NCBI RefSeq assembly: GCF_040215725.1
Contig: NZ_CP157967.1
Coordinates: 3,998,955 to 4,062,954, forward strand
Direction: 5' to 3'
Length of the DNA stretch: 64,000 nt
Source of the DNA: Rhizobium sp. ZPR4
GTDB lineage: Bacteria; Pseudomonadota; Alphaproteobacteria; Rhizobiales; Rhizobiaceae
Made by a program: the position numbers and the translations under genes. This document shows, one piece after another, positions 1 through 64,000 of the stretch (position 1 is its first letter; each line of letters opens with the position of its first letter). A model generated the notes under the pieces. It was given only the letters and a program-made list of their open reading frames with translations. It was not told the origin of the DNA and did no database searches.

Positions 1-222
1 TGCCATGCCATGAGCCCGGGCGGGCAGCGCCACCTGATCGATGATGCGGCCCTCTTCGGTCACGGTCGCCACGGCGAAGGAGCCGTCGGCCGCGCGGAGG
101 CCGGACGCGTAGACCGCATCCGCCCGCTCCAGCGCCATCAAGGCGCCGGGCTTCAGCGCTGCGAGGAAGGTCAGCCCCGCTGCCTTGACGAAAGCTCTCC
201 GATCGATCAGGCCGCTGCGCAT
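1..222 (-). CDS. DUF1513 family protein, N-terminal part (runs off the window)
   Basis: Only the first 74 codons are present; the gene continues beyond base 1. The product opens with a Tat-like leader (DRRAFVKAAGLTFLAAL) followed by YASGLRAADGSFAVATVTEEG, which resembles the start of exported beta-propeller proteins of the DUF1513 family. It is the last visible gene of a minus-strand series imelysin - di-haem protein - imelysin - DUF1513, a combination I know from iron-related operons of rhizobia. A RIME-like repeat separates it from the preceding imelysin gene. The biochemical role is unknown. The family assignment rests on the leader, the short following segment and the context, so it is moderately sure. 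Confidence 0.65.
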   Translation of the reverse strand, partial: MRSGLIDRRAFVKAAGLTFLAALKPGALMALERADAVYASGLRAADGSFAVATVTEEGRIIDQVALPARAHGMA

Positions 223-228
223 GCGCCC

Positions 229-337
229 AGAGCCGGATGATTTTAGGTCTGTTCGACCTAAAATCATCCGCTCTAAAATCGAAGAAGTAGAACATGATGT
301 CGCCCGAAAACCGCAAACACTTTTCGGCATCATGTTC
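229..337. repeat. RIME-like palindromic element, copy 1
   Basis: Two adjacent palindromes: 229-274, built on GATTTTAGGTC-tgttc-GACCTAAAATC, and 289-337, built on GAACATGATG...CATCATGTTC around a core GAAAACCGC-AAACACTTTTC. The same pair recurs at 14578-14688, 52025-52137 and 55927-56039. The right edge overlaps the TAG stop codon of the imelysin gene that ends at 337. This matches what I know as RIME1 of Rhizobium. Confidence 0.85.
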
Positions 338-1446
338 TAGTCTCCGTCCGCGAAGGAGAAACCGGCCGAAAGCCCGATGGCGCCGCCGTACTGGTCGCTG
401 AAGCTGGTGGCAAGGTCGCGGCTGACGGCGAGCAGCTTGTCGATCTTGGCGCGCTCGGCATCGTTGCCGATAGCCGTCTCGATATCCGGGTTGATTGTCG
501 GTGCCGTCGTCGCAAGCTCGTTCAGCAGGCCGTCGATCTTGGTGGCGACAGCGCGCTTGTCCGCCGGCAGCAGGCTTGCCATGTCGGCCTTTTCCCAAAG
601 CGTCTTCAGACCCTCGATATTACCCGTGAACGAGGTCCAGGTGTTGGCCGAGCGCCAGTAGATCGCCATCTTCGGCCGGGCCGTTGCCGGATCGCCCTTG
701 TAGAAGGTTTCCAGCCGCTGGTCGCGAACATTGGCCGCGCCATGCACGAGGATACCGAGCAGGGCGGTGACGGCCTCCTTGTTGTCCATGAAGTCATTGC
801 TGTCCTTGCCGGGAAACTTCCAGGATTTCTGCACGCCGCCGGGCGCATCCCACTCGTCGGCGATTTCCTTGGCCGTATTTTCGATATTGCCGGCGACAGC
901 GGCGCCATAGCGGCAGCGGAAGCTCTGCTTGTCCCTGCCGAGAACATCCGAACCGTTGCCGAAGAGCACATATTCCAACGCCGTCATGCTCATCAGCGCC
1001 ACGCTCTTGCCGGCGACGGCCTCGACGGTCGTGTCGTTTTCGTCCGCCTTGGCGATCAGCGCCTGCACCTGCTTGAGGCCGACGCCCTTGCGGTCGGGAT
1101 AGAAGAGGATGTGTTCGAAGCGGTTCTTTTCGATGATGGGGCCGGTATCGACGATCTCGATGCGCGACCAGCTCTTCACCGTATCGCCGAAGGCCGACTT
1201 CGCGCCGGAAAGCGTCGCATCCGTCGGGTCGGCGCAGAGCGCCTTTATCGCCGTTGTCAGTTTCGAGGCGGAGTCGTGCATGGCGCGGTAACCGGGGCGG
1301 ATCACATCATCGACCGCCTTTTGCAGAGTCGCCGGTACGGCGGCTTCGTTCAGGCCGGCGCCATTGGCCGTCGCATCCTCGGCGTGAGCAGGCAAGGCCG
1401 CAACGGTAAGCAGGAGGCTGGCTGCAAGACGTTTCCAGTGGTGCAT
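337..1446 (-). CDS. Imelysin family protein (peptidase M75-like), second copy
   Basis: The predicted 369-residue exported protein starts MHHWKRLAASLLLTVAALPA with a clear Sec signal peptide ending at AHA, then a helical imelysin-type domain. Unlike the first imelysin of this operon it lacks the GxHxxE motif; the corresponding segment reads MTALEYVLFGNG. The ATG overlaps the stop of the upstream di-haem gene as ATGA, so translation is probably coupled; an in-frame extension further upstream was rejected for that reason. Imelysins are periplasmic or surface proteins linked to iron acquisition. A divergent, non-metal-binding role for this copy is possible. The stop codon lies in the edge of a RIME-like repeat. 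Confidence 0.85.
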   Translation of the reverse strand: MHHWKRLAASLLLTVAALPAHAEDATANGAGLNEAAVPATLQKAVDDVIRPGYRAMHDSASKLTTAIKALCADPTDATLSGAKSAFGDTVKSWSRIEIVDTGPIIEKNRFEHILFYPDRKGVGLKQVQALIAKADENDTTVEAVAGKSVALMSMTALEYVLFGNGSDVLGRDKQSFRCRYGAAVAGNIENTAKEIADEWDAPGGVQKSWKFPGKDSNDFMDNKEAVTALLGILVHGAANVRDQRLETFYKGDPATARPKMAIYWRSANTWTSFTGNIEGLKTLWEKADMASLLPADKRAVATKIDGLLNELATTAPTINPDIETAIGNDAERAKIDKLLAVSRDLATSFSDQYGGAIGLSAGFSFADGD

Positions 1447-3005
1447 CAAAGGGACTCCAGAAAGTTGATCAGGGCTTGCCGGTCGTCTTTCGAAAGACCG
1501 GCGAATGCGTTGCGGGCTTTTTCCGCCTCTCCTCCATGCCAGAGGATGGCTTCGGTCAATGTGCGGGCGCGGCCGTCGTGCAGGTAGGCTTGCTGGCCGC
1601 TCACCGTCTGCGTGAGGCCTATACCCCAGAGCGGCGGTGTGCGCCAATCGCGACCGGATGCCACGCCCACCTGCTGCCCATCCGAAAGGCCTTCGCCCAT
1701 ATCGTGCAGCAGGAAGTCGGAATAGGGCCAGATCAGCTGGAAGGCCTGCGGCGACGGCTTGCCGTCGCTACCTTTGAGGCCATCGCGCGTGACGAATTTT
1801 GGCGTGTGACAGGCGGCACAGCCCGAGCGGTAGAACATGTCCTTGCCATGCAGCACGGCGGACTGGCTCGTCATGCGTCGGGCCGGCACGGCAAGATTTT
1901 CGGAGTAGAAGGTAACGAGAGGGAGCACCGGGTCCGGGGCCTCGGTGTCCCCCAGCCGCTTCTGTACGCCGTTCGGCATGGTCAGGCAGCGAGCTTCCTT
2001 GGGCGTGCAATCGCCATAAGGGTTCGGCCGATCAGGCGTCGAGATGCCGATGTCGGCGGAGAAGGCATCGGCCACCTGGTCGCGCACGGTTGCATTCTGG
2101 GCCTTCCAGCCGAAACGCCCGAGCGCGAGTTGGCCGGTCCGGTGATCGCGGACAATGGCGGGGCGGCCGCGAATGCCGGTACCCTTCTTGTCGTCCGGGT
2201 CGGCATTGACAAGGATATCGGCGTCCGGAATGGCTTCGATCAGGCCAAGACCAATCATCGGCGGCGCGATGCGCGCTGAAAGCGTGGTGCTGGTGTCCAT
2301 CGGCCCGTAGGCGAGATCGCTGATGCCATAATGCGGCTTGCGCAAGGTCACGGCTTCCCCGCCGGCAAGCGTCACCGTCTCCTCGCCATAGCTGACAGTC
2401 ACCTTGCCTTCGGCTGAAAGGCCGGGAACGGCGAGGTCCTGAAGCTGCGCGCCATAGGTGGAATCCGGGAAGTTCAGCGCGTGAAAATCCTTGACGGCCT
2501 GCTGCTCCTCCGGCGTCACGGCGGGCCGTGCAAGGCGCAGGACCATCGAGGTCGCGGCAGTTCTCGCTTCTTCAGGCGGATGACCGCGTCCATCGCGGAT
2601 ATGGCAGCTCTGGCAGGAGCGGGCGTTGAACAGCGGTCCCAGCCCGTCGGAGGCCTGGGTGGAGGAGGGGGCGGAGACCCAAAGCTTGCGAAAGAGCGCG
2701 TTGCCGAGATGAAAATCCTGCCCCTGCTCCTGGTCTAGCTTGGCCGAGGGCTGGGAGAAAGTATCGCGCGTGACCTTGTCGATCGAGGTCAGACCGCCGC
2801 CCTGCATCGTTTCATAGGGTTCGGCCTTGAGAAAGTTGCTGGTAGCGCGGGTCACGTCGCGCACACGCTTCAGCTCTTCGGCAGAGAGATCGCCGCGCGT
2901 GGTCGGAAAATCGAGAATATCGGCGGCTGCCAGCGTGATGGAAAAAACCAAAAAACCCGCGGCGATGGCGGGCAAAAGGGCGCGATTGGCCGGTAAACCT
3001 GTCAT
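1446..3005 (-). CDS. Di-haem oxidoreductase family c-type cytochrome (DUF1111/DHOR)
   Basis: A 519-residue exported protein with an N-terminal signal segment (ALLPAIAAGFLVFSITLAAA) and two haem c attachment motifs, SCQSCH in the N-terminal third and GCAACH near residue 390, the arrangement of the di-haem oxidoreductase family often annotated as 'thiol oxidoreductase'. The C-terminal part contains WRTPPLWGIG and YLHDGRARTLTEAILWHGGEA, typical of MauG/CCP-related folds. It lies between two imelysin genes, 45 bp after the first and overlapping the second by 4 bp, so it is probably a periplasmic redox partner in iron handling. The substrate is not shown by the sequence. Stop and start overlap (ATGA) supports co-translation with the next gene. 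Confidence 0.9.
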   Translation of the reverse strand: MTGLPANRALLPAIAAGFLVFSITLAAADILDFPTTRGDLSAEELKRVRDVTRATSNFLKAEPYETMQGGGLTSIDKVTRDTFSQPSAKLDQEQGQDFHLGNALFRKLWVSAPSSTQASDGLGPLFNARSCQSCHIRDGRGHPPEEARTAATSMVLRLARPAVTPEEQQAVKDFHALNFPDSTYGAQLQDLAVPGLSAEGKVTVSYGEETVTLAGGEAVTLRKPHYGISDLAYGPMDTSTTLSARIAPPMIGLGLIEAIPDADILVNADPDDKKGTGIRGRPAIVRDHRTGQLALGRFGWKAQNATVRDQVADAFSADIGISTPDRPNPYGDCTPKEARCLTMPNGVQKRLGDTEAPDPVLPLVTFYSENLAVPARRMTSQSAVLHGKDMFYRSGCAACHTPKFVTRDGLKGSDGKPSPQAFQLIWPYSDFLLHDMGEGLSDGQQVGVASGRDWRTPPLWGIGLTQTVSGQQAYLHDGRARTLTEAILWHGGEAEKARNAFAGLSKDDRQALINFLESL

Positions 3006-3050
3006 GGGTATTGGGGCGGCAGCGCCTTGTCGCGCTGCCGCCCTCCCTTA

Positions 3051-4340
3051 TTACTTCTTCGTGAAGACGGCGTTCGGGTTGTCCAGGCTGTCCGAACCTT
3101 CGAGCTTGATCGTGCCGAGGTCGAGAGCGGCGATGACGCGCTGGATGCTCTTCGTCTGGTCGAGCAGGCCGTCGATGGCCTTCTGCACAGTGGCGTTGCC
3201 TTCCTTGTTGCCTTCGCCAATCATCTGGTCGTACTTCTCGACCGTCTCGCCGCGATGCACCAGCGCCTTCATGGCAGCAAGCGTGGTGTCGAGCTTGCCT
3301 TCCATCTCCTTGTCGAGCGCTGCGTCCTTGGCCTTGACCAGATCGTGCAGCGACGGACCCTTCATCTTGGTGCCGTCGACGCGGGTATAGTTGCCGTTAT
3401 AGGCCGAAGCGATGCCGATGGCGTCGCCATTGTGCTCGTTATAGGTGTTGTCGGAGAAGCAATCCTGCTCTTCTTCCGGATCGTGCAGCAGCAGGCCGAG
3501 CTTCATGCGCTCGCCGGCAAGCTCGCCATAGGAGAGCGAGCCCATGCCGGTCAGGATGGTGGTGAGACCGGCCTTCGGATCGGCTTCGACATGCTTGGTG
3601 GCTTCGCCATCCGGCTCCCACTTGTCGGTCATGTCCTGCAGGTCCGAAACGAGCAGCGTCGAGGCGGATTTCAGATATTCGGCACGGCGGTCGCAATTGC
3701 CGTGCGTGCAATTCTTCAGATCGTAGTCGGTGGCGGGGCGTTCGCCGGCGCCCGGTCCGGTGCCGTGCAGGTCCTGGCCCCACAGAAGGAATTCGATGGC
3801 GTGGTAGCCGGTCGCAACGTTGGCTTCGACTCCGCCAGCCTGATGCAGCGTGCCCGACAGGAATTCCGGCGTCAGATGCGAGGCGTCGACATCCTTGCCG
3901 TTGATCTTGATCGTCTTGTTGGCGATGACGTTGGCGACATAGAGTGCGTTTTCATCGCTTTCGGTGCCATAGGAGGCGTCGACATAGTCGATCAGGCCTT
4001 CGTCCAGCGGCCAGGAGTTCACCTTGCCTTCCCAGTCGTCGACGATCGGATTGCCGAAGCGATAGACTTCCGTCTGTGCATAGGGAACGCGAGCTTTGAT
4101 CCAGGCGGCGCGGGCGGCCTTCAGCGTCTTGTCGCTTGGATTGGCGATCAGGGCGTCGATGGCCTTGTCGAGCGCCTTCGCCGTCGTCAGGGAGTCCTGA
4201 TATTTGGCATGTGCCAGTTCCGAATAATGCTTGAGAACGGCAGCCGGCTCGGGAGCGGCTGCGAAAGCCGGCAGGCCGTAGGCCGCAGTCGTGACAACGG
4301 CCACCGCGAGCGCGGCGCCAATTTTGTTTTTCAGTTTCAT
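3051..4340 (-). CDS. Imelysin family iron-related periplasmic protein
   Basis: A 429-residue protein beginning MKLKNKIGAALAVAVVTTAA with a Sec signal peptide ending near AFA. It contains the imelysin signature GYHAIEFLLWGQD (GxHxxE) and the segments YAQTEVYRFGNP and WPLDEGLIDYVD typical of IrpA-like proteins. The start was set at 4340 because AGGAGAGGAAC lies just upstream; a longer open frame to 4406 has no ribosome site. It is the first gene of the four-gene operon and the likely iron-regulated one: an Irr-box-like TTTAGAA and a TTGACA hexamer lie 70-100 bp upstream. The family is known to be linked to iron uptake; the precise role is inferred. Confidence 0.9.
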   Translation of the reverse strand: MKLKNKIGAALAVAVVTTAAYGLPAFAAAPEPAAVLKHYSELAHAKYQDSLTTAKALDKAIDALIANPSDKTLKAARAAWIKARVPYAQTEVYRFGNPIVDDWEGKVNSWPLDEGLIDYVDASYGTESDENALYVANVIANKTIKINGKDVDASHLTPEFLSGTLHQAGGVEANVATGYHAIEFLLWGQDLHGTGPGAGERPATDYDLKNCTHGNCDRRAEYLKSASTLLVSDLQDMTDKWEPDGEATKHVEADPKAGLTTILTGMGSLSYGELAGERMKLGLLLHDPEEEQDCFSDNTYNEHNGDAIGIASAYNGNYTRVDGTKMKGPSLHDLVKAKDAALDKEMEGKLDTTLAAMKALVHRGETVEKYDQMIGEGNKEGNATVQKAIDGLLDQTKSIQRVIAALDLGTIKLEGSDSLDNPNAVFTKK

Positions 4341-4644
4341 GTTCCTCTCCTGTGACAGCGGGGGCACCGTCAAAACTTGGCAATTTGTGTCATGTATGAA
4401 AAACAAACTTGTGTCAAACGCTCTAGTTTAGAATGATTTTAAGGCGAGAGGTGATGGATCCAGGCGCCGCCTGCGGAATGGATTCGCCTGCAAATGTGCG
4501 GATGTACGCTTGGCAGGTTGTTGGCCGGGCAATCGAAGCAAGGTGACGACGGCATGACCGCCTGGCCATAATCGCCAGTTCGATCACCACTAGACTGAAA
4601 CAGTCATTCTCGGAGCGACAGTTCCGTTGCGCGCGGAGCTCAGC
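4341..4644. other. Intergenic region upstream of the iron operon
   Basis: Holds the ribosome site and putative promoter of the imelysin operon in its left 100 bp (see separate entry). The remaining 200 bp up to the methyltransferase stop codon show no open frame with a ribosome site, no hairpin with a U-tract and no recognisable RNA gene. Confidence 0.5.
4412..4442 (-). promoter_or_regulatory. Candidate -35 element and ICE-like (Irr) box of the iron operon
   Basis: Reading the minus strand, TTGACA is at 4417-4412 and a half-site TTCTAAA (TTTAGAA on plus, 4427-4433) sits just upstream, with an imperfect partner TTAAAA at 4442-4437. The Irr box (ICE) of rhizobia is usually quoted as TTTAGAA-nn-TTCTAAA. 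Only one half matches fully, so regulation by Irr or another iron regulator is an inference. Confidence 0.35.
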
Positions 4645-5934
4645 TCACATCTTCCGCTGCAGGCGGCAGAAGAAGAAGCCGTCCGTATCGGTGGAGGCGG
4701 GTGTCAGCGTAATGGTCTTGCCGTCGGAGGAACGGGGCTGCGGGGCATCCTTGCCGAACAGTTTGCCCCAGGAGCTCAATGTTTCCACCACTTCGAAGTC
4801 CGGATTATGGGCGACGAAACGGTTCACCTGCGCCTCGTTCTCTTCCGGCAGGACTGAACAAGTGACATAGAGCAGCGCGCCGCCGGGCCGGACGAATTCG
4901 CCGGCTTGAGCCAGCGCTTCCTGCTGCTGGCTGGTGCGCTCGTCGAGATTTTTCTGCGTCAACCGCCACTTGGTATCGGGACGGCGCCGCCAGGTGCCCG
5001 TGCCGGTGCAGGGCGCGTCGACCAACACCTTGTCGAACTTGCCGCGTAGTTGGAGCAGGCTGTTGCGCTCGTCGTGGACTTGGACATTGCGGGTGCCGGC
5101 CCGCTTCAGCCGCTCGATGATCGGCGCCAGCCGCCGCCGGTCGCTGTCATAGGCGTGGACCTGGCCCTTGTTGTGCATCGCAGCCGACATGGCGAGCGTC
5201 TTGCCGCCACCGCCGGCGCAATAATCGAGCACCTGGTCGCCTTCTTCAGGCAGAACCAGATCGGCGACGATCTGCGAGCCTTCGTCCTGCACCTCGAACC
5301 AGCCCTTCTGGAAGGAGAGCTCGGCGGTAACGTTCGGCAGGCGGGACGCGCCTTCGCCGGCGGGAATGCGGATGCCGAACCGCGCGATTTTTGATGCCTG
5401 CCCGCCGGCGCGCTCCAACGCCTTCACGACTTTGGCGCGGTCGGCCTTCAGCGCATTGGCGCGAAGGTCGAGCGTCGGGCGTTCTGAAAGGGCCTGTGCC
5501 TCCGAAAGCCAGCCATCGCCGAAGGCTTGGTTGAAGGAAGGTTCGACCCATTCGGGAATGTCGCCTTGGATATGGAGAGGGGCATCTTCGAGTTTGCGGG
5601 CTGCAAAGGCAGTCAGATTTTCGGCGCTCGGAGCTTCGGGGGCGAATTTATCGCCGTCGAGTTCGGCAGCCAGCGCCTCGGGCGTCAGGCCCCATTGACG
5701 AAAGAGGACGGCGTGGGCGAGTGCCGAGGGGCTGTCGTCTCCCATCAGCCACGCGTGGGATAGGCGCATGCGTAGGGCGTCATAAACGATATTGCCGATC
5801 GCGGCCCTGTCGCCGGACCCGGCGAAGCGATGGGCAAGGCCCCAATCCTTCAGGGCATCGGCCACCGGTCGCTTGCGCGCTTCGATATCGGCAAGAACTT
5901 CGATGGCCCCCTGCAATCGGCCGCCCAGACGCAT
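4645..5934 (-). CDS. RsmB/NOP family SAM-dependent RNA (cytosine-5) methyltransferase
   Basis: The 429-residue protein has an N-terminal NusB-like helical region and a C-terminal Rossmann methyltransferase domain. Visible motifs are DYCAGGGGKT (SAM-binding motif I), VDAPCTGTGTWRRRPD (motif IV, with the PC dipeptide) and YVTCSVLPEEN (motif VI, with the catalytic TC). These are the two-cysteine signature of m5C RNA methyltransferases of the RsmB/RsmF/NOP2 group. Sequence alone does not tell whether 16S rRNA or another RNA is the target, so no gene symbol is given. The start ATG at 5934 was retained because no better-placed start exists. The neighbours are unrelated. Confidence 0.9.
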   Translation of the reverse strand: MRLGGRLQGAIEVLADIEARKRPVADALKDWGLAHRFAGSGDRAAIGNIVYDALRMRLSHAWLMGDDSPSALAHAVLFRQWGLTPEALAAELDGDKFAPEAPSAENLTAFAARKLEDAPLHIQGDIPEWVEPSFNQAFGDGWLSEAQALSERPTLDLRANALKADRAKVVKALERAGGQASKIARFGIRIPAGEGASRLPNVTAELSFQKGWFEVQDEGSQIVADLVLPEEGDQVLDYCAGGGGKTLAMSAAMHNKGQVHAYDSDRRRLAPIIERLKRAGTRNVQVHDERNSLLQLRGKFDKVLVDAPCTGTGTWRRRPDTKWRLTQKNLDERTSQQQEALAQAGEFVRPGGALLYVTCSVLPEENEAQVNRFVAHNPDFEVVETLSSWGKLFGKDAPQPRSSDGKTITLTPASTDTDGFFFCRLQRKM

Positions 5935-6140
5935 TCACACTCTCCTGCTTGCGCATGACCCGGAACCCGTTGGAGCTCATCTTGGGAATCTGCGCCCTGC
6001 CAAAACCGCTGACGGCTCGCCGATCCGCGCAAACAATGCCCATGGCGGCGGATTTTGAGACGTCTCAATCGCGTGGTAGCCGCGATTGGCCGAGAGAGCA
6101 AGCGTCATGCCGATTTGCCGGTGGTTCCGGCTCCCGGCGA

Positions 6141-6509
6141 TTACTTCGAGGCGACAACCTCGTAACAGACCTTGGCGGTACCCGAAGCGACCATGCCGAT
6201 GTTCTGAGCAGCAGCGCGGGAAAGATCGAGAACACGTCCGCGAATGAAAGGTCCACGGTCGTTGATGCGAACGACGACACTGCGGCCATTGTGCTTGTTG
6301 GTGACCCGGAGGCGCGTGCCGAAGGCGAGCGAGCGGTGGGCTGCAGTAAGATTTTTGGAACTCATACGTTCCCCGGAAGCAGTTCGGGAGCTTCCCCCGT
6401 ACCATGAAGCGCCTCCGCAGCCAGCGGATGCAAATGCCGGTGTCGAAACGACAGCAATGGAGGCGGATATAGTTGCGGCGATTGCCAAAGAACGTGCGAT
6501 TTTCTTCAA
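6141..6509 (-). CDS. RlpA-like double-psi beta-barrel protein (septal ring lytic transglycosylase family)
   Basis: A 122-residue exported protein: signal peptide [20 protein letters not shown], then the RlpA/DPBB domain with [29 protein letters not shown] and the hallmark [20 protein letters not shown]. It consists only of the barrel domain and lacks the SPOR domain of E. coli RlpA, as is common for short rhizobial paralogues. The family cleaves or binds peptidoglycan in the periplasm. The first codon is TTG at 6509; GAGGG ten bases upstream is the only plausible ribosome site and the signal peptide starts right there. Monocistronic by its surroundings. Confidence 0.88.
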
Positions 6510-6906
6510 ACCGATTTTTCCCTCAAGCTATTGAACTTGCGCCTTGGGTAGGCGGCGGGGCTTAAATCAGGCCAAAAATGGCGAAAAAGTGCCACCGATA
6601 ATCACGGAATGTTACAGACTGTAACATTTGTGATTTTCGGCAAATACTGTGACTATTCAGTAGATTTGCTTGATTGTGGAAAAAACCTAATAAAATCAGT
6701 TAAAAATGAAATGAATTTTCTCGGCGAGGCCCATCAGTGCTGGAGATCACGAAAATCCGAAAAATAATTTTCCGGCTTTGCCATAATCGCTGCCGCATTT
6801 GTGCAATTTTAGAGGTCGTTAACCATAAATGCGGAGCAAATTGAACTAGAGCAGCCGGCTAAGTAGGAATTTTCATGCGATTCCGCTTGGTGTGAAGGGT
6901 GGCCTC
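6510..6906. other. AT-rich intergenic region upstream of the RlpA-like gene
   Basis: About 400 bp of visibly AT-richer sequence without a credible gene. It must contain the promoter of the leftward rlpA-like gene. A run resembling GTTAACCATAAATGCGG lies at about 6820. I saw no U-tract hairpin and no known riboswitch. Confidence 0.4.
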
Positions 6907-7782
6907 TCAGCCGCGCCACTCTCCGGAGGACCAGAGTTCGGCAAGCGACATGCGATACTCTGGGTAGCGGAACTGGAAGCCGAGCGCGCGCAATTTCGCG
7001 TTCGAAACGCGCTTGTTCTCGCCATAGAAAGAGCGTGCCATCGGCGTCAGCTCGGCGGTTTCGAAGGGTTGTTCCGGCGGCGGCTCGACACTCATCAGGC
7101 GGGCAGCCTCGGCAACGACATCCTGCGGCGGCGCGGGTTCGTCGTCGGTGACATTATATATGCCGCCGAGTTTGCGCGCGGACAGGAAGCGGCCGCAGGC
7201 GCCGATATCTTCGACGCGGATGCGATTGAACACCTGGTTCGCCTTGATGAGCCGCCGCGCGGTTCCTTTTTCCAGATTGCAGAAGGCATTGCGGCCCGGG
7301 CCATAAATGCCGGAAAGCCGAAGGACCGCGACGGGAAGATTAAGCCTGATGCCGACCCGCAGCCAGCCGTCTTCAGCTTCTACCCGTTCAACCGAGCGGT
7401 CTGCGATGGGATGCAGCGATGTCTGTTCGCTGACCCAGGCACCCTTGTGGTCGCCATAGACGCCGACGGTCGAGAGATAGCAGATCCATTCCAGCTTCGG
7501 CATCAGAGCCTTGAGATTGAGCTGCGCCAGCCGTAGAAGCGGATCGCCGGATTTGCCCGGCGCGATCGATTGCACCAGATGCGTCGCTGTGGCCATCGTC
7601 TCGGCCAGAGCCGGATCGAGCGTCTCGCCGTCGAAGACGAAGGCTTCGATGCCTTCCTTCGTCAATAATGCCGCCTTGTCGGCGGAGCGGGTCGTGCCGG
7701 TGATGCGGATGCCGGAGCCGGCGAAGGCCTTGGCGATGGCCGTTCCGGAATAGCCGCAGCCGAAAATCATCACATGCATCAT
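6907..7782 (-). CDS. SDR family NAD(P)-dependent oxidoreductase (YeeZ-like epimerase)
   Basis: A 291-residue protein with the nucleotide-binding motif [16 protein letters not shown] at the N terminus and an extended-SDR layout: [16 protein letters not shown] (SDR serine/tyrosine region), [14 protein letters not shown] and [11 protein letters not shown]. These are seen in YeeZ-like atypical epimerases of unknown substrate. The start at 7782 overlaps the stop of queG (ATGATGA) and is preceded by GGGAG; a longer reading frame to 7944 lies within queG and was rejected. Translation is probably coupled with queG. The substrate cannot be deduced. Confidence 0.85.
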
Positions 7783-8936
7783 AATACTCCCGCCAATGCC
7801 CATTCGGCGCGAACCTCTTCGTCCGCTTCGTCGCCTCTTTGTGCCGCAAATGCGTTGAATTCGCCAGCCGTCATCAGCCGCGACAGCGCCCAGATCACCA
7901 TTCCGCGCACGACGGGCGAGGGGTCTCCAGCCAATTGGCGGCATCTCTCTATAAGAGAGCGCTCGCCGGAATTGCCTGCCGCGATGAGCACATTGCGAAT
8001 AAACCGGTCGCGGCCGATGCGCTTGACAGGCGAGCCGCTGAAGAATGTGCGGAAGGTCGCATCGTCCAGATCAAGCAGAAAGGTGATCGACGGTTCCTTG
8101 AGATCGTCCCGCGCGACCAGCTTCATTTCCGAGGCGGCGCTTGCGAACTTGTTCCAGGGGCAGGCGGCAAGGCAGTCATCGCAGCCATAGATGCGATTGC
8201 CGATCATCGACCGCAGCTCTGGGTCAATCGGCCCCTTGTGTTCGATGGTGAGATAGGAAATGCAGCGGCGCGCATCGAGCTGATAGGGCGCCGGGAAGGC
8301 CGATGTCGGGCAGACGTCGAGACAGGCCCGGCAGGAGCCGCAATGGTCGACCTCGGGCTCGTCTGGCTCGAGATCAGCCGTGGTGAACATCGAGCCGAGG
8401 AAGAGCCAGGAGCCGAAGGCGCGGCTGACGAGATTGGTGTGCTTGCCCTGCCAGCCGAGACCGGCCGCACCGGCGAGTGGCTTCTCCATAACGGGTGCTG
8501 TGTCGACGAAGACTTTGACGTCTTCCTTCGAGCGCGCGGCGAAGCGAGTGGCGATCTCTTTCAGCCTACCCTTGATGATGTCGTGATAATCGCGGTTTCG
8601 GGCATAGACCGATATCGCCGCCTTGTCCTTCTTCTCCAGAATGCCGCGTGGATCTTCGTCCGGGCCGTAGTTGAGGCCGAAGACGACGATGGAGCGCGTC
8701 TCGCTCCAGAGCACGCGCGGATCGCCTCTGCGGTCGCGTGTCTCCGCCATCCAGCCCATGGTGCCGTGATGGCCCTTGTCCAGAAACTGACCGAGCCTGA
8801 CAGGAGCCTCGGGGATAGCGTCGGGTTTGGTGATGCGACAGAGATCGAAACCTTGGGCGCGCGCTTCTTCCCGCAGGAACGCGGTCAATGCTTTCCGGCG
8901 CTTGTTAGCTCTTTCCGTTTCGCGATCATCGGGCAT
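7779..8936 (-). CDS. queG: Epoxyqueuosine reductase QueG
   Basis: QueG performs the last step of queuosine biosynthesis, reducing epoxyqueuosine to queuosine in the tRNA wobble position with a cobalamin and two [4Fe-4S] clusters. The 385-residue sequence shows VFGLNYGP, the active-site region [15 protein letters not shown], two ferredoxin motifs [16 protein letters not shown] and [14 protein letters not shown], and a C-terminal HEAT-like segment ([16 protein letters not shown]). Length and motif order are normal for the family. It lies 12 bp downstream of a GST gene and overlaps the following SDR gene by 4 bp, indicating a three-gene transcription unit without obvious shared pathway. Confidence 0.95.
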
Positions 8937-8948
8937 ATCAAGCCCTCG

Positions 8949-9641
8949 TCAGAAATCCAGATCGGCATAGTGCGAGACCGGGGTGACACCACGCACGCGC
9001 TCCGCCAGGAGCGGCCGGAAGGACGGGCGCGACTTCAGCCGCTGATACCATTCCTTGGCGACCGGCGATTCCGTCCAGTCGATCTCGCCCAGATAATCTA
9101 GCACGGAAACCGAGGCCGCAGCGGCAAGATCGGCATAGCTCAGCCGCTCGCCGGCCAGCCACTGCCGCGAACCCGCCAGCCAGGACAGATATTTCATGTG
9201 CTGACGGATATTGCCGCGCGCCATGCGCATGACCTTGGAATCGGGAGCACCGCCGCCCTGTTCAGCGGTCATCTGCAGCTTGAAGACGCGTTCGCGCGTC
9301 AGCGGCCGGGTCACATCCTGCTCCATCTTCTGCATGAACCATTCCGTCAGCCGGCGGATTTCAGCGCGCTGGAACGGATCTTCGGCGAGAAGCCGGCGGT
9401 CGCGCTTCAAGACGCCATGGGTCTCGTCGAGATATTCGGAAATGACCGAGGCGCCACAGAGCGCCCGCATGCTGTCATCGACATAGACAGGCAGGGTGCC
9501 GGCAGGGTTCAGCGCCAGGAAATCGCGTCGCTTTTCCCAGGTCTGTTCCTCGATCAGCTCCGTCTGATAGCCATATTCCGTCAGGATCAGACGAACGAAC
9601 CGGGAGGAAGATGACATTGGGTGATGATACAGCGTCGGCAT
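8949..9641 (-). CDS. Glutathione S-transferase family protein
   Basis: A 230-residue two-domain GST. The N-terminal thioredoxin-like domain reads MPTLYHHPMSSSSRFVRLIL, with LNPAGTLPVYVDD containing the cis-proline of the glutathione site and a SVISEYLDET segment. The C-terminal helical domain includes RLSYADLAAAASVSVLDYLGEIDW. The several serines after HHPM may provide the catalytic hydroxyl. The gene is first in a unit with queG (12 bp gap) and the SDR gene. The substrate is unknown; a cytosolic detoxification role is the default for the family. Confidence 0.9.
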   Translation of the reverse strand: MPTLYHHPMSSSSRFVRLILTEYGYQTELIEEQTWEKRRDFLALNPAGTLPVYVDDSMRALCGASVISEYLDETHGVLKRDRRLLAEDPFQRAEIRRLTEWFMQKMEQDVTRPLTRERVFKLQMTAEQGGGAPDSKVMRMARGNIRQHMKYLSWLAGSRQWLAGERLSYADLAAAASVSVLDYLGEIDWTESPVAKEWYQRLKSRPSFRPLLAERVRGVTPVSHYADLDF

Positions 9642-9791
9642 TGGTACTCGGGTGTTTCTGATTGATGCTATGGAGTCTTTTGGGTCGCGATTTTGCGGCC
9701 CTAGTCATTTGTCATCGGTTGAAGCTATAGGATCTTGGCCTAGTTTGCACAAGCGAATCGGGCCGCCCTGCCGTTAGACAAAGGACACGAT

Positions 9792-10589
9792 ATGGCTGAA
9801 CAAATTATTATCGCGTTGGTTTTAGGCCTTGTGGAGGGGCTTACGGAGTTCATTCCGGTCTCCTCGACGGGCCATCTGATATTGCTCGGACATTTTCTCG
9901 GCTTCAAATCGGCCGGCACTTTTGAAGTTTTGATCCAGCTCGGCGCGATTCTCGCCATTCTGCTCGTCTATTTCAATCGCCTCGTCCAGATCGCCAAAGC
10001 GCTCCCCGTCAGCGTCAAGGCCCGGCACTTCGTTCTGGCCGTCCTGTTCGGCTTTCTGCCGGCTGCCGTCATCGGCGCGCTGGCGCATGATTTCATCAAG
10101 ACCGTGCTGTTTAACTCGCCGCTGGTGATCTGTATCTCGCTGATCCTCGGCGGCATCGTTCTCCTTGTCGTCGACAAGATCCAGTTCAAGCCGAAATACA
10201 CCAGCGCCTATGAGTTTTCCTGGCCGATGGCGGTCAAGATCGGCTTCTTCCAGTGCCTGGCCATGATTCCGGGAACGTCGCGCTCCGGTTCGACCATCGT
10301 CGGCGCGCTGCTGCTTGGCGCCGACAAGCGTTCGGCCGCGGAATTTTCCTTCTTCCTCGCCATGCCGACAATGGTCGGTGCCTTCACGCTGGATTTGTGG
10401 AAGAGCCGCCATGATCTCAGCATGGCCGATGGTCAGCTGATCGTTATCGGCTTCGTCATGGCCTTCATCTCGGCGCTGCTTGTGGTGCGCGCGCTGCTCG
10501 ACTTCGTGTCGCGCCGTGGCTACGCCCCCTTCGCATGGTGGCGCATTGCCGTCGGCACGGTCGGCCTGATCGGGCTCTATTTCGGCTGA
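9792..10589 (+). CDS. uppP: Undecaprenyl-diphosphate phosphatase (UppP/BacA)
   Basis: This inner-membrane enzyme recycles the lipid carrier undecaprenyl diphosphate to the monophosphate for peptidoglycan and polysaccharide synthesis; overexpression gives bacitracin resistance in other bacteria. The 265-residue sequence shows the first signature [20 protein letters not shown] with the (E/Q)xxxE residues and the second [19 protein letters not shown] with the catalytic arginine and serine, plus about eight hydrophobic segments. Length is standard. It is monocistronic, with a clear rho-independent terminator 36 bp downstream. Confidence 0.96.
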
Positions 10590-10625
10590 GGCCGATCGCC
10601 CGTGCTGCAATCCTGGAAAAAGTGA

Positions 10626-10648
10626 GGCCGGTGAAAACCGGCCTTTTT
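10626..10648 (+). terminator. Rho-independent terminator after uppP
   Basis: Stem GGCCGG-TGAAAA-CCGGCC at 10626-10643 followed directly by TTTTT. It ends the uppP transcript and faces the small minus-strand gene that ends at 10658. Confidence 0.9.
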
Positions 10649-10657
10649 CATGCCCGA

Positions 10658-10822
10658 TCAGTTCGGGGAGGACGCGTCGATGGAACCCGTCGTGCAGGGG
10701 TCGACGCCGTAGGTCGGCGCACATTCGCCCTTGATCGAAGCGATGCTGCCGCGAGCCACGAAGGAGCCTGCGAGAATCACCAGTGCCGCGCACGCAAACA
10801 GAAGCGCGATAGACTTGCCCAT
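10658..10822 (-). CDS. Small hypothetical membrane-anchored or exported protein (54 aa)
   Basis: The frame reads MGKSIALLFACAALVILAG, one hydrophobic segment that could be a signal peptide or membrane anchor, then a short tail with two cysteines (GECAPTYGVDPCTTGSIDASSPN). The two cysteines could form a disulfide in the periplasm. The start at 10822 was chosen because it opens the hydrophobic segment and has a purine-rich GGAAAGG upstream; a start at 10879 would add a polar extension. I do not recognise a family. The hydrophobic/charged arrangement and ribosome site make it probably real. Confidence 0.55.
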   Translation of the reverse strand: MGKSIALLFACAALVILAGSFVARGSIASIKGECAPTYGVDPCTTGSIDASSPN

Positions 10823-11052
10823 CGAAGAATGCCTTTCCGCAGAAGTGTGAAGCGCGCCACCGACCGGTTTGTTGTCCAAGCCTGAGACGCGCGGCTGTGT
10901 TAGTCAGTGAGATGAGCAATAGCAATAAATGTTCATATTAAATTTGACGTTAATGCTACTATTTCCGGAGTGCGTCTTTTGAGCAACGCCAAGCTGTGAA
11001 TGGCGGGGCTTTGCCAGCGCCTTAAAGTACGATTCTGTCTTCGTAGGGCAAT

Positions 11053-11083
11053 AAAAAACGCCGCTCGGAGAAACCGGGCGGCG
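11053..11083 (-). terminator. Rho-independent terminator after the NDUFA9-like gene
   Basis: On the minus strand a GC-rich stem (11083-11059, CGCCGCCCGG/CCGAGCGGCG with a GU pair) is followed by TTTTTT. It lies 28 bp beyond the stop codon of the gene at 11111-12091. Confidence 0.88.
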
Positions 11084-11110
11084 CAAGAATTTCGTAGAGT
11101 AGCCGAATCG

Positions 11111-12091
11111 TCAGGCGGCTTTGCCGGAGCCTGTGAACTGACCCTGCGGGCGGTAGCGCACCAGATAAGACGGCAGCACGGAAACGAGCAGCGTCGGCAG
11201 CAGGCCGATGCCCTTCAAGGTGCGTCCTTCCGCTTCCGCCTGCTTGGAAACGACATTGTCGCTCTTCAAAAGCGTTACCTGGTCGGCGGTGATCGGCGGC
11301 TTGATGAGCGGCACCAGCGAGGCAACAGAGCCGATCAGCGAGGCAAGGCCGAAGGGGATGGAGACGAGCGCCTTCTTGCGGCTGATGACGGAGAGCGTCG
11401 TCTCGAGACACTCGCGGAAGGACAGCACTTCCGGGCCACCGAGCTCATAGGTCGTTCCGGCCTTCAGCTTGCCATCGACGCTGCGGGCAACCGATTCGGC
11501 GATATCCTCGACATAGACGGGCTGGAACTTCGTCTTGCCGCCGCCGATCAGCGGCAGGAACGGCGCCGTGCGCGACATGTCGGCAAACTTGTTGAAGAAC
11601 TCGTCTTCCGGACCAAAGACGATCGAGGGACGCAGGATGATTGCATCCGGCTTGATCGACAGGATTGCGGTTTCGGCGCGAGCCTTGGTGCGCGCATAGG
11701 CCGAAGGCGAGTTGGCATCGGCGCTGAGTGCCGAAATATGCGTCAGAGACGCGCCGACGCCCCGGGCGGCTTCCGCAATCGCCTTGGCGCCGAATTCCTG
11801 CACGGCATCGAAGGTGTTGCGACCGCTTTCGGCGAGAATGCCGACGCAGTTGACGACATGCTGGGCGCCTTCGACGGCGCGGTCGATGGAGTTACGATAG
11901 CGCACATTGGCCTGGACGATCGAAATCTGGCCGAGATTGCCGAGTGGCTGCAGGAAACCGGCAAGATCGGGACGGCGAACGGCGACACGGATGCGATAGC
12001 CGCGCTTGGCAAGCGCACGCACGACGTGCCGCCCGATGAAACCTGATCCTCCGAACACGGTGACGAGCGGCGGGAGGTTGGACAGGGTCAT
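11111..12091 (-). CDS. NDUFA9-like NAD(P)-binding protein (complex I-associated SDR family)
   Basis: A 326-residue atypical SDR: TVFGGSGFIGRHVVRALAKRG is the dinucleotide-binding loop, followed by VVNCVGILAES, THISALSADANSPSAYARTKA and LRPSIVFGPEDEFFNKFA. This set is characteristic of bacterial homologues of the NDUFA9 subunit of respiratory complex I. A C-terminal segment (LLPTLLVSVLPSYLVRYRP) may associate with the membrane. Alphaproteobacterial homologues are proposed to relate to complex I or quinone metabolism; no direct proof is visible here. It is followed by a strong terminator, and a DUF1330 gene lies 112 bp upstream, so it is probably monocistronic. Confidence 0.88.
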   Translation of the reverse strand: MTLSNLPPLVTVFGGSGFIGRHVVRALAKRGYRIRVAVRRPDLAGFLQPLGNLGQISIVQANVRYRNSIDRAVEGAQHVVNCVGILAESGRNTFDAVQEFGAKAIAEAARGVGASLTHISALSADANSPSAYARTKARAETAILSIKPDAIILRPSIVFGPEDEFFNKFADMSRTAPFLPLIGGGKTKFQPVYVEDIAESVARSVDGKLKAGTTYELGGPEVLSFRECLETTLSVISRKKALVSIPFGLASLIGSVASLVPLIKPPITADQVTLLKSDNVVSKQAEAEGRTLKGIGLLPTLLVSVLPSYLVRYRPQGQFTGSGKAA

Positions 12092-12203
12092 GGCAGGCTC
12101 CTCGAAAGGCTTGGATTGGGCTTATCTGGTTTCGTCTTAGCCGATCCGAGCGCCGAGGTGAAGTGCTATCGCGCTGCATTGCAGCGTCGGCTTTTCAAAG
12201 GGT

Positions 12204-12491
12204 TTAAACCCCTTTGACGACGACCATTTCAGCATCAGCCACTTGCTGACGGATTTTGGCCGCGATCTGGTATTCCGGCGAGTTGTAGCAATCGACGGCA
12301 TGTTGCAGCGACGGAAACTCGATGACGACATTGCGGCCGCGCGCCTGTCCTTCAAGCGGGGTAAACGCTCCGCCACGCGCAAGGAAATTCGCGCCATATT
12401 TCTCGAAGGCAGGCTTCGCGGCGGCAACGTAGTCCTTGTAGCGTTCGGGGTCGCGGACATCCACGCGCGCGATCCAATATCCCTTTGCCAT
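12204..12491 (-). CDS. DUF1330 domain-containing protein
   Basis: A 95-residue dimeric alpha-beta barrel protein starting MAKGYWIARVDVRDPERYKDY and containing FLARGGAFTPLEGQARGRNVVIEFPSLQHA, the DUF1330 signature. The family has a ferredoxin-like fold and no settled function. It lies 27 bp downstream of pyrF on the same strand, so it is probably cotranscribed. Length is normal for the family. The GGAGG-like sequence before the ATG at 12491 supports the start. Confidence 0.9.
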   Translation of the reverse strand: MAKGYWIARVDVRDPERYKDYVAAAKPAFEKYGANFLARGGAFTPLEGQARGRNVVIEFPSLQHAVDCYNSPEYQIAAKIRQQVADAEMVVVKGV

Positions 12492-12518
12492 GTTTTCCTC
12501 CCTGCTTGTTCTGGTCGT

Positions 12519-13211
12519 TTAGAGTGCTGCGTCGATCTCGGCGAGGATGGCGCGGGCGGCCTCCTTCGGATCGGCCGACTTGACGATCGGTCGGGCGACG
12601 ACGAGGTGGCTCGATCCGGCCTTGATGGCATCGGCCGGCGTCATCACCCGCTTCTGGTCGCCCTTATCGCTGCCGGCCGGGCGGATGCCGGGGGTCACCA
12701 GCGCCATGTCAGGGCCGATGATCTTGCGGACGGCGGCGGACTCCTCGGCCGAGCAGACGATGCCGCCCATGCCGGCGAGATGCGCCTGTTCAGCCCGGCG
12801 CAGTACCAGCGTATGCGGATCGTATTCATAGCCAGCGGAGATGAGATCCTCTTCGTCCATCGAGGTCAGCACCGTGACGCCGAGCAGGCAGAGATCGGAC
12901 CCCTTGGCCGCCTCGACGGCCGCCTTCATCGCCTTCGGATAGGCGTGCAGCGTCAGCATCGACATGCCCATCTTGACGATGTTCTCCACACCGGAGGCCA
13001 CCGTGTTGTCGATGTCGAGCAGCTTCATGTCGAGAAAGATCTTCTTGCCGCTGGCGGCAAGATCGCGGGCGAATTCCAGGCCGCCGGCGAAGGCGAGCTG
13101 ATAGCCGATCTTGTAATAGAGGATATCGTCGCCGAGGGCGCTGACCACTTTCTCGGCCTCCTGAAGGTTTGGAACATCCAATCCAACGATCAAGCGGTCG
13201 CGTGCGGTCAT
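12519..13211 (-). CDS. pyrF: Orotidine 5'-phosphate decarboxylase
   Basis: PyrF converts OMP to UMP, the last step of de novo pyrimidine synthesis. The 230-residue sequence has [11 protein letters not shown] at the N terminus, the catalytic [12 protein letters not shown] (the D-x-K-x-x-D signature), [13 protein letters not shown], and the phosphate-binding [21 protein letters not shown]. The start at 13211 (MTARDRLIV) lies next to the stop of the upstream phosphatase gene at 13213, implying translational coupling; a longer frame to 13274 overlaps that gene and was rejected. It is followed by the DUF1330 gene. Confidence 0.95.
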
Positions 13212-13212
13212 A

Positions 13213-13800
13213 TCAAGCCCATCCCATCCAGTCTTCCATGGGTGTCCAGTCGCATGAGACGACGCGCTTCGCAAGATCGAAACAGAAAAGATTGCCGCCG
13301 CCCGGCGGCTGGTCGCCCTGCCGCGCGATCGGCTTTCCCTCCAGATGGCATTTCAGCAGCGTGCCGACGCCGCCATGACCGACGAAGGCGATGGGTACTT
13401 CTGGATCGTGCCGCGCAAGAACGGCCTCGACGTTGGAGACGATTCTCGCCTGCGCGTCGATGGCGCGTTCCCAGCCCTTGAAGCTTTCATGTGGATTGGC
13501 GAAGAACCAGTCGGCTGCCTTCTCGAACTCCGGCGGAGCCAGAAAGCCCGTGGCGCTGCGGTCATTTTCGTGCGTGGCCTCGATGATCTCGATCGGTGCG
13601 CCGCTTGCCGCGGCCAAAGCCTCGGCCGTTTCGATCGCCTTGCGCTCGCCGCTGGAAATAATGAGGCCAAGCTCTCGCGCCCAGGGGCGGCTTGCCGCCA
13701 GTCGCGCCCGCCCGGCTCCAATGTCGGACAAGCCCCATTGCGGCACCGGCACATCCGGATCGATGCGCACCTGCGGGTGCGTAATATAAAGAGCATACAT
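13213..13800 (-). CDS. Histidine phosphatase superfamily protein with altered RHG motif
   Basis: A 195-residue protein with the fold of the phosphoglycerate mutase-like histidine phosphatases: [33 protein letters not shown], and [23 protein letters not shown], which contains the second conserved histidine. The N-terminal catalytic motif, normally RHG after a beta strand, is here ITHPQV: the histidine is kept but the arginine and glycine are not. Activity may be reduced or the substrate different. It is first in a unit with pyrF (2 bp gap) and the DUF1330 gene, and lies 20 bp downstream of pmtA's ATG side. The function is not known. Confidence 0.85.
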
Positions 13801-13820
13801 GGATTGTCCCAGCGATTGCC

Positions 13821-14414
13821 TCAGCCGCGGCTATAGACCCAGAGCTGGGCCGGCGGAATGTTGCGGACGATGAAGTCGTAGTGGCGGATATGGTAGCGAT
13901 CCGGCTTGGCGATGATCGGTGAAACCGGTCCATAGGAAATCTGCACCATGGGCCGACCGGGCGGCATGCGGTCCAAAAGGCTTTCCAGTAAGGCGACGCG
14001 CGCCTTCATCGGGAAATTGAGGAGCGGAATGCCTGAGACGACGCAATCGAAGGTCTGTCCGCGCAGCACGCCGAGCGTCGTATCGAGATCGAAGGCATCG
14101 CCATTGATGAAGTTGACGCCAGGGTAACGGCGTACGAGATGATTGTAGAAATCGGTCGAATATTCGATGGCGACCAAGTTCTCCGGTTCGATGCCGCGTC
14201 CGAGGATCGCCTTGGTGATCGCCCCGGTTCCCGGTCCGAGTTCCAACACTGGCAGGCCGGATTGGGTGTTGATGACACCAGCCATCTTGCGGGCCGTGAT
14301 CGACGAGGTGGGAACGATCGACCCGACGGTCTTTGGTCCCTGCATCATGCCTTTGAAGAAACGAATCTCCTCGTCGAACTTCTTGCCCAGCCGTTCCTTG
14401 AGACGCAGCGCCAT
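13821..14414 (-). CDS. pmtA: Phospholipid N-methyltransferase PmtA
   Basis: PmtA methylates phosphatidylethanolamine three times to phosphatidylcholine, a major rhizobial membrane lipid needed for full interaction with hosts. The 197-residue sequence reads MALRLKERLGKKFDEEIRFF, then SIVPTSSITARKMA, the SAM motif VLELGPGTGAITKAIL, and QISYGPVSPI...RYHIRHYDFIVRNIPPAQLW, closely matching the Sinorhizobium-type enzyme as I recall it. The start at 14414 follows GGGGGGAGAGC; a longer frame to 14558 lacks family similarity. It ends 20 bp before the histidine phosphatase gene on the same strand. Confidence 0.95.
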   Translation of the reverse strand: MALRLKERLGKKFDEEIRFFKGMMQGPKTVGSIVPTSSITARKMAGVINTQSGLPVLELGPGTGAITKAILGRGIEPENLVAIEYSTDFYNHLVRRYPGVNFINGDAFDLDTTLGVLRGQTFDCVVSGIPLLNFPMKARVALLESLLDRMPPGRPMVQISYGPVSPIIAKPDRYHIRHYDFIVRNIPPAQLWVYSRG

Positions 14415-14523
14415 GCTCTCCCCCCACCAGATGTTACCGTCGCGACTTACATACCGCTTCTCTAGGATCTTGCAACGGGATGACGCAATAACAAGAGAAA
14501 ATGTCGCAATCGACAAAGGACCA

Positions 14524-14568
14524 AATAAAAGCGCCCCTGCGTTGTATGAACGCATCAAAGGGCGCTTT
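14524..14568 (-). terminator. Nested hairpin terminator after dnaN
   Basis: Arms AAAGCGCCC (14528-14536) and GGGCGCTTT (14560-14568) enclose a second stem GCGTT-gtatg-AACGC. On the minus strand the outer stem is followed by TTTTATTT, so it should end transcription from dnaN before pmtA. Confidence 0.75.
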
Positions 14569-14577
14569 GGTTTCGCC

Positions 14578-14688
14578 AGAGCCGGATGATTTTAGGTCTG
14601 TTCGACCTAAAATCATCCGGCTCTGGAATCAAAGAAGTGGAGCATGATGTTGTCCGAAAACCGCTCACACTTTTCGGCATCATGCTCT
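14578..14688. repeat. RIME-like palindromic element, copy 2
   Basis: Same two-palindrome layout as at 229-337: GATTTTAGGTC-tgttc-GACCTAAAATC at the left, AGCATGATG...CATCATGCT around GAAAACCGC-TCACACTTTTC at the right. The right end GCTCTA contains the TAG stop of dnaN read leftward (TAG AGC ATG ATG CCG). It lies between dnaN and its terminator. Confidence 0.88.
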
Positions 14689-15805
14689 ACACGCGCATCG
14701 GCATCAGCACATAGAGCGCGTCGTCGCCGGCCGTGTCGCGGATGAGCGTCGGCGAGCCGGCATCGGCCAGCAGGAACACAGCGGAATCGCCCGAAAGCTG
14801 CGCGGTGATATCGAGGAGATACTTCGCATTGAAGCCGATTTCCATCGGGTCCATCTCATAGCCGACGGCGACTTCTTCGGTCGCGCTGCCCGAATCCGGG
14901 TTGTTGACCGTCAGCAGCAGCTGGCCGTCGGACAGAGCGAGCTTCACGGCGCGGCCGCGCTCGGAAGAGATCGTCGATACGCGGTCGACGGCCTGGGCGA
15001 AGGTCTGACAATCGACGCGCATTTCCTTGTCGTTGTTGGCCGGGATGACTCGCTGATAGTCCGGGAAGGTGCCATCGATCAGCTTCGACGTCATGACGAT
15101 GGAGCCGATCGTCAGACGGATCTTGGCGTCGGACACTTCGACCGTGACGACCGCGTCCGGCGAATCCACCAGCTTTTGAAGTTCGCCGACCGTCTTGCGC
15201 GGAATGATGATGCCGGGCATGCCTTCCGAGCCCGAGGGGGCGGTAACATCGGCGCGGGCCAGGCGATGGCCGTCGGTGGCGACTGCCCGAAGCTTCAGGT
15301 CACCATCGCTTTCGATCGTGTGGAAGAAGATGCCGTTGAGATAATAGCGGGTCTCCTCGGTGGAGATCGCGAACTGCGTCCGGTCGATCAGCATCTTCAG
15401 ATCGGCCGCCTTCAGCTTGAAGGAGTGGCTGAAGCTGCCGGCGGTGAGATCCGGGAAATCGGATTCCGGCAGGCATTGCAGCGAGAACTTCGAGCGGCCG
15501 GAGGCGACCGTCATCGAGCTGCCGTCGGCATTGGTGGCCAGCAGCACTTCCGAGCCGTCGGACAGTTTGCGCACGATGTCGTAGAGCAGATGAGCGGGAA
15601 CCGTGGTGGCGCCGGCCTGCTCGACATTGGCGGGCGTTGCCTCGGTGATTTCGAGGTCGAGGTCGGTCGCCTTCATGTCGAGGTTCGTGCCATCGGCCTT
15701 CAGAAGCACGTTGGACAGGATCGGGATCGTGTTGCGGCGCTCGACCACGCGATGTACGTGGTTCAGCGACTTCAGGAGGTTCGACCGCTCAATTGTTATA
15801 CGCAT
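14687..15805 (-). CDS. dnaN: DNA polymerase III beta subunit (sliding clamp)
   Basis: DnaN forms the ring that tethers the replicative polymerase to DNA. The 372-residue protein starts MRITIERSNLLKSLNHVHRV, shows VVERRNTIPILSNVLL, ATDGHRLARADV in the second domain, and ends with SPTLIRDTAGDDALYVLMPMRV, the C-terminal clamp signature. Length is standard for three clamp domains. An open frame continues about 270 codons further upstream without clamp similarity and is antisense to rsmI, so 15805 is the start. The gene is far from dnaA, as is usual in rhizobia. The TAG stop is provided by the edge of a RIME-like repeat. Confidence 0.97.
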   Translation of the reverse strand: MRITIERSNLLKSLNHVHRVVERRNTIPILSNVLLKADGTNLDMKATDLDLEITEATPANVEQAGATTVPAHLLYDIVRKLSDGSEVLLATNADGSSMTVASGRSKFSLQCLPESDFPDLTAGSFSHSFKLKAADLKMLIDRTQFAISTEETRYYLNGIFFHTIESDGDLKLRAVATDGHRLARADVTAPSGSEGMPGIIIPRKTVGELQKLVDSPDAVVTVEVSDAKIRLTIGSIVMTSKLIDGTFPDYQRVIPANNDKEMRVDCQTFAQAVDRVSTISSERGRAVKLALSDGQLLLTVNNPDSGSATEEVAVGYEMDPMEIGFNAKYLLDITAQLSGDSAVFLLADAGSPTLIRDTAGDDALYVLMPMRV

Positions 15806-16057
15806 GGATGCTACCGCTTTCGACCGTGACTTGCCGGGCGGCCCGAGGCGCCCGAGCGACATGTTTTCGGACGAGGCCCGAAAGATTGGACAGGCAACTT
15901 GGCAGACTTCTCCCTCTGAATGCAAGAGGCATGGATCAATTGCCAAGGGCCAATTCGACATTTCGTCGACAATGCTCCACAGGAATTGCACCGCTCTTGC
16001 CGTCCGTGCGCGCCTCGCCCATAAAGGCTGCTTATCCCAAGCGAATTCAGGACCGGC

Positions 16058-16966
16058 ATGAACGAAGACCAATTGAGCGGCGGAGCGCGCAGTTTCCGCC
16101 TGCATAACAATCAGATTCCGGCCCGCCCCCTCGAACCGGCGCTCTATCTCGTCGCGACACCCATCGGCAATCTCGGCGACATCACGCTGAGGGCGCTGGA
16201 AACGCTCGCCGGCGCCGATGTGCTCGCCTGCGAGGACACGCGCGTCACCCGCGTTCTGCTCGACCGCTATGGCATCCAGAACAAGCCCTATGCCTATCAC
16301 GAATACAATGCCGATGAGGCCGGTCCGCGGCTGCTGCAGGCGTTGGAGGCCGGCCGCTCGGTGGCGCTGGTGTCGGATGCCGGCACGCCGCTCGTCTCCG
16401 ATCCCGGCTACCGGCTGGCGGTGCAGGCGATCGAGGCGGGCTACAAGGTCGTTCCGATCCCCGGCGCCTCGGCGCCGCTCGCAGCCCTTGTCGGCTCCGG
16501 TCTTCCGAACGACGCCTTCTTCTTCGCCGGTTTCCTGCCGGCCAAGGATAAAGGCCGGCGGGACCGGCTGGCCGAGCTGGCAGCCGTGCCTGCCACTCTC
16601 ATCTTCTTTGAATCGCCGCATCGCATCGCCGCAACCCTTGCCGCCGCCGCCGATGTGCTTGGGGGCGAGCGCGCAGGTGCCGTCTGCCGCGAGCTGACGA
16701 AGACCTTCGAGGAATTCCGACGCGGCACATTGTCCGAACTCGCCGCATTCTATGATGCCGTCGACAATGTGAAGGGCGAAATCGTCTGGCTCGTCGGTCC
16801 GCCCGCCGAAAGCGTCACGGCGGAGGCCGATGTCGATGCGATCCTGGCCGATCTCTCAGGGACAATGCCGACCGCCAAGGCCGCGACCGAGGCTGCACGC
16901 CTCACCGGCCTGCCGCGCAAGGAGCTGTATCAGCGCCTGCTCGATATGAAGGAGCGCCATGCTTGA
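16058..16966 (+). CDS. rsmI: 16S rRNA (cytidine-1402-2'-O)-methyltransferase
   Basis: RsmI methylates the ribose of C1402 in the decoding centre of 16S rRNA. The 302-residue protein shows LYLVATPIGNLGDITLRALE, the nucleotide-binding VLACEDTRVTRVLL, VALVSDAGTPLVSDPGYRLA and IPGASAPLAALVGSGLP, all diagnostic of the tetrapyrrole methylase-like RsmI fold. The last codons overlap the start of the YraN gene by 8 bp, an arrangement common in many proteobacteria. It is divergent from dnaN, with 250 bp between the two starts. Confidence 0.96.
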   Translation: MNEDQLSGGARSFRLHNNQIPARPLEPALYLVATPIGNLGDITLRALETLAGADVLACEDTRVTRVLLDRYGIQNKPYAYHEYNADEAGPRLLQALEAGRSVALVSDAGTPLVSDPGYRLAVQAIEAGYKVVPIPGASAPLAALVGSGLPNDAFFFAGFLPAKDKGRRDRLAELAAVPATLIFFESPHRIAATLAAAADVLGGERAGAVCRELTKTFEEFRRGTLSELAAFYDAVDNVKGEIVWLVGPPAESVTAEADVDAILADLSGTMPTAKAATEAARLTGLPRKELYQRLLDMKERHA

Positions 16967-17339
16967 TCCGAGGCCTGAGACAGGCGAGACGCGGAAACGG
17001 CAAAAGGCCTGGCGGCGCGGGCATATCGCCGAATATCTCGCCGCAGCCTTCCTGATGCTCAAGGGCTATCGCATCCTGGCGATCCGCCACCGCACCAAGC
17101 TTGGTGAAATCGATATCGTCGCCCGCAAGGGCGATCTCGCCGTCTTCGTCGAGGTCAAGTCGCGGCGCGGCGCGCAGGAGGCGATCGACGCCGTTTCCGT
17201 CTCTTCGCAAAGGCGAATCCGTGCCGCAAGCGATCTCTGGCTTGCCCGCCAGCCGGATTTCGCCCGCCTCTCGCAGCGCTATGATATCGTCGCCATGCTG
17301 CCCGGCCGCTGGCCGCAGCATTTTCCCGATGCGTTTTGA
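16959..17339 (+). CDS. YraN family protein (UPF0102)
   Basis: A 126-residue protein with the restriction endonuclease-like fold of UPF0102: RRGHIAEYLAAAFLMLKGYRIL, then LGEIDIVARKGDLAVFVEVKSRRG, which gives the D-ExK metal-binding triad of the PD-(D/E)xK superfamily. Its cellular substrate is not established. It overlaps rsmI by 8 bp with AAGGAG as ribosome site inside rsmI, so both are cotranscribed and coupled. The N-terminal stretch is rich in arginine and lysine. Confidence 0.92.
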   Translation: MLDPRPETGETRKRQKAWRRGHIAEYLAAAFLMLKGYRILAIRHRTKLGEIDIVARKGDLAVFVEVKSRRGAQEAIDAVSVSSQRRIRAASDLWLARQPDFARLSQRYDIVAMLPGRWPQHFPDAF

Positions 17340-17436
17340 CTGAGGCGTTACAGGACCGTCACAAAATCAGCCTATTGCCGGGCAACCAGCACTCGCGGCT
17401 TTTTCGCCGGCGCTCCTCATTTCGACAGGCTTCACC

Positions 17437-18432
17437 ATGATCCGCAATACCGTTTCCGCCTTCACCGTTCCCTCGCAGGAAGAGCGCAAGAGCTTCGTCT
17501 CTCTCGAAAAGATCCCCACCGTTCATGCCGCGAAGCTCGCATCGCTTGCCTGCCTGAATACGGTGCGCATCGACGGGGCGGATGCGCAGGTCGAGGCCTT
17601 GGTCTTCCCGTTCACGGTCGCCGCCTGGAACCTCGAGCGCTGCCTGTTTCCCGAGGAGAGCGCGGCCAAGCTGCGGGAAACCGGAGCGCCGCTTATTCTG
17701 CTGTCGGAAATGGATCTGGGCATGGCCCGCACCGAGCAGCGCGACCCCACCGCTATCGTCGCCGGCGAACTCGGCATGAACCATGCCTATGGCGTCGAGT
17801 TCCTGGAGCTCAGCCTCGGTTCGGAAATCGAGCGCTCCTACTGCCGCGATGATTTCAATGAGAAGGGCTTTCACGGCAATGCGCTGATGGCCTCGGTCGC
17901 TCTGAAGGATGCGTTCCTGATCCGCCTGCCGGGCGAGGCCGTCTGGTTCAACGACAGCAACGAGCAGCCGCGCATCGGCGATCGCTGCGCCGTCGGCGCC
18001 ATCGTCGAGACGAAGGCCGGCCCGATGGTTGCCGTTTCCGTTCATCTCGAAAGTGTGGCGACCGCTGCCTATCGCGAGCGTCAAATGGCGGCGTTGATCG
18101 ATGCGGTCGAGGCCTTCGCGCCCGGCCTGCCGATCCTGATCGGCGGCGATCTCAACACCGGCAACCACACCGGCGGCGATTACGCGACCGATACGCTGTT
18201 CGCCATGGCCGAGGGTCGAGGCTTCGAATGCCACGGCGGCCCGCTCGACCAGACAAGCACGCGCCCGAGCCTGATCACGCGCTTTCCCGATCGCGCCATG
18301 AAGCTCGACTGGTTCATCGCCCGCGGCCTGAAGATCGGCGAGAGCCACCTCGTTTCCTCTCTCAACGGAGAGGGCAAGCCGCTCTCCGATCACGACATGA
18401 TCGTCTGCACGATCGAAGGTTTTTCCGCCTAG
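17437..18432 (+). CDS. Endonuclease/exonuclease/phosphatase family protein
   Basis: A 331-residue protein with the EEP fold (DNase I/sphingomyelinase type). Visible active-site motifs are VAAWNLERC (Asn), ILLSEMDLGMAR (Glu), VSVHLESVAT, LIGGDLNTGN (DxN), MKLDWFIARGL and PLSDHDMIVC (the terminal SDH). No signal peptide is apparent. The substrate could be nucleic acid or a phosphoester; the sequence does not decide. The TAG stop is followed at once by a variant palindrome repeat. The gene is about 100 bp downstream of the YraN gene and probably separate. Confidence 0.88.
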   Translation: MIRNTVSAFTVPSQEERKSFVSLEKIPTVHAAKLASLACLNTVRIDGADAQVEALVFPFTVAAWNLERCLFPEESAAKLRETGAPLILLSEMDLGMARTEQRDPTAIVAGELGMNHAYGVEFLELSLGSEIERSYCRDDFNEKGFHGNALMASVALKDAFLIRLPGEAVWFNDSNEQPRIGDRCAVGAIVETKAGPMVAVSVHLESVATAAYRERQMAALIDAVEAFAPGLPILIGGDLNTGNHTGGDYATDTLFAMAEGRGFECHGGPLDQTSTRPSLITRFPDRAMKLDWFIARGLKIGESHLVSSLNGEGKPLSDHDMIVCTIEGFSA

Positions 18433-18536
18433 TGCATGTCGCGCAAAAGTGTGCGGCGGTTTTGCGACAACGACATGCATGAAATCAAAGGGTTAAAGCG
18501 CGAGAAGCGAATCTGAAAGATCGCGATGCGCTTTAA
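18433..18536. repeat. Variant palindromic element (RIME-related) after the EEP gene
   Basis: First palindrome 18433-18480: arms GTGCATGTCG...CGACATGCAT enclose CGCAAAAGTGTGCGGCGGTTTTGCG, the same inner core as the RIME-like and family B elements. Second palindrome 18493-18536: arms TTAAAGCGC...GCGCTTTAA. It begins directly after the TAG stop codon of the upstream gene. Confidence 0.7.
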
Positions 18537-18633
18537 TCGCTGCAATCGTTAAAATGCGTTCGGTTTGATGAACCGTGCCGTTACTCCTTCCATGCGATGA
18601 GATCGTAGACGCGCATGGAATTTGGGGGATTGC

Positions 18634-19137
18634 ATGGTCTTGAAACTGATGTTGGCGAGCATGGCGGCCTTTGCCGCGCGTGCCGTCCCGGTCGTTGTTG
18701 CGATGTCGCCGTCGAAGAATTTCGTGGCGGGCGCCAGCGACGAGATGGAAATGAAGCCGTCGCCGATCGAACGCTCCTGGATATTGTCGGGCGATCCGGT
18801 TGCCCGTATCGCCGAGCACTCGCGCGGACAGGACGATGCCGCGATGACTGCGCTGTGGGATTGCACCGCAGGCGAATTCCGCTGGTATTTCGGCTGGGAT
18901 GAAACGGTGATGATCCTCGAAGGCGAGGTTCACATCACCACGGAAGACGGTGTCGAGCGCACGCTGCATGCCGGCGATGTCGCCTATTTCGCCGGCGGCA
19001 CCTGGGCGACATGGCGCATCGACCGCTATCTGCGCAAGGTCGCCTTCCTGCGCAAGCCGTTCCCGAAGCCTTTGACCATGGCTTATCGTCTGCGCAACCT
19101 CGTCCGGCAAGGCAACACGCAGGGCCTTGCCGCCTGA
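18634..19137 (+). CDS. Cupin domain-containing protein (EutQ/DUF861-like)
   Basis: A 167-residue protein with a single beta-barrel domain: ALWDCTAGEFRWYFGWDETVMILEGEVHIT is the first cupin motif and HAGDVAYFAGGTWATWRI the second, a pattern of the DUF861 (EutQ-like) subgroup. The N terminus (MVLKLMLASMAAFAARAVP) is hydrophobic and could be a membrane anchor. The ATG at 18634 is preceded by GGGGGA. The function is unknown; the subgroup often binds small metabolites. It stands alone between a repeat element and gshB. Confidence 0.82.
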   Translation: MVLKLMLASMAAFAARAVPVVVAMSPSKNFVAGASDEMEMKPSPIERSWILSGDPVARIAEHSRGQDDAAMTALWDCTAGEFRWYFGWDETVMILEGEVHITTEDGVERTLHAGDVAYFAGGTWATWRIDRYLRKVAFLRKPFPKPLTMAYRLRNLVRQGNTQGLAA

Positions 19138-19230
19138 GTGCCGCACAGCTCCACGGAAGCGATTGAATAGCCGTTGCGTTTGCAGGCGGGCCGACCTACA
19201 TCTGTCCGCAAATTCGAGCGAGGGCTGACT

Positions 19231-20178
19231 ATGGCTGGTATCAAGAATGTTGCGGTCCAGATGGACCATGTCCGGAGCATCAACATTGCGGGCGACTCGA
19301 CCTTCGCCATGAGCCTCGAGGCGCAGAACCGCGGCTACAAGCTCTTCCACTATACGCCCGAGCGGCTGAGCATGCGCGACGGCAAGATCTATGCCTCCGT
19401 CGAACCGATGATCCTGCGCGATGTGAAGGGCAATCACTTCGAGCTCGGCGAGGCCGAGCGCGTCGACCTCTCGACCATGGACGTGGTGCTGCTGCGCCAG
19501 GACCCGCCATTCGACATGGCCTACATCACCTCGACGCATCTGCTCGAACGCATCCACCCGAAGACGCTCGTCGTCAACGATCCGGCCTGGGTGCGCAACT
19601 CGCCCGAAAAGATCTTCGTCACCGAATTTGCCGATCTCATGCCGAAGACGCTGATCACCCGCGATGCCGGCGAAATCCGCCGCTTCCGTGAGGAGATGGG
19701 CGATATCATCCTGAAACCGCTTTACGGCAATGGCGGCGCTGGCGTTTTCCATTCGACGCGCGACGACCGCAATCTCTCGTCGCTACTCGAAATGTTCGGC
19801 CAGCTCTTCCGCGAGCCGTTCATCGCACAGCAATATCTGCCTGACGTGCGCAAGGGTGACAAGCGCATCATCCTCGTCGATGGTGAGGCCGTCGGCGCGA
19901 TCAACCGCGTACCGGCCGAGCATGACGCCCGCTCCAACATGCATGTCGGCGGCCGTGCCGAAGCGACCGATCTGACGGCGCGCGAAAAGGAAATCTGCGC
20001 CCGCATCGGCCCCGCGCTGAAGGAGCGTGGCTTCCTGCTCGTCGGCATCGACGTCATCGGCGACTACATGACCGAGATCAACGTGACGTCGCCGACCGGC
20101 ATCCGCGAAGTGAAGCGCTTCGGCGGCGCCGACATCGCCAGCCTGCTCTGGGATGCGATCGAGGCCAAGCGGGCCTGA
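19231..20178 (+). CDS. gshB: Glutathione synthetase
   Basis: GshB joins gamma-glutamylcysteine and glycine with ATP to give glutathione. The 315-residue ATP-grasp protein shows [40 protein letters not shown], the ATP-binding [14 protein letters not shown], and [20 protein letters not shown] near the end, all typical of GshB. The start at 19231 ([10 protein letters not shown]) follows GAGGG; a frame reaching 19174 lacks a start with a ribosome site. Glutathione fits the nearby GST and, at a distance, the GFA-family gene. It is monocistronic, with a hairpin 44 bp after the stop. Confidence 0.96.
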
Positions 20179-20221
20179 TCGGCTGTTCTCGACCACGCTT
20201 CCAGCTGGACAATAATGCGCA

Positions 20222-20254
20222 CTCAGTCATGTCGATGATTTCGGCATGACTGAG
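20222..20254 (+). terminator. Hairpin after gshB
   Basis: Perfect 10-bp arms CTCAGTCATG and CATGACTGAG with a 13-nt loop. There is no U-tract, so it may be a transcript-stabilising hairpin or a repeat rather than a classic terminator. Confidence 0.5.
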
Positions 20255-20372
20255 AGAAGCTTCTGTTCATTTATTGTTCTTGTTTCATTCCTTGTCTTGT
20301 GCCAGATTGCAACCCGAAGTTTGCTGATCGGGGCACGTAACGGCAAACGGGTTCCGCGACAGGGGATAGGGC

Positions 20373-21905
20373 ATGGTAGCGCGCGTCAGTACGGTGGCGT
20401 TTCAGGGCATTGAGGGCGTACCCGTCGAAGTGCAGGTTATGATCGCGCCCGGCAAGGTGCTGATGCATATCGTCGGTCTGCCGGACAAGGCTGTCGCAGA
20501 GAGCCGGGAAAGGGTTCAGGCAGCGCTGCACGCTTCCGGCCTTGCGCTGCCGCCAAAGAAAGTGACAGTCAATCTTGCGCCGGCGGATCTGCCGAAAGAA
20601 GGTAGCCATTTCGACCTTGCCATCGCGCTCGGCCTGATGGCGGCGCTCGGCGCGATCCCTGCCGATGCCCTGTCGTCCTACACCGTTATCGGCGAGCTCA
20701 ATCTCGATGGCACGATTGCGCCTGTTGCCGGCGCGCTTCCCGCGGCGATCGCCGCCAACGCTGCGGGCAAGGGCCTGATCTGCCCGGCCGAAAGCGGGCC
20801 GGAAGCTGCCTGGGCCGGCAAGGAGATGGACATTCTGGCGCCGCGCAGCCTGATCGCGCTCGCCAATCATTTCCGTGGTACGCAGGTCCTGTCACGGCCG
20901 GAGCCCTCCGTTCGCGCGAGTGCTGCCAATCTGCCCGATCTTGCCGATATCAAGGGGCAGGAAAGCGCCAAGCGCGCCCTGGAAGTGGCGGCGGCCGGCG
21001 GGCACAATCTTCTTTTCGTCGGGCCTCCTGGCTCCGGCAAGTCGATGCTCGCCTCGCGCCTGCCATCGATCCTGCCGCCCTTGTCGACGAACGAGCTGCT
21101 TGAAGTGTCGATGATCCATTCGATCGCCGGCCAGCTTTCGGGCGGCAAGCTCTCCGACCGGCGGCCCTATCGCGCGCCGCATCATTCGGCCACCATGGCG
21201 GCGCTGGTCGGCGGCGGTCTGCGCGCGCGGCCTGGCGAGGTGTCGCTCGCCCATCACGGCATTCTCTTCCTCGACGAGCTGCCGGAGTTTTCACCGCAGG
21301 CGCTCGATGCGCTGCGTCAGCCGCTCGAAACCGGCGAGTGTGTTATCGCCAGAGCAAATCATCGCGTCGCCTATCCGGCCGGTATCCAACTCGTGGCGGC
21401 GATGAACCCGTGCCGCTGCGGCATGGCTGGCGAGCCGGGGCACACCTGCGCCCGTGGGCCGCGCTGCGCGAGCGATTATCAAGGTCGCATTTCCGGCCCG
21501 CTGCTCGATCGTATCGATATCCGCATCGATGTGCCGGCGGTCTCCGCCGCTGATCTCATCCGGCCAACGGCCTCGGAAAGCAGCGCCGATGTTGCTTTGC
21601 GTGTCGCCCGTGCCCGCGAACGGCAGCGGGAGCGTTTCGAACGGGCTGGCATGATGGAGATCACCACCAACGCCCGCTGCTCGACCGCGATGATCGAAAC
21701 CATCGCCGAGCCGGATGCATCAGGCCTACAGCTGCTGCGTGATGCCGCCGAGAAAATGAAATTCTCCGCCCGTGGCTATCATCGCATCCTCAAGGTCGCG
21801 CGAACGCTTGCCGATCTGGACGATAAACCAACCGTTGGGCGCATCCACCTTGCTGAAGCCATCTCCTATCGCATCGCCGGCGAGCGGCTGGCCGCGCATG
21901 CCTGA
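20373..21905 (+). CDS. YifB family Mg-chelatase-like AAA+ ATPase (ComM-like)
   Basis: A 510-residue protein with three parts: an N-terminal Lon-protease-like domain (GLPDKAVAESRERVQAALHASG), a central AAA+ domain with Walker A LFVGPPGSGKSMLASRLPSILPP and Walker B GILFLDELPEFS, and a zinc-finger-like insert CRCGMAGEPGHTCARGPRC followed by the Mg-chelatase C-terminal domain (ARGYHRILKVARTLADL). ComM, the best studied member, is a branch-migration helicase that helps integrate DNA in natural transformation; in non-competent species the role is unclear. It stands alone downstream of gshB. Confidence 0.93.
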   Translation: MVARVSTVAFQGIEGVPVEVQVMIAPGKVLMHIVGLPDKAVAESRERVQAALHASGLALPPKKVTVNLAPADLPKEGSHFDLAIALGLMAALGAIPADALSSYTVIGELNLDGTIAPVAGALPAAIAANAAGKGLICPAESGPEAAWAGKEMDILAPRSLIALANHFRGTQVLSRPEPSVRASAANLPDLADIKGQESAKRALEVAAAGGHNLLFVGPPGSGKSMLASRLPSILPPLSTNELLEVSMIHSIAGQLSGGKLSDRRPYRAPHHSATMAALVGGGLRARPGEVSLAHHGILFLDELPEFSPQALDALRQPLETGECVIARANHRVAYPAGIQLVAAMNPCRCGMAGEPGHTCARGPRCASDYQGRISGPLLDRIDIRIDVPAVSAADLIRPTASESSADVALRVARARERQRERFERAGMMEITTNARCSTAMIETIAEPDASGLQLLRDAAEKMKFSARGYHRILKVARTLADLDDKPTVGRIHLAEAISYRIAGERLAAHA

Positions 21906-21951
21906 AAATCCGGAGCTGAGGTGGCACGGTGCTGTCTTCGGCTTGTCCGAA

Positions 21952-21981
21952 CAAAAAAGGGGCGCCGCAGCACCCCTTTCT
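21952..21981 (-). terminator. Rho-independent terminator after cysK
   Basis: On the minus strand AAAGGGGTGC-TGCG-GCGCCCC is followed by TTTTTT. It lies 24 bp beyond the cysK stop codon and faces the rightward ComM-like gene. Confidence 0.85.
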
Positions 21982-22004
21982 CAATCAATTTATTGCAGCT
22001 CATT

Positions 22005-22973
22005 TCAGCCGCCAAGGCCTTCGAACAGCGCCGTCGACAGATAGCGCTCGGCGAAGGAGGGGATGATGACGACGATGGTCTTGCCTTCGTTTTCGGGACG
22101 CTGGCCAATCTTGATGGCTGCCGTCAGCGCCGCGCCGGAGGAAATACCAACAGGCACGCCTTCGAGCTTTGCGACGAGCCGGGCCTGTTGAAACGCCTCG
22201 TCATTGCTGACGGTGATTACCTCGTCATAGACATGCGTATCGAGAACCTTCGGCGCGAAGCCGGCACCGATGCCCTGGATCTTGTGCGGGCCGGGATTGC
22301 CGCCCGAAAGAACCGGCGAATCCGTCGGCTCGACGGCGATGACCTTGATGTCTGGCTTGCGGGCCTTCAGCACCTGGCCGACGCCGGTGATCGTTCCGCC
22401 GGTGCCGATGCCGGAAACGAAGATGTCGACCTTGCCGTCGGTATCGTTCCAGATTTCCTCAGCCGTCGTCTTGCGATGGATTTCCGGATTGGCGGGATTT
22501 TCGAACTGCTGCGGAATGATGGCATCCGGCAGCGACGCGGCCAGTTCTTCGGCCTTGGCAATCGCTCCCTTCATGCCCTTCGGTCCCTCGGTCAGCACCA
22601 GCTCGGCGCCGAGCAGCGCCAGCATCTTGCGACGCTCGATCGACATGGTCTCCGGCATGGTAAGGATCAGCCGGTAGCCTTTGGCGGCTGCGGCAAAGGC
22701 AAGCGCAATGCCTGTGTTGCCTGAGGTCGGCTCGATCAGCACGGTCCGGCCGGGAGCGATCTTGCCCTGGGTTTCCAGGCTCTCGATCATGGCGACGCCG
22801 ATACGATCCTTCACGGACGCGATGGGGTTGAAGAATTCGAGCTTTGCCAAGAGGTTGGCCTTGACGCCCTTCTCCTTCGCCAGCTTGTCGAGGCGGACGA
22901 TCGGCGTATCGCCGATGGTCTCGGTGATCGAGGCATAGACGCGGCCGCGGCCGGGTTTGCGGGTGTCGGACAT
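22005..22973 (-). CDS. cysK: Cysteine synthase A (O-acetylserine sulfhydrylase)
   Basis: CysK makes L-cysteine from O-acetylserine and sulfide with pyridoxal phosphate. The 322-residue protein shows [17 protein letters not shown], the PLP lysine in [39 protein letters not shown], the phosphate loop [13 protein letters not shown] and the C-terminal [12 protein letters not shown]. Length is standard. It is monocistronic with its own terminator and a divergent position relative to nothing close; the LysE gene 137 bp upstream is on the same strand. Confidence 0.95.
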
Positions 22974-23109
22974 GGGTAGCTCTCCCTATATTGGATTTAT
23001 GCAATGACAATAGGATCAAACGGCTGCGGAAACCAGAGTGTGCACACGTTCGCCGCGCAAGGTGCGTGAGAAAAGAATCTCCCAATCGCCTTTGTTGAGA
23101 ATGTTTTTT

Positions 23110-23727
23110 TCAGGCGGCGCGCGCTGCGATGAAGGCGGCGGTGGCGGCGAGGATGCTGGCGGCGACCCGGTTCAGGATCTGCAGCGCCCTCGGCTTCTTG
23201 AGAAAGGTGCGCGCCCGCGACGCCAGCAGCATATAGGGCACGAGAACGATCAGAAGAATGACGAAAGTCGCTGCCACCAGGGTTGCGTATTCGCGCAGGC
23301 CAATGCTGCCGATATCGATCAGCGTCGGCACCAGCGCGACGTAGAAAAGCATGGTCTTCGGATTGCCGAGCGTGACAAGCAGGCCCGAGAGGAAGGACAT
23401 GCTGGCGCCGTTGGATTTCTTGGCCGCGATATCGGCCGCAAGCAGGCCCGCCGTCCAGAGCTTCCAGGCGATGTAGCCGAGATAGAGCGCACCGGCGATC
23501 TTGATGACGATGAAGACCTCGGTGAAGGTCTGCACCACGAAGGCGAGGCCGAGGATCACGGCAGTCAGGTAGATCGTGTCGCCGAGCACGAGACCGAGGC
23601 CCATGAAGAAGGTCTCGCGAAAGCCGGAGCCAAGCGCCCGCGCCACGATCGCCGTAATGCCTGGACCGGGGATGGCGGCGGCGATGAAGAGAGCGCCGCA
23701 ATAGGCAAACAGGGCCGCGAGCGTCAT
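23110..23727 (-). CDS. LysE/RhtB family amino acid exporter
   Basis: A 205-residue membrane protein with about six hydrophobic helices. AAAIPGPGITAIVARALGSG at the N terminus and TLGNPKTMLFYVALVP in the middle are the RhtB/LysE hallmarks. It should export a small amino acid or related metabolite from the cytosol; the substrate is unknown. A second member of the same family lies at 24439-25071 on the other strand, with only moderate similarity. The divergent isochorismatase gene starts 130 bp away. Confidence 0.9.
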   Translation of the reverse strand: MTLAALFAYCGALFIAAAIPGPGITAIVARALGSGFRETFFMGLGLVLGDTIYLTAVILGLAFVVQTFTEVFIVIKIAGALYLGYIAWKLWTAGLLAADIAAKKSNGASMSFLSGLLVTLGNPKTMLFYVALVPTLIDIGSIGLREYATLVAATFVILLIVLVPYMLLASRARTFLKKPRALQILNRVAASILAATAAFIAARAA

Positions 23728-23856
23728 GAAGCTTTCCTCCTGAGATGGTATTCGCTCTATCGCACCACTTCTGCGTTTTCAAGCGATTGCGCCGGCGCCG
23801 CGAACATATTACCAAGGCGTTAACGGCGCGTCGAAACTGCTTTGCCCAAGGATATC

Positions 23857-24414
23857 ATGTCTTCCGCATTGCTCCTGATCGATCTTCAGAATTCCATCCT
23901 GACAGGCCTCGGGAAACCGGAGCGTCAACCGGCCATTGATGCCGCGCTCGAGGCTGTTATCGCCAAGCTTGCGGCGCTGAAACACAGCGCCCGCGCAGCC
24001 GGCATTCCGGCCTTTATCGTCCAGCATGACGGCGCGCCGGGGCATCGGCTGGTCAAGCGCAGCGAGGGCTGGCAGCTGCGCCGGGAAATCGCGCCCGAAG
24101 CCGGCGATGTCGTCGTGCATAAGACAAGCTGCGATTCCTTCTTCGAGACGGATCTGGAGGCGCGGCTGCGGGCGCGGGGTATCACCCATCTCATCGTCGG
24201 CGGCTGCATGACGCAATTCTGCGTGGATACGACTGTGCGGCGCGCCGTTTCGCTGGGCTTCGACGTGACGTTGATTGCGGACGGGCACACCACGGCGGAT
24301 ATGGGCCGGCTGAGCTTCGAAGACATTGTCACCCATCACAATATGCTGCTTGACGGCTTCGATGCCGGGCCGCATGAAATCAAGCTGGTCGCGTCCACCG
24401 AAATTTCCTTCTGA
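23857..24414 (+). CDS. Isochorismatase family cysteine hydrolase
   Basis: A 185-residue protein with the catalytic triad of the family: Asp in ALLLIDLQNSI, Lys in VVHKTSCDSFFET and Cys in LIVGGCMTQFCVDTTVR. Such enzymes hydrolyse amides (nicotinamidase, ureidoacrylate or N-carbamoyl substrates) or isochorismate; the substrate is not clear here. The ATG at 23857 was chosen because the family starts at the first beta strand. It is followed at 24 bp by a LysE-type exporter gene and then a phosphatase gene, a probable operon. Confidence 0.88.
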   Translation: MSSALLLIDLQNSILTGLGKPERQPAIDAALEAVIAKLAALKHSARAAGIPAFIVQHDGAPGHRLVKRSEGWQLRREIAPEAGDVVVHKTSCDSFFETDLEARLRARGITHLIVGGCMTQFCVDTTVRRAVSLGFDVTLIADGHTTADMGRLSFEDIVTHHNMLLDGFDAGPHEIKLVASTEISF

Positions 24415-24438
24415 AGCCCTTTTCCCGCCGGAGGCTCT

Positions 24439-25071
24439 ATGCCGCATCTGACCAGCATGATCGCCTTTGCCCTGATCGCTCTCGGCATGGTGCTGACACC
24501 CGGGCCGAATATGATCTATCTGGTGTCGCGTTCGATCTCGCAGGGGCCGGCGGCGGGCCTGATCTCGCTCGGCGGCGTCGCCTGCGGCTTCCTCTTCTAC
24601 ATGTTCTCGGCCGCGCTCGGTATCACCGCCTTCGTCTTTGCCGTTCCCTTCGCCTATGATGCGCTGCGGCTTGCGGGTGCGGCCTATCTCGCCTGGCTTG
24701 CCTGGAATGCGCTGAAGCCTGGCGGCCGTTCCGCCTTTCAGGTGCGCGAGCTGCCGAAGGATAGCACGCGCCGGCTCTTCACCATGGGGCTGGTCACCAG
24801 CCTGCTCAATCCGAAGGTCGCAATCCTTTATTTGTCGTTGCTGCCGCAGTTCATCGATCCCGTCGCCGGCAGCGTCTTTACTCAATCGCTCGTTCTCGGT
24901 TTTGCGCAGATCATCATCAGCGTGACATTCAATGCCATCTTCGCGCTGAGTGCTGGCTGGATCGCGATGTTCCTCACCCGCCGCCCGTCCTTCGCGCTGG
25001 TGCAGCGCTGGCTGATGGGCACTGTGCTGGCCGGGCTCGCCGTGCGCATGGCTTTCGAGGCCCAGCGGTGA
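24439..25071 (+). CDS. LysE/RhtB family amino acid exporter
   Basis: A 210-residue integral membrane protein with roughly six helices and the motifs LTPGPNMIYLVSRSISQGP and SLLNPKVAILYLSLLPQFI. It belongs to the RhtB/LysE family of efflux carriers in the inner membrane. It follows the isochorismatase gene by 24 bp and overlaps the next gene as TGATG, suggesting coupled translation. The substrate is unknown; pairing with a hydrolase suggests export of its amine or acid product, which is only an inference. Confidence 0.9.
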   Translation: MPHLTSMIAFALIALGMVLTPGPNMIYLVSRSISQGPAAGLISLGGVACGFLFYMFSAALGITAFVFAVPFAYDALRLAGAAYLAWLAWNALKPGGRSAFQVRELPKDSTRRLFTMGLVTSLLNPKVAILYLSLLPQFIDPVAGSVFTQSLVLGFAQIIISVTFNAIFALSAGWIAMFLTRRPSFALVQRWLMGTVLAGLAVRMAFEAQR

Positions 25072-25697
25072 TGCGGAGCGCTTCGCTGCCGCTCGCCACC
25101 AGCCTTCTGGCACTCGCATCGCTCTGGAGCGCCGCTTCGGCGGCGGAGACGGGCACGCAGACGATCGTCTTCATGCGCCATGGCGAAAAGCCCGAGGCGG
25201 GTCTTGGCCAATTGAGCTGCCAGGGCCTCAACCGAGCGCTGGCTTTACCACCGGTGCTGACAAAACTCTTCGGCAAGCCGGCGGCGATCTTCGCGCCTGA
25301 TCCATCGAAGCGGAAGAAGGATTCCGGCACTTCCTACGATTATATCCGGCCGCTTGCGACCATCGAGCCGACTGCCATTGCGCTCGGGCTGCCTGTCGAT
25401 ACCAGCTTCGGTTATGAGGATATCGACGATCTGAAATCCGAGCTGAAGAAGCCGGATTATGCCGGCAAACTGATCTTCGTCGCGTGGGAGCACAAGCAGA
25501 TCGTCGATCTCGCCCGTCAGCTGATGAGCGAGAACGGCGGTAATGCGAAGGCCGTGCCGAAATGGCATGGCAAGGATTTCGACAGCCTCTATGTGCTGCG
25601 CATCGGCGGGAGCAAGGCCGGATCGACGGCGACATTCGAAAAGATGGCCGAAGGCCTCGACGGTCGCTCCGAAGTCTGTCCGAATCCGGCTCAATAA
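25071..25697 (+). CDS. Exported histidine phosphatase family protein
   Basis: A 208-residue protein with a signal peptide (MRSASLPLATSLLALASLWS, cleavage after ASA) and the intact RHG motif in TIVFMRHGEKPEAGLGQLSCQGLNRA, plus IFVAWEHKQIVDLARQLM carrying the second histidine. The protein should act in the periplasm on a phosphate ester. Its ATG at 25071 overlaps the exporter stop (TGATG); a GTG three bases earlier is an alternative. It ends 2 bp before the convergent NIPSNAP gene. Confidence 0.85.
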   Translation: MRSASLPLATSLLALASLWSAASAAETGTQTIVFMRHGEKPEAGLGQLSCQGLNRALALPPVLTKLFGKPAAIFAPDPSKRKKDSGTSYDYIRPLATIEPTAIALGLPVDTSFGYEDIDDLKSELKKPDYAGKLIFVAWEHKQIVDLARQLMSENGGNAKAVPKWHGKDFDSLYVLRIGGSKAGSTATFEKMAEGLDGRSEVCPNPAQ

Positions 25698-25699
25698 CC

Positions 25700-26002
25700 T
25701 TAGAATACCGGCCGCATGAAGCTGCGCTCGTAGCTGATGATGCAGCGTGTTTCCTCGCCATAGGCAAGGGCGGCCTGGCATTCCGCATCTTCGGGTATTT
25801 TCAGCCGATATTCCTCATAGGCGGTAAGGCTCGGGAAGCTGAAAAGCGCCAAAGCGACGTTATTGGCGCCCTCATGCGGCATGAAATAGCCGTGATGCAT
25901 GCCGCCCAGCCGGTTGACCAGTGGAATCCAGAGCTTGGCGTAATGCTCGAACTGTGCAAGCTTGTAGGGGTCGATGACATAGCGCAGGTAGCAGGTGATC
26001 AT
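25700..26002 (-). CDS. NIPSNAP family protein
   Basis: A 100-residue protein reading MITCYLRYVIDPYKLAQFEHYAKLWIPL (split here by convention) and HHGYFMPHEGANNVALALFSFPSLTAYEEYR, the compact dimeric alpha-beta barrel of NIPSNAP. Function is unknown in bacteria. Its ATG overlaps the stop of the upstream DMT transporter gene (ATGA), so the two are cotranscribed and probably both under the divergent Lrp-type regulator at 27022. Convergent with the phosphatase gene at a 2-bp distance. Confidence 0.88.
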   Translation of the reverse strand: MITCYLRYVIDPYKLAQFEHYAKLWIPLVNRLGGMHHGYFMPHEGANNVALALFSFPSLTAYEEYRLKIPEDAECQAALAYGEETRCIISYERSFMRPVF

Positions 26003-26913
26003 TCGGCCGTCCTCTTGGAAAGATCGATGTTTCTATGCCAGGGCAGGGGGATCGTCCAGCCAAGATTCATGCCGGCCGCAGCCCCGAGAATGATGATTGC
26101 ACCGAAGATCTGCGCGACGCCGAGCACATGGCCGAAGGCGAAGCGGTCGACGACGATGGCGGCGATCGGATAGATGAAGGACAGCGCGCCAGTCAGATGC
26201 GTCGGCAGCTTCTGGATGGCGCCGTAGAGCAGCACATACATTACTCCGGTATGGACGACGCCCATGGTAACGAGGATCGACCATCCGCCAACATCCTGGG
26301 GTGCCGCCGAGAAATTGGTGAAGGGCGCCAGCATCAGGATGCCCGTCGACACCTGGATCAGCGCGATCAGATGCGGCGGCGTGCCCTTCAGCCATTTGGC
26401 GGCGATCGCCGCCAGCGCATAGAAGAAGGCCGCACCCAGCGAAAGCAAGATGCCGATCGCATAGCTTCCCGAACCGGCAGCTTCGGCCGGCTTGCCTTCG
26501 ACAATGACTGCCATGCCGGCAAAGGCGAGGCCAAGCCAGAAGAGCTTGGTGAAGGTAATCCGTTCGCCGAGGAACATTGCGCCAAGCCCGAGCAGCATGA
26601 AGGGCTGCGTATTGTAGACCGTCGTGGCGATGGAAATGGAAGCGTGGGAATAGGCCGCGAAAAGCAGCAGCCAGTTGAGGACGATGGCGATCCCGCCGCC
26701 GACCGCGATGGAAAACGTCTTGAGAGTGAGGATGCCGGGACGCAGCAGACCCATGGCCGCGCAGATGATAAGCAGCGTCAGCGCGCCGAAGAAGCAACGC
26801 CAGAAGACGACCCCGGTTACGGCCTGCCCGGACATCAGCACGAACCAGCCGATCGTGCCTGAAATCAGCATCGCCGCCGTCATTTCCATCGTGCCGCGCT
26901 TTATCTCGTTCAT
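25999..26913 (-). CDS. DMT superfamily transporter (EamA domains)
   Basis: A protein of about 304 residues with ten hydrophobic helices in two EamA repeats: ISGTIGWFVLMSGQAVTGVVFWR in the first half and ALSFIYPIAAIVVDRFAFG in the second. These carriers export amino acids or other metabolites across the inner membrane. The start at 26913 is favoured because GGAG lies eight bases upstream; an ATG at 26928 is possible. It is divergent from an Lrp/AsnC regulator with a good inverted repeat between them, and overlaps the NIPSNAP gene by 4 bp. Amino acid efflux controlled by the Lrp-type protein is a reasonable inference. Confidence 0.88.
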   Translation of the reverse strand: MNEIKRGTMEMTAAMLISGTIGWFVLMSGQAVTGVVFWRCFFGALTLLIICAAMGLLRPGILTLKTFSIAVGGGIAIVLNWLLLFAAYSHASISIATTVYNTQPFMLLGLGAMFLGERITFTKLFWLGLAFAGMAVIVEGKPAEAAGSGSYAIGILLSLGAAFFYALAAIAAKWLKGTPPHLIALIQVSTGILMLAPFTNFSAAPQDVGGWSILVTMGVVHTGVMYVLLYGAIQKLPTHLTGALSFIYPIAAIVVDRFAFGHVLGVAQIFGAIIILGAAAGMNLGWTIPLPWHRNIDLSKRTAE

Positions 26914-26972
26914 CGCCTTGGCTCCCATCTATCGGAGCCAATCATATTGCGGGTCAGGGGCAGGTGATATAA

Positions 26973-27010
26973 GTTTAATAAGGTAATCCTGCGAACTTGC
27001 CTAATTAAAC
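26973..27010. promoter_or_regulatory. Candidate Lrp-type operator between the transporter and regulator genes
   Basis: GTTTAATAAGGTAA at 26973-26986 and TTGCCTAATTAAAC at 26997-27010 are inverted copies matching at 12 of 14 positions, separated by 10 bp. The position, 60-100 bp from the transporter start and 12 bp before the regulator start, fits an autoregulatory site shared by both genes. Confidence 0.55.
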
Positions 27011-27021
27011 GAGGCTATAAC

Positions 27022-27486
27022 ATGAGTGCTCCTAATGCGGCCTTGAATCTCGATGATACCGATCAGCGGATGCTCGCGTCGCTGGCGCGCAATGCGCGGA
27101 TATCCTTGAAAGAGCTTGCCGAAGCAGCCGGCCTCTCGTCGCCGAGTGCCGCGGAACGGCTGCGGCGGCTGGAAGAGCGGGGTATTATTTCAGCCTTCAC
27201 CGTCGATATCGCGCCGGAGGCCATCGGCTATCCGCTGCAGGCGATCGTTCGCATCCGGCCTCTGCCCGGCCAGTTGCATGTGGTCGAGCGGATTATTCAG
27301 GAGACGCCGGAGTTCATCGAATGCGACAAGGTCACCGGCGATGATTGCTTCATCGGGAGGCTGGTGGTGCGCTCCATGGGCGAACTCGATGGAATATTGG
27401 ACAAGATCACGGAACGCGCCGAGACGAATACCTCGATGATCAAGGCGACGCCCGTCAAGCGTCGGCTGCCGCCGCTTTCGCGCTAA
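27022..27486 (+). CDS. Lrp/AsnC family transcriptional regulator
   Basis: A 154-residue protein with an N-terminal winged helix (LDDTDQRMLASLARNARISL, then LAEAAGLSSPSAAERLRRLEERGII) and a C-terminal RAM/AsnC ligand-binding domain (FIECDKVTGDDCFIGRLVV). These regulators sense amino acids and usually control a nearby gene. Here the divergent target is the DMT transporter plus NIPSNAP pair, and an inverted repeat lies in between. It ends by a 4-bp convergent overlap with the GNAT gene. Confidence 0.93.
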   Translation: MSAPNAALNLDDTDQRMLASLARNARISLKELAEAAGLSSPSAAERLRRLEERGIISAFTVDIAPEAIGYPLQAIVRIRPLPGQLHVVERIIQETPEFIECDKVTGDDCFIGRLVVRSMGELDGILDKITERAETNTSMIKATPVKRRLPPLSR

Positions 27487-28376
27487 AATTCCGCCATCGG
27501 CGAGAGCATGAGCGGTCCGGCGATATCGTCCGCCGCTTTGCCGCGCACCATCAGCATCGTATAGCCCTCATAGGGCTCCAGCGACGCCTCGCAATCCAGG
27601 CGATCCGGAGAAAAGCAGATTTCGATACGCTCGGGTTCGATGTCGAGCGCAGACAGGATGGTTGTCAGTGAGGGGATGGCTGGCCCCACCACATCGAGAA
27701 TCCAGAAGGTGGCGCCGTCGAACGTCCACGCAACGACCGTGTCGTCAGCAAGCGCCGTCAGGCGGATCGCAGAGTTGAAAGAGGCATTCAGCAGAAACAT
27801 CTCCATCTGCCTGACAACGGCAAATCGGGTGGAGACCGGCTGCCGGTCTTGCAGCAGCGTCTTGACCATGTGCAGATCTTCAGGTGTTTCCAGCGAGAGC
27901 TGCCGGGCAGTCAAATCGGATTTCTGGGGCTTTGGCACTCGCGCGACGGAGATATGTTGCGGCAGGATGCGAAAGCCGTAACGCTCATAGAGCGCCGGCT
28001 TGTCGGTGAGCAGGAGATCGAGTTCGTAGCCTTCGGCTGCAGTTCGGGCAAAGGCGCGCTGCATGAGATCGCGATAGAGGCCTCGCTCGCGCCATTCTGG
28101 CCGGACCGCACCCGATTGATAGCCTGCTGCCTTGATGACACGGCCATTGATGACCATCGGCATGGAAAAGGCGCTGAAATTGGCGACGCAGCGCCCCTCG
28201 CTATCAAAGTAGCCGAAGGGCATGCTTGTCGGGTCCGGGCCGCCGAATTGGTCTTGAATGCTGACGTCGATCGAGAACGTGTCTTGCAACAGATCAACGA
28301 GGCTCGACCATGCGGCGCGATCAGCGAAATAATCCTGGCGCAGGGTCAGGCCAAGCGCTTGGGCAAGCTCCGGCAT
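27483..28376 (-). CDS. GNAT family N-acetyltransferase
   Basis: A 297-residue protein with an N-terminal acetyltransferase fold: INGRVIKAAGYQSGAVRPEW is followed by RERGLYRDLMQRAFARTAAEGY, the acetyl-CoA binding turn, and LLTDKPALYERYGFRILP. The C-terminal half is of the Eis-like or sterol-carrier type (LDVVGPAIPSLTTILSALDI), seen in two-domain GNAT proteins. The acceptor is unknown. The start codon overlaps the dut stop as TGATG; convergent overlap of 4 bp with the Lrp gene. Confidence 0.87.
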   Translation of the reverse strand: MPELAQALGLTLRQDYFADRAAWSSLVDLLQDTFSIDVSIQDQFGGPDPTSMPFGYFDSEGRCVANFSAFSMPMVINGRVIKAAGYQSGAVRPEWRERGLYRDLMQRAFARTAAEGYELDLLLTDKPALYERYGFRILPQHISVARVPKPQKSDLTARQLSLETPEDLHMVKTLLQDRQPVSTRFAVVRQMEMFLLNASFNSAIRLTALADDTVVAWTFDGATFWILDVVGPAIPSLTTILSALDIEPERIEICFSPDRLDCEASLEPYEGYTMLMVRGKAADDIAGPLMLSPMAEF

Positions 28377-28846
28377 CACACGCCGGTCGAGCCGAAACCG
28401 CCTGCTCCGCGCGTAGTTTCGCTGATCTCGGCAATCTCGGCGATACGCACCTGCATGACCGGCGCTATCACCATCTGCGCGATGCGCATGCCACGGGTGA
28501 TCTCGAACGGCTCCTCGCTGAGGTTGGCCAGCAGCACCTTCACTTCGCCGCGATAGTCGCTATCAATGGTTCCGGGCGAGTTCAGGCAGGTGATGCCATG
28601 CTTGAAGGCAAGCCCAGAACGCGGACGGATCTGCGCCTCGAAGCCTTCGGGGACTTCGAAGATAAAGCCTGTTGGAACGAGCACCCGAGTCCACGGTGCG
28701 ATCGTCAGCGTCGCACCGTCGTCGATGGCGGCACGCAGGTCCATACCGGCCGCGCCCTTGGTCTCGTAGGCGGGCAGTTCCAGGCCCTCGCCATGCGGCC
28801 GGCGAATGAGGTTCAAGGTCGGAGTGATATCGGTGTGAATGGTCAT
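28376..28846 (-). CDS. dut: dUTP diphosphatase
   Basis: Dut hydrolyses dUTP to dUMP and pyrophosphate, keeping uracil out of DNA and feeding thymidylate synthesis. The 156-residue trimeric enzyme shows all five motifs: [48 protein letters not shown] and the C-terminal [10 protein letters not shown]. It overlaps the GNAT gene downstream by a TGATG junction. Divergent from prfC, whose start lies 90 bp away. Confidence 0.97.
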
Positions 28847-28936
28847 GCGGCAATAGTTTGCCTTCGAAAGCCGGAGTCAATTGCATTTGGAGCTTTGAGT
28901 CGCTAGATACGGCCGCAATTCACAGGATTCACACGC

Positions 28937-30520
28937 ATGGCCGAAAGTCTAGCCGAGGCGGTCTCCCGCCGCCGCACATTCGCTATTATCGCTCACCCGG
29001 ACGCGGGCAAGACGACGCTCACCGAAAAGCTGCTGCTGTTCGGCGGCGCCATTCAGCTCGCCGGCGAAGTCAAGGCGAAGAAGGATCGCATGCAGACGCG
29101 CTCCGACTGGATGAAGATCGAGCGTGAGCGTGGCATCTCGGTCGTCACCTCCGTCATGACCTTCGAATATGAAGGCAATGTCTTCAACATTCTCGATACG
29201 CCCGGTCACGAAGACTTCGCCGACGACACCTATCGCACGCTGACGGCTGTCGACGCCGCGGTCATGGTCATCGACGCCGCCAAGGGTATCGAGCCGCGGA
29301 CGCTGAAGCTGTTCGAAGTCTGCCGTATGCGCGACATCCCGATCATCACCTTCATCAACAAGATGGACCGCGAAAGCCGTGATCCCTTCGAGATTCTCGA
29401 TGAGGTCGAAGAGAAGCTGGCGCTGGATACGGCGCCGATCACCTGGCCGATCGGCCGCTCCAAGACCTTCTGCGGCTCCTATCATATTGCCGACAACACC
29501 GTGCGCGGTTCCGATACCGAGGTCGAGGCGACCAAGGTAAACGGCCCGCAGGCCGTTGCAGACCGGTTGCCGGAAAACGAGCGTCAGGCCTTCATCGACG
29601 AGACGGAACTGGCGATCGAGGCCTGCCGTCCTTTCGACCGGGAATCCTTCCTCGAAGGTCACATGACGCCGGTCTTCTTCGGCTCGGCGCTGCGCAACTT
29701 CGGTGTTCGCGATCTCATCAATGCGCTCGGCGCATTCGCGCCGCCGCCGCGCGACCAGGTCGCCGATATCAGAACGGTTCACGCCACCGACGACAAGATG
29801 ACGGCCTTCGTCTTCAAGATCCAGGCCAACATGGACCCGAACCACCGCGACCGCATCGCCTTTGCCCGCATCTGCTCCGGCAAGCTGGAGCGCGGCATGA
29901 AGGCGCGGCTGTCGCGCACCGGCAAGCAGCTCGGTCTCACAGCGCCGCAGTTCTTCTTCGCCTCGCAGCGCCAGCTCGCCGATACCGCCTATGCCGGCGA
30001 TGTCGTCGGCATCCCGAACCATGGAACGCTGCGCATCGGTGATACGTTGACGGAAGGCGAATCCCTCGTCTTCCAGGGCGTGCCGAACTTCTCACCGGAA
30101 ATCCTGCGCCGCGTTCGTCTCGAAGATGCGATGAAGGCAAAGAAGCTCAAGGAAGCGCTGCAGCAGATGGCCGAAGAAGGCGTCGTGCAGCTCTTCTCGC
30201 CGGAAGACGGGTCTCCCGCCATCGTCGGCGTGGTTGGCGCGCTGCAGCTCGACGTGTTGAAGGAGCGGCTGATGGCCGAATATGGCCTGCCGGTTTCCTT
30301 CGAAATGTCGCGCTTCTCCGTCTGCCGCTGGATCTCGGCTGACCAGTCCGCCGACCTCGAAAAGTTCGTCACCGCACGTCGTGGTGATATCGCCCGCGAT
30401 CTCGACGGCGATCCGGTCTTCCTCGCACAGGACGGCTTCTCGCTGCGCTACGAGGCCGAACGTTACCCGGCTATCAAGATGGTCGCCATCAAGGAATATC
30501 ACGCCGTCAAGGCGGCCTGA
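28937..30520 (+). CDS. prfC: Peptide chain release factor 3
   Basis: RF3 is a GTPase that removes RF1 or RF2 from the ribosome after termination. The 527-residue protein carries the G1 motif AHPDAGKTTLTEKLL, the switch region RERGISVVTSVMTFEY, DTPGHEDFADDTYRTLTAVD and NKMDRESRDP, followed by the domain II and III segments. The length is standard. It is monocistronic; a perfect 9-bp hairpin lies 14 bp after the stop codon and separates it from a convergent regulator gene. Confidence 0.97.
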   Translation: MAESLAEAVSRRRTFAIIAHPDAGKTTLTEKLLLFGGAIQLAGEVKAKKDRMQTRSDWMKIERERGISVVTSVMTFEYEGNVFNILDTPGHEDFADDTYRTLTAVDAAVMVIDAAKGIEPRTLKLFEVCRMRDIPIITFINKMDRESRDPFEILDEVEEKLALDTAPITWPIGRSKTFCGSYHIADNTVRGSDTEVEATKVNGPQAVADRLPENERQAFIDETELAIEACRPFDRESFLEGHMTPVFFGSALRNFGVRDLINALGAFAPPPRDQVADIRTVHATDDKMTAFVFKIQANMDPNHRDRIAFARICSGKLERGMKARLSRTGKQLGLTAPQFFFASQRQLADTAYAGDVVGIPNHGTLRIGDTLTEGESLVFQGVPNFSPEILRRVRLEDAMKAKKLKEALQQMAEEGVVQLFSPEDGSPAIVGVVGALQLDVLKERLMAEYGLPVSFEMSRFSVCRWISADQSADLEKFVTARRGDIARDLDGDPVFLAQDGFSLRYEAERYPAIKMVAIKEYHAVKAA

Positions 30521-30534
30521 TGTCGGAGACTGCA

Positions 30535-30557
30535 GCCACAGGCAATCGGCCTGTGGC
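30535..30557. terminator. Hairpin between convergent prfC and XRE regulator genes
   Basis: Perfect arms GCCACAGGC and GCCTGTGGC with the 5-nt loop aatcg. There is no U-tract, but the position between two convergent stop codons suggests a bidirectional transcription end. Confidence 0.6.
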
Positions 30558-30558
30558 A

Positions 30559-31386
30559 TCACCCTTCGGCTGCGTTCATCAGCGCGGCGTAACATGTCTC
30601 CGTGGCGTCATCGAGCGGAAACATGCATTCGACCCGCAACTCCTGGGTCGTGATCATCTGCGGCGTTCCGACTGTCGTCACCAGTGAGAAGAATTCCAGA
30701 ACATGCCCGTCCTTCACGAAGGACAGGGGGATCACTGGCGCATTCTCGATCGCCGGCGATGTCTGCCATTCGGCGTTCACGTCAGGGTAGGCGAGCAGGC
30801 TATCGATAAGCTCCTTCGTCCGTGCGTCGATGACGCGACCGACCGACTCGCGGAAAACACGCCCCATAAGGCTTTCGGCCGTCTTCTCCCAATCCGGAAT
30901 GAAGGGCCGCATGCCTAACGGATCGAACATCAGATGCAGGAGATTGCGCGGCTTCGGGCGTGCGTCCATATCGGTGAAGTGACCGAAGAAGCGCAGCGTC
31001 GCATTGTTGGTCATCAGGACATTCCAGTAGCGGTCCATCACGATGGCGGGGAAGGGCTCGTGCTGAAGCAGCATGCGCTTGAGTGCGTTGCTGACGCCCT
31101 GCATCTCCTGATCGTCAAAGCTTCCTTCGGAGTAGATCGGCGCATAGCCGGCGGCGAGTAGCAGCGTGTTGCGCTCGCGGAACGGCACGTCCAGGGCATC
31201 GGCGAGCCGCAGGACATTCTGGCGGCCGGGCGTACTCCTGCCGCTTTCGATAAAGCTGATCTGCCGCTGCGAAATGCCGGTATCGAGGGAGAGCTCGAGC
31301 TGGCTCTTGCCGCGTGTGTCGCGCCATGCGCGCAGCTGCGGTCCGAGCTCGTTCGACAATCTCGGTTCGGCGCGAAGGGAACTCAT
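30559..31386 (-). CDS. XRE family regulator with MmyB-like ligand-binding domain
   Basis: A 275-residue protein: N-terminal helix-turn-helix (LRAWRDTRGKSQLELSLDTG, then ISQRQISFIESGRSTPGRQN) and a long C-terminal domain of the MmyB type (AIVMDRYWNVLMTNNATLRFFG, LLHLMFDPLGMRPFIPDW), thought to bind fatty acid-like or other small ligands. The start at 31386 follows the family start; a longer frame to 31428 has no ribosome site. An NTF2-like gene lies 69 bp upstream on the same strand, with an 8-bp hairpin between them, so the two may form an attenuated unit. Confidence 0.9.
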   Translation of the reverse strand: MSSLRAEPRLSNELGPQLRAWRDTRGKSQLELSLDTGISQRQISFIESGRSTPGRQNVLRLADALDVPFRERNTLLLAAGYAPIYSEGSFDDQEMQGVSNALKRMLLQHEPFPAIVMDRYWNVLMTNNATLRFFGHFTDMDARPKPRNLLHLMFDPLGMRPFIPDWEKTAESLMGRVFRESVGRVIDARTKELIDSLLAYPDVNAEWQTSPAIENAPVIPLSFVKDGHVLEFFSLVTTVGTPQMITTQELRVECMFPLDDATETCYAALMNAAEG

Positions 31387-31455
31387 CCTGCAAAGCCTCG
31401 CTTCGTTCGTTTGATGTGGCGGGGCCATATTGGGCAGCCCCGCCTGCTTCGGTTC

Positions 31456-31848
31456 TTATGAGAAAGCGACCGGCCCGACCGAGCCGTACCAATGGCGTAC
31501 TTTCGTCGGGTCTGCCTCGTCCATGTAGAAGAAATGCGTCATGACCGGTTTGACCACCGGCTGGGTGCGGTCATTAGGGGTCATGGTCACGGTTCCTCTG
31601 AACACTTTCAGCGATCCGGCGTCCCAATATTCGGTGACATCGTGCAATGCCGTGAAGCCGGTATCGATGAAGGCGCGCAGGTTCTGGCGAATGGTCTCGC
31701 GCCCCTTCCAGTCGGCAATGCCGAGATTGCATGTGGCGTCTTCCGCCAGGCAATCAAAGCCTTCGCCGAAGGTCTTGTCGTCGATTTCCCGCCAGAAGGC
31801 GAGCAGCCATTGCGGGGCTTCTTTCTTGGTGAATGACATGGTCGTCAT
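31456..31848 (-). CDS. NTF2-like (SnoaL-type) protein
   Basis: A 130-residue cone-shaped alpha+beta protein: WLLAFWREIDDKTFGEGFDCLAED, WKGRETIRQNLRAFIDTGF and KPVMTHFFYMDEADPTKVRHW fit the nuclear transport factor 2/SnoaL-like fold used for small-molecule isomerases and binding proteins. The start at 31848 is set by AGGAG six bases upstream. It precedes an XRE regulator gene on the same strand. The substrate is unknown. A perfect inverted repeat (31990-32006) lies about 140 bp upstream. Confidence 0.8.
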   Translation of the reverse strand: MTTMSFTKKEAPQWLLAFWREIDDKTFGEGFDCLAEDATCNLGIADWKGRETIRQNLRAFIDTGFTALHDVTEYWDAGSLKVFRGTVTMTPNDRTQPVVKPVMTHFFYMDEADPTKVRHWYGSVGPVAFS

Positions 31849-32152
31849 GGAATTCTCCTGAGCTTGCCGTTCGAGTGACGTCGTGGCCATCGACGTCATG
31901 CCGGGCTAAAGCTCTCTTTCGTTGAAGGGCTAAAAGCTCTTCCTGCAAGAAGATGGTCTTTAGATACTCCAGGGCGAATGCCGTTCTCAATTACATGCGA
32001 TGTAATGAAAGCCCGGCCAATCATGCCTCAAGCCGACGTGATCGGTTCGGATGCGTTTCGTTTTGGAATAGTGCCTTCGCGATGTTCCATCCGATATAGC
32101 GCTATGCCATAGTGCCGCCCCGGGGTCCCCTCGATCAGAACGAGCAGCTTTC
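31849..32152. other. Divergent promoter region (NTF2-like gene / binding-protein gene)
   Basis: About 300 bp with starts of divergent genes on both sides. It contains a perfect inverted repeat ATTACAT-gcg-ATGTAAT at 31990-32006, a likely binding site for a dimeric regulator. I see no hairpin with a U-tract and no further gene. Confidence 0.5.
31990..32006. promoter_or_regulatory. Inverted repeat, candidate operator
   Basis: ATTACAT (31990-31996), spacer gcg, ATGTAAT (32000-32006): a perfect 7+3+7 palindrome in the divergent intergenic region. The XRE regulator encoded two genes away is one candidate ligand; nothing in the sequence proves it. Confidence 0.4.
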
Positions 32153-33178
32153 ATGATAAGATTTCTTGCGGTTCTTGCTCTGGCCTTTGTTGGCCTGATG
32201 CCGGTCGCAGCCGAGGCGCGAATCATCACCGATGCGGCTGGACGCACGGTGTCGGTGCCGGACAAGATCAACCGCATTCTGGTGGCCGGGCCGCCGGCAA
32301 CCGCGTTGGTCTACGTGCTGGCGCCTGAAAAGCTGGTGGGCTGGGTTCACGCGCCCGATGACGCCGCCAAGGCCTATCTGCTGCCATCGGTGCGGGCGCT
32401 GCCCACCATCGGGCGCCTGACGGGCAAGGACGGCACGATCAGCGCGCAGGCGGTCATCGATGCCAAGCCTGACATCATCCTCGATGCCGGCACGGTCGAC
32501 CCAACCTACAAGGCTCTGGCCGACAAGGTGCAGTCTCAAACGCATATCCCCTATGTCCTGGTCGATGGCAGCTTTGCCCGCACCGCCGATACGCTTCGCG
32601 ATCTCGGCGCCCTGATCGGCGTCAAGGATCGCGCCGACAAACTTGCCGACTACGCCGATTCGGCGATCAAGGATCTGAACGAAAAGCTGGCGACGCTGCC
32701 GAACGATCCGCGCCCGCGCGTTTATTACGGCCGCGGCGCCGATGGTCTGGAAACCGGGCTCTCCGGCTCTATCAACCTCGAAATTCTCGATGCCGTGGGC
32801 ACGATGAATGTCGCCGCTGCCGCCGGCAAAGGTGGGCTCACCAAGGTCACGCCGCAGCAGGTCGTCGGTTGGAATCCGGATATCATCATCGCCGAGAACC
32901 CCAGTTTCGCGGCTTCGGTAAAGAGCGATCCACAATGGGCTGCGATCAAAGCCGTCAAGGATGGCAAGATCTTCGTGCCGCCATCCTTGCCCTTCGGCTG
33001 GTTCGATTCCCCACCCGGCGTCAATCGGCTGCTCGGCGTGCGCTGGATGGAGAAGCTGCTCTATCCGAAGCTCTTCCGCAGCGACTTTGCCGATGACGTG
33101 AAGCAGTTCTACAAGCTGTTCTATCAGGTCGATCTGACCGATGATCAGCTGACGACCCTGCTGAAGGGCCTGAAGTAA
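32153..33178 (+). CDS. Periplasmic binding protein of a Fec/Btu/Mol-type ABC transporter
   Basis: A 341-residue exported protein: signal peptide [20 protein letters not shown] cleaved near AEA, then [20 protein letters not shown], the start of the class III binding fold for iron chelates, cobalamin or molybdate, with [15 protein letters not shown] and [19 protein letters not shown] later. No permease or ATPase gene lies nearby, so it is an orphan or serves a transporter elsewhere. It is followed at 23 bp by trmO, and a molybdate-binding TOBE-domain gene is next in convergent orientation, which raises the possibility of an oxyanion ligand. Confidence 0.85.
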
Positions 33179-33201
33179 CCGCAGGGATCAGGGAGGCATT
33201 C

Positions 33202-33732
33202 ATGGTTCGGGAAAACGAAATTCGCGAAAACGAGGTGGCTGTCGAACCGCCCGCAGCCTCGGATGCCGGTCTCACATTCATCGGCCGCATCTCCACACCC
33301 TGGACATCGCGCATGGAGACGCCACGGCAGGGCAGGCATGACGGCCCGATCTGCCGGATCGAGATCTTCGAACCCTGGGTGCCGGCACTGAAGGGGGTGG
33401 ATGTCTTCGAGCGGCTGGAAGTTCTCTATTGGCTGGATCGGTCTCGGCGGGACCTCGTGCTGCAAAGCCCGGCCAGCAATGGCAAGGTGCATGGCACCTT
33501 CTCGCTGCGCTCACCCGTTCGGCCCAATCCCATTGGTACGTCCATCGTCAAGCTGGAAGCCGTCGAGGGTCCCGTGCTGCTGGTGCGCGGCCTCGATTGC
33601 CTGGACGGCACGCCGCTGCTCGATCTGAAGCCGGATCGCACTCTATTCAAACCGATCGCGCCGCCGCAGCCCGGAGATTTCCAGACCGGCGACGGCGAAA
33701 CCGCGCATTACTGCCAGAAGCGCGATGCTTAG
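33202..33732 (+). CDS. trmO: tRNA m6t6A37 methyltransferase TrmO (TsaA family)
   Basis: TrmO adds the N6-methyl group to t6A at position 37 of threonine tRNAs. The 176-residue protein shows [60 protein letters not shown] and [11 protein letters not shown], the UPF0066/TsaA signature. Many genomes carry TsaA-like paralogues beside metal transport genes, so a role other than tRNA modification is possible. GGGAGG before the ATG supports the start. It lies 23 bp after the binding-protein gene, and a family B palindrome follows its stop. Confidence 0.85.
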
Positions 33733-33741
33733 ATTGTTTTA

Positions 33742-33787
33742 CGCAATTCCGGACGGAAAACCGCTGCGCGCTTTTCCTGGAACTGCG
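33742..33787. repeat. Palindromic repeat, family B, copy 1
   Basis: Outer arms GCAATTCCGGACGGAAAA and its imperfect complement enclose CCGCTGCGCG. Related copies are at 38966-39009, 45047-45090 and 49843-49886. It occupies the whole gap between the convergent trmO and Mop genes and may act as their common transcript end. Confidence 0.75.
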
Positions 33788-33997
33788 TTAGTCGACAGCG
33801 ACCATGACGTCGGATGCCTTGATGACGGCATAGGCCGAAGATCCTACCGTCAAGCCCAGCTCGTCGACGGCCTCGTTGGTGATCGAGGAAGTCACGATCG
33901 AGCCGTTGCCGATATCGATGCGGACATGCGCGGTCGTCGCACCCTTGGTGACTTCGACGACCTTGCCTTTGAGGCGGTTTCTTGCGCTGATTTTCAT
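33788..33997 (-). CDS. Mop-type molybdate-binding TOBE domain protein (molbindin)
   Basis: A 69-residue single TOBE/Mop domain: MKISARNRLKGKVVEVTKGA, then HVRIDIGNGSIVTSSITNEA and VGSSAYAVIKASDVMVAVD. Such small proteins form hexamers that store molybdate or tungstate in the cytosol. The ribosome site GGGAGACTATCC precedes the ATG at 33997. The gene is convergent with trmO. Its neighbourhood with an orphan periplasmic binding protein suggests, but does not prove, a shared link to oxyanion metabolism. Confidence 0.9.
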   Translation of the reverse strand: MKISARNRLKGKVVEVTKGATTAHVRIDIGNGSIVTSSITNEAVDELGLTVGSSAYAVIKASDVMVAVD

Positions 33998-34069
33998 GGA
34001 TAGTCTCCCTTGTGATGCGCGCGACCTTATCGCCTCAACCGGCAATGGGCTACCGAAATCCTGTTCGCC

Positions 34070-35584
34070 CTATTCCCCGCGCGGAAACCGCTGGTTCTCC
34101 TCCAGCACGTTGAGATCCATGTGGTTGCGCATGTAGCGCTCCGAGGCCTTCTGCAGTGGCTGGTAGTCCCAGGGATAATAGGCGCCGTTACGCAGGGCGG
34201 TGTAAACAACCCATCGCCGTGCCTGGCTTTCGCGCACGGCAGCGTCGAAGCTTGCAAGGTTCCAGCGTGTCATGGCCTGCGCCGTCAGCCGGTTCAGCGT
34301 TTCCGCATAGGCCGGGTCACTGGCCAGGTTATTAAGCTCCTTCGGGTCCTCGGCGATATTGAAGAGCATCGGCGGGTCCTTCTCGCAAAGGGTCAGCTTG
34401 TAGTGGCCGTCGCGTAAGGCAACGAGCGGCGCTTCGGAGCCCTCCGCGGCATATTCCATCGGCACGGGACTCCGGCCTCCGGTTCCAAGAGCCAGCGGCG
34501 TCAGGTCCTCGCCATCGGTCCAGCGACGCAGCGAGGCAATGTCGATGCCGGCAAGGGCGGCTAGCGTCGGCGTCACGTCCAGCGTCGAAACCGGCTGGTC
34601 GATCCGCTTCGGCTGCCAGCCGGGGGCTGCGATCATCAGCGGCACGCGAGCCGAGCCCTCGAAGAAGTTCATCTTGAACCAGAGCCCGCGCTCGCCGAGC
34701 ATGTCGCCATGGTCGGAGACGAAGAGGATGATAGTGTTGTCGGCCATACGGCCGCGCTCGAGCGTTTCGAGAATCTCGCCGATCTTTTCGTCGACATAGG
34801 AGATGTTGGCGAAATAGCCGCGCCGCGCCCGGCGGATCTGCTCCGGCGTGATGTCGAAAGCGGTGTGGTCGCACGCCTTCATCAGCCGCTGCGAATGCGG
34901 GTCCTGCTGATCGAAGGGAATCTCGCCAACCTCAGGGTCGAGCGCCGGGCAATCCTCATAGAGATCCCAGAAACGGCGGCGCGCGACATAGGGGTCGTGC
35001 GGATGCGTGAAGCTGACGGTCAGGCACCAAGGCCGTTCGTCTTGGCGGCGGGAGAGGTCGTAGAGCTTGCGGGTCGCATGATAGGCGACCTCGTCGTCAT
35101 ACTCCATCTGGTTGGTGATCTCGGCAGTGCCCGCGCCGGTCACCGAGCCGAGATTGTGATACCACCAGTCGATGCGCTCGCCGGGCTTGGTATAGTCGGG
35201 CGTCCAGCCGAAATCGGCGGGATAAATGTCCGTCGTCAGGCGCTCCTCGAAGCCGTGCATCTGGTCCGGGCCGACGAAGTGCATCTTGCCCGACAGCGCC
35301 GTTTGATAGCCGGCGGCGCGAAGGTGATGGGCAAAGGTCGGAATGTCCGAGCAGAATTCGGCGGCATTGTCGTAGACGCGGGTGCGGCTCGGCAGTTGCC
35401 CGGACATGAAGGAGGCGCGCGCCGGCGCACAGAGCGGGCTTGCCGTATAGCTATTGGCAAAGCGCACGGAGCGCTTCGCCAGCGCCTTCAGGACCGGCGC
35501 ATGCAGGAAATCGGCCGGGCCGTCGGGAAAGAATGTCCCGTTGAACTGATCGACCATGAGGATGAGGATATTCGGGCGGGACAT
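34070..35584 (-). CDS. betC: Choline-sulfatase
   Basis: BetC hydrolyses choline-O-sulfate to choline and sulfate, supplying choline for glycine betaine synthesis and acting in sulfur and osmotic stress metabolism. The 504-residue alkaline phosphatase-superfamily sulfatase has the metal site ILILMVDQFNGTFF, the formylglycine motif SPLCAPARASFMSGQ (C-x-P-x-R), FVSDHGDMLGERGLW and the C-terminal choline-sulfatase domain (AMTRWNLASFDAAVRESQAR). It lies 20 bp downstream of the ChoX-type binding protein gene; a LysR gene is divergent from that pair. Confidence 0.95.
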   Translation of the reverse strand: MSRPNILILMVDQFNGTFFPDGPADFLHAPVLKALAKRSVRFANSYTASPLCAPARASFMSGQLPSRTRVYDNAAEFCSDIPTFAHHLRAAGYQTALSGKMHFVGPDQMHGFEERLTTDIYPADFGWTPDYTKPGERIDWWYHNLGSVTGAGTAEITNQMEYDDEVAYHATRKLYDLSRRQDERPWCLTVSFTHPHDPYVARRRFWDLYEDCPALDPEVGEIPFDQQDPHSQRLMKACDHTAFDITPEQIRRARRGYFANISYVDEKIGEILETLERGRMADNTIILFVSDHGDMLGERGLWFKMNFFEGSARVPLMIAAPGWQPKRIDQPVSTLDVTPTLAALAGIDIASLRRWTDGEDLTPLALGTGGRSPVPMEYAAEGSEAPLVALRDGHYKLTLCEKDPPMLFNIAEDPKELNNLASDPAYAETLNRLTAQAMTRWNLASFDAAVRESQARRWVVYTALRNGAYYPWDYQPLQKASERYMRNHMDLNVLEENQRFPRGE

Positions 35585-35604
35585 GCTGGTGTCTTTCTTG
35601 AAAC

Positions 35605-36552
35605 TCAGAGGCCGATGGCGGCTTTGACGGCGTCGAGGCCGGGCTTGCCGTCGATAGTGGTGACGCCGGCAAGCCAGGGCGTCAAGGCATCCGGATGCGC
35701 CTTCAACCAGGCGGTCGCCGCATCCTTGGCGCTGTCGCCGCCGAGGATCGAACCCATCAGCGAATTTTCCATGCCGATGTCGAAGGTCAGGTTATGGAAG
35801 AGCTTGGCGGCATTCGGGCATTGCGCCGACCAGCCGGTGCGCGCCAGCGTATAGACTTCGGCGCCGCCGTAATTCGCGCCGAAATAGGCGTCGCCGCCGG
35901 AGAGATAGGCGATCTTGAACCGCTCGTTCATCGGATGCGGCGCCCAGGCGAGGAAGACGATCGCCTGCTTGTCCTTCGAGGCGCGCTCGACCTGCGACAG
36001 CATGGCCTGCTCGCTCGATTCCACCAGCTCCCAGCCCTTCAGGCCAAAATCGTTGGCGTCGATCATCTTCTGGATATTGGCATTGGCCGGCGCACCCGGC
36101 TCGATGCCATAGATCTTGCGGCCGAAATCGTCGCCATGTTTCTGCAGATCTGCGAAGTCTTTGATGCCCTTGTCAGCGGCATAGGTCGGGACAGCGAGCG
36201 TGAACTTCGCTCCCTCAAGATTGCGGTTCAACACCTCGGCTGCCTTCGCCTTGTTGAGATCGTCAACGAAAGCCTTTTGCGCCGGCATCCAGTTGCCGAG
36301 GAAGACATCGATCTCGCCCGTCTTCATGGCCTGGTAGCCAATCGGCACGGAGAGGGTCTTGATATCTGGCTCGTAGCCGAGCGCGGTCAGTAATACGCCG
36401 GTCACGCCGTTGGTCGAGGTGATGTCGGTCCAGCCGGGGTCCGACATATGGATGGTCTTGCAGCTATCGCCATCGGCCCGGGCGATGCCGGCAAAGGAAA
36501 GGACGGAAAGAAGAGCGCCGGCGGCCAGCCGACCCGTTGCAGACATGCGCAT
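35605..36552 (-). CDS. choX: Choline/betaine-type ABC transporter substrate-binding protein (ChoX-like)
   Basis: A 315-residue periplasmic protein with a signal peptide (MRMSATGRLAAGALLSVLSF, cleavage after ARA) and the OpuAC/ProX fold: TIHMSDPGWTDITSTNG, IGYQAMKTGEIDVFLGNWMP and VFLAWAPHPMNERFKIAYLSGG, matching ChoX of Sinorhizobium. The aromatic residues in these segments would bind a quaternary ammonium group. No permease or ATPase gene (choW, choV) is adjacent. With betC directly downstream, choline-O-sulfate or choline delivery is the likely task. Confidence 0.9.
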   Translation of the reverse strand: MRMSATGRLAAGALLSVLSFAGIARADGDSCKTIHMSDPGWTDITSTNGVTGVLLTALGYEPDIKTLSVPIGYQAMKTGEIDVFLGNWMPAQKAFVDDLNKAKAAEVLNRNLEGAKFTLAVPTYAADKGIKDFADLQKHGDDFGRKIYGIEPGAPANANIQKMIDANDFGLKGWELVESSEQAMLSQVERASKDKQAIVFLAWAPHPMNERFKIAYLSGGDAYFGANYGGAEVYTLARTGWSAQCPNAAKLFHNLTFDIGMENSLMGSILGGDSAKDAATAWLKAHPDALTPWLAGVTTIDGKPGLDAVKAAIGL

Positions 36553-36651
36553 GACGAAGGCTCCCTCTTGTTATTGGATTCTTTTATTGAACATCACTAG
36601 AGTTCCTCCTGTGAAGCGGGCATTTTTCGATGGCTGGCAAAAGGAAATTTT

Positions 36652-37560
36652 ATGGCTGAACGTCTGGTCGATCTTGGCTGGCTGCGGATCTTTCTGGAGG
36701 TGGGGCGTTCGGGCAGCCTGTCTGCCGCGGCTTCGGCGCTTGGCCTGACGCAACCCGCCGTCAGTTACCAGATCCGCCGCATCGAAGAGCAGATAGGTGT
36801 CCCCCTGTTTCGCCGCCAGCATCGCGGCGTCGCGCTCTCGCCGGAAGGTCAGCGCCTGTTCGAGATCGTCGAGAAATCCGTCGGTAGCGTCGATAGTCTG
36901 GTGCGCAGTTTTCGTATCGAGGCGGAGCGTCCGTCCGTTCGCCTGCGGACCGACTACGCCTTTTCCGCTCTCTGGCTGATCCCGCGCATGCACGCATTCC
37001 GGCTTCTCCATCCCGAGGTGGATATCCAGATCGTCGCCACGCAGCGGCTGGATCGCGGCGCGCCGGAGAGCGGCGATATCGCCGTCTTCTTCGGCACGCG
37101 CAGCGAGTTCGGTCAGACAGCCACCTTGCTTCTGCCGGAGAAGGTCGTGCCGATCTGCACCAGAGGTTTTGCCGACCGGCACGGCCCGTTCACCGATCCC
37201 TCGCAGCTCGCCGGCACGACGCTCGTCCATCTCGATTCGGAGATGCCATCGCCCTGGTTCGACTGGGAGAGCTATCTTTCGGCATTCGGCATTGCCCGCG
37301 ATGCCTATGCCGGGCGCGGCGACCTGCGTTTCAACACCTATTCGCTGGTCGTGCAGGCAGCCCTCAGCGAGCAGGGCGTTGCGATCGGCTGGATGGGTCT
37401 AGTCGACACCCTGCTGGCCGCCCGGACAGTGGTGATGGCCGGCCCGATGCTGGAAGCGCCGGAGCGCGGCTATTGGCTGTTGCCGCCATCGGCGCCGAAC
37501 CCGCATGCCGAGCAGTTGGCGCAATGGTTGCTTGCCGAGGCCGCCGCCGGGCAAACGTGA
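36652..37560 (+). CDS. LysR family regulator of choline-sulfate utilisation
   Basis: A 302-residue LysR-type protein: N-terminal HTH (LRIFLEVGRSGSLSAAASAL, GLTQPAVSYQIRRIEEQIG) and a C-terminal effector domain with VDIQIVATQRLDRGAPESGD. It is divergent from choX-betC with about 100 bp between, the standard LysR layout, and resembles the regulators that accompany betC in Rhizobiales. It should activate the pair in response to choline or choline sulfate; the effector is inferred. Its stop codon lies 1 bp from the convergent otsA stop. Confidence 0.88.
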   Translation: MAERLVDLGWLRIFLEVGRSGSLSAAASALGLTQPAVSYQIRRIEEQIGVPLFRRQHRGVALSPEGQRLFEIVEKSVGSVDSLVRSFRIEAERPSVRLRTDYAFSALWLIPRMHAFRLLHPEVDIQIVATQRLDRGAPESGDIAVFFGTRSEFGQTATLLLPEKVVPICTRGFADRHGPFTDPSQLAGTTLVHLDSEMPSPWFDWESYLSAFGIARDAYAGRGDLRFNTYSLVVQAALSEQGVAIGWMGLVDTLLAARTVVMAGPMLEAPERGYWLLPPSAPNPHAEQLAQWLLAEAAAGQT

Positions 37561-37561
37561 G

Positions 37562-38938
37562 CTATTCCGACGTGAGATCGTTAAGAAACGTCTCGCACCA
37601 GTGCGATACGTCATTCTCAAGCAGATAGTCCATCATGCCGCGCCAGCGCTCCTGCCGCTCCTGCAGTGGCATGTTGATGGCGCGCGCCAGCGCGTTGGCG
37701 GTGCCGTCGACATCATACGGGTTGACCAAAAGGGCACCCTTCAGCTTTCGCGCGGCGCCGGCAAAGCGCGAGAGCACCAGCACACCGGGATTATCCGGGT
37801 CCTGCGCAGCAACATATTCCTTGGCAACGAGGTTCATGCCGTCGCGCAGCGGCGTCACCAGCCCAACCTTCGCGAGCCTGTAGAGACCCGCCAGGATCGG
37901 GCGGCTGATCGAGCGGTTGATATAGCGGATGGGAACCCAGTCGACCGTGCCGATCGCGCCGTTGACCCGGCCGGCCTGTTCGGCGACGGCATGCTGCATT
38001 GCCTCGTATTCCGGCACTTCCGAGCGCGATTTCGGCGTGATCTGCAGATAGGTGACGTTGCGTTGGTGAGCCGGGTTGTTGGTGATGAAGCGCTCGAAGG
38101 CGTCGATGCGCTGCGTGATGCCCTTGGAGTAGTCGAGTCGGTCGACGCCGAGGATCAGGTCGCGACCTTCGATGCTCTGGCGGACCTTCTGCACCATGCT
38201 GTGCGACGCGGCCCTGCGGGCGAATTCGGCAAAGCCTGCCGTCTCGATGCCGATCGAATAGGCGCCGCCGCGAAAATCATGGCCATGGGCGCTGAAGTGG
38301 CCGGGGCTTTTCTCGATGCCCATGCCCTCGCGTTTCAGGCAGCCCGCGAAGTTTTCCAGATCATGGTCCGTCTGGAACCCGAGCAGGTCGTAGGAGGAAA
38401 GACCACGCATGATCTCTTCATGCACCGGCATGGCAAGCACGACATCGGCCGGCGGCCAGGGAATGTGCAGGAAGAAGCCGATACGGTTCTTCAGACCCAT
38501 TTGCCTGAGCTCCGCCGCCAGCGGAATGAGATGATAGTCATGCACCCAGATGATGTCGTCGGGTTCGATGAGCGGCGCCAGCCGATGGGCAAAGAAGCGG
38601 TTGACGCGGAAATAGCCGGTCATTTCCTTGCGGGCATATTCGGCAAGATCGAGCCTGTAGTGGCAGATCGGCCAGAGCACGCGGTTGGCAAAGCCCTGAT
38701 AATATTCCTCGACGTCGGTCTGGGTCAGATCGGTGAGGGCATAGGTGATATTGCCGTCCTGCGTCATCTGCAGCGGTTCCGGCTCGACGTCGCCGCTCGA
38801 TTTTCCGGACCAGCCCATCCAGATGCCGCCGCGCTCGGCAAGGGCAGCCTGCAGCGCCACGGCAAGGCCACCGGCGGCTGCCGCGCCCTTGTGGTCGGGC
38901 ACGGAAACGCGGTTGGAAACGATGATGAGACGACTCAA
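37562..38938 (-). CDS. otsA: Trehalose-6-phosphate synthase (UDP-forming)
   Basis: OtsA transfers glucose from UDP-glucose to glucose 6-phosphate, giving trehalose 6-phosphate for osmotic and desiccation protection. The 458-residue GT20 protein begins SRLIIVSNRVSVPD and shows WMGWSGKS, VHDYHLIPLA, FLHIPWP, VDRLDYSKGITQRI and GMNLVAKEYVAAQ. The first codon is TTG at 38938 with AAGGAAG seven bases upstream; no ATG fits. It lies 112 bp downstream of otsB on the same strand, with a family B repeat between the two. Confidence 0.95.
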   Translation of the reverse strand: MSRLIIVSNRVSVPDHKGAAAAGGLAVALQAALAERGGIWMGWSGKSSGDVEPEPLQMTQDGNITYALTDLTQTDVEEYYQGFANRVLWPICHYRLDLAEYARKEMTGYFRVNRFFAHRLAPLIEPDDIIWVHDYHLIPLAAELRQMGLKNRIGFFLHIPWPPADVVLAMPVHEEIMRGLSSYDLLGFQTDHDLENFAGCLKREGMGIEKSPGHFSAHGHDFRGGAYSIGIETAGFAEFARRAASHSMVQKVRQSIEGRDLILGVDRLDYSKGITQRIDAFERFITNNPAHQRNVTYLQITPKSRSEVPEYEAMQHAVAEQAGRVNGAIGTVDWVPIRYINRSISRPILAGLYRLAKVGLVTPLRDGMNLVAKEYVAAQDPDNPGVLVLSRFAGAARKLKGALLVNPYDVDGTANALARAINMPLQERQERWRGMMDYLLENDVSHWCETFLNDLTSE

Positions 38939-38965
38939 CGAATTCTTCCTTTCGAGAAGGCCAAG

Positions 38966-39009
38966 GCAATTCCGGGAAAAAATGCGCAGCGGCTTCCGTT
39001 CGGAATTGC
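38966..39009. repeat. Palindromic repeat, family B, copy 2
   Basis: GCAATTCCGGGAAAAA at the left and TTCGGAATTGC at the right form the arms; the centre reads TGCGCAGCGGCTTCCG. It fills the gap between otsB and otsA. Confidence 0.7.
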
Positions 39010-39050
39010 GAAAAAATCAGAAGCTGGAGGGCGCCGTATGGATCGATGGA

Positions 39051-39845
39051 TTATTTGACGAGCGTTGCCAGCACGTCTCTTAAACGCGCGGGCGAGGCAA
39101 TGGATGCACGCGCCAGCGTTTTTCCGCTGGCATCGCCAATGCGCACGGATTGGCCGCCGACACGGTTGGCGGCGGCAAACATCGTCTCGTCGGTCACGTC
39201 GTCACCGATCGCGACCGGGCGGCGTCCCTCGAACGGCTCCTCGGTGAGAAACGCCTCGACCGCATGTCCCTTGCTGGCGTGGGAAGGGCAGATTTCGATT
39301 ACCATCTTGCCGCGCTGCAGGGTCCAGTCGGGACCGGCTTCCTCCAGATGGCGTTGCATGGCTTCACTGATCGCAGCCTCGTTTGCCGGTGCATGCCGGA
39401 AGTGAACCGCGACGGCAGCCCCCTTATCCTCGACGATGGCGCCGGGCCAGGCGAGCGCTTCATGTCGAATGACGTCCTTCAACGCCTGGAAAGCGGGCGG
39501 AATATGCGCGCGCCGCAGCCGTCCAGCCGCATCGCGCCGTTCCGCGCCATGCAGACCGGCGACGGGAAAGCGGAAAGGGGCGAAAAGGGGATCGACGAAT
39601 TCGATGGCGCGGCCTGTCACCAAGGCGAGCGCGCCGCCGAGTTGACGGGATAGCGCATGCAGCGTTCCGGGCAGATAGTCCGGAACAACGATCGCTTCCG
39701 GTCTTTCGGCAAGATCGAGCAGGGTTCCATCGATGTCGAGGAACAAGGCCCAGTCCTGCGGATACAATGAGAGTGCGGTAAGGGCCGGCTCGTTCAGCGG
39801 CCTCGGCTTGGCTTCACCCTGTTCGGGCTGTTCCTGAGAAGACAT
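39051..39845 (-). CDS. otsB: Trehalose-6-phosphate phosphatase
   Basis: OtsB removes phosphate from trehalose 6-phosphate. The 264-residue HAD-family protein shows WALFLDIDGTLLDLAERPE with the nucleophilic DxD, LALVTGRAIEFVDPLF, VAGLHGAERRDAAG, VAVHFRHAP and the C-terminal FEGRRPVAIGDDVTDETMF. It precedes otsA on the same strand, so the two form an operon whose messages may be processed at the intervening palindrome. Together with betC and choX it makes a compact osmoprotection neighbourhood. Confidence 0.95.
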   Translation of the reverse strand: MSSQEQPEQGEAKPRPLNEPALTALSLYPQDWALFLDIDGTLLDLAERPEAIVVPDYLPGTLHALSRQLGGALALVTGRAIEFVDPLFAPFRFPVAGLHGAERRDAAGRLRRAHIPPAFQALKDVIRHEALAWPGAIVEDKGAAVAVHFRHAPANEAAISEAMQRHLEEAGPDWTLQRGKMVIEICPSHASKGHAVEAFLTEEPFEGRRPVAIGDDVTDETMFAAANRVGGQSVRIGDASGKTLARASIASPARLRDVLATLVK

Positions 39846-39946
39846 GCTGCCTTAGCTAACGCGTTCTTCCCATTCGGCAAGGAAAAAAACGAAATTGCTT
39901 GCGGGGAGGCGGTGGCGATCGCCTGGATAACGGCGCCTATGAATGC

Positions 39947-39971
39947 AAAAGGGGCCGCCTTAAGCGACCCC
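39947..39971 (-). terminator. Rho-independent terminator of a candidate small transcript
   Basis: On the minus strand GGGG-T-CGC-TTAAG-GCG-G-CCCC, one mismatch, is followed by TTTT. No annotated gene ends here, but a 24-codon frame and a promoter-like pair lie upstream on the same strand. Confidence 0.7.
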
Positions 39972-40140
39972 CCATGAGCTTTGGCCCGTAACTGGCCTGA
40001 AGCGGCGAACGCTTCGGGAAGGTGTTGGTCAGAGCGAGGGCTGCCTCGCAACGTTCACAACCATTTCCATGCCAGATACCAAGACCGAAATCCCACTAGA
40101 CATTGGATCACCTTCCTTTCGTTACGTTTCAGACAACTCA
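39950..40140 (-). ncRNA. Candidate small RNA or short mRNA
   Basis: A complete transcription unit can be read leftward: -35 CTTGCA (40169-40164), 17-bp spacer, -10 TACCTT (40146-40141), then about 190 nt to the terminator at 39947-39971. Inside are a hairpin GAAGCG-TTCGC-CGCTTC (about 40003-40019), a GGCC-rich hairpin just after it, and a short open frame with a strong ribosome site. It may be a trans-acting small RNA, a leader or a small-protein gene. I do not recognise a known rhizobial RNA family. Confidence 0.5.
40029..40103 (-). CDS. Short open frame, 24 codons
   Basis: Starts MSSGISVLV and ends ARQPSL before TGA. The ribosome site is nearly ideal: AAAGGAAGG seven bases before the ATG. 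The peptide is hydrophobic in the middle (GMEMVVNV) with one arginine near the end. It is embedded in the promoter-terminator unit described for 39950-40140. I do not recognise the peptide. Translation is plausible from the initiation signals but cannot be confirmed from one sequence. Confidence 0.4.
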   Translation of the reverse strand: MSSGISVLVSGMEMVVNVARQPSL

Positions 40141-40436
40141 AAGGTAGCTCAAATTCGAGCCGATGCAAGGGGGGCGATCCATTGGAGCTTCACACTTCTT
40201 GTCGCATGGAAATTTCCTGCGTTGCCAAATCTCCGGTCGAAGCCCTGTGGCATCGGGCTTCACGAAGAAAATGTTGCGACGCCAAACGTGATCGGACGGA
40301 GCGTCAAATATCTGTCATGTTGCAGATCGCGGCATGGAAAATTAAGACTTTATTACCCATTCTGCATAAACAATCGTCCAAGATTTGCCATTCTCCCGCA
40401 GGACAGGAAGACAGCGGGAATCGGAGAGAAAGACGT

Positions 40437-41252
40437 ATGTGTCGCTGGGCAGCCTATCGTGGAGACCCCCTCTATCTGGAGGAGCTGGTGTCTTCACCTG
40501 CCCACTCCCTGATCGAACAATCCCATTGCGCCACCCGCGCCAAGACGGCGACCAACGGTGATGGTTTCGGCATCGCCTGGTACGGCGATCGGCCGGAGCC
40601 CGGGCGCTATCGCGATATCCTGCCGGCTTGGTCCGATTGCAATCTGAAGAGCCTTGCGCGGCAGATCCGCTCGCCGCTCTTCCTCGCCCATGTCCGCGCG
40701 GCCACCGGCGGCGGCACGCGGCGCGACAATTGCCATCCCTTCGTCTTCGAGAACTGGTCGTTCCAGCACAACGGCCAGATTTCCAATTTCGACCGCCTTC
40801 GCCGGCCGATGGAAGCCATGCTCGACGACCGGCTTTTCAATGCCCGCAGCGGCACCACCGATTCCGAACTTCTGTTCCTGCTGGCAATGCATTTCGGCAT
40901 GGATGCCAATCCGATCGCGGCGATGGCTGAAACCATCGGCTTCGTTGAGGGGCTGTCATTGCATCTGACCGGATCGGTGCTGGTGCGCTTTACGGCGGCC
41001 TTTTCCGACGGCAAGTCGCTTTATGCCATACGCTATGCGACCGACCGCAAGGCACCGACGCTTTACGCCTCACCGGTCGGGTCCGGCAATTGCCTCGTTT
41101 CCGAGCCGCTGAACGACGATGTGGATGCCTGGCGCGAGATCCCCGATGGCAGCGCGGTCATGATCGATGACACCGGCGTCCACGTCACGCCCTTCCAGCC
41201 GGAAGAGCGAGCAGCCGCAGAGCGCCAGCCGATAGCCGCTATCCCTGCGTAA
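40437..41252 (+). CDS. Class II glutamine amidotransferase (YafJ/EgtC-like)
   Basis: A 271-residue protein beginning MCRWAAYRGDPLYLEE, so Cys2 becomes the N-terminal nucleophile of the Ntn-hydrolase fold. Other motifs are GDGFGIAWYGDRPEPGRYRD, SPLFLAHVRAATGG, NCHPFVFENWSFQHNGQISN and GTTDSELLFLLAMHFG. It is a stand-alone glutaminase domain of the YafJ/EgtC type; EgtC takes part in ergothioneine synthesis in actinobacteria, but without egtB or egtD here no such role can be claimed. GGAGA before 40437 supports the start; upstream in-frame codons were rejected. It overlaps coaBC convergently by 14 bp. Confidence 0.88.
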   Translation: MCRWAAYRGDPLYLEELVSSPAHSLIEQSHCATRAKTATNGDGFGIAWYGDRPEPGRYRDILPAWSDCNLKSLARQIRSPLFLAHVRAATGGGTRRDNCHPFVFENWSFQHNGQISNFDRLRRPMEAMLDDRLFNARSGTTDSELLFLLAMHFGMDANPIAAMAETIGFVEGLSLHLTGSVLVRFTAAFSDGKSLYAIRYATDRKAPTLYASPVGSGNCLVSEPLNDDVDAWREIPDGSAVMIDDTGVHVTPFQPEERAAAERQPIAAIPA

Positions 41253-42450
41253 ACTGAGCTGCGATCAGTGCCGCGAGCCGCACGGCCACCTCATCCTTGT
41301 CGAGATCGGGCCACTGTTCGACACCGTGATGGCTGATGATCTTCACACGGTTGTGCGTGCCACCCATGATGCCGGTCGCCGGTGAAACGTCGTTGGCAAC
41401 GATGAAGTCGGCACCCTTGCGTTCCAGCTTGGCGCGGGCATTGCTCTCGACATCCTGCGTCTCGGCGGCAAAGCCGATGACGAGTTTCGGTCGCTGCGTG
41501 TGATGGCCGACCGTCTTCAGAATGTCCGGATTTTCCGTGAGCGCCAGCGTCGGGATCGACTCGCCCGGATGCTTCTTGATCTTCTGATCCGACGCCGAGG
41601 CGACGCGCCAGTCCGCAACCGCCGCCACCATCACGGCTATATCGGCGGGCAGAGCAGCCAGAACGGCATCACGCATCTCATCTGCCCGCTCGACATGGAT
41701 GACGTTGAGGCCAACCGGATCGGGTATGGTGACCGGGCCGGAAACGAGGGTGACATCGGCACCGAGCGCCGCGAGCGCTGCGGCGATCGCATGACCTTGC
41801 CGTCCCGATGAGCGGTTGGCGATATAACGTACAGGGTCGATCGGCTCATGCGTCGGTCCCGAAGTGACGATCGCCTTCTTGCCGGCAAGCGGCTTGGCGC
41901 CGTTATCCAGACGTCTCTCAACAGCGGCGACGATATCGAGCGGTTCCGCCATCCGGCCGGCGCCGACCTCGCCGCTCTCGGCCATTTCGCCGGTCATCGG
42001 CCCGACGAAGGCGATGCCATCGCCACGCAGCGTCTCGATGTTGCGCTTGGTCGCCGGATGCGCCCACATCTTCGGGTTCATGGCGGGGGCGGCGAGCACG
42101 GGCCGGTCCGTGGCGAGCAATACGGTCGAGGCAAGATCGTCCGCCAGCCCGTTTGCCATCTTGGCGAGCAGATCGGCCGTTGCCGGCGCGATCAGCACGA
42201 GATCGCAGTCGCGCGCCAGCCTGATATGGCCGACATCCTGCTCGTCCTGACGTGAAAACAGATCGGTGAAGACATGGTCGGCGGCCAGCGCGCCGACGGC
42301 AAGCGGCGTGATGAACTCCTGCGCACCCGATGTCATGACGGGCCGCACGCTTGCGCCGCGCTCGCGCAATCGGCGGATGAGATCGAGGCTCTTATAGGCC
42401 GCGATACCGCCGGAGATGATGAGAAGGATGCGCTTTCCTGCGAGAACCAT
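41239..42450 (-). CDS. coaBC: Bifunctional phosphopantothenoylcysteine decarboxylase / phosphopantothenate-cysteine ligase
   Basis: CoaBC performs two consecutive steps of coenzyme A synthesis. The 403-residue protein has an N-terminal FMN-binding decarboxylase domain (LLIISGGIAAYKSLDLIRRL, the catalytic ATKRNIETLRGDG region, and APAMNPKMWAHPAT) and a C-terminal ligase domain (IVTSGPTHEPIDPVRYIANR, SSGRQGHAIAAALAALGADV, and KKHPGESIPTLALTENPDIL). Length is normal. In Sinorhizobium the gene is, to my recollection, close to ubiB; here 15.8 kb separate them, which marks the region to the right as probably accessory. Confidence 0.95.
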   Translation of the reverse strand: MVLAGKRILLIISGGIAAYKSLDLIRRLRERGASVRPVMTSGAQEFITPLAVGALAADHVFTDLFSRQDEQDVGHIRLARDCDLVLIAPATADLLAKMANGLADDLASTVLLATDRPVLAAPAMNPKMWAHPATKRNIETLRGDGIAFVGPMTGEMAESGEVGAGRMAEPLDIVAAVERRLDNGAKPLAGKKAIVTSGPTHEPIDPVRYIANRSSGRQGHAIAAALAALGADVTLVSGPVTIPDPVGLNVIHVERADEMRDAVLAALPADIAVMVAAVADWRVASASDQKIKKHPGESIPTLALTENPDILKTVGHHTQRPKLVIGFAAETQDVESNARAKLERKGADFIVANDVSPATGIMGGTHNRVKIISHHGVEQWPDLDKDEVAVRLAALIAAQFTQG

Positions 42451-42654
42451 GCCTGAACCCGTCGCCTGTTCTTTTGCTCGTAAGCCTAAGCCTTTGGTGT
42501 GTCATAGGCAATCGCGGCATTCTCTCATTACGGTTGTGAGCCGTCCCTCCTGCCATTTCAGGCAGACGATCACGTCGCCCTCACGTCCTTGTCATTTGCC
42601 CCTACCCTTGGTCTCGACAAAAGTGAACACGTTAACGACCAAAGGAGCAACGCC

Positions 42655-43110
42655 TTGAAGCTGATGAAAGTCGCGATGATCGCCCTGCCAATCATGGCCG
42701 CTGCCATGCCGGCCTTTGCCGAGCGTGCCTATTCGCCGCAAGAGCAGAAGAACAAGGAGATCGTTCTGGATTTCTACCAGAAGGCGCTGAACGACAAGGA
42801 TTTCGACGCTGCCTCCAAATATCTCGGCAAGTACATCCAGCACAATCCGATGGCCGCCGATGGTCCCGAAGGCCTGCGTGGTTTCCTTGAGTACCTGAAG
42901 AAAAACTATCCGCAGTCGAAGAGCGAGATCAAGCGCGTGATGGTCGACGGCGATTATGTCATCCTGCGCGTCCACGCCATTCGCCAGCCCGGCGACCGCG
43001 GCAGCGCCATCGTTGATATCTTCCGGGTCGAGGACAACAAGATCCAGGAACATTGGGATTCGGTGCAGCCGATCCCCGAGACGTCGAAGAACAATAATAC
43101 GATGTTCTGA
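42655..43110 (+). CDS. Exported SnoaL/NTF2-like protein
   Basis: A 151-residue protein with a signal peptide (MKLMKVAMIALPIMAAAMPA, cleavage after AFA) and a SnoaL-like domain: EIVLDFYQKALNDKDFDAAS, KYIQHNPMAADGPEGLRGFL and DYVILRVHAIRQPGDRGSAI, then VDIFRVEDNKIQEHWDSVQP. The family includes polyketide cyclase-like proteins; in the periplasm the role is unknown. AAGGAG at 42642-42647 lies seven bases before a TTG at 42655, whereas the ATG at 42664 is 16 bases away, so TTG is the more likely start. Confidence 0.82.
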   Translation: MKLMKVAMIALPIMAAAMPAFAERAYSPQEQKNKEIVLDFYQKALNDKDFDAASKYLGKYIQHNPMAADGPEGLRGFLEYLKKNYPQSKSEIKRVMVDGDYVILRVHAIRQPGDRGSAIVDIFRVEDNKIQEHWDSVQPIPETSKNNNTMF

Positions 43111-43263
43111 TCGGAAAGGCCGCAAGGAAGATAGAATCCACAACCTATCCTTAGCTATTCAAAGCATTCCAGCGGCATGATCCCGCAACCAATTCATGTC
43201 TTGCGGGATCATGTCCGTGTTCCGAAGTTGCCGGTGCGATCGTTGCGTCGGCAAGCCACGAGA

Positions 43264-44028
43264 TCAGGTGCGCGTAATCGAAAGGCCGCCGTCAACGAGC
43301 GAAGCCGTGCCGCTGACGAAGCTTGCGTCATCGGAGGCGAGATAGAGCACCGAGCGGGCAATCTCTTCGGGGCCGGCAACGCGCTTCAGCGCATGCAGGT
43401 TGGTGACGAAAGCCTGCTTGTCGGCCGTGTCGTTCATTTCGCGATACATATCGGTATCGACGGCACCTGGCAGTACGGCATTGACGCGCACATTCTGCGG
43501 GCCGAATTCGGCGGCTAGCGTCTGCGTCAAGCCGATCAGGCCGGATTTGCTAGCCGCATAGGCGGCAACGCCGGGGAAGCTGACGGTATGGCCGACGAAG
43601 GTCGATGTGAAGATCACCGAACCACCGCCGTGCTTGATCATTTCGCCGATCTGATGCTTGGCGGCGAGGAACGATGCGGTGAGGTTGATCGTCAATGCTT
43701 CGGCAAAGCCCGCCTCCGAAACTTCGGTGCTGGGACCGGCCTCGCCGAGCGTGCCGGCATTGTTGAAGGCAATATCAAGCTTGCCGTAGCGCTCGACGGC
43801 AAGGGCGACCAGTGCCTTGTGGTAGTCTTCCGAGCGTACATCGCCAGCCAATACGGCAGCTTCACCGCCGGTAGCCTTGATCTCGGCGGCAAGGCTTTCA
43901 AGCTCTGCCGCGCGGCGAGCACCGATGATGACCTTGGCGCCTTCGGCGGCGAAGAGCTTTGCCGTGGTGCGGCCGATGCCGGAGCTGGCGCCGGTGACGA
44001 TTGCAACTTTTCCATTCAAGCGGTTCAT
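43264..44028 (-). CDS. SDR family oxidoreductase
   Basis: A 254-residue classical short-chain dehydrogenase: GKVAIVTGASSGIGRTTAKL (cofactor loop), DIAFNNAGTLGEAGPS, VIFTSTFVGHTVSFPGVAAYAASKSGLIGL with the catalytic serine/tyrosine/lysine, and VNAVLPGAVDTDMYRE. The Rossmann motif with GARRAAELE suggests NADP use. Substrate unknown. The gene is divergent from a LysR regulator that starts 119 bp away, and the intervening DNA carries inverted repeats, so regulation by that protein is likely. The start at 44028 (MNRLNGKVAIV) is set by family length. Confidence 0.92.
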   Translation of the reverse strand: MNRLNGKVAIVTGASSGIGRTTAKLFAAEGAKVIIGARRAAELESLAAEIKATGGEAAVLAGDVRSEDYHKALVALAVERYGKLDIAFNNAGTLGEAGPSTEVSEAGFAEALTINLTASFLAAKHQIGEMIKHGGGSVIFTSTFVGHTVSFPGVAAYAASKSGLIGLTQTLAAEFGPQNVRVNAVLPGAVDTDMYREMNDTADKQAFVTNLHALKRVAGPEEIARSVLYLASDDASFVSGTASLVDGGLSITRT

Positions 44029-44090
44029 TGTTCCATTTCCTGTGTGAGGATGTGACTTTCGGTTTGTCCGATACACGGAAGATGGCCTTT

Positions 44091-44104
44091 TCCGATCGTT
44101 CGGA
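44091..44104. promoter_or_regulatory. Inverted repeat in SDR/LysR divergent region
   Basis: TCCGA-tcgt-TCGGA at 44091-44104, with a second partial site TCCG-ataca-CGGA at about 44067. Both lie between the divergent SDR and LysR starts, where a LysR regulator would bind. Confidence 0.4.
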
Positions 44105-44147
44105 TTAGTCTGCAAATAATGGAATTCGAATTCGGAAACGCCGAACG

Positions 44148-45104
44148 ATGTTGAAAATCGACGGGATCGTGACGTTTGTGACCGTAGCAGAGGCCGGCTC
44201 GATCAGCGAGGCGGCGCGACGCCTGCGCCTGTCGAAATCCGTCGTCAGCGAGCGCCTGTCGGACATGGAAAAGGCATTGGGCGCGACCCTGCTTCACCGT
44301 ACGACCCGCAAGCTGACCCTGACAGAGGACGGCACCGCCTTTCTGCAGCGCGCGACCCGCATCGCGCAGGAGGTGCGCGAGGCCGCCGCCGATCTCGCCG
44401 AGCGGCGCGGCACGTTGATGGGGCCTCTGCGCATCGCCGCGCCCGTCACCTTCGGGCGCCTGCATCTGGGGCCGGCTCTCTATCCTTTTCTCGCCGAACA
44501 TCCGGAAATCGAGCTGACGCTCGATCTCGACGACCGCCGGGTCGATGCCGCCTCGGATGGCTATGACGCGATCATTCGTCATGGCCTGATTGCCGACTCA
44601 CGTCTTGTCGCGTGGAAGCTCGCCCGCAGCCGCCGCCTTCTCGTGGCTTCGCCGGATTATCTCAGCCGCCACGGCAAACCCGCCTCGCTCTCCGATCTCG
44701 AAGATCATCGCGGTATTTTCTACACCAATCGCGGCGTCGCCGATTGGCGGTTCGAGGGGCCGGAGGGTGCTGTCGTCATCCGTGCGAAGCTGGCATTGGG
44801 CGTCAACAACGGCGATGTCCTCCACGATGCAGCGATTGCCGGGCTCGGCATTGCCTTGCTGCCGGCCTTCATCACCGGGCCTTCGGTGAGGGAAGGGCGG
44901 CTCGTCGAAATCGATGTCGGCTATCGGCCGGAGCCGGAGTTCATCTTCATGGCCCATCCGGAGGGACGCAATCCCTCGGCCAAACTCCGCGCGATGGCCG
45001 ATCACTTGAAGAAGGCTTTTGACGATCCGCCCTATTGGGAGCTGGAGCAATTCCAGCAAAAGTGTGAAGCGGTTTTGCGTCCGGAATTGCGTGAAAACAA
45101 ATAG
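44148..45104 (+). CDS. LysR family regulator with repeat-derived C-terminus
   Basis: A 318-residue LysR-type regulator with an N-terminal HTH (IVTFVTVAEAGSISEAARRL, RLSKSVVSERLSDMEKALG) and an effector domain of the CrgA/DhcR type (PLRIAAPVTFGRLHLGPALY, GYDAIIRHGLIADSRLVAWK). It is divergent from the SDR gene and probably controls it. The last 18 or so residues, QFQQKCEAVLRPELRENK, are encoded by a family B palindrome (45047-45090), so the original C-terminus has been replaced or extended by repeat insertion. The stop TAG is the first base triplet before another perfect palindrome. Confidence 0.9.
   Translation: MLKIDGIVTFVTVAEAGSISEAARRLRLSKSVVSERLSDMEKALGATLLHRTTRKLTLTEDGTAFLQRATRIAQEVREAAADLAERRGTLMGPLRIAAPVTFGRLHLGPALYPFLAEHPEIELTLDLDDRRVDAASDGYDAIIRHGLIADSRLVAWKLARSRRLLVASPDYLSRHGKPASLSDLEDHRGIFYTNRGVADWRFEGPEGAVVIRAKLALGVNNGDVLHDAAIAGLGIALLPAFITGPSVREGRLVEIDVGYRPEPEFIFMAHPEGRNPSAKLRAMADHLKKAFDDPPYWELEQFQQKCEAVLRPELRENK
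45047..45090. repeat. Palindromic repeat, family B, copy 3 (inside a coding sequence)
   Basis: GCAATTCCAGCAAAAGTGTG at the left and TTTTGCGTCCGGAATTGC at the right, with AAGC between. It is translated as the C-terminal part of the LysR regulator ending at 45104. Confidence 0.78.
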
Positions 45105-45146
45105 CCAGAGCATTTCCGTGACTCCTGAAACGGAAATGCTCTGGCT
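45103..45146. terminator. Perfect 16-bp inverted repeat between two convergent LysR genes
   Basis: AGCCAGAGCATTTCCG and CGGAAATGCTCTGGCT with the 12-nt loop tgactcctgaaa. It starts within the TAG stop of the left gene and ends 2 bp before the stop of the right gene. It probably ends transcription from both sides; it is also a candidate member of a dispersed repeat family. Confidence 0.75.
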
Positions 45147-45148
45147 AA

Positions 45149-46024
45149 CTATGCAATCAGGCTCATGAGATTGGCAATAACGGGCGATCGCTGCGCCTTG
45201 AGGCTGGCAAGGCCGAGACGCGCGACAACCGGCGGCCCGTCGATCGGCCTGTAGGCGACGCCATCGAGCTTGATCTGCGCGATGGAGGCGGGGACGATGG
45301 AAACGCCGAGATTGGCGGCGACGAGATTGACGACGGAAGGGATCTGCGGCGCCTCCTGCGTCACCACGAGGTCGAAGCCCGCCTCGCGACAGGCCCCGAC
45401 AATATCGTCGTAGAGGCTAAGCCCCACCATGCGCGGGAAGAGAATGAAAGGCTCGCCCGCGAGCGCCGCGATCGGCACGCGCTCCTTTTTCGCCAGCGGA
45501 TGATGGGCCGGCAGTGCAATCAGCATCGGCTCGTCGGCAAAGCGCTTCAGGCGCACATCCCTGGGATCTTCGAGGCCCGGACGAATGAAAGCAGCATCGA
45601 TCTCGCCGCGCATCAGCCGTTCCATCAGCGCATTGGTGTTCATCTCGGTCAGCGACAACCGCACCTCCGGCCAGTGCCCCCGAAACTCTCGGATCGTAGC
45701 CGTGACGATGGTGTTGAAGGCGGAAGACGCTGTAAAGCCGAGTGATAGGCGGCCGATCTCGCCGCGATTGGCGCGTTGGGCGGCAAGTTTTGCCTTTTCC
45801 GCCGCATCGACAGCCGCTCTCGCTTCGACCAGAAAGGCCTCGCCGGCGGCCGTTAGCTCCGCGCCATGCGGGACGCGGTGGAACAGTTGCGCGCCCACCT
45901 CGTTTTCCAGGTCCCGGATCTGCTGGCTGAGCGGCGGCTGGCCGATGCCGAGATTGGCCGCGGCGCGGGTGAAATTCCCCACTTCCGCGAGCGCCAGAAA
46001 ATAGCGGATATGACGCAGCTCCAT
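45149..46024 (-). CDS. LysR family regulator
   Basis: A 291-residue regulator starting MELRHIRYFLALAEVGNFTR, with AAANLGIGQPPLSQQIRDLE as recognition helix, and a BenM/CatM-like effector domain (LSLGFTASSAFNTIVTATIR, DAAFIRPGLEDPRDVRLKRF). GGAG six bases before the ATG at 46024 supports the start; an in-frame TTG at 46036 is an alternative. It is divergent from an MFS transporter gene with about 100 bp between, the usual layout for a regulator and its target. The effector is unknown. Confidence 0.92.
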   Translation of the reverse strand: MELRHIRYFLALAEVGNFTRAAANLGIGQPPLSQQIRDLENEVGAQLFHRVPHGAELTAAGEAFLVEARAAVDAAEKAKLAAQRANRGEIGRLSLGFTASSAFNTIVTATIREFRGHWPEVRLSLTEMNTNALMERLMRGEIDAAFIRPGLEDPRDVRLKRFADEPMLIALPAHHPLAKKERVPIAALAGEPFILFPRMVGLSLYDDIVGACREAGFDLVVTQEAPQIPSVVNLVAANLGVSIVPASIAQIKLDGVAYRPIDGPPVVARLGLASLKAQRSPVIANLMSLIA

Positions 46025-46121
46025 CGCTATCTCCAAAAGCTATTGAGATCGCCTGTTCCATATATTGGACTAATGGAGATGATCTGGCTAGATTTTAGCG
46101 CAAGAAAGGTTGGGTGCCCCC

Positions 46122-47405
46122 ATGTCTCGCGCCGTTGGCAAGCAGGAAATCACTGCTTCCGAAGTTCCATCAGCTCCTGAATTGACGCTCGTTAAGAGCG
46201 AGCCGCCGACGGAGCTTCGCCAATTCCTGACACGCGGCACGCCTGCCTTCCGCCGCGCGACCATCGCGCTGTTCCTGTCCGGATTTGCCACCTTTTCGTT
46301 GCTTTATTGTGTGCAACCGCTGATGCCGATCTTCTCTCAGGATTTCGGTGTTACGCCTGCCGCGAGTTCGCTGTCTCTATCGCTTTCGACCGGCTTCCTG
46401 GCCTTTGCGATCTTCGGCGCTGCTGCCGTTTCCGAAAGCCTCGGCCGCCGCAGTCTGATGTTCATTTCGCTGCTCGGCGCGGCCATCTGTACGATCATCT
46501 GCGCGGTGTCTCCGAGCTGGCATATGCTGCTGGTCGTCCGTGCGCTTGAAGGCTTCCTTCTGGGCGGCGTGCCAGCCGTCGCCATGACCTATTTGGCGGA
46601 AGAGATCGAGCCGCGGGGCCTCGGTGGCGCCATGGGTCTCTATATCGCCGGCAACGCCTTCGGCGGCATGGCCGGGCGCGTTGTGACGGGTACGATCGCC
46701 GAATATCTGAGCTGGCGCCCGGCGCTGGCAACGGTCGGCATTCTCGGCCTGATCGCCGCAGTCGGCTTTCTTTACCTGCTGCCGCCGTCGCGCAATTTCA
46801 CGCCGCGCAAGGGCTTCGATGCCGGCTTTCACGTAAAGGCCTGGGGCGGCCACTTCGGCAATGCAGCGCTGCCATTTCTCTTTGCCATCGCCTTTCTCGT
46901 CATGGGCTCCTTCGTCACGGTCTATAATTATGCCGGCTTCCGCCTCGTCGCCGCGCCTTACAATCTCAGCCAGACCGAGCTGGGCCTGATCTTTACCGCC
47001 TATCTCTTCGGCATCGTCGCCTCCTGGGTCGCAGGCCTCCTCGGTGATCGCATCGGCCATTTCATCGTGCTGCCGATCGGTGTGCTCATCGCAGCGGTCG
47101 GTGCGGCAGTCACGCTTTCCAGTTCGCTGCCGCTGATCATTCTCGGCATCGTCCTGGTGACGATCGGGTTCTTCATGGCCCACTCCGTCGCCAGTGCGCT
47201 GGTGGGCCGGCTTGCCCGCGGCTTCAAGGGACACGCCTCCTCGCTTTACCTGCTGGCCTATTATCTCGGCTCCAGCATCGCCGGTTCGGTCGGCGGTTAT
47301 TTCTGGCTTGCCGATGGTTGGAATGCCGTGGTTGCCTTCATCCTCGTCATGCTGGCACTATGTCTCATCAGCGCCCTTGCCGTTGCCAGGCTGGCGCGTC
47401 GCTGA
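46122..47405 (+). CDS. MFS transporter (YnfM-like)
   Basis: A 427-residue major facilitator with an N-terminal cytoplasmic stretch of about 45 residues and twelve predicted helices. LSTGFLAFAIFGAAAVSESLGRRSLM holds the first loop motif and GIVASWVAGLLGDRIGHFIV its counterpart in the second half. It resembles YnfM/arabinose-type efflux proteins. It is probably regulated by the divergent LysR protein; CCATATATTGG at 46058-46068 lies between. A VOC-family gene follows 15 bp downstream, suggesting an operon for export or tolerance of a small compound. Confidence 0.9.
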   Translation: MSRAVGKQEITASEVPSAPELTLVKSEPPTELRQFLTRGTPAFRRATIALFLSGFATFSLLYCVQPLMPIFSQDFGVTPAASSLSLSLSTGFLAFAIFGAAAVSESLGRRSLMFISLLGAAICTIICAVSPSWHMLLVVRALEGFLLGGVPAVAMTYLAEEIEPRGLGGAMGLYIAGNAFGGMAGRVVTGTIAEYLSWRPALATVGILGLIAAVGFLYLLPPSRNFTPRKGFDAGFHVKAWGGHFGNAALPFLFAIAFLVMGSFVTVYNYAGFRLVAAPYNLSQTELGLIFTAYLFGIVASWVAGLLGDRIGHFIVLPIGVLIAAVGAAVTLSSSLPLIILGIVLVTIGFFMAHSVASALVGRLARGFKGHASSLYLLAYYLGSSIAGSVGGYFWLADGWNAVVAFILVMLALCLISALAVARLARR

Positions 47406-47807
<402 letters not shown>

Positions 47808-47890
47808 GATCATACAACTCCATACGGATTGCTTCTTATCAGGCTTGCCTCTGAATGCGGCTGCTTGACTCCCGAATTTTTGGCCTATAT

Positions 47891-47922
47891 TAAACCTATA
47901 AGTTAATTAACTGTATGGTTTA
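47891..47922. promoter_or_regulatory. Candidate ArsR-type operator
   Basis: TAAACC-tata-AGTTAATTAACT-gtat-GGTTTA: an extended palindrome centred at 47906/47907 with only four mismatched pairs in each half, ending 10 bp before the start codon of an ArsR-type regulator. It probably mediates autoregulation of the three-gene unit that follows. Confidence 0.6.
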
Positions 47923-47931
47923 TTAATCCGC

Positions 47932-48273
47932 ATGGACACATTGAGCATGACCCTTTCAGCCCTTGCCGATCCAACCCGCCGGGCGATCCTGGCGCGGCTG
48001 GCGACTGGCGAGGCATCCGTTTCGGAATTGGCTGAACCTTTCGACATGTCGCTGGTCGCTGTCTCCAAGCATCTGAAGGTACTGGAAAAGGCTGGCCTGA
48101 TTTCAAAGGGGAGGGAGGCACAATGGCGACCCTGCCGGCTGGAGCCGAAGCCGCTGCGGCAGGTCGATGACTGGCTGGAGAACTACCGTCAGTTCTGGAA
48201 CGACAATCTCGATCGCCTGGAAGCCTACGCGGCACTATTGCAAAAGGGAGGAAAGAATGACCCCAGCAACTGA
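47932..48273 (+). CDS. ArsR family winged-helix regulator
   Basis: A 113-residue protein: MTLSALADPTRRAILARLAT, then ASVSELAEPFDMSLVAVSKHLKVLEKAGLI (wing and recognition helices) and a C-terminal helix with WLENYRQFWNDNLDRLEAY. No metal-binding cysteine pair is seen; it belongs to the SmtB/ArsR-like group that accompanies SRPBCC genes. It overlaps the SRPBCC gene by 17 bp, and a long palindrome lies just upstream. It is expected to repress its own operon; the inducer is unknown. Confidence 0.93.
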   Translation: MDTLSMTLSALADPTRRAILARLATGEASVSELAEPFDMSLVAVSKHLKVLEKAGLISKGREAQWRPCRLEPKPLRQVDDWLENYRQFWNDNLDRLEAYAALLQKGGKNDPSN

Positions 48274-48739
48274 GGGCGGCAGCTTGCGCCCGCCGCGTGA
48301 GATCGTGCTGACCCGCGATATTGCCGCGCCGCGTGCCCTGCTGTTTCGCCTTTGGACCGAGCCTGAACATCTGATGCGCTGGTGGGGACCGCAGACCACG
48401 ACGGCCTCATCGGTCTCCGTCGACCTGCGGGAGGGCGGCGCCTGGCGGCATTGCATTCTGACGCAGGAGGGCAAGGAATATTGGAGCCACGGGCGCTATC
48501 TGGAGATCGTTCCGCCCGAGCGCCTCGTCTTCACGTTCGCCTGGGAAAATCAGGATGGAAAACCCGGCCATCCCATGCAGGTGACCGTGCAATTTCAAGA
48601 GCTTGGCGAGAAGACGCGTCTCGTCTTCCGCAAGGTCGAACTGCCTGATGATACCGAACTGAGATTGCAGACGGGCGGCTGGGAGCAGGCCCTCGACAAA
48701 TACGTTGCCTACGCAGAAGCCACCTCAAGGGAAGGATGA
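48257..48739 (+). CDS. SRPBCC/AHSA1 domain protein
   Basis: A 160-residue START-like protein: ALLFRLWTEPEHLMRWWGPQ, SVDLREGGAWRHCILTQEGK and YLEIVPPERLVFTFAWENQD are signatures of the AHSA1 (activator of Hsp90 ATPase homologue) subgroup found next to ArsR-type regulators. The hydrophobic cavity binds an unknown ligand. The start at 48257 follows GGGAGGAAAG inside the regulator gene; the next gene overlaps as ATGA, so all three are translationally linked. Confidence 0.92.
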   Translation: MTPATEGGSLRPPREIVLTRDIAAPRALLFRLWTEPEHLMRWWGPQTTTASSVSVDLREGGAWRHCILTQEGKEYWSHGRYLEIVPPERLVFTFAWENQDGKPGHPMQVTVQFQELGEKTRLVFRKVELPDDTELRLQTGGWEQALDKYVAYAEATSREG

Positions 48740-49149
48740 GAGTGATGAAGAAGACCTATCATGGAAGCTGCCATTGCGGCGCCGTCGCTTACGAAGCCGA
48801 TCTCGATCTGCAGGGCGGCACCTTCAAATGCAACTGCTCGATCTGCAGGAAGAAGCGCAACTGGCTGGCCGTCGCCACGCCTGCCGATTTCCGCCTGACC
48901 TCGGGCGAAGACAGCATCGGCGAATATCAGTTCGGCCCGCGCATCCTGCACCACCTCTTTTGCAAGAATTGCGGCATCAGCTCCTTCAACTGGGGCGAAA
49001 ATCCCGCACTCGGCGGCAAGTTCTATGCGATCAGCATCAGCTGCCTGGACGATGCCACCGATGAGGAACTCGCCTCGCTTCCCGTTGGATATTTCGACGG
49101 CCGCGACGATCGCTTCGATCGCGCACCGGAGGAAACGCGCTATCTCTAG
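48736..49149 (+). CDS. GFA family protein (glutathione-dependent formaldehyde-activating fold)
   Basis: A 137-residue zinc protein: GSCHCGAVAYEADLDLQGG, FKCNCSICRKKRNWLA and LFCKNCGISSFNWGENP supply the cysteines of the GFA/Mss4-like fold. The family includes S-(hydroxymethyl)glutathione synthase and CENP-V-like proteins, but most members have no proven reaction. Its ATG overlaps the stop of the SRPBCC gene (ATGA); it is the third gene of the ArsR-regulated unit and convergent with the methyltransferase-like gene that ends 9 bp later. Confidence 0.9.
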   Translation: MRVMKKTYHGSCHCGAVAYEADLDLQGGTFKCNCSICRKKRNWLAVATPADFRLTSGEDSIGEYQFGPRILHHLFCKNCGISSFNWGENPALGGKFYAISISCLDDATDEELASLPVGYFDGRDDRFDRAPEETRYL

Positions 49150-49158
49150 CGAAATGGT

Positions 49159-49827
49159 CTAGCTTTTGGTGGCTAGCCAAATGACGTGACGCGCGCCTGT
49201 CTTGCCATTGGCGCGCATGTTGACCACCTCGGCGGTAAAGCCGCTGTCGCGCAGACGCTTTGTAAAGCGCTCGTCAGGTCCCGAAGACCAGACCGCAAGG
49301 ACGCCACCGGGCCGCAGCGCATCACGCGCCGCCTTCAGACCCTGATAGTCGTAAAGGCCGTCATTGGCCTCCGACGTGATGCCATCAGGGCCGTTGTCGA
49401 CATCGAGCAGGATGGCGTCGTAAGCCGCCTTGCGGGCGCGGATAAGTGGGCGCACGTCACCCTCGTGGATGGCCACACGAGGATCATCGAGGCAGCCATC
49501 AAAGACCGTCGCCATCGGCCCGCGTGCCCAGGTCACGACAGCCGGAACCAGCTCCGCGACCGTAACCTTGGCGTCCGAGCCGAGTTCGCCGAGGGCCGCG
49601 CGCAAGGTAAAGCCCATGCCGAGACCGCCGATCAGTATGTGCGGCGTCTTCCGGCCTTTGATTTTCTCGCAGGAAAGTGTCGCAAGTGCGCGCTCGGAGC
49701 CGCTCAGGCGGCTGTTCATCAGCTCGTTGGTGCCGAGCATGATGGAGAATTCCTGGCCGCGCTGCTTCAAGCGCAGCTCGCCGCCGCCGGGGATTTTCGC
49801 AGTGTCGAGCAAGGTCCAGGGGATCAC
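49159..49827 (-). CDS. Spermidine synthase-like class I methyltransferase-fold protein
   Basis: A 222-residue protein with a Rossmann core: HILIGGLGMGFTLRAALGEL (motif I), KVTVAELVPAVVTWARGPMA, and YDAILLDVDNGPDGITSEAN, followed by LRPGGVLAVWSSGPDERFTK. It resembles spermidine synthase-like proteins without the N-terminal polyamine domain being complete. GTG at 49827 is the likely start because GGAGAG lies six bases upstream; an apparent longer frame runs through a palindromic repeat. The function is unknown; it lies beyond the urocanase gene and 126 bp away. Confidence 0.8.
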   Translation of the reverse strand: MIPWTLLDTAKIPGGGELRLKQRGQEFSIMLGTNELMNSRLSGSERALATLSCEKIKGRKTPHILIGGLGMGFTLRAALGELGSDAKVTVAELVPAVVTWARGPMATVFDGCLDDPRVAIHEGDVRPLIRARKAAYDAILLDVDNGPDGITSEANDGLYDYQGLKAARDALRPGGVLAVWSSGPDERFTKRLRDSGFTAEVVNMRANGKTGARHVIWLATKS

Positions 49828-49842
49828 GGGCAACTCTCCAAA

Positions 49843-49886
49843 GCAATTCCGGGAAAAACGCGTAGCGGTTTTTCGTCCGGAATTGC
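49843..49886. repeat. Palindromic repeat, family B, copy 4
   Basis: GCAATTCCGGGAAAAACG at the left and TTTTCGTCCGGAATTGC at the right, centre CGTAGCGG. It lies between the urocanase-like gene and the methyltransferase-fold gene, just upstream of the ribosome site of the latter. Confidence 0.78.
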
Positions 49887-49953
49887 GTGTCAAACAGGTT
49901 GTTTCGAATTGCCCGGGACCATAGTCTCTAGAAGCTGCCAAGAATAGACGCGC

Positions 49954-51615
49954 TTATCCCAAACGGATATAGGGCACATCCTTTTTCGCAACTTCGTCCA
50001 GCGCTTCCTCATAGCCGGCATCGGCGTAGCGCATGACGCCGAGGGCCGTGTCGTTGGTGAGCGCATGGTCTAGCCGTTCGTCGGCGGCAGCCGTGCCGTC
50101 GGCGACCACCGTGACGCCGCAGCTCGTCATGTAGCCGGCATAGCCGCCGCCGCCCGAATGGACGACAACAAGGTCGGCCATGGACGAGCAGAGCATCATG
50201 GCGTCGATCAGCGGCCAGTCGGCGATAGCGTCGGAGCCGTCCTTCATGCCTTCGGTCATGATGTTCGGGTGTGCCATGGCGCCAGCATCGAGATGGTCGC
50301 GCGAAAACGCGATCGGACCCTTCAGCGCGCCGCTTGCGACAAGCTCGTTGACGCGGCGGGCAAGTGCTGTGCGCTCACCATGGCCGAGCCATGCAATACG
50401 CGCTGGCAGCCCTTCGAACGGCACATGCTCACGGGCAAGCTTGATCCAGTTGGTGATGATCTTGTTGTCCGGGAACATTTCCAGAAGCAGATCGTCGATG
50501 CGGGCGATATCGCTTTCCTCGCCCGAAAGCGCCATCCAGCGGAACGGGCCGATAGCGCGGCAGAAGAGCGGCCGCAGATAGGCTTCGGTGAAGATCGGGA
50601 TATCGAAGGCGTTCGCGACGCCGCCTTCCTTCGCCTGGGTGCGGATCAGGTTGCCGTTGTCGAAGACTTCGGAACCCTTTTTCTGGAAATCCAGCATGGC
50701 CTTCACGTGCTCGACGATCGAGGCGCGGCTTGCCGCCATCAGTTGGCCCTGACCGTCGTCGCGAAGATCCCTAACTTGCTGCAGATTCATGCCCTTTGGC
50801 ACATAGCCATAGACGAGATCGTGGGCCGAGGTCTGATCGGTGACGATATCGGGCACGATGCCGCGGCGTGCAATCTCGGGATAGATCTCGGCCGCATTGC
50901 CGACGAGGCCGACGGATAGCGCCCGCTTCTCCTTGACCGCCGCATCGATCATCGCCAGCGCGGAATCGAGGTCCGGGGCGATTTCCTGCAAATAGCCGAT
51001 TTCCTGGCGCTTCCTGGCGCGTTCCGCATCGATATCGACGCAGAGGATCGCAGCACCCGCCATGCGGCCGGCGAGCGGCTGCGCGCCGCCCATGCCGCCG
51101 AGCCCGGCGGTCAGCACGAAACGGCCGAAGAGATCGCCGCCGAAGCGGCGCTCGGCGATGCGCATGAAGATTTCGTAGGTACCCTGGATCACACCCTGGC
51201 TGCCGATATATTGCCAGGCGCCGGCCGTCAGGCCGCCCCAGCAGATCAAGCCCTTGCGCTGTAGTTCGTAGAACACCTCGGCCTTTGCCCATTGCCCGAC
51301 GATGTTGCAGTTCGCCATGATGACGAGCGGCGCCTTGTCATGCGTGCGGATGAGGCCGATCGGCTTGCCGGATTGGATGAGCAGGGTCTGGTTCTCATCC
51401 ATCTCGGTCAGCGCCTTGACGATGCCCTTATGCGCCGCCCAGTTGCGGGCCGCCTTGCCAAGAGCAGCATAGACGACGAGATTGTCGGGATCTTCGCCGA
51501 CCGAGAGCACGTTTTCGAGCAGCCGCAGCAGGGCCTCCTGCCGCCAGCCTTTCGCACGCAGCTCCGGGCCGCCCGGAATGGGGAATTTCGGGTGACGTGG
51601 ATTGGCTTTCGGCAT
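49954..51615 (-). CDS. Urocanase family hydratase, divergent (candidate thiourocanate hydratase)
   Basis: A 553-residue protein with the NAD-binding core of urocanase, LTAGLGGMGGAQPLAGRMAG (169-188), QSGKPIGLIRTHDKAPLV, TAGAWQYIGSQGVIQGTYE and RDHLDAGAMAHPN. Two active-site segments differ from HutU as I recall it: ARICWVG is here ARIAWLG (Ala408 where Pseudomonas has Cys410) and HHGGGVGMG is HSGGGGYAG (486-494). In context with an MIO-less lyase, a DUF917 protein, a hydantoinase-like protein and a carbamoylase, it more likely hydrates thiourocanate or S-methyl-thiourocanate than urocanate. Conventional annotation would be hutU. It is the last gene of the cluster, 42 bp after a TfoX-like gene. 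Confidence 0.85.
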   Translation of the reverse strand: MPKANPRHPKFPIPGGPELRAKGWRQEALLRLLENVLSVGEDPDNLVVYAALGKAARNWAAHKGIVKALTEMDENQTLLIQSGKPIGLIRTHDKAPLVIMANCNIVGQWAKAEVFYELQRKGLICWGGLTAGAWQYIGSQGVIQGTYEIFMRIAERRFGGDLFGRFVLTAGLGGMGGAQPLAGRMAGAAILCVDIDAERARKRQEIGYLQEIAPDLDSALAMIDAAVKEKRALSVGLVGNAAEIYPEIARRGIVPDIVTDQTSAHDLVYGYVPKGMNLQQVRDLRDDGQGQLMAASRASIVEHVKAMLDFQKKGSEVFDNGNLIRTQAKEGGVANAFDIPIFTEAYLRPLFCRAIGPFRWMALSGEESDIARIDDLLLEMFPDNKIITNWIKLAREHVPFEGLPARIAWLGHGERTALARRVNELVASGALKGPIAFSRDHLDAGAMAHPNIMTEGMKDGSDAIADWPLIDAMMLCSSMADLVVVHSGGGGYAGYMTSCGVTVVADGTAAADERLDHALTNDTALGVMRYADAGYEEALDEVAKKDVPYIRLG

Positions 51616-51657
51616 GGATTTCCCTTCCCTGTTTTCTTTGTTGTTTCGGCGGCCCGG

Positions 51658-51987
51658 CTATTTCGGCGGCAGGCCTTCGACGAAGTCCAGCGCGGCCAGA
51701 AGCAGCCGCTTGCGCAGCATGTCGTTGCCATAGGCTCCCGGCCCGGCGCGCACCCATCCCTGCATTTCCCGGCCGCGGGACAGCATGGGTTTGACGTCAT
51801 GCTGCTCCAGCGCCCAGGTGTCGTTGCCTTTGCCAAGGCGGATCAGCATCCCGTCGTCACGGGCGCCGCACAGCAGATGGCCATTGAGCAGAAAGGCCCA
51901 GCCGCCGAACATCGCTTTCTCGCTAAGCCCGGGTCGTTCCCCAAGCTCGTCTCTCAGCAATTCCTCAAGACCGGCGTCGCGGGCCAT
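51658..51987 (-). CDS. TfoX/Sxy family N-terminal domain protein
   Basis: A 109-residue protein: LSEKAMFGGWAFLLNGHLLC and DDGMLIRLGKGNDTWALEQH, then MQGWVRAGPGAYGNDMLRKR, fit the TfoX N-terminal domain (Sxy). Full-length TfoX regulates competence in gammaproteobacteria, but small single-domain homologues in rhizobia have no known role. It sits inside the catabolic cluster, between the DUF917 and urocanase genes, on the same strand, 42 bp before the latter; a RIME-like repeat precedes it. Whether it belongs to the pathway is unknown. Confidence 0.85.
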   Translation of the reverse strand: MARDAGLEELLRDELGERPGLSEKAMFGGWAFLLNGHLLCGARDDGMLIRLGKGNDTWALEQHDVKPMLSRGREMQGWVRAGPGAYGNDMLRKRLLLAALDFVEGLPPK

Positions 51988-52024
51988 TCAAGCCTCCTGT
52001 GCTTTTCAGCCTTTCTTGCCGGCC

Positions 52025-52137
52025 AGAGCGTGATGCCGAAAAGTGTAGGCGGTTTTCGGACGACATCACGCTCTACTTCTCTGATTCTAGAGCGGATTCA
52101 GATTTTAGGTCGAACAGACCTAAAATCATCCGGCTCT
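52025..52137. repeat. RIME-like palindromic element, copy 3
   Basis: Left palindrome AGAGCGTGATG...CATCACGCTCT around GAAAAGTGTAGGCGGTTTTC; right palindrome GATTTTAGGTC-gaaca-GACCTAAAATC. Orientation is inverted relative to copies 1 and 2. The right palindrome encodes the last residues and the TGA stop of the DUF917 protein. Confidence 0.88.
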
Positions 52138-53219
52138 AGCGCGTATTTCGCGATCTCGATCCCCATCGCCTTTTCGACGGAGGGATAGACAGTCGGGTCG
52201 AGCACGCTGGCAGAGAGCGGAATGATATCCATCGGCACATGCAGGATGAAAACCTTCATGCCTTCGTGCAGCTGGCCGACGCTCAAGGGCTCGCCTTCCG
52301 GCGACAGCGTTGATATGACGGAGGGGAAGGTCGCGAGCCGCTTGCCGCCGGTATCCTCGACGGCCATGTATTCGTTCATCACATGCATGACGACGGCCTT
52401 GTCGCCTGAGCCGACGGTGACGGTGCCGATATCGAAGGCTTCCTTCGTGTAGACGACGTCCTTCTTCGTGATGGTGCCTTCGGCCAGGATATGACCGCCC
52501 GTCGTCTTGCAGATGGCGTCGATGACGGCGCTGCCGCCCTTCTTTTCCGCCTCGATGATCGCTTCGCCGAGCGAAAGCGCCATGGAGATGCCGCCGAGTG
52601 CCGCGTGCGTGCGGACGTAAGACGCACGCAAGGGATTGCGGCAGGAAGCGATGAAGCCGCCGGACTGGTCGGAGGCTACACGCAGGATCGGCGAAATCTT
52701 CGCCGTCGCACCCTTGACCACCAGCTCGATATAGCGGTTTTCGGCGCGGTTGCCGCCGACGGCGGTCTGGATCATCTGCTCGGGCGAGCCCGCCATGCCG
52801 ATCGAACCCATATCGCCCGTCGGATGGGCGCGGATGTCACCCACCGCGTCCACCACCTTGGTTCCGAGAATGGCCGATGGCAGCCAGCCGTTCAGCGTCG
52901 AGGACTTGCCATTCTGGCCGATGATCAGGCCGGAAAGCTTCTCGCCAAGTTCGTCCTGCAGCAGCTGTGCGGCTTTCACATAGTCGATGCCCTGCATTTC
53001 CCAGGGGGTCGTGGAGGCCGGTGCGCCGATGGCGGCTGCCGTGGCAATCCAGTCGTTGTCGTTGAGTTCGTCGATCGACACCAGCTCCGGCTTGCCGACA
53101 TTGACGGCCGCATAGCCGAGCATGCGGCCATGGTCGGCCCAGCCGCCACCGCCTGCGGCGTAAACGGAGCCGCCCTTGACGGCCGCTTCCACATCCTTGG
53201 CAACGAGTACGCGTCCCAT
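52098..53219 (-). CDS. DUF917 family protein (S-methyl thiohydantoin desulfurase-like)
   Basis: A 373-residue protein starting MGRVLVAKDVEAAVKGGSVY, with AAGGGGWADHGRMLGYAAV, DMGSIGMAGSPEQMIQTAVG and ASDQSGGFIASCRNPLRASY, typical of DUF917, a family that, to my recollection, is now named after S-methyl thiohydantoin desulfurase. Its usual neighbours are hydantoinase-type genes, as here: the carbamoylase gene ends 3 bp before its ATG. In the proposed pathway it would remove sulfide or methanethiol from a (S-methyl)thiohydantoin propionate. The C-terminal residues ALEPDDFRSVRPKI come from a RIME-like repeat, so the native end has been altered. Confidence 0.85.
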   Translation of the reverse strand: MGRVLVAKDVEAAVKGGSVYAAGGGGWADHGRMLGYAAVNVGKPELVSIDELNDNDWIATAAAIGAPASTTPWEMQGIDYVKAAQLLQDELGEKLSGLIIGQNGKSSTLNGWLPSAILGTKVVDAVGDIRAHPTGDMGSIGMAGSPEQMIQTAVGGNRAENRYIELVVKGATAKISPILRVASDQSGGFIASCRNPLRASYVRTHAALGGISMALSLGEAIIEAEKKGGSAVIDAICKTTGGHILAEGTITKKDVVYTKEAFDIGTVTVGSGDKAVVMHVMNEYMAVEDTGGKRLATFPSVISTLSPEGEPLSVGQLHEGMKVFILHVPMDIIPLSASVLDPTVYPSVEKAMGIEIAKYALEPDDFRSVRPKI

Positions 53220-53222
53220 TGG

Positions 53223-54497
53223 CTACTCCCGGTTCTGTTTGAGGTTCTTGTCCATGTCGCGCACCGCTTCGAAAAGAACGGCGGCGCCCATGGCGATGTC
53301 GTCATTCTCGGCCCACTCCTCGGCGCAGTGGCTGCGGCCTTCCTTGCAGGGCACGAAGATCATGGCGGCTGGCGCAACCTTGGCGATCCAGGCCGTGTCG
53401 TGGCCGGCGCCGGAGGCCATGCGGCGGTGCTTGGCGCCGACAGTCTCGCAGGCACGCTCGAGCGTTTCGAGCAGCACCGGAGCACCGGGGGTCGGCATGT
53501 TGTCGGAGACGCGCACCGGCGTATTGATCGTGACGCCGTAATCGGCGGCAATGGTCTTCACCTCGCCATCGATCCAGGCGAGGAAATCTTCCATGTCGCT
53601 GCGGATTTCGGCGCGGCCGTCGATCAGCAGCACGACCTTCGAGGGCACGACATTGGCGGCATTCGGCTCGATGCGGAATTCGCCGACGGTTGCAGCAAAA
53701 TGGCCCGGCGTCTTTGCTTGTTCGGCTGCGCGCTGGCGAATATCGAGAACCAATTGCGAGGCTGCCACCAGCGCATCCGCGCGGCGATCCATCGGCGTGG
53801 TGCCGGCGTGGTCGGCGCGGCCTTCCACGGTGATTTCGATGCGGGTGATGCCGGCGATCGCGGTGACGATGCCGATATCCTTGTTCTCGGCTTCCAGCAC
53901 CGGACCCTGCTCGATATGCAGCTCCAGGAAGCCGGCGAGATCCGGGCGTTTCTGGGAGAGCAGCACCGAAGGGTCGCCGCCGACCTCGGCAATGCCCTGC
54001 GAAAGCGTGCGGTCGCCGCTCACGCGGGAGAGCCATGCCTCGGGGATCTGCCCGGTCATGCCGCGGCTGCCGATGCAGGAGACGCCGAAGATGCTGACTT
54101 CTTCGGCCAGGAAATCGACGATTTCCAGATCATGATCGAGCTCGATGCCGCGATCCTTCAAGGAGCGTGCGACTTCGAGCGCTGCGATCGTGCCGGCAAT
54201 GCCGTCGAAGCGGCCGCCGTCGGGAACGGTATCGGAATGCGAGCCGACAAGGATCGTGCCGAGGCCCGGCTTGGCGCCTGCGCGCCGGCCGATGAGATTG
54301 CCGGCGGCATCCATTCGCGTCTCAAGTCCTGCGGCTTTCATCCTCGCGTCGATATAGGCGCGCCCTTCGAGGAAGAGCGGCGAGAAGGCGCGGCGCGTCC
54401 AGGGGTGTCCGGGCTCGGTAATGCCGGCCAGCGCATCGATATCCTCAGCGATACGGTCGGCGTTGACTGGCAGGTTGTGGCGCTTGGGGTCGGTCAT
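53223..54497 (-). CDS. Zn-dependent N-carbamoyl-L-amino acid hydrolase (M20 family)
   Basis: A 424-residue M20-type amidohydrolase of the allantoate/N-carbamoyl-amino acid group: TILVGSHSDTVPDGGRFDGI (metal ligands His87 and Asp98), DFLAEEVSIFGVSCIGSRGM with Glu132/Glu133, LELHIEQGPVLE with His194, and SHCAEEW near the end. Enzymes of this type convert N-carbamoyl-L-glutamate to glutamate, CO2 and ammonia. The ATG overlaps the stop of the hydantoinase-like gene (ATGA), so both are translationally coupled. Fits the last step of the proposed route; allantoate hydrolysis is the main alternative. Confidence 0.9.
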   Translation of the reverse strand: MTDPKRHNLPVNADRIAEDIDALAGITEPGHPWTRRAFSPLFLEGRAYIDARMKAAGLETRMDAAGNLIGRRAGAKPGLGTILVGSHSDTVPDGGRFDGIAGTIAALEVARSLKDRGIELDHDLEIVDFLAEEVSIFGVSCIGSRGMTGQIPEAWLSRVSGDRTLSQGIAEVGGDPSVLLSQKRPDLAGFLELHIEQGPVLEAENKDIGIVTAIAGITRIEITVEGRADHAGTTPMDRRADALVAASQLVLDIRQRAAEQAKTPGHFAATVGEFRIEPNAANVVPSKVVLLIDGRAEIRSDMEDFLAWIDGEVKTIAADYGVTINTPVRVSDNMPTPGAPVLLETLERACETVGAKHRRMASGAGHDTAWIAKVAPAAMIFVPCKEGRSHCAEEWAENDDIAMGAAVLFEAVRDMDKNLKQNRE

Positions 54498-55879
54498 CAG
54501 GCAGCATCTCCGGCAATGATTTGGCGAGGCAAGGGGCGGATGAAGCTGCCGGAGCCGGGTTCGGCGAGCACCTTCTGTCCCTCGGTGATCTGCTTGCCTC
54601 TAAGGTAGGCGGCCGACACAGTCCAGGGCAGGCGGATGCCGTTATAGGGGCTCCAGCCGACGACGTTGTTGCCGCTTGTGGCTGCGTCATAAACCATCTC
54701 GCGTGGCTCCAGCACGACGATATCGGCGTCCTTGCCCGGCGTCAGCGCGCCCTTGATATGGTCGAGGCGGAAATGCCTGGCCGGGTTTTCCGCCATCAGC
54801 TTCGCGGCCCAGGTGAGCGGCACGCCGCGTTCCAGAGCACCCTTGACGAAGAGCGGCACCATGACCTCCAGTCCCGGCACGCCAGAAGCGTTCGCCAGCA
54901 TGTCCGGATTGGTTTTGCGATTTTCCGACCAGCTGACATGGTCGGTCGAGACGAGCCAGACATTGCCTTCCGCCACCTTGCGCCATAAGGTTTCCACTTC
55001 GGCGCGCGGGCGGATCGGCGGATTGATTTTCGCCTTGCCGCCGAGACGCCGCACATCGTTTTCCTCGTCGAGTGTCAGGTAATGGATGCAGCATTCGACC
55101 GTCGCTTCGAAGCCGTCGCGGCGATAGGCGCGGGCTATGTCATAGCCGCGGCCGAGCGAGCAATGCACGACATGGGCCGGGCAGCCGGTATCTGCACCCG
55201 TCTCGAAGATCGTGTGCATGGCGAGCAGTTCGGTGATCGGAGGGCGGGAAAGGCCGTGGGCGCGGTAGTCGGTGACGCCGCTTACCTTCACCTGTTCCAT
55301 GTAGGTGCGCACCGCTTCGTCATCCTCGTTGTGGACGCCAGCGGTCAGGCCTGTCGGTGCGATCGCGGCAAAGCAGGCATCGAGCAGGGCGGGCGGAATG
55401 CGCGGAAAGCGCTTCGGATCGGTGCCGAAGGTGGAGAATTTGAAGGCGGCGACACCGGCCTCGACCATCTCGGCGATGCGTGCCGGGCCTTCTTCCGGGT
55501 CGATCGTGCCGTAAAGAGCGAAGTCGACGCGCGACTGCGGCGCGGCGTGGTCAATCTTTTTCTTCACCGCTGCTGCCGAGCAGACGAGATTGCCTTCGTC
55601 ATAGGGCATGTCGACGATGGTGGTGACGCCGCCGGCAGCCGCCGAACGCGTCGACCAGATGAAATCCTCCTGATCCTTCTGCGAGAGAGAATGGACCTGC
55701 GCATCGATCGCGCCGGGCAGGATCAGCGCCTTGCCGAGCAGATGCCGCTCGCGCGCAGCCGGGGGCACGCCGATACCCACTTCGGCGATCTTGCCGTCGC
55801 TGACGGCGACATAGCCGGCTTCCACGATGCGTTCAGGCAAAACCACGGTGCCTTGCAGAACTAGATCGAAATCGGCCAT
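54497..55879 (-). CDS. Dihydropyrimidinase/dihydroorotase-like amidohydrolase (hydantoinase type)
   Basis: A 460-residue cyclic amidohydrolase with the TIM-barrel layout: LPGAIDAQVHSLSQKDQEDF (first metal motif, here Gln61-x-His63 rather than HxH), AFKFST with the probably carboxylated Lys147, GVHNEDDEAV with His183, CPAHVVHCS with His236/His239 and WLVSTDHVSW with the catalytic Asp. It should open a hydantoin or dihydropyrimidine ring; hydantoin-5-propionate is the candidate substrate. ATG at 55879 has GGAG nine bases upstream; ATG at 55885 is possible. Followed by the carbamoylase gene with ATGA overlap. Confidence 0.9.
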   Translation of the reverse strand: MADFDLVLQGTVVLPERIVEAGYVAVSDGKIAEVGIGVPPAARERHLLGKALILPGAIDAQVHSLSQKDQEDFIWSTRSAAAGGVTTIVDMPYDEGNLVCSAAAVKKKIDHAAPQSRVDFALYGTIDPEEGPARIAEMVEAGVAAFKFSTFGTDPKRFPRIPPALLDACFAAIAPTGLTAGVHNEDDEAVRTYMEQVKVSGVTDYRAHGLSRPPITELLAMHTIFETGADTGCPAHVVHCSLGRGYDIARAYRRDGFEATVECCIHYLTLDEENDVRRLGGKAKINPPIRPRAEVETLWRKVAEGNVWLVSTDHVSWSENRKTNPDMLANASGVPGLEVMVPLFVKGALERGVPLTWAAKLMAENPARHFRLDHIKGALTPGKDADIVVLEPREMVYDAATSGNNVVGWSPYNGIRLPWTVSAAYLRGKQITEGQKVLAEPGSGSFIRPLPRQIIAGDAA

Positions 55880-55926
55880 GTGCATTCTCTCCGCCGGTCG
55901 GTTGGTTCAGTCGGTTGGTTCAGATC

Positions 55927-56039
55927 GAGCATGATGCCGAAAAGTGTGCGCGGTTTTCGGACGACATCATGCTCTATTTTTTTGTTTCGAGGTCGGATTC
56001 AGATTTTAGGTCTGCATGACTTAAAATCATCCGACGCTC
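55927..56039. repeat. RIME-like palindromic element, copy 4
   Basis: Left palindrome GAGCATGATG...CATCATGCTC around CCGAAAAGTGTGCGCGGTTTTCGG (written in two halves); right palindrome GATTTTAGGTC-tgcat-GACTTAAAATC with one mismatch. The right end supplies the codons for the last residue and the TGA stop of the lyase gene (GTC GGA TGA). Confidence 0.86.
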
Positions 56040-57616
56040 GTGACGGTGTCGTGATAAAGCCGCTCCTCGACCCGCTCCAGTGAGCCGAGCGCGAAGAAAT
56101 CATCATAGGCGATGATGGGCTTGTGGGCGATCAATTCCGAAACGAAAGCTTCGGAAGCCAGTTCCTCCTCGATCGCCTCGACTTCGGCCGAAAGAGGACG
56201 ATCGACCACATAGAAATCCGCATGTTTGCGTACGACCTCATAGAGCATACGCGCCACGCCTTCCGGCTTGTCGCCGAGAATGTCCATCGCCTGGGCCGAA
56301 AGCAGCGCTTCCAGGGCTGCCAGACGCTTCAGCGCCCGCATCTGCCGCTCGAAGCGTTCGATGACGAGTGGCAGGAAGGCGGCCTCGTCTTCCATGCCTG
56401 CAGCAACCACCAGCGACTGTGCAGAGACCGGATTGGACATGGAGAGAACGCGTGAGAAGATTTCGCCGGCAAGCTTGATGATCGGGCCGAAGCCGGTGGC
56501 GATCTTGCCCTCCGGCACGAGATTGACGGGCAGGCCGCGCCGCTGGCCATTGCCGAGCAGGACGCAGCGATTGAAGGCATTGCGGGCCGCATGCGCCATG
56601 CAGATGACAGCGCCTTCGAGCAGAATGGTGACATCGAGCGGCAGCGAACCGCCAGAGGTCATGACGCGGCCATCGACGATGACGGGATTGTCGTCCGAGC
56701 GGCCGGTGGCGGCAAGAATCTTGTGGCCGGCGGTCAAAAGGTTTTCGATGACGGCCCCGAAGACCTGGGCGATCATGCGCAGACTCAGCGGATCCTGCAC
56801 ATGGGTCGCGACCGGCCACGGCCATTCGTCCGAGGCGTTGCAGAGCCATGCGCCGATCAGGGCTTCGCGGGGGGTGCCGACATGGCGCACCGAAATCCAG
56901 GGGTCGCGCGAAGCACCGAGCGCGCCGGCCGCCATCATGCCGGTCGCCAGCAGGACGCGGATCGAGGCGGCGGCATTGCGGGTTGTCTCGGCGGCGGCGG
57001 CGAAGCTGACGGCGTTGACACTGAGCGAGGCGAGGCTGTCGCGCGGCATCATCCTGACGGGAGCGATACCGGCGGCATCGAAGGCGTCAGCCGCCTGCAT
57101 GCGGCGGCCGCGATAGACGGCCTCGCCGACGCCAGTCAGAACGGCGCCGATCTGGCCCATCAGGCCGATATCCGCGCAGCCGATCGAGCCGGTGCGGCGG
57201 ACAACGGGAATGACATCGGCGCTGAGAAGCTGCAGGTAGGACTGAATCAGCTCTTGCGAGCATCCGACCTGGCCGGTGAGAGCGGTGTTCACCCGGATCG
57301 CCATGGCATTGCGCACGACCGACATGGAAAAGGGTGCGCCGGTCCCGAAGTGATGAGCACGCACGAGGCCGAGATTGAAGGCATCCAGATCTTCGGGAGA
57401 CCACTCGACATCCTTCATGGCGCCGACGCCGGTCGTAGAGCCATAGACGGGCATGCCGGATTGGATCGTGCTTTCGAGAACGCTGCGCGCCAGCCGCACG
57501 CGCGCCATGCCGGCTTCCGATGCGGAGGGCAGGGCGACGCCCGCCCCGATCCGCACCAGATCGCTGAACCCAAGGGGTTGCCCGGTGAGTTCGATGCCGG
57601 CTCTCTGACGCTCCAT
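56027..57616 (-). CDS. Aromatic amino acid lyase family protein lacking the MIO triad (candidate ergothionase)
   Basis: A 529-residue homologue of histidine/phenylalanine ammonia-lyase: VYGSTTGVGAM with Tyr58, THVQDPLSLRMIAQVFGAVI, ATGRSDDNPVIVDGRV and AGMEDEAAFLPLVIERFERQ. At the position of GSVGASGDLAP it reads GSIGCADIGLM (143-153), so Ala-Ser-Gly is Cys147-Ala148-Asp149 and no MIO cofactor can form. Ergothionase, a known member of this family, eliminates trimethylamine from ergothioneine and would need no MIO because the leaving group is already quaternary. The neighbouring urocanase, DUF917, hydantoinase and carbamoylase genes fit this. AAGGAG precedes the ATG at 57616. The stop lies in a RIME-like repeat. 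Confidence 0.85.
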   Translation of the reverse strand: MERQRAGIELTGQPLGFSDLVRIGAGVALPSASEAGMARVRLARSVLESTIQSGMPVYGSTTGVGAMKDVEWSPEDLDAFNLGLVRAHHFGTGAPFSMSVVRNAMAIRVNTALTGQVGCSQELIQSYLQLLSADVIPVVRRTGSIGCADIGLMGQIGAVLTGVGEAVYRGRRMQAADAFDAAGIAPVRMMPRDSLASLSVNAVSFAAAAETTRNAAASIRVLLATGMMAAGALGASRDPWISVRHVGTPREALIGAWLCNASDEWPWPVATHVQDPLSLRMIAQVFGAVIENLLTAGHKILAATGRSDDNPVIVDGRVMTSGGSLPLDVTILLEGAVICMAHAARNAFNRCVLLGNGQRRGLPVNLVPEGKIATGFGPIIKLAGEIFSRVLSMSNPVSAQSLVVAAGMEDEAAFLPLVIERFERQMRALKRLAALEALLSAQAMDILGDKPEGVARMLYEVVRKHADFYVVDRPLSAEVEAIEEELASEAFVSELIAHKPIIAYDDFFALGSLERVEERLYHDTVTSVG

Positions 57617-57663
57617 GTCTTTTGTTCTCCTTTTTCGCAAGGCTATGCGAGCCTTATCGACAA

Positions 57664-57675
57664 TGGGATATCCCA
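57664..57675. promoter_or_regulatory. Perfect palindrome upstream of the lyase gene
   Basis: TGGGATATCCCA, a perfect 12-bp palindrome 48 bp before the lyase start and on the leftward transcript side of the divergent region shared with the cupin gene. A candidate operator for the catabolic cluster; no regulator gene is adjacent. Confidence 0.35.
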
Positions 57676-57899
57676 AATGCCGAACACCTGATGTGCCATG
57701 CGAGCGAGAGTACACGCAAAGCACGCGGTCGCATCATGCATTATAGCCGAAAGAGAGATACATCCGCTCCCGTCGCGACGGCTGCCTTTAAATTCAGCGC
57801 GGCCTGCTTGTTCGAAGTCGATGGCGACAGGATTGACGAACGGGCTTTGCAGCCGTTTCTATGCGGAACGATCCGTTCAACACCCGGAAAATCATTGCG

Positions 57900-58232
57900 A
57901 TGAAGATTCCTGAACTGCCTTTTACGGTAACGAATTGGGATGAGATTGCCCCCACCAGACATGCGGGCGAAAGCGGCCATGCGCTCTGGCGGACATTGAA
58001 CATCGGGGACATCCGCGTTCGGATTGTTGAATATACGCCCGGCTATGTTGCCGATCACTGGTGTGATCGCGGCCATATTATCTATGTGCTCGAAGGTGAA
58101 TTGATCTCCGAGCTGAAGGATGGGCGGATATCGATCCTCACTCAAGGCATGAGCTATCAAGTGTCCGATTTCGGCGACGCTGCACACCGGTCATCGACAA
58201 AGACAGGCGTCAAGTTGTTCATCGTCGATTAA
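57900..58232 (+). CDS. DHCW-motif cupin fold protein
   Basis: A 110-residue single-domain cupin: MKIPELPFTVTNWDEIAP, then VEYTPGYVADHWCDRGHIIYVLEGELISEL with the DHxC...H metal-type motif, and YQVSDFGDAAHRSSTKTGVK. The family, known as DHCW cupins, has no established function. The start at 57900 fits the family; an in-frame ATG at 57861 lacks a ribosome site. It is divergent from the lyase gene. Cupins of this kind often act on small carboxylates or as sensors, so an accessory role for the catabolic cluster is possible but unproven. Confidence 0.85.
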   Translation: MKIPELPFTVTNWDEIAPTRHAGESGHALWRTLNIGDIRVRIVEYTPGYVADHWCDRGHIIYVLEGELISELKDGRISILTQGMSYQVSDFGDAAHRSSTKTGVKLFIVD

Positions 58233-58298
58233 AATCGCACTAGGAAGAAACGCAGCTTGGTTGATGGGCCGCTGCAGCCACAATGACGCGGCCGCACG

Positions 58299-59873
58299 TC
58301 AACCCAGATGCCAGGCGATGTAGAGCAGCGTTAGCGCGATCACCCAAAGCGCAAGGCGGCCGGAGCGGCTGTGCTTGGCTTCCGACTTGCCGATCGCTTC
58401 CGCCGTCTGCGGATCGAAGCGCAGGCCGTTTTCGCTCATGTGCAGAAGCTCGTGATGGAATTTCTCCGTCTTGGCAGCGATTTCGGGTGCCGCTTCGGCA
58501 AGCTTCACGGCAGCCTTCAACCCGTCCTTCAGATCGGTCATGATCCGCTTCGGGCCGAGATTGGTGCGGATCCAGTCGCCGACGACCGGTTCCGAAGCCT
58601 TCCACATGTTGAAGCGCGGATTGAGCATGCGCGACACGCCCTCGACCACGACCATGGTCTTCTGCAGCATGACAAGCTCGGGACGCGTCTCCATGTCGAA
58701 GAGTTCGGTCACCTCGAAGAGCAGGGTCAAAAGCTTGCCCATGGAGATCGTCTCGGCCGGCTGGCCGTGGATCGGCTCGCCGATCGCGCGGATGGCCTGG
58801 GCGAAGCTTTCCATATTGTGGTGGCCGGGTACGTAGCCGGCTTCGAAATGCACTTCGGCGACGCGGAGATAATCGCGGGTGATGAAACCGTAGAGGATTT
58901 CGGCGAGGAAGCGGCGTTCCTTCCTGCCCAGGCGGCCGACGATGCCCATGTCGACGGCGACGATCATACCTGTGGGATCGACGAAGAGATTGCCGGGATG
59001 CATGTCGGCATGGAAGAAGCCGTCGCGCAGCGTGTGGCGCAGGAAGGACTGGATCAGCGTATCGGCAAGCGTGTTGAGATCGTGGCCTGCGGCCTTCAGC
59101 CCCTCAACGTCGGACATCTTCACGCCGTCGATCCATTCCATGGTGATGACGTCGCGGCCGGTGCGTTCCCAATCCACCTTCGGAACGCGGAAACCGGGGT
59201 CCTTCTCGGTATTCTCGGCAATTTCCGAGAGCGCAGCTGCTTCGAGCCGCAGATCCATCTCGACCTTCGTCGTCTGCTCGAGCGTCTTCGTGACTTCCAC
59301 CGGCCGAAGACGGCGGCTGGAGGGCATGAAACGCTCCTGCATCCCCGCCACGAGATACATTGCCTTGATATCGTTGGAGAAGCGCTGGCGCACGCCTGGC
59401 CGGACCACTTTGACCGCAACGCGCTTGCGCCCTTCGGTCGTGTCGATCTCCGCCGGATGTACCTGCGCTATCGAGGCAGCCGCGATCGGCTCGCCAAAGC
59501 TGGCATAGAGATCGTCGATCCGCCGGCCGAGTGACGATTCGATCGCCGCCGTCGCCGTTTCATGCGGAAAGAAGGCCATCCGGTCCTGAAGCTGCGACAG
59601 GTCGTTGGCCATGTCGACGCCGACGACATCGGGCCGCGTTGCCAGGAACTGGCCGATCTTGACATAGGACGGGCCGAGCCGTTCCACCGCCTTTGCAAGC
59701 CGGTCGCTGCGCGCCTGGCTCTTTGCCTTGCGGCGGGCAAAGATGCTGACGAAGGATTTGGCCAGGCTGACGGAGGGCGGCAGCCCTTCGGACGGCAACG
59801 CCATGACCACGCCTTCGCGCACGAGCACCCAGCCGACCCGGACAAGGCCGAAATATGCGCTGAAAGCAGTCAT
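58299..59873 (-). CDS. ubiB: UbiB family atypical kinase (ubiquinone synthesis)
   Basis: UbiB is an ADCK-type membrane-associated protein needed for coenzyme Q synthesis. The 524-residue sequence has LGPSYVKIGQFLATRPDVVG (the KxGQ motif), PIAAASIAQVHPAEI (alanine-rich nucleotide loop), VAVKVVRPGV with the kinase lysine, LRDGFFHADMHPGNLFVDPT and IVAVDMGIVGRLGRKERRFL (DFG-equivalent), and a C-terminal hydrophobic helix (LALWVIALTLLYIAWHLG). It lies 62 bp downstream of ubiE in the same orientation. The start at 59873 is acceptable though its ribosome site is weak. Confidence 0.95.
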   Translation of the reverse strand: MTAFSAYFGLVRVGWVLVREGVVMALPSEGLPPSVSLAKSFVSIFARRKAKSQARSDRLAKAVERLGPSYVKIGQFLATRPDVVGVDMANDLSQLQDRMAFFPHETATAAIESSLGRRIDDLYASFGEPIAAASIAQVHPAEIDTTEGRKRVAVKVVRPGVRQRFSNDIKAMYLVAGMQERFMPSSRRLRPVEVTKTLEQTTKVEMDLRLEAAALSEIAENTEKDPGFRVPKVDWERTGRDVITMEWIDGVKMSDVEGLKAAGHDLNTLADTLIQSFLRHTLRDGFFHADMHPGNLFVDPTGMIVAVDMGIVGRLGRKERRFLAEILYGFITRDYLRVAEVHFEAGYVPGHHNMESFAQAIRAIGEPIHGQPAETISMGKLLTLLFEVTELFDMETRPELVMLQKTMVVVEGVSRMLNPRFNMWKASEPVVGDWIRTNLGPKRIMTDLKDGLKAAVKLAEAAPEIAAKTEKFHHELLHMSENGLRFDPQTAEAIGKSEAKHSRSGRLALWVIALTLLYIAWHLG

Positions 59874-59935
59874 AGCGCCTCAAGGTCTCTAGAAGCGGAG
59901 GCCGCAAGCCGCATCACATGGCTCGACATCATGCT

Positions 59936-60712
59936 TCAGAGCTTCCAGCCGGAGTGCAGCGCGGCGATGCCGCCGGTATAGTTGGTGAAGCTCACGCGCG
60001 AGAAGCCGGCCTCGCGGATCATCGTCGCAAAGTCCTGCTGGTTCGGGAACTTGCGGATCGATTCCACCAGATACTGATAGGGCTCGGCATCACCCGTGAT
60101 CGCCTTGCCGAACTTCGGAATGGCGTTGAAGGACCAGGTGTCGTAAACGCGGTCGAGCAGCGGCAGGTCGACTTCGGAAAATTCGAGCACGAGCAGCCGG
60201 CCGCCGCGCTTCAGCACGCGGTAGGCTTCCTTCAGCGCGACATCGATGCGCGGCACGTTGCGGATGCCGAAGGCGATCGTATAGGCGTCGAAGGAGTTGG
60301 GTTCGAAGGGAAGTTCCTCGGCATTCGCCTCGACGAAGGTGAGATTGTCCGAGAGCTTCTTCTTCTCGGCACGCTCGGCGCCGACGGCAAGCATCGAGCC
60401 GTTGATGTCGAGCACGGTTGCGTGCGCCAGCCGGTTGGATGCCTCCACGATGCGGAAGGCGATGTCGCCCGTGCCGCCTGCTACGTCGAGCACCTTGTAG
60501 GCGGGATCCTTGCGCGGGTTGAGCGCCGCGACCATTCCATCCTTCCAGGCGCGATGCATGCCCATGGACATGACGTCGTTCATGACGTCATAGCGCTTGG
60601 CGACCTTGTGGAACACCTCGTTGACGAGGCCTTGCTTTTCGCCATCGGCTACGTCGCGGAAGCCATAGGATGTTTCCATGCCGCCATCGGCGGAGGTGCG
60701 GCTGTCTGCCAT
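59936..60712 (-). CDS. ubiE: Demethylmenaquinone/ubiquinone methyltransferase UbiE
   Basis: UbiE carries out the C-methylation step of ubiquinone synthesis using SAM. The 258-residue protein shows [40 protein letters not shown] (motif I), the signature [40 protein letters not shown] and [18 protein letters not shown]. Length is standard. It is divergent from mutM, whose start lies 246 bp away, and is cotranscribed with ubiB. Confidence 0.96.
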
Positions 60713-60958
60713 CGGCTCAACTCCGTTACACTCCAGCGTCGCGCGTTGTATGTGACGCGCAAAGATCGCTGTAACACTTTAAATCCGCTGCATAATCTAA
60801 TCCCCAGGTCGATCTCGGCCTAAGGAATTATGCAGTATTCGGCGGCGGACCATAGCGAAATCGCGTTTGCCACGCTATCTCATCAGCCAGATCACCAGCC
60901 GCAATGTCTTGGGCTATAGCTCAGATCATAAGCGGTTGAAACACAAAGATGGATAGCC

Positions 60959-61849
60959 ATGCCGGAATTACCAGAGGTCGAAACCGTCAGGCGCGGGTTG
61001 GTGCCCTCCATGGAAGGCGCCGTTCTCAGGGAATTGGAGCTGCGCCGCAACGATCTGCGCTTTCCCTTCCCCACCGATTTCGCTCGGCATGTTTCGGGCC
61101 GCGGCATCACGTCGCTGTCGCGCCGCGCCAAATACCTGCTGATCGATCTCGACGACGGCAAGACGATCATTGCGCATCTCGGCATGTCCGGTTCGTTCCG
61201 GGTCGAAGCCGGTCGGGTCACGCAAACACCCGGCGAGTTCCATCACGCACGCTCGAAGGATGAGAAGCACGACCACGTCGTCTTTCACCTGACGGGCGCC
61301 GATGGCGAAGCGCGTGTTATCTATAATGACCCGCGTCGTTTCGGCTTCATGGACATCGTCAGGCGGGCCGACATGGTCAGCCATCCCTTCTTCCGCGATC
61401 TCGGCCCGGAACCGACGGGCAATGAACTCGGCGCTGATTACCTAGCTAAGCGTTTTCTCGGCAAGGCCCAGCCGCTGAAGAGCGCGCTGCTCGACCAGAA
61501 GAACATCGCCGGCCTCGGCAATATATATGTATGCGAAGCGCTGTGGCGCTCGCATCTGTCGCCGTTGCGCCCTGCCGGCACGCTGGTCACGGATGCCGGC
61601 AAACCAACGGAAGCGTTGCTGGCGCTGGTCGACGCGATCCGCGAGGTCATTGCCGATGCGATAGCCGCAGGCGGCTCGTCGTTGCGCGATCATATCCAGA
61701 CCGATGGCTCGCTCGGCTATTTCCAGCATTCCTTTTCCGTCTATGATCGTGAAGCGCAGCCTTGCGGTACGCCCGGTTGCGGCGGTACGGTCAGTCGCAT
61801 CGTCCAGGCGGGGCGCTCTTCTTTCTATTGCGCCTCCTGCCAAGGCTGA
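60959..61849 (+). CDS. mutM: Formamidopyrimidine-DNA glycosylase
   Basis: MutM (Fpg) removes oxidised purines such as 8-oxoguanine and nicks the abasic site. The 296-residue protein begins [20 protein letters not shown], with Pro1 after methionine removal as nucleophile, then [14 protein letters not shown] (catalytic lysine), [20 protein letters not shown] and the C-terminal zinc finger [12 protein letters not shown]...YCASC. It is followed 36 bp later by an enoyl-CoA hydratase gene. The order mutM-echA-rpsT is one I recall from other rhizobia. Confidence 0.97.
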
Positions 61850-61885
61850 TTGAAGGGCCAAAGCTGATTTTAAAGGGAGAGAGAA

Positions 61886-62659
61886 GTGGCTTACGAAACC
61901 CTCATCGTCGAAACACATGGGGCCGTCGGCCTCATCAGGATCAATCGGCCGCAGGCGCTGAATGCGCTGAATTCAACGGTCCTCTCCGAGTTGAAGCAGG
62001 CCTATGCCGCGTTTCATCTCGATGATGCCATTGGTGCGATCGTGCTCACCGGTTCGGAAAAGGCCTTTGCCGCCGGCGCCGATATCAAGGAAATGCAGGC
62101 GCTCGATTTCGTCGACGCTTACAAGAATGATTTCTTCAGCGGCTGGGCGGAGATCGCCAATGCCCGCAAGCCTGTTATCGCGGCGGTCAGCGGTTTTGCG
62201 CTCGGCGGCGGCTGCGAAGTCGCCATGATGTGCGATTTCATCATCGCCTCGGAGACGGCGAAGTTCGGCCAGCCGGAAATCACGCTCGGTGTCATCCCCG
62301 GCATGGGCGGCTCACAGCGTCTCACGCGTGCTGTCGGCAAGGCGAAGGCGATGGATCTGGTATTGACCGGCCGGATGATGGATGCGGCGGAGGCGGAGCG
62401 TTCGGGCCTGGTGGCGCGTGTCGTGCCGGCAGACAAGCTCCTGGACGAAGCGTTGGCTGCCGCCGCCAAGATCGCATCGCTATCGCTGCCCTCGGTGCTG
62501 ATGGCCAAGGAAGCGGTCAACCGCGCTTTCGAAACCACGCTCGAGGAAGGATTGCGCTTCGAGCGCCGTCTGTTCCATAGCCTGTTTGCCACGGAGGATC
62601 AGAAGGAGGGCATGGCCGCCTTCGTCGAGAAGCGCAAGCCGTCCTTCAAAAACCGCTAA
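61886..62659 (+). CDS. Enoyl-CoA hydratase
   Basis: A 257-residue crotonase-fold enzyme that hydrates trans-2-enoyl-CoA in fatty acid beta-oxidation. Motifs: [20 protein letters not shown], the oxyanion segment [34 protein letters not shown] with the first catalytic glutamate region and [20 protein letters not shown] with the second. The first codon is GTG at 61886 with GGGAGAG six bases upstream. It lies between mutM and rpsT; homologues at this place in rhizobia are often called fadB1. Confidence 0.93.
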
Positions 62660-62852
62660 GAGCCTGGATTCAGGAATTACGCGGGTTTGGCGAGAATCCG
62701 CGTTGACGCCGCGGCTCATTCCGGTTATATGCCCGCCACAGTTTGGAAAGCCGCTCTGGTTTTCCGCAATTGCTCCCGCATTGCTGGATGAAGTGGCCGC
62801 AGGGCCCGCGCTGCAACGATGGAGTTTTGTTCGAATTCTAAGAGAGGCATAC

Positions 62853-63128
62853 ATGGCCAATACTACCTCGGCGAAAAAAGCGACCCGCAAGATCGCCCGC
62901 CGCACCGATGTCAACAAGGCTCGTCGCTCGCGCGTTCGCACGTTCGTTCGCCAGGTCGAAGAAGCCATCGCATCGGGTGATGCAGATCGCGCAAAGGCAG
63001 CTTTCGTTGCTGCCCAGCCGGAACTGGCTCGCGCAGCCACCAAGGGCGTGCTTCACGCCAACACCGCTTCCCGCAAGGTTTCGCGTCTTGCCAAGCGTGT
63101 GAAGGCTCTTTCTGCCCCGACTGCATAA
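62853..63128 (+). CDS. rpsT: 30S ribosomal protein S20
   Basis: The 91-residue basic protein reads [20 protein letters not shown], with the usual cluster of lysine and arginine, a long helical bundle, and [20 protein letters not shown] in the C-terminal half. It binds the 5' domain of 16S rRNA. GAGAGG eight bases before ATG 62853 is the ribosome site; an upstream in-frame extension to 62586 is not part of the protein. A strong terminator follows 33 bp after the stop. Confidence 0.97.
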
Positions 63129-63160
63129 TCTTTCGTTAACGATTTAATCGTTAGAGTTAA

Positions 63161-63185
63161 GCCCGGCCCTCGTGCCGGGCTTTTT
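63161..63185 (+). terminator. Rho-independent terminator after rpsT
   Basis: GCCCGGC-cctcgt-GCCGGGC at 63161-63180 followed by TTTTT. Confidence 0.92.
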
Positions 63186-63373
63186 GGATTCGGCCAAAAA
63201 ATTGCCGCATTGCCAAAAATGGCCGGTCGATCATGTCATTGACGTGACAGAAATATACCTTTGGAAACAAGGGCTTGCGGCAGGATATCCCAGCGCTGGG
63301 TGATCTGCATGACGCATTGCCGGCTCACAACTGAGTCAAGGGATTTTTTATTTTTTTTCTTTTGAAAGCTGTG

Positions 63374-63422
63374 AGAATCGCGTTCGACAGGAATCTCTTT
63401 GATTCAACAGCGATTCTTTTTT
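63374..63422 (+). terminator. Nested hairpin with U-tract in the rpsT-dnaA gap
   Basis: Outer arms AGAATCGC (63374-63381) and GCGATTCT (63410-63417) followed by TTTTT; inside is a second stem GAATC-tcttt-GATTC (63391-63405). It looks like the end of a short rightward transcript that starts after the rpsT terminator, or a dnaA leader attenuator. Confidence 0.55.
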
Positions 63423-63881
63423 GAAGGGCTTGTGACAGTCAAAAATGGCCTCCCGAGTCAATGGCTGCCTCTTAATTTTGTGTAAAATTCATCGTTGATA
63501 TCTGCCTTCGATCCTGCCTAAATGGATTTCAACAAGGGGCGCGGATCTCACCTGAAACAGCTTCGGCAAACACCGTCACTAAAGACGGTGTGGGTGGTTT
63601 TGTCTCTTGTAACGGAGCAGTTCAGTTTCGTTTTTTCAAACAGTTGACGAGTAAAAACCGGAAGCGGCAGCGCTTGCGGAACGAGGAAGCTTGTCTATCC
63701 TTTGCAGCCCAATTTATTGGCGCGGCTGCGGGGAGGGGAGAAAAATTGACAGCTGTTGGAGTGTTCAGTCGGAATACGAGGGCCGATTGATACTCCGGTT
63801 ACAGACGTTGAGACGAAGACAGCTTTAAAGAGCGGTTTTCGCCACAGTGTTTCTGTAAAGCCCGCTGGCCGGGCGTGGCTG

Positions 63882-64000
63882 ATGAACCGGTATGCGGCGC
63901 AGCTTGGGACAACGAGCGCGATCGTCATGCCATGGCGAAGAACCAAGGGCGGCAGTGAAGTGCTCTCGCCCTATAAAGAGACTTTGGAAGGCGGCACTAT
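63882..64000 (+). CDS. dnaA: 5' end of the gene following rpsT, expected to be dnaA
   Basis: An open frame runs from ATG 63882 to the window end (39 codons, MNRYAAQLGTTSAIVMPWRR...), and the last two bases AT, if followed by G, would form an in-frame ATG after LEGGT. In rhizobia dnaA follows rpsT, and I recall its conserved core starting at about this distance. Which ATG is used cannot be decided here: the upstream one has a weak ribosome site (GGCGTGGCTG), while AAGGCGGC before the terminal AT is a better one. Assignment rests on gene order only. Confidence 0.5.
   Translation, partial: MNRYAAQLGTTSAIVMPWRRTKGGSEVLSPYKETLEGGT

Follow-up and report, generated by a model that had tools for sequence, protein, structure and literature searches.

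Among the described systems closest to the locus analysed here is the ergothioneine degradation of Burkholderia sp. HME13, which has the same steps as those proposed below, and the step chemistry is reportedly that worked out in Burkholderia sp. HME13 and Treponema, complemented here by the names of the NCBIfam models. The Treponema denticola ergothionase (PDB 6s7j) shares with the lyase of this locus its fold, an equally shortened segment that lacks the MIO tripeptide, and an aligned Tyr/Lys/Arg/Glu set, but the two proteins are only 25% identical and belong to separate clades. On a Burkholderia arboris replicon, the desulfurase and hydratase are 69% and 70% identical to those of the cluster, a lyase near those genes is 30% identical to the cluster lyase and 37% to the T. 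denticola ergothionase, and ErtD and ErtE, encoded on the other strand, are about 43% identical to their counterparts.

Two further systems use related proteins. The S-methyl-ergothioneine route relies on a homologous hydratase and a homologous DUF917 protein, but the cluster proteins fall below both S-methyl cut-offs. Histidine utilisation (HutH, HutU) has the lyase and urocanase superfamilies in common with the cluster, whose lyase nevertheless lacks the MIO motif and whose hydratase differs at 36 diagnostic columns. Compared with the NCBIfam Ert enzymes (NF058530, NF058529, NF058538 and NF058540), four of the five cluster proteins score over the cut-off and the functions are found in one cluster; the differences are a lyase that matches no ergothionase model, an additional TfoX_N gene and an operon without a transporter.

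Layout of the cluster and proposed pathway

The cluster occupies positions 49954-57616 of the window, a 64,000-nucleotide stretch of the Rhizobium sp. ZPR4 genome, and consists of five pathway enzyme genes, all on one strand as stated in the initial annotation, namely the minus strand, and a small TfoX_N gene:

56027..57616, minus strand: homologue of aromatic lyases without the MIO tripeptide, proposed ErtA-like ergothioneine trimethylamine-lyase of step 1; Y58, K68, R280, E409
54497..55885, minus strand: ErtD, hydantoin-5-propionate amidohydrolase (step 4); NF058538
53223..54497, minus strand: ErtE, N-carbamyl-L-glutamate amidohydrolase (step 5); NF058540
52098..53219, minus strand: DUF917 / S-Me-THD family protein, thiohydantoin desulfurase (step 3); NF058529
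51658..51987, minus strand: small TfoX_N-domain protein; PF04993, 32.8 bits against a cut-off of 30.1
49954..51615, minus strand: thiourocanate hydratase, urocanase paralogue (step 2); NF058530

The ErtE gene shares one base with the ErtD stop codon, the TfoX_N gene is placed between the DUF917 and urocanase-like genes, and AAGGAG is found upstream of the ATG of the lyase gene, whose closest homologues are mostly 527 aa long. The Pfam domains of the enzymes are Lyase_aromatic, Amidohydro_1, Peptidase_M20, S-Me-THD_N/C (S-Me-THD being the current Pfam name of DUF917) and Urocanase N/Rossmann/C. Step assignments are based on the equivalog models and cut-offs of NCBIfam release 20.0, and the curated cut-offs for the steps of ergothioneine use are passed by four of the five enzymes, the exception being the lyase. 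The region upstream of the lyase gene yielded no sigma-70-like site, a point against the reading given below. Promoter and terminator predictions were no more frequent than in shuffled sequences, and a scan of 48500-60900 gave no Rfam match at or above the gathering score.

It is highly probable that the six genes form an operon, presumably co-transcribed, for the use of external ergothioneine, which may serve as a source of carbon, nitrogen or sulfur. In the predicted order of steps, the MIO-less lyase would remove trimethylamine from ergothioneine to give 2-thiourocanate, and an NAD-type hydratase would convert this into 3-(5-oxo-2-thioxoimidazolidin-4-yl)propionate. The DUF917 enzyme would then exchange sulfur for oxygen, yielding hydantoin-5-propionate and sulfide, ErtD would open the hydantoin ring to N-carbamyl-L-glutamate, and ErtE would release L-glutamate, CO2 and ammonia.

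Steps 2 to 5 and the substrate

The divergent urocanase, proposed in the initial annotation to act on thiourocanate, passes the thiourocanate hydratase model NF058530 (1062.5 bits, cut-off 930), and in a tree of 32 of 52 rows it groups with thiourocanate-type sequences, apart from the HutU-type ones. Between 28 thiourocanate-type and 17 HutU-type hydratases, two groups first defined by identity to the cluster hydratase, 36 of the 196 columns that are invariant in both groups separate one from the other (L085 was taken into this count, and the duplicates L052, L053, L054, L076 and L078 were omitted). All six hydratases that score above the thiourocanate cut-off have a desulfurase gene within about 1.5 kb, against none of the 19 HutU-type controls.

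The assignments of that annotation for steps 3 to 5 are likewise borne out by the models. The DUF917 protein passes the desulfurase model NF058529 (601.5 bits, cut-off 440), the hydantoinase-type enzyme passes NF058538 (783, cut-off 600) and the N-carbamoyl hydrolase passes NF058540 (631.5, cut-off 520). ErtD carries a Gln at the site of the first His of the D-hydantoinase HxH motif, as do 79 of 79 related ErtD copies. ErtE also scores over NF009531, a Zn-dependent hydrolase model (807, cut-off 486), and its best PDB match is 3n5f, an N-carbamoyl-L-amino acid hydrolase.

Both ergothioneine and S-methyl-ergothioneine had been put forward as the substrate. Degradation of the latter, with loss of the thiomethyl group as methanethiol through the DUF917 enzyme, would involve the same protein families and fits the Pfam name S-Me-THD-like, but it is very improbable: the hydratase reaches 742 bits against the 880 of S-methyl model NF058531 and the desulfurase 283.5 against the 450 of NF058532, and both pass the non-methylated models. 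Another genome has a cluster with an S-methyl-type hydratase (L067, with 891 against 880 for the hydratase and 409 against 450 for the desulfurase), which differs in appearance from the one described here, and in the hydratase tree the L067 protein and 8q9v stand apart from the group of the cluster protein. Since the S-methyl models stay below their cut-offs, ergothioneine rather than its S-methyl derivative is the likely substrate.

Oxidised ergothioneine is another candidate substrate. The T. denticola ergothionase reportedly accepts ergothioneine sulfonate too, and degradation of the sulfonate is reported for an Agrobacterium radiobacter strain, said to be K84, which is now filed as Rhizobium rhizogenes, a close relative. 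The title of the report on A. radiobacter (Yan et al. 2022) appears among the references of PMC13405746 and PMC9967237, and the former counts A. radiobacter among the bearers of ergothionase. That the cluster degrades the sulfonate is still quite improbable, as a thiohydantoin desulfurase together with a hydantoinase and a carbamoylase suits the thione route. The late steps of the sulfonate route are reportedly different ones, which also counts against it.

The MIO-less lyase

The pathway itself is already known, and what is novel in this system is the lyase clade. As the initial annotation had noted, the MIO tripeptide is absent from the cluster lyase, which reads GSIG-CADIG where the HutH-type lyase of Rhizobium sp. 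ZPR4 shows GSVGASGDLAPL, and the one-residue shortening at the missing ASG is the same as in the T. denticola ergothionase. Y58, K68, R280 and E409 align with Y53, K63, R280 and E411 of that enzyme, which are taken here to be its catalytic active-site residues. All four are invariant in 32 aligned lyase sequences, the cluster lyase among them, and the ZPR4 HutH-type lyase retains ASG and lacks the Lys. In the profile search, the cluster lyase matched no NCBIfam ergothionase model, and with 200.5 bits on the hutH equivalog (cut-off 539.15) it is not HutH by score. Its identity is 25% to the T. denticola ergothionase, 30% to the B. arboris lyase and 23% to the HutH-type lyase. Given this distance from the characterised ergothionases (25-30% identity), its role as the ergothioneine trimethylamine-lyase of step 1 is assigned only as a probable one, from the sequence features listed above.

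The predicted structure of the lyase has the expected fold, with a mean pLDDT of 82.3, and its active-site loops 60-71 and 399-411 are below 50 and thus unreliable, so no argument is drawn from the pocket. In Foldseek searches with this model, three chains of the Pseudomonas putida HAL rank above the ergothionase by E-value while TM-scores favour the ergothionase, which in VIA-align is ahead by only 1.5 Z.

The lyase might instead remove another amine, for example ammonia from 2-thiohistidine, with ergothioneine being opened by an enzyme such as L071, a second MIO-less lyase of the same genome, and the other steps unchanged. The low identity of the cluster lyase to characterised ergothionases would agree with this, as would the slightly closer L071 (33% identical to the T. 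denticola ergothionase and 36% to the B. arboris lyase) and the L063 genome, in which hydratase and desulfurase are paired with an ordinary MIO-type lyase. However, the MIO group, which activates primary amines in ammonia-lyases, has been lost, the Lys shared by the cluster lyase and the ergothionases is missing from L071, which is located outside the cluster, and some related clusters encode quaternary-amine transporters, all of which makes this reading very improbable.

In an unrooted lyase tree of 25 rows with long branches (omitting five L067 lyases as well as P0001, P0085 and P0120), the cluster lyase falls within its own alphaproteobacterial clade of 18 rows, with a support of 100/100, and the Treponema and Burkholderia lyases group together at 89/86. 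A branch with 99/97 support separates the T. denticola and B. arboris lyases, L071 and the cluster lyase clade from HutH, L063, L072 and a Deinococcus lyase. The latter was considered as an ergothionase and rejected, as it is placed on the MIO-type side and its Lys aligns but its Glu does not. The clade could represent a second deep, alphaproteobacterial lineage of MIO-free trimethylamine-lyases, in which the elimination arose separately from the Treponema and Burkholderia ergothionases and the other pathway steps were unchanged, although this is regarded as rather unlikely; the tree is also compatible with a single MIO loss common to both lineages and L071.

Inheritance, genome context and significance

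The desulfurase is present in 33 of 37 sampled same-genus genomes, and the four genomes that lack it likewise lack orthologous lyase and hydratase genes, their top matches being 27-28% and 50-51% identical, respectively. The five-gene set is thus inherited as a unit, all or none. Its order beside ubiE-ubiB is kept in all 19 same-genus loci fetched from those 33 genomes, the ZPR4 locus included, and the TfoX_N gene is found in 17 of them. Among 80 named loci with a related desulfurase (the best 80 of 447), the lyase and the hydratase occur in 78 each, ErtD and ErtE in 79 each and TfoX_N in 59. Counting against the main reading, one of these clusters, L145, lacks both ErtD and ErtE, and Paracoccus aminophilus pAMI4 has no lyase gene within 9 kb.

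A further point against it is that the rhizobial operon contains no transporter gene. An OpuAC/OsmF-type binding protein occurs in seven of the 80 named loci (best 80 of 447), and three loci outside the genus, L050, L064 and L065, carry four betaine-type ABC transporter genes between the lyase and ErtD genes (L064 and L065 are counted among the 80 as L105 and L103, respectively). A four-gene betaine-type transporter elsewhere in the ZPR4 genome, L098, was considered as a dedicated importer and rejected as evidence, since its binding protein is present in 37 of 37 same-genus genomes and thus also in the four without the cluster.

A separate hut locus with a hutU/hutH pair is located elsewhere, and no match to EgtD was found in this genome, so that scavenged ergothioneine is the expected source. 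The reading of a five-step conversion of ergothioneine to glutamate is supported by the models for four of the five proteins, the missing MIO tripeptide, the lyase and hydratase residues, all-or-none inheritance and the transporters of some related clusters. The earlier remark that default annotation hides the cluster is outdated for NCBIfam release 20.0, although the named records examined are still labelled ‘aromatic amino acid lyase’, ‘histidine ammonia-lyase’ or ‘DUF917’.

Among the literature matches listed (titles and beginnings of abstracts), none dealt with these genes in rhizobia or with ErtD or ErtE as enzymes. A 2026 gut-focused paper (PMC13405746), which cites the Burkholderia sp. 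HME13 ergothionase papers and gives BAM63550 as the accession of the Burkholderia ergothionase, describes the use of one Burkholderia ergothionase as query, reports only similarities to ammonia-lyases, concludes that ergothionase is confined to few genera and warns that divergent homologues could escape detection. The cluster lyase clade, about 30% identical to the B. arboris lyase, may be such a divergent homologue.

The conversion of ergothioneine, an antioxidant of fungi, to glutamate is thus the very probable function of this gene set in a soil Rhizobium, and it would place ergothioneine breakdown in the majority of the genomes sampled from the genus (33 of 37). As EgtD scores over its cut-off in only one of 37 same-genus genomes, these bacteria would feed on ergothioneine from fungi and other microbes. 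If the lyase lineage did arise separately, surveys with Burkholderia queries only would overlook rhizobia as ergothioneine degraders and as sources of trimethylamine in soil.

Gene set and pathway assignment

The five enzyme genes reported in the initial annotation are all present on the minus strand at 49954-57616, together with one small additional gene, and are given here with their Pfam placement and their step in the proposed route from ergothioneine to glutamate.

56027-57616, minus: lyase (ErtA-like), step 1; aromatic lyase
54497-55885, minus: ErtD, step 4; amidohydrolase
53223-54497, minus: ErtE, step 5; M20 peptidase-type amidohydrolase
52098-53219, minus: desulfurase, step 3; S-Me-THD (formerly DUF917)
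51658-51987, minus: small gene between desulfurase and hydratase; TfoX_N
49954-51615, minus: hydratase, step 2; urocanase

A good ribosome-binding site (AAGGAG) precedes the lyase start at 57616; the nearest homologues are mostly 527 aa long, and the best named match is from Rhizobium rhizogenes (93% identity). ErtD and ErtE overlap by one base, and three bases separate ErtE from the desulfurase. The small TfoX_N protein is kept inside the operon at 17 of 19 same-genus loci and is found at 59 of the 80 named loci (the best 80 of 447).

NCBIfam release 20.0 provides models for ergothioneine use with cut-offs, and these are exceeded by the hydratase (thiourocanate hydratase, 1062.5, cut-off 930), the desulfurase (thiohydantoin desulfurase, 601.5, cut-off 440), ErtD (hydantoin-5-propionate amidohydrolase, 783, cut-off 600) and ErtE (N-carbamyl-L-glutamate amidohydrolase, 631.5, cut-off 520). 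Two of the proteins pass other models as well: the hydratase that for hutU (699, cut-off 375), and ErtE a generic Zn-hydrolase model on which it scores even higher (807, cut-off 486). The assignment is therefore decided by model specificity and by context. The S-methyl models are not reached by the hydratase (742, cut-off 880) or the desulfurase (283.5, cut-off 450), and the S-methyl-ergothioneine alternative offered in the initial annotation is therefore disfavoured.

In ErtD, Gln63 replaces the first His of the D-hydantoinase metal-binding HxH motif, as in 79 of 79 related copies, and the remaining five metal-ligand positions are retained.

Separation from histidine utilisation and co-inheritance

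Adjoining HutU-type and HutH-type genes are found elsewhere in the same 7.7 Mb genome (C1:3229127-3232247). When 28 thiourocanate-type and 17 HutU-type rows were compared, 196 columns were invariant in both groups, 36 of which differ between them; separately from these, position 408 is Ala in 27 and Gly in 1 of the thiourocanate-type rows and Cys in 17/17 of the HutU-type. In the tree, the window protein clusters with other thiourocanate-type sequences and PDB 7ned; the HutU rows stand elsewhere, as does the L067 hydratase with 8q9v. A desulfurase adjoins all six hydratases over the cut-off (6 of 398 genomes phylum-wide) versus 0/19 HutU-type loci.

The desulfurase occurs in 33 of 37 sampled same-genus genomes, in 1 of 24 other genomes of the order and, over cut-off, in 5/337 class-wide. 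The four same-genus genomes lacking it have no orthologue of the lyase (top matches 27-28% identity) or the hydratase (50-51%). Among the best 80 of 447 named loci, lyase and hydratase are each present at 78, ErtD and ErtE each at 79; misses at L108, L117 and L137 fall on short or cut contigs, and Martelella alba (L145) lacks ErtD and ErtE at the cluster site. Ert-like clusters are also carried by plasmids. On Paracoccus aminophilus pAMI4 the cluster comprises ErtD, ErtE, desulfurase and hydratase, and the 9 kb seen to each side contains no lyase. The plasmid of Deinococcus sp. KNUC1210 encodes every one of the five gene types; ErtE exceeds its cut-off there, and the hydratase (767 of 930) and the desulfurase (395 of 440) do not reach theirs.

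Transporters and other lyase and DUF917 loci

Four OpuAC/OsmF-type ABC transporter genes lie between lyase and ErtD at L050, L064 and L065 (families tested for L065 and the L050 binding protein), an arrangement that suits a quaternary ammonium compound, ergothioneine for example, as substrate. The binding protein occurs at 7 of the best 80 of 447 named loci, two being the L064 and L065 records again. The operon of the window's genus has no transporter, and a related one elsewhere in the genome is uninformative, because its binding protein occurs in 37/37 same-genus genomes. EgtD has no match in the window's genome and exceeds cut-off in 1 of 37 same-genus genomes; ergothioneine is likely imported rather than made.

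In genome G146, L067:8178-18460 encodes a thiourocanate hydratase of S-methyl type (891, cut-off 880) and a DUF917 protein that scores 409, under 450. Five lyase paralogues (487-505 aa) come next in tandem, none of which has the MIO tripeptide; their number might be explained by mixed tetramers. At L063:7814-12606, also in G146, a thiourocanate hydratase and a thiohydantoin desulfurase, both over cut-off, adjoin a lyase with the canonical ASG of MIO-type enzymes. The 20 kb fetched gave no match to ErtD or ErtE, and the locus may serve a 2-thiohistidine ammonia-lyase route. Contig C2 of the window's genome carries two further MIO-less lyase homologues, L006:1486-3099 (L071 in alignments; GSIGAADLAP in the MIO region; 33-36% identity to the T. 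denticola and B. arboris enzymes) and L008:1489-2994 (L072; GSAGYLTHN). Judging translations by eye, the neighbours of one are an ABC ATPase and a gene resembling ornithine cyclodeaminase, and the other is flanked by a polar amino-acid ABC transporter on one side and a sarcosine-oxidase-like gene on the other. A further two DUF917 genes, both distant, lie about 2 kb apart at C2:295380-299263 of this genome.

Relation to the described pathway

The ergothioneine pathway is already described, reportedly in work on HME13, Treponema and A. radiobacter, some of which PMC13405746 cites. Four of the five enzymes carry NCBIfam names; the window's lyase clade has no model of its own. The A. radiobacter report is said to concern strain K84, which is filed under R. 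rhizogenes; if K84 was used, an orthologue of the window's lyase may already have been assayed, and the novelty would then be lower still. What this analysis adds is an operon conserved across most of the genomes sampled in this Rhizobium genus, together with a clade of lyases only distantly related to those of Treponema and Burkholderia.
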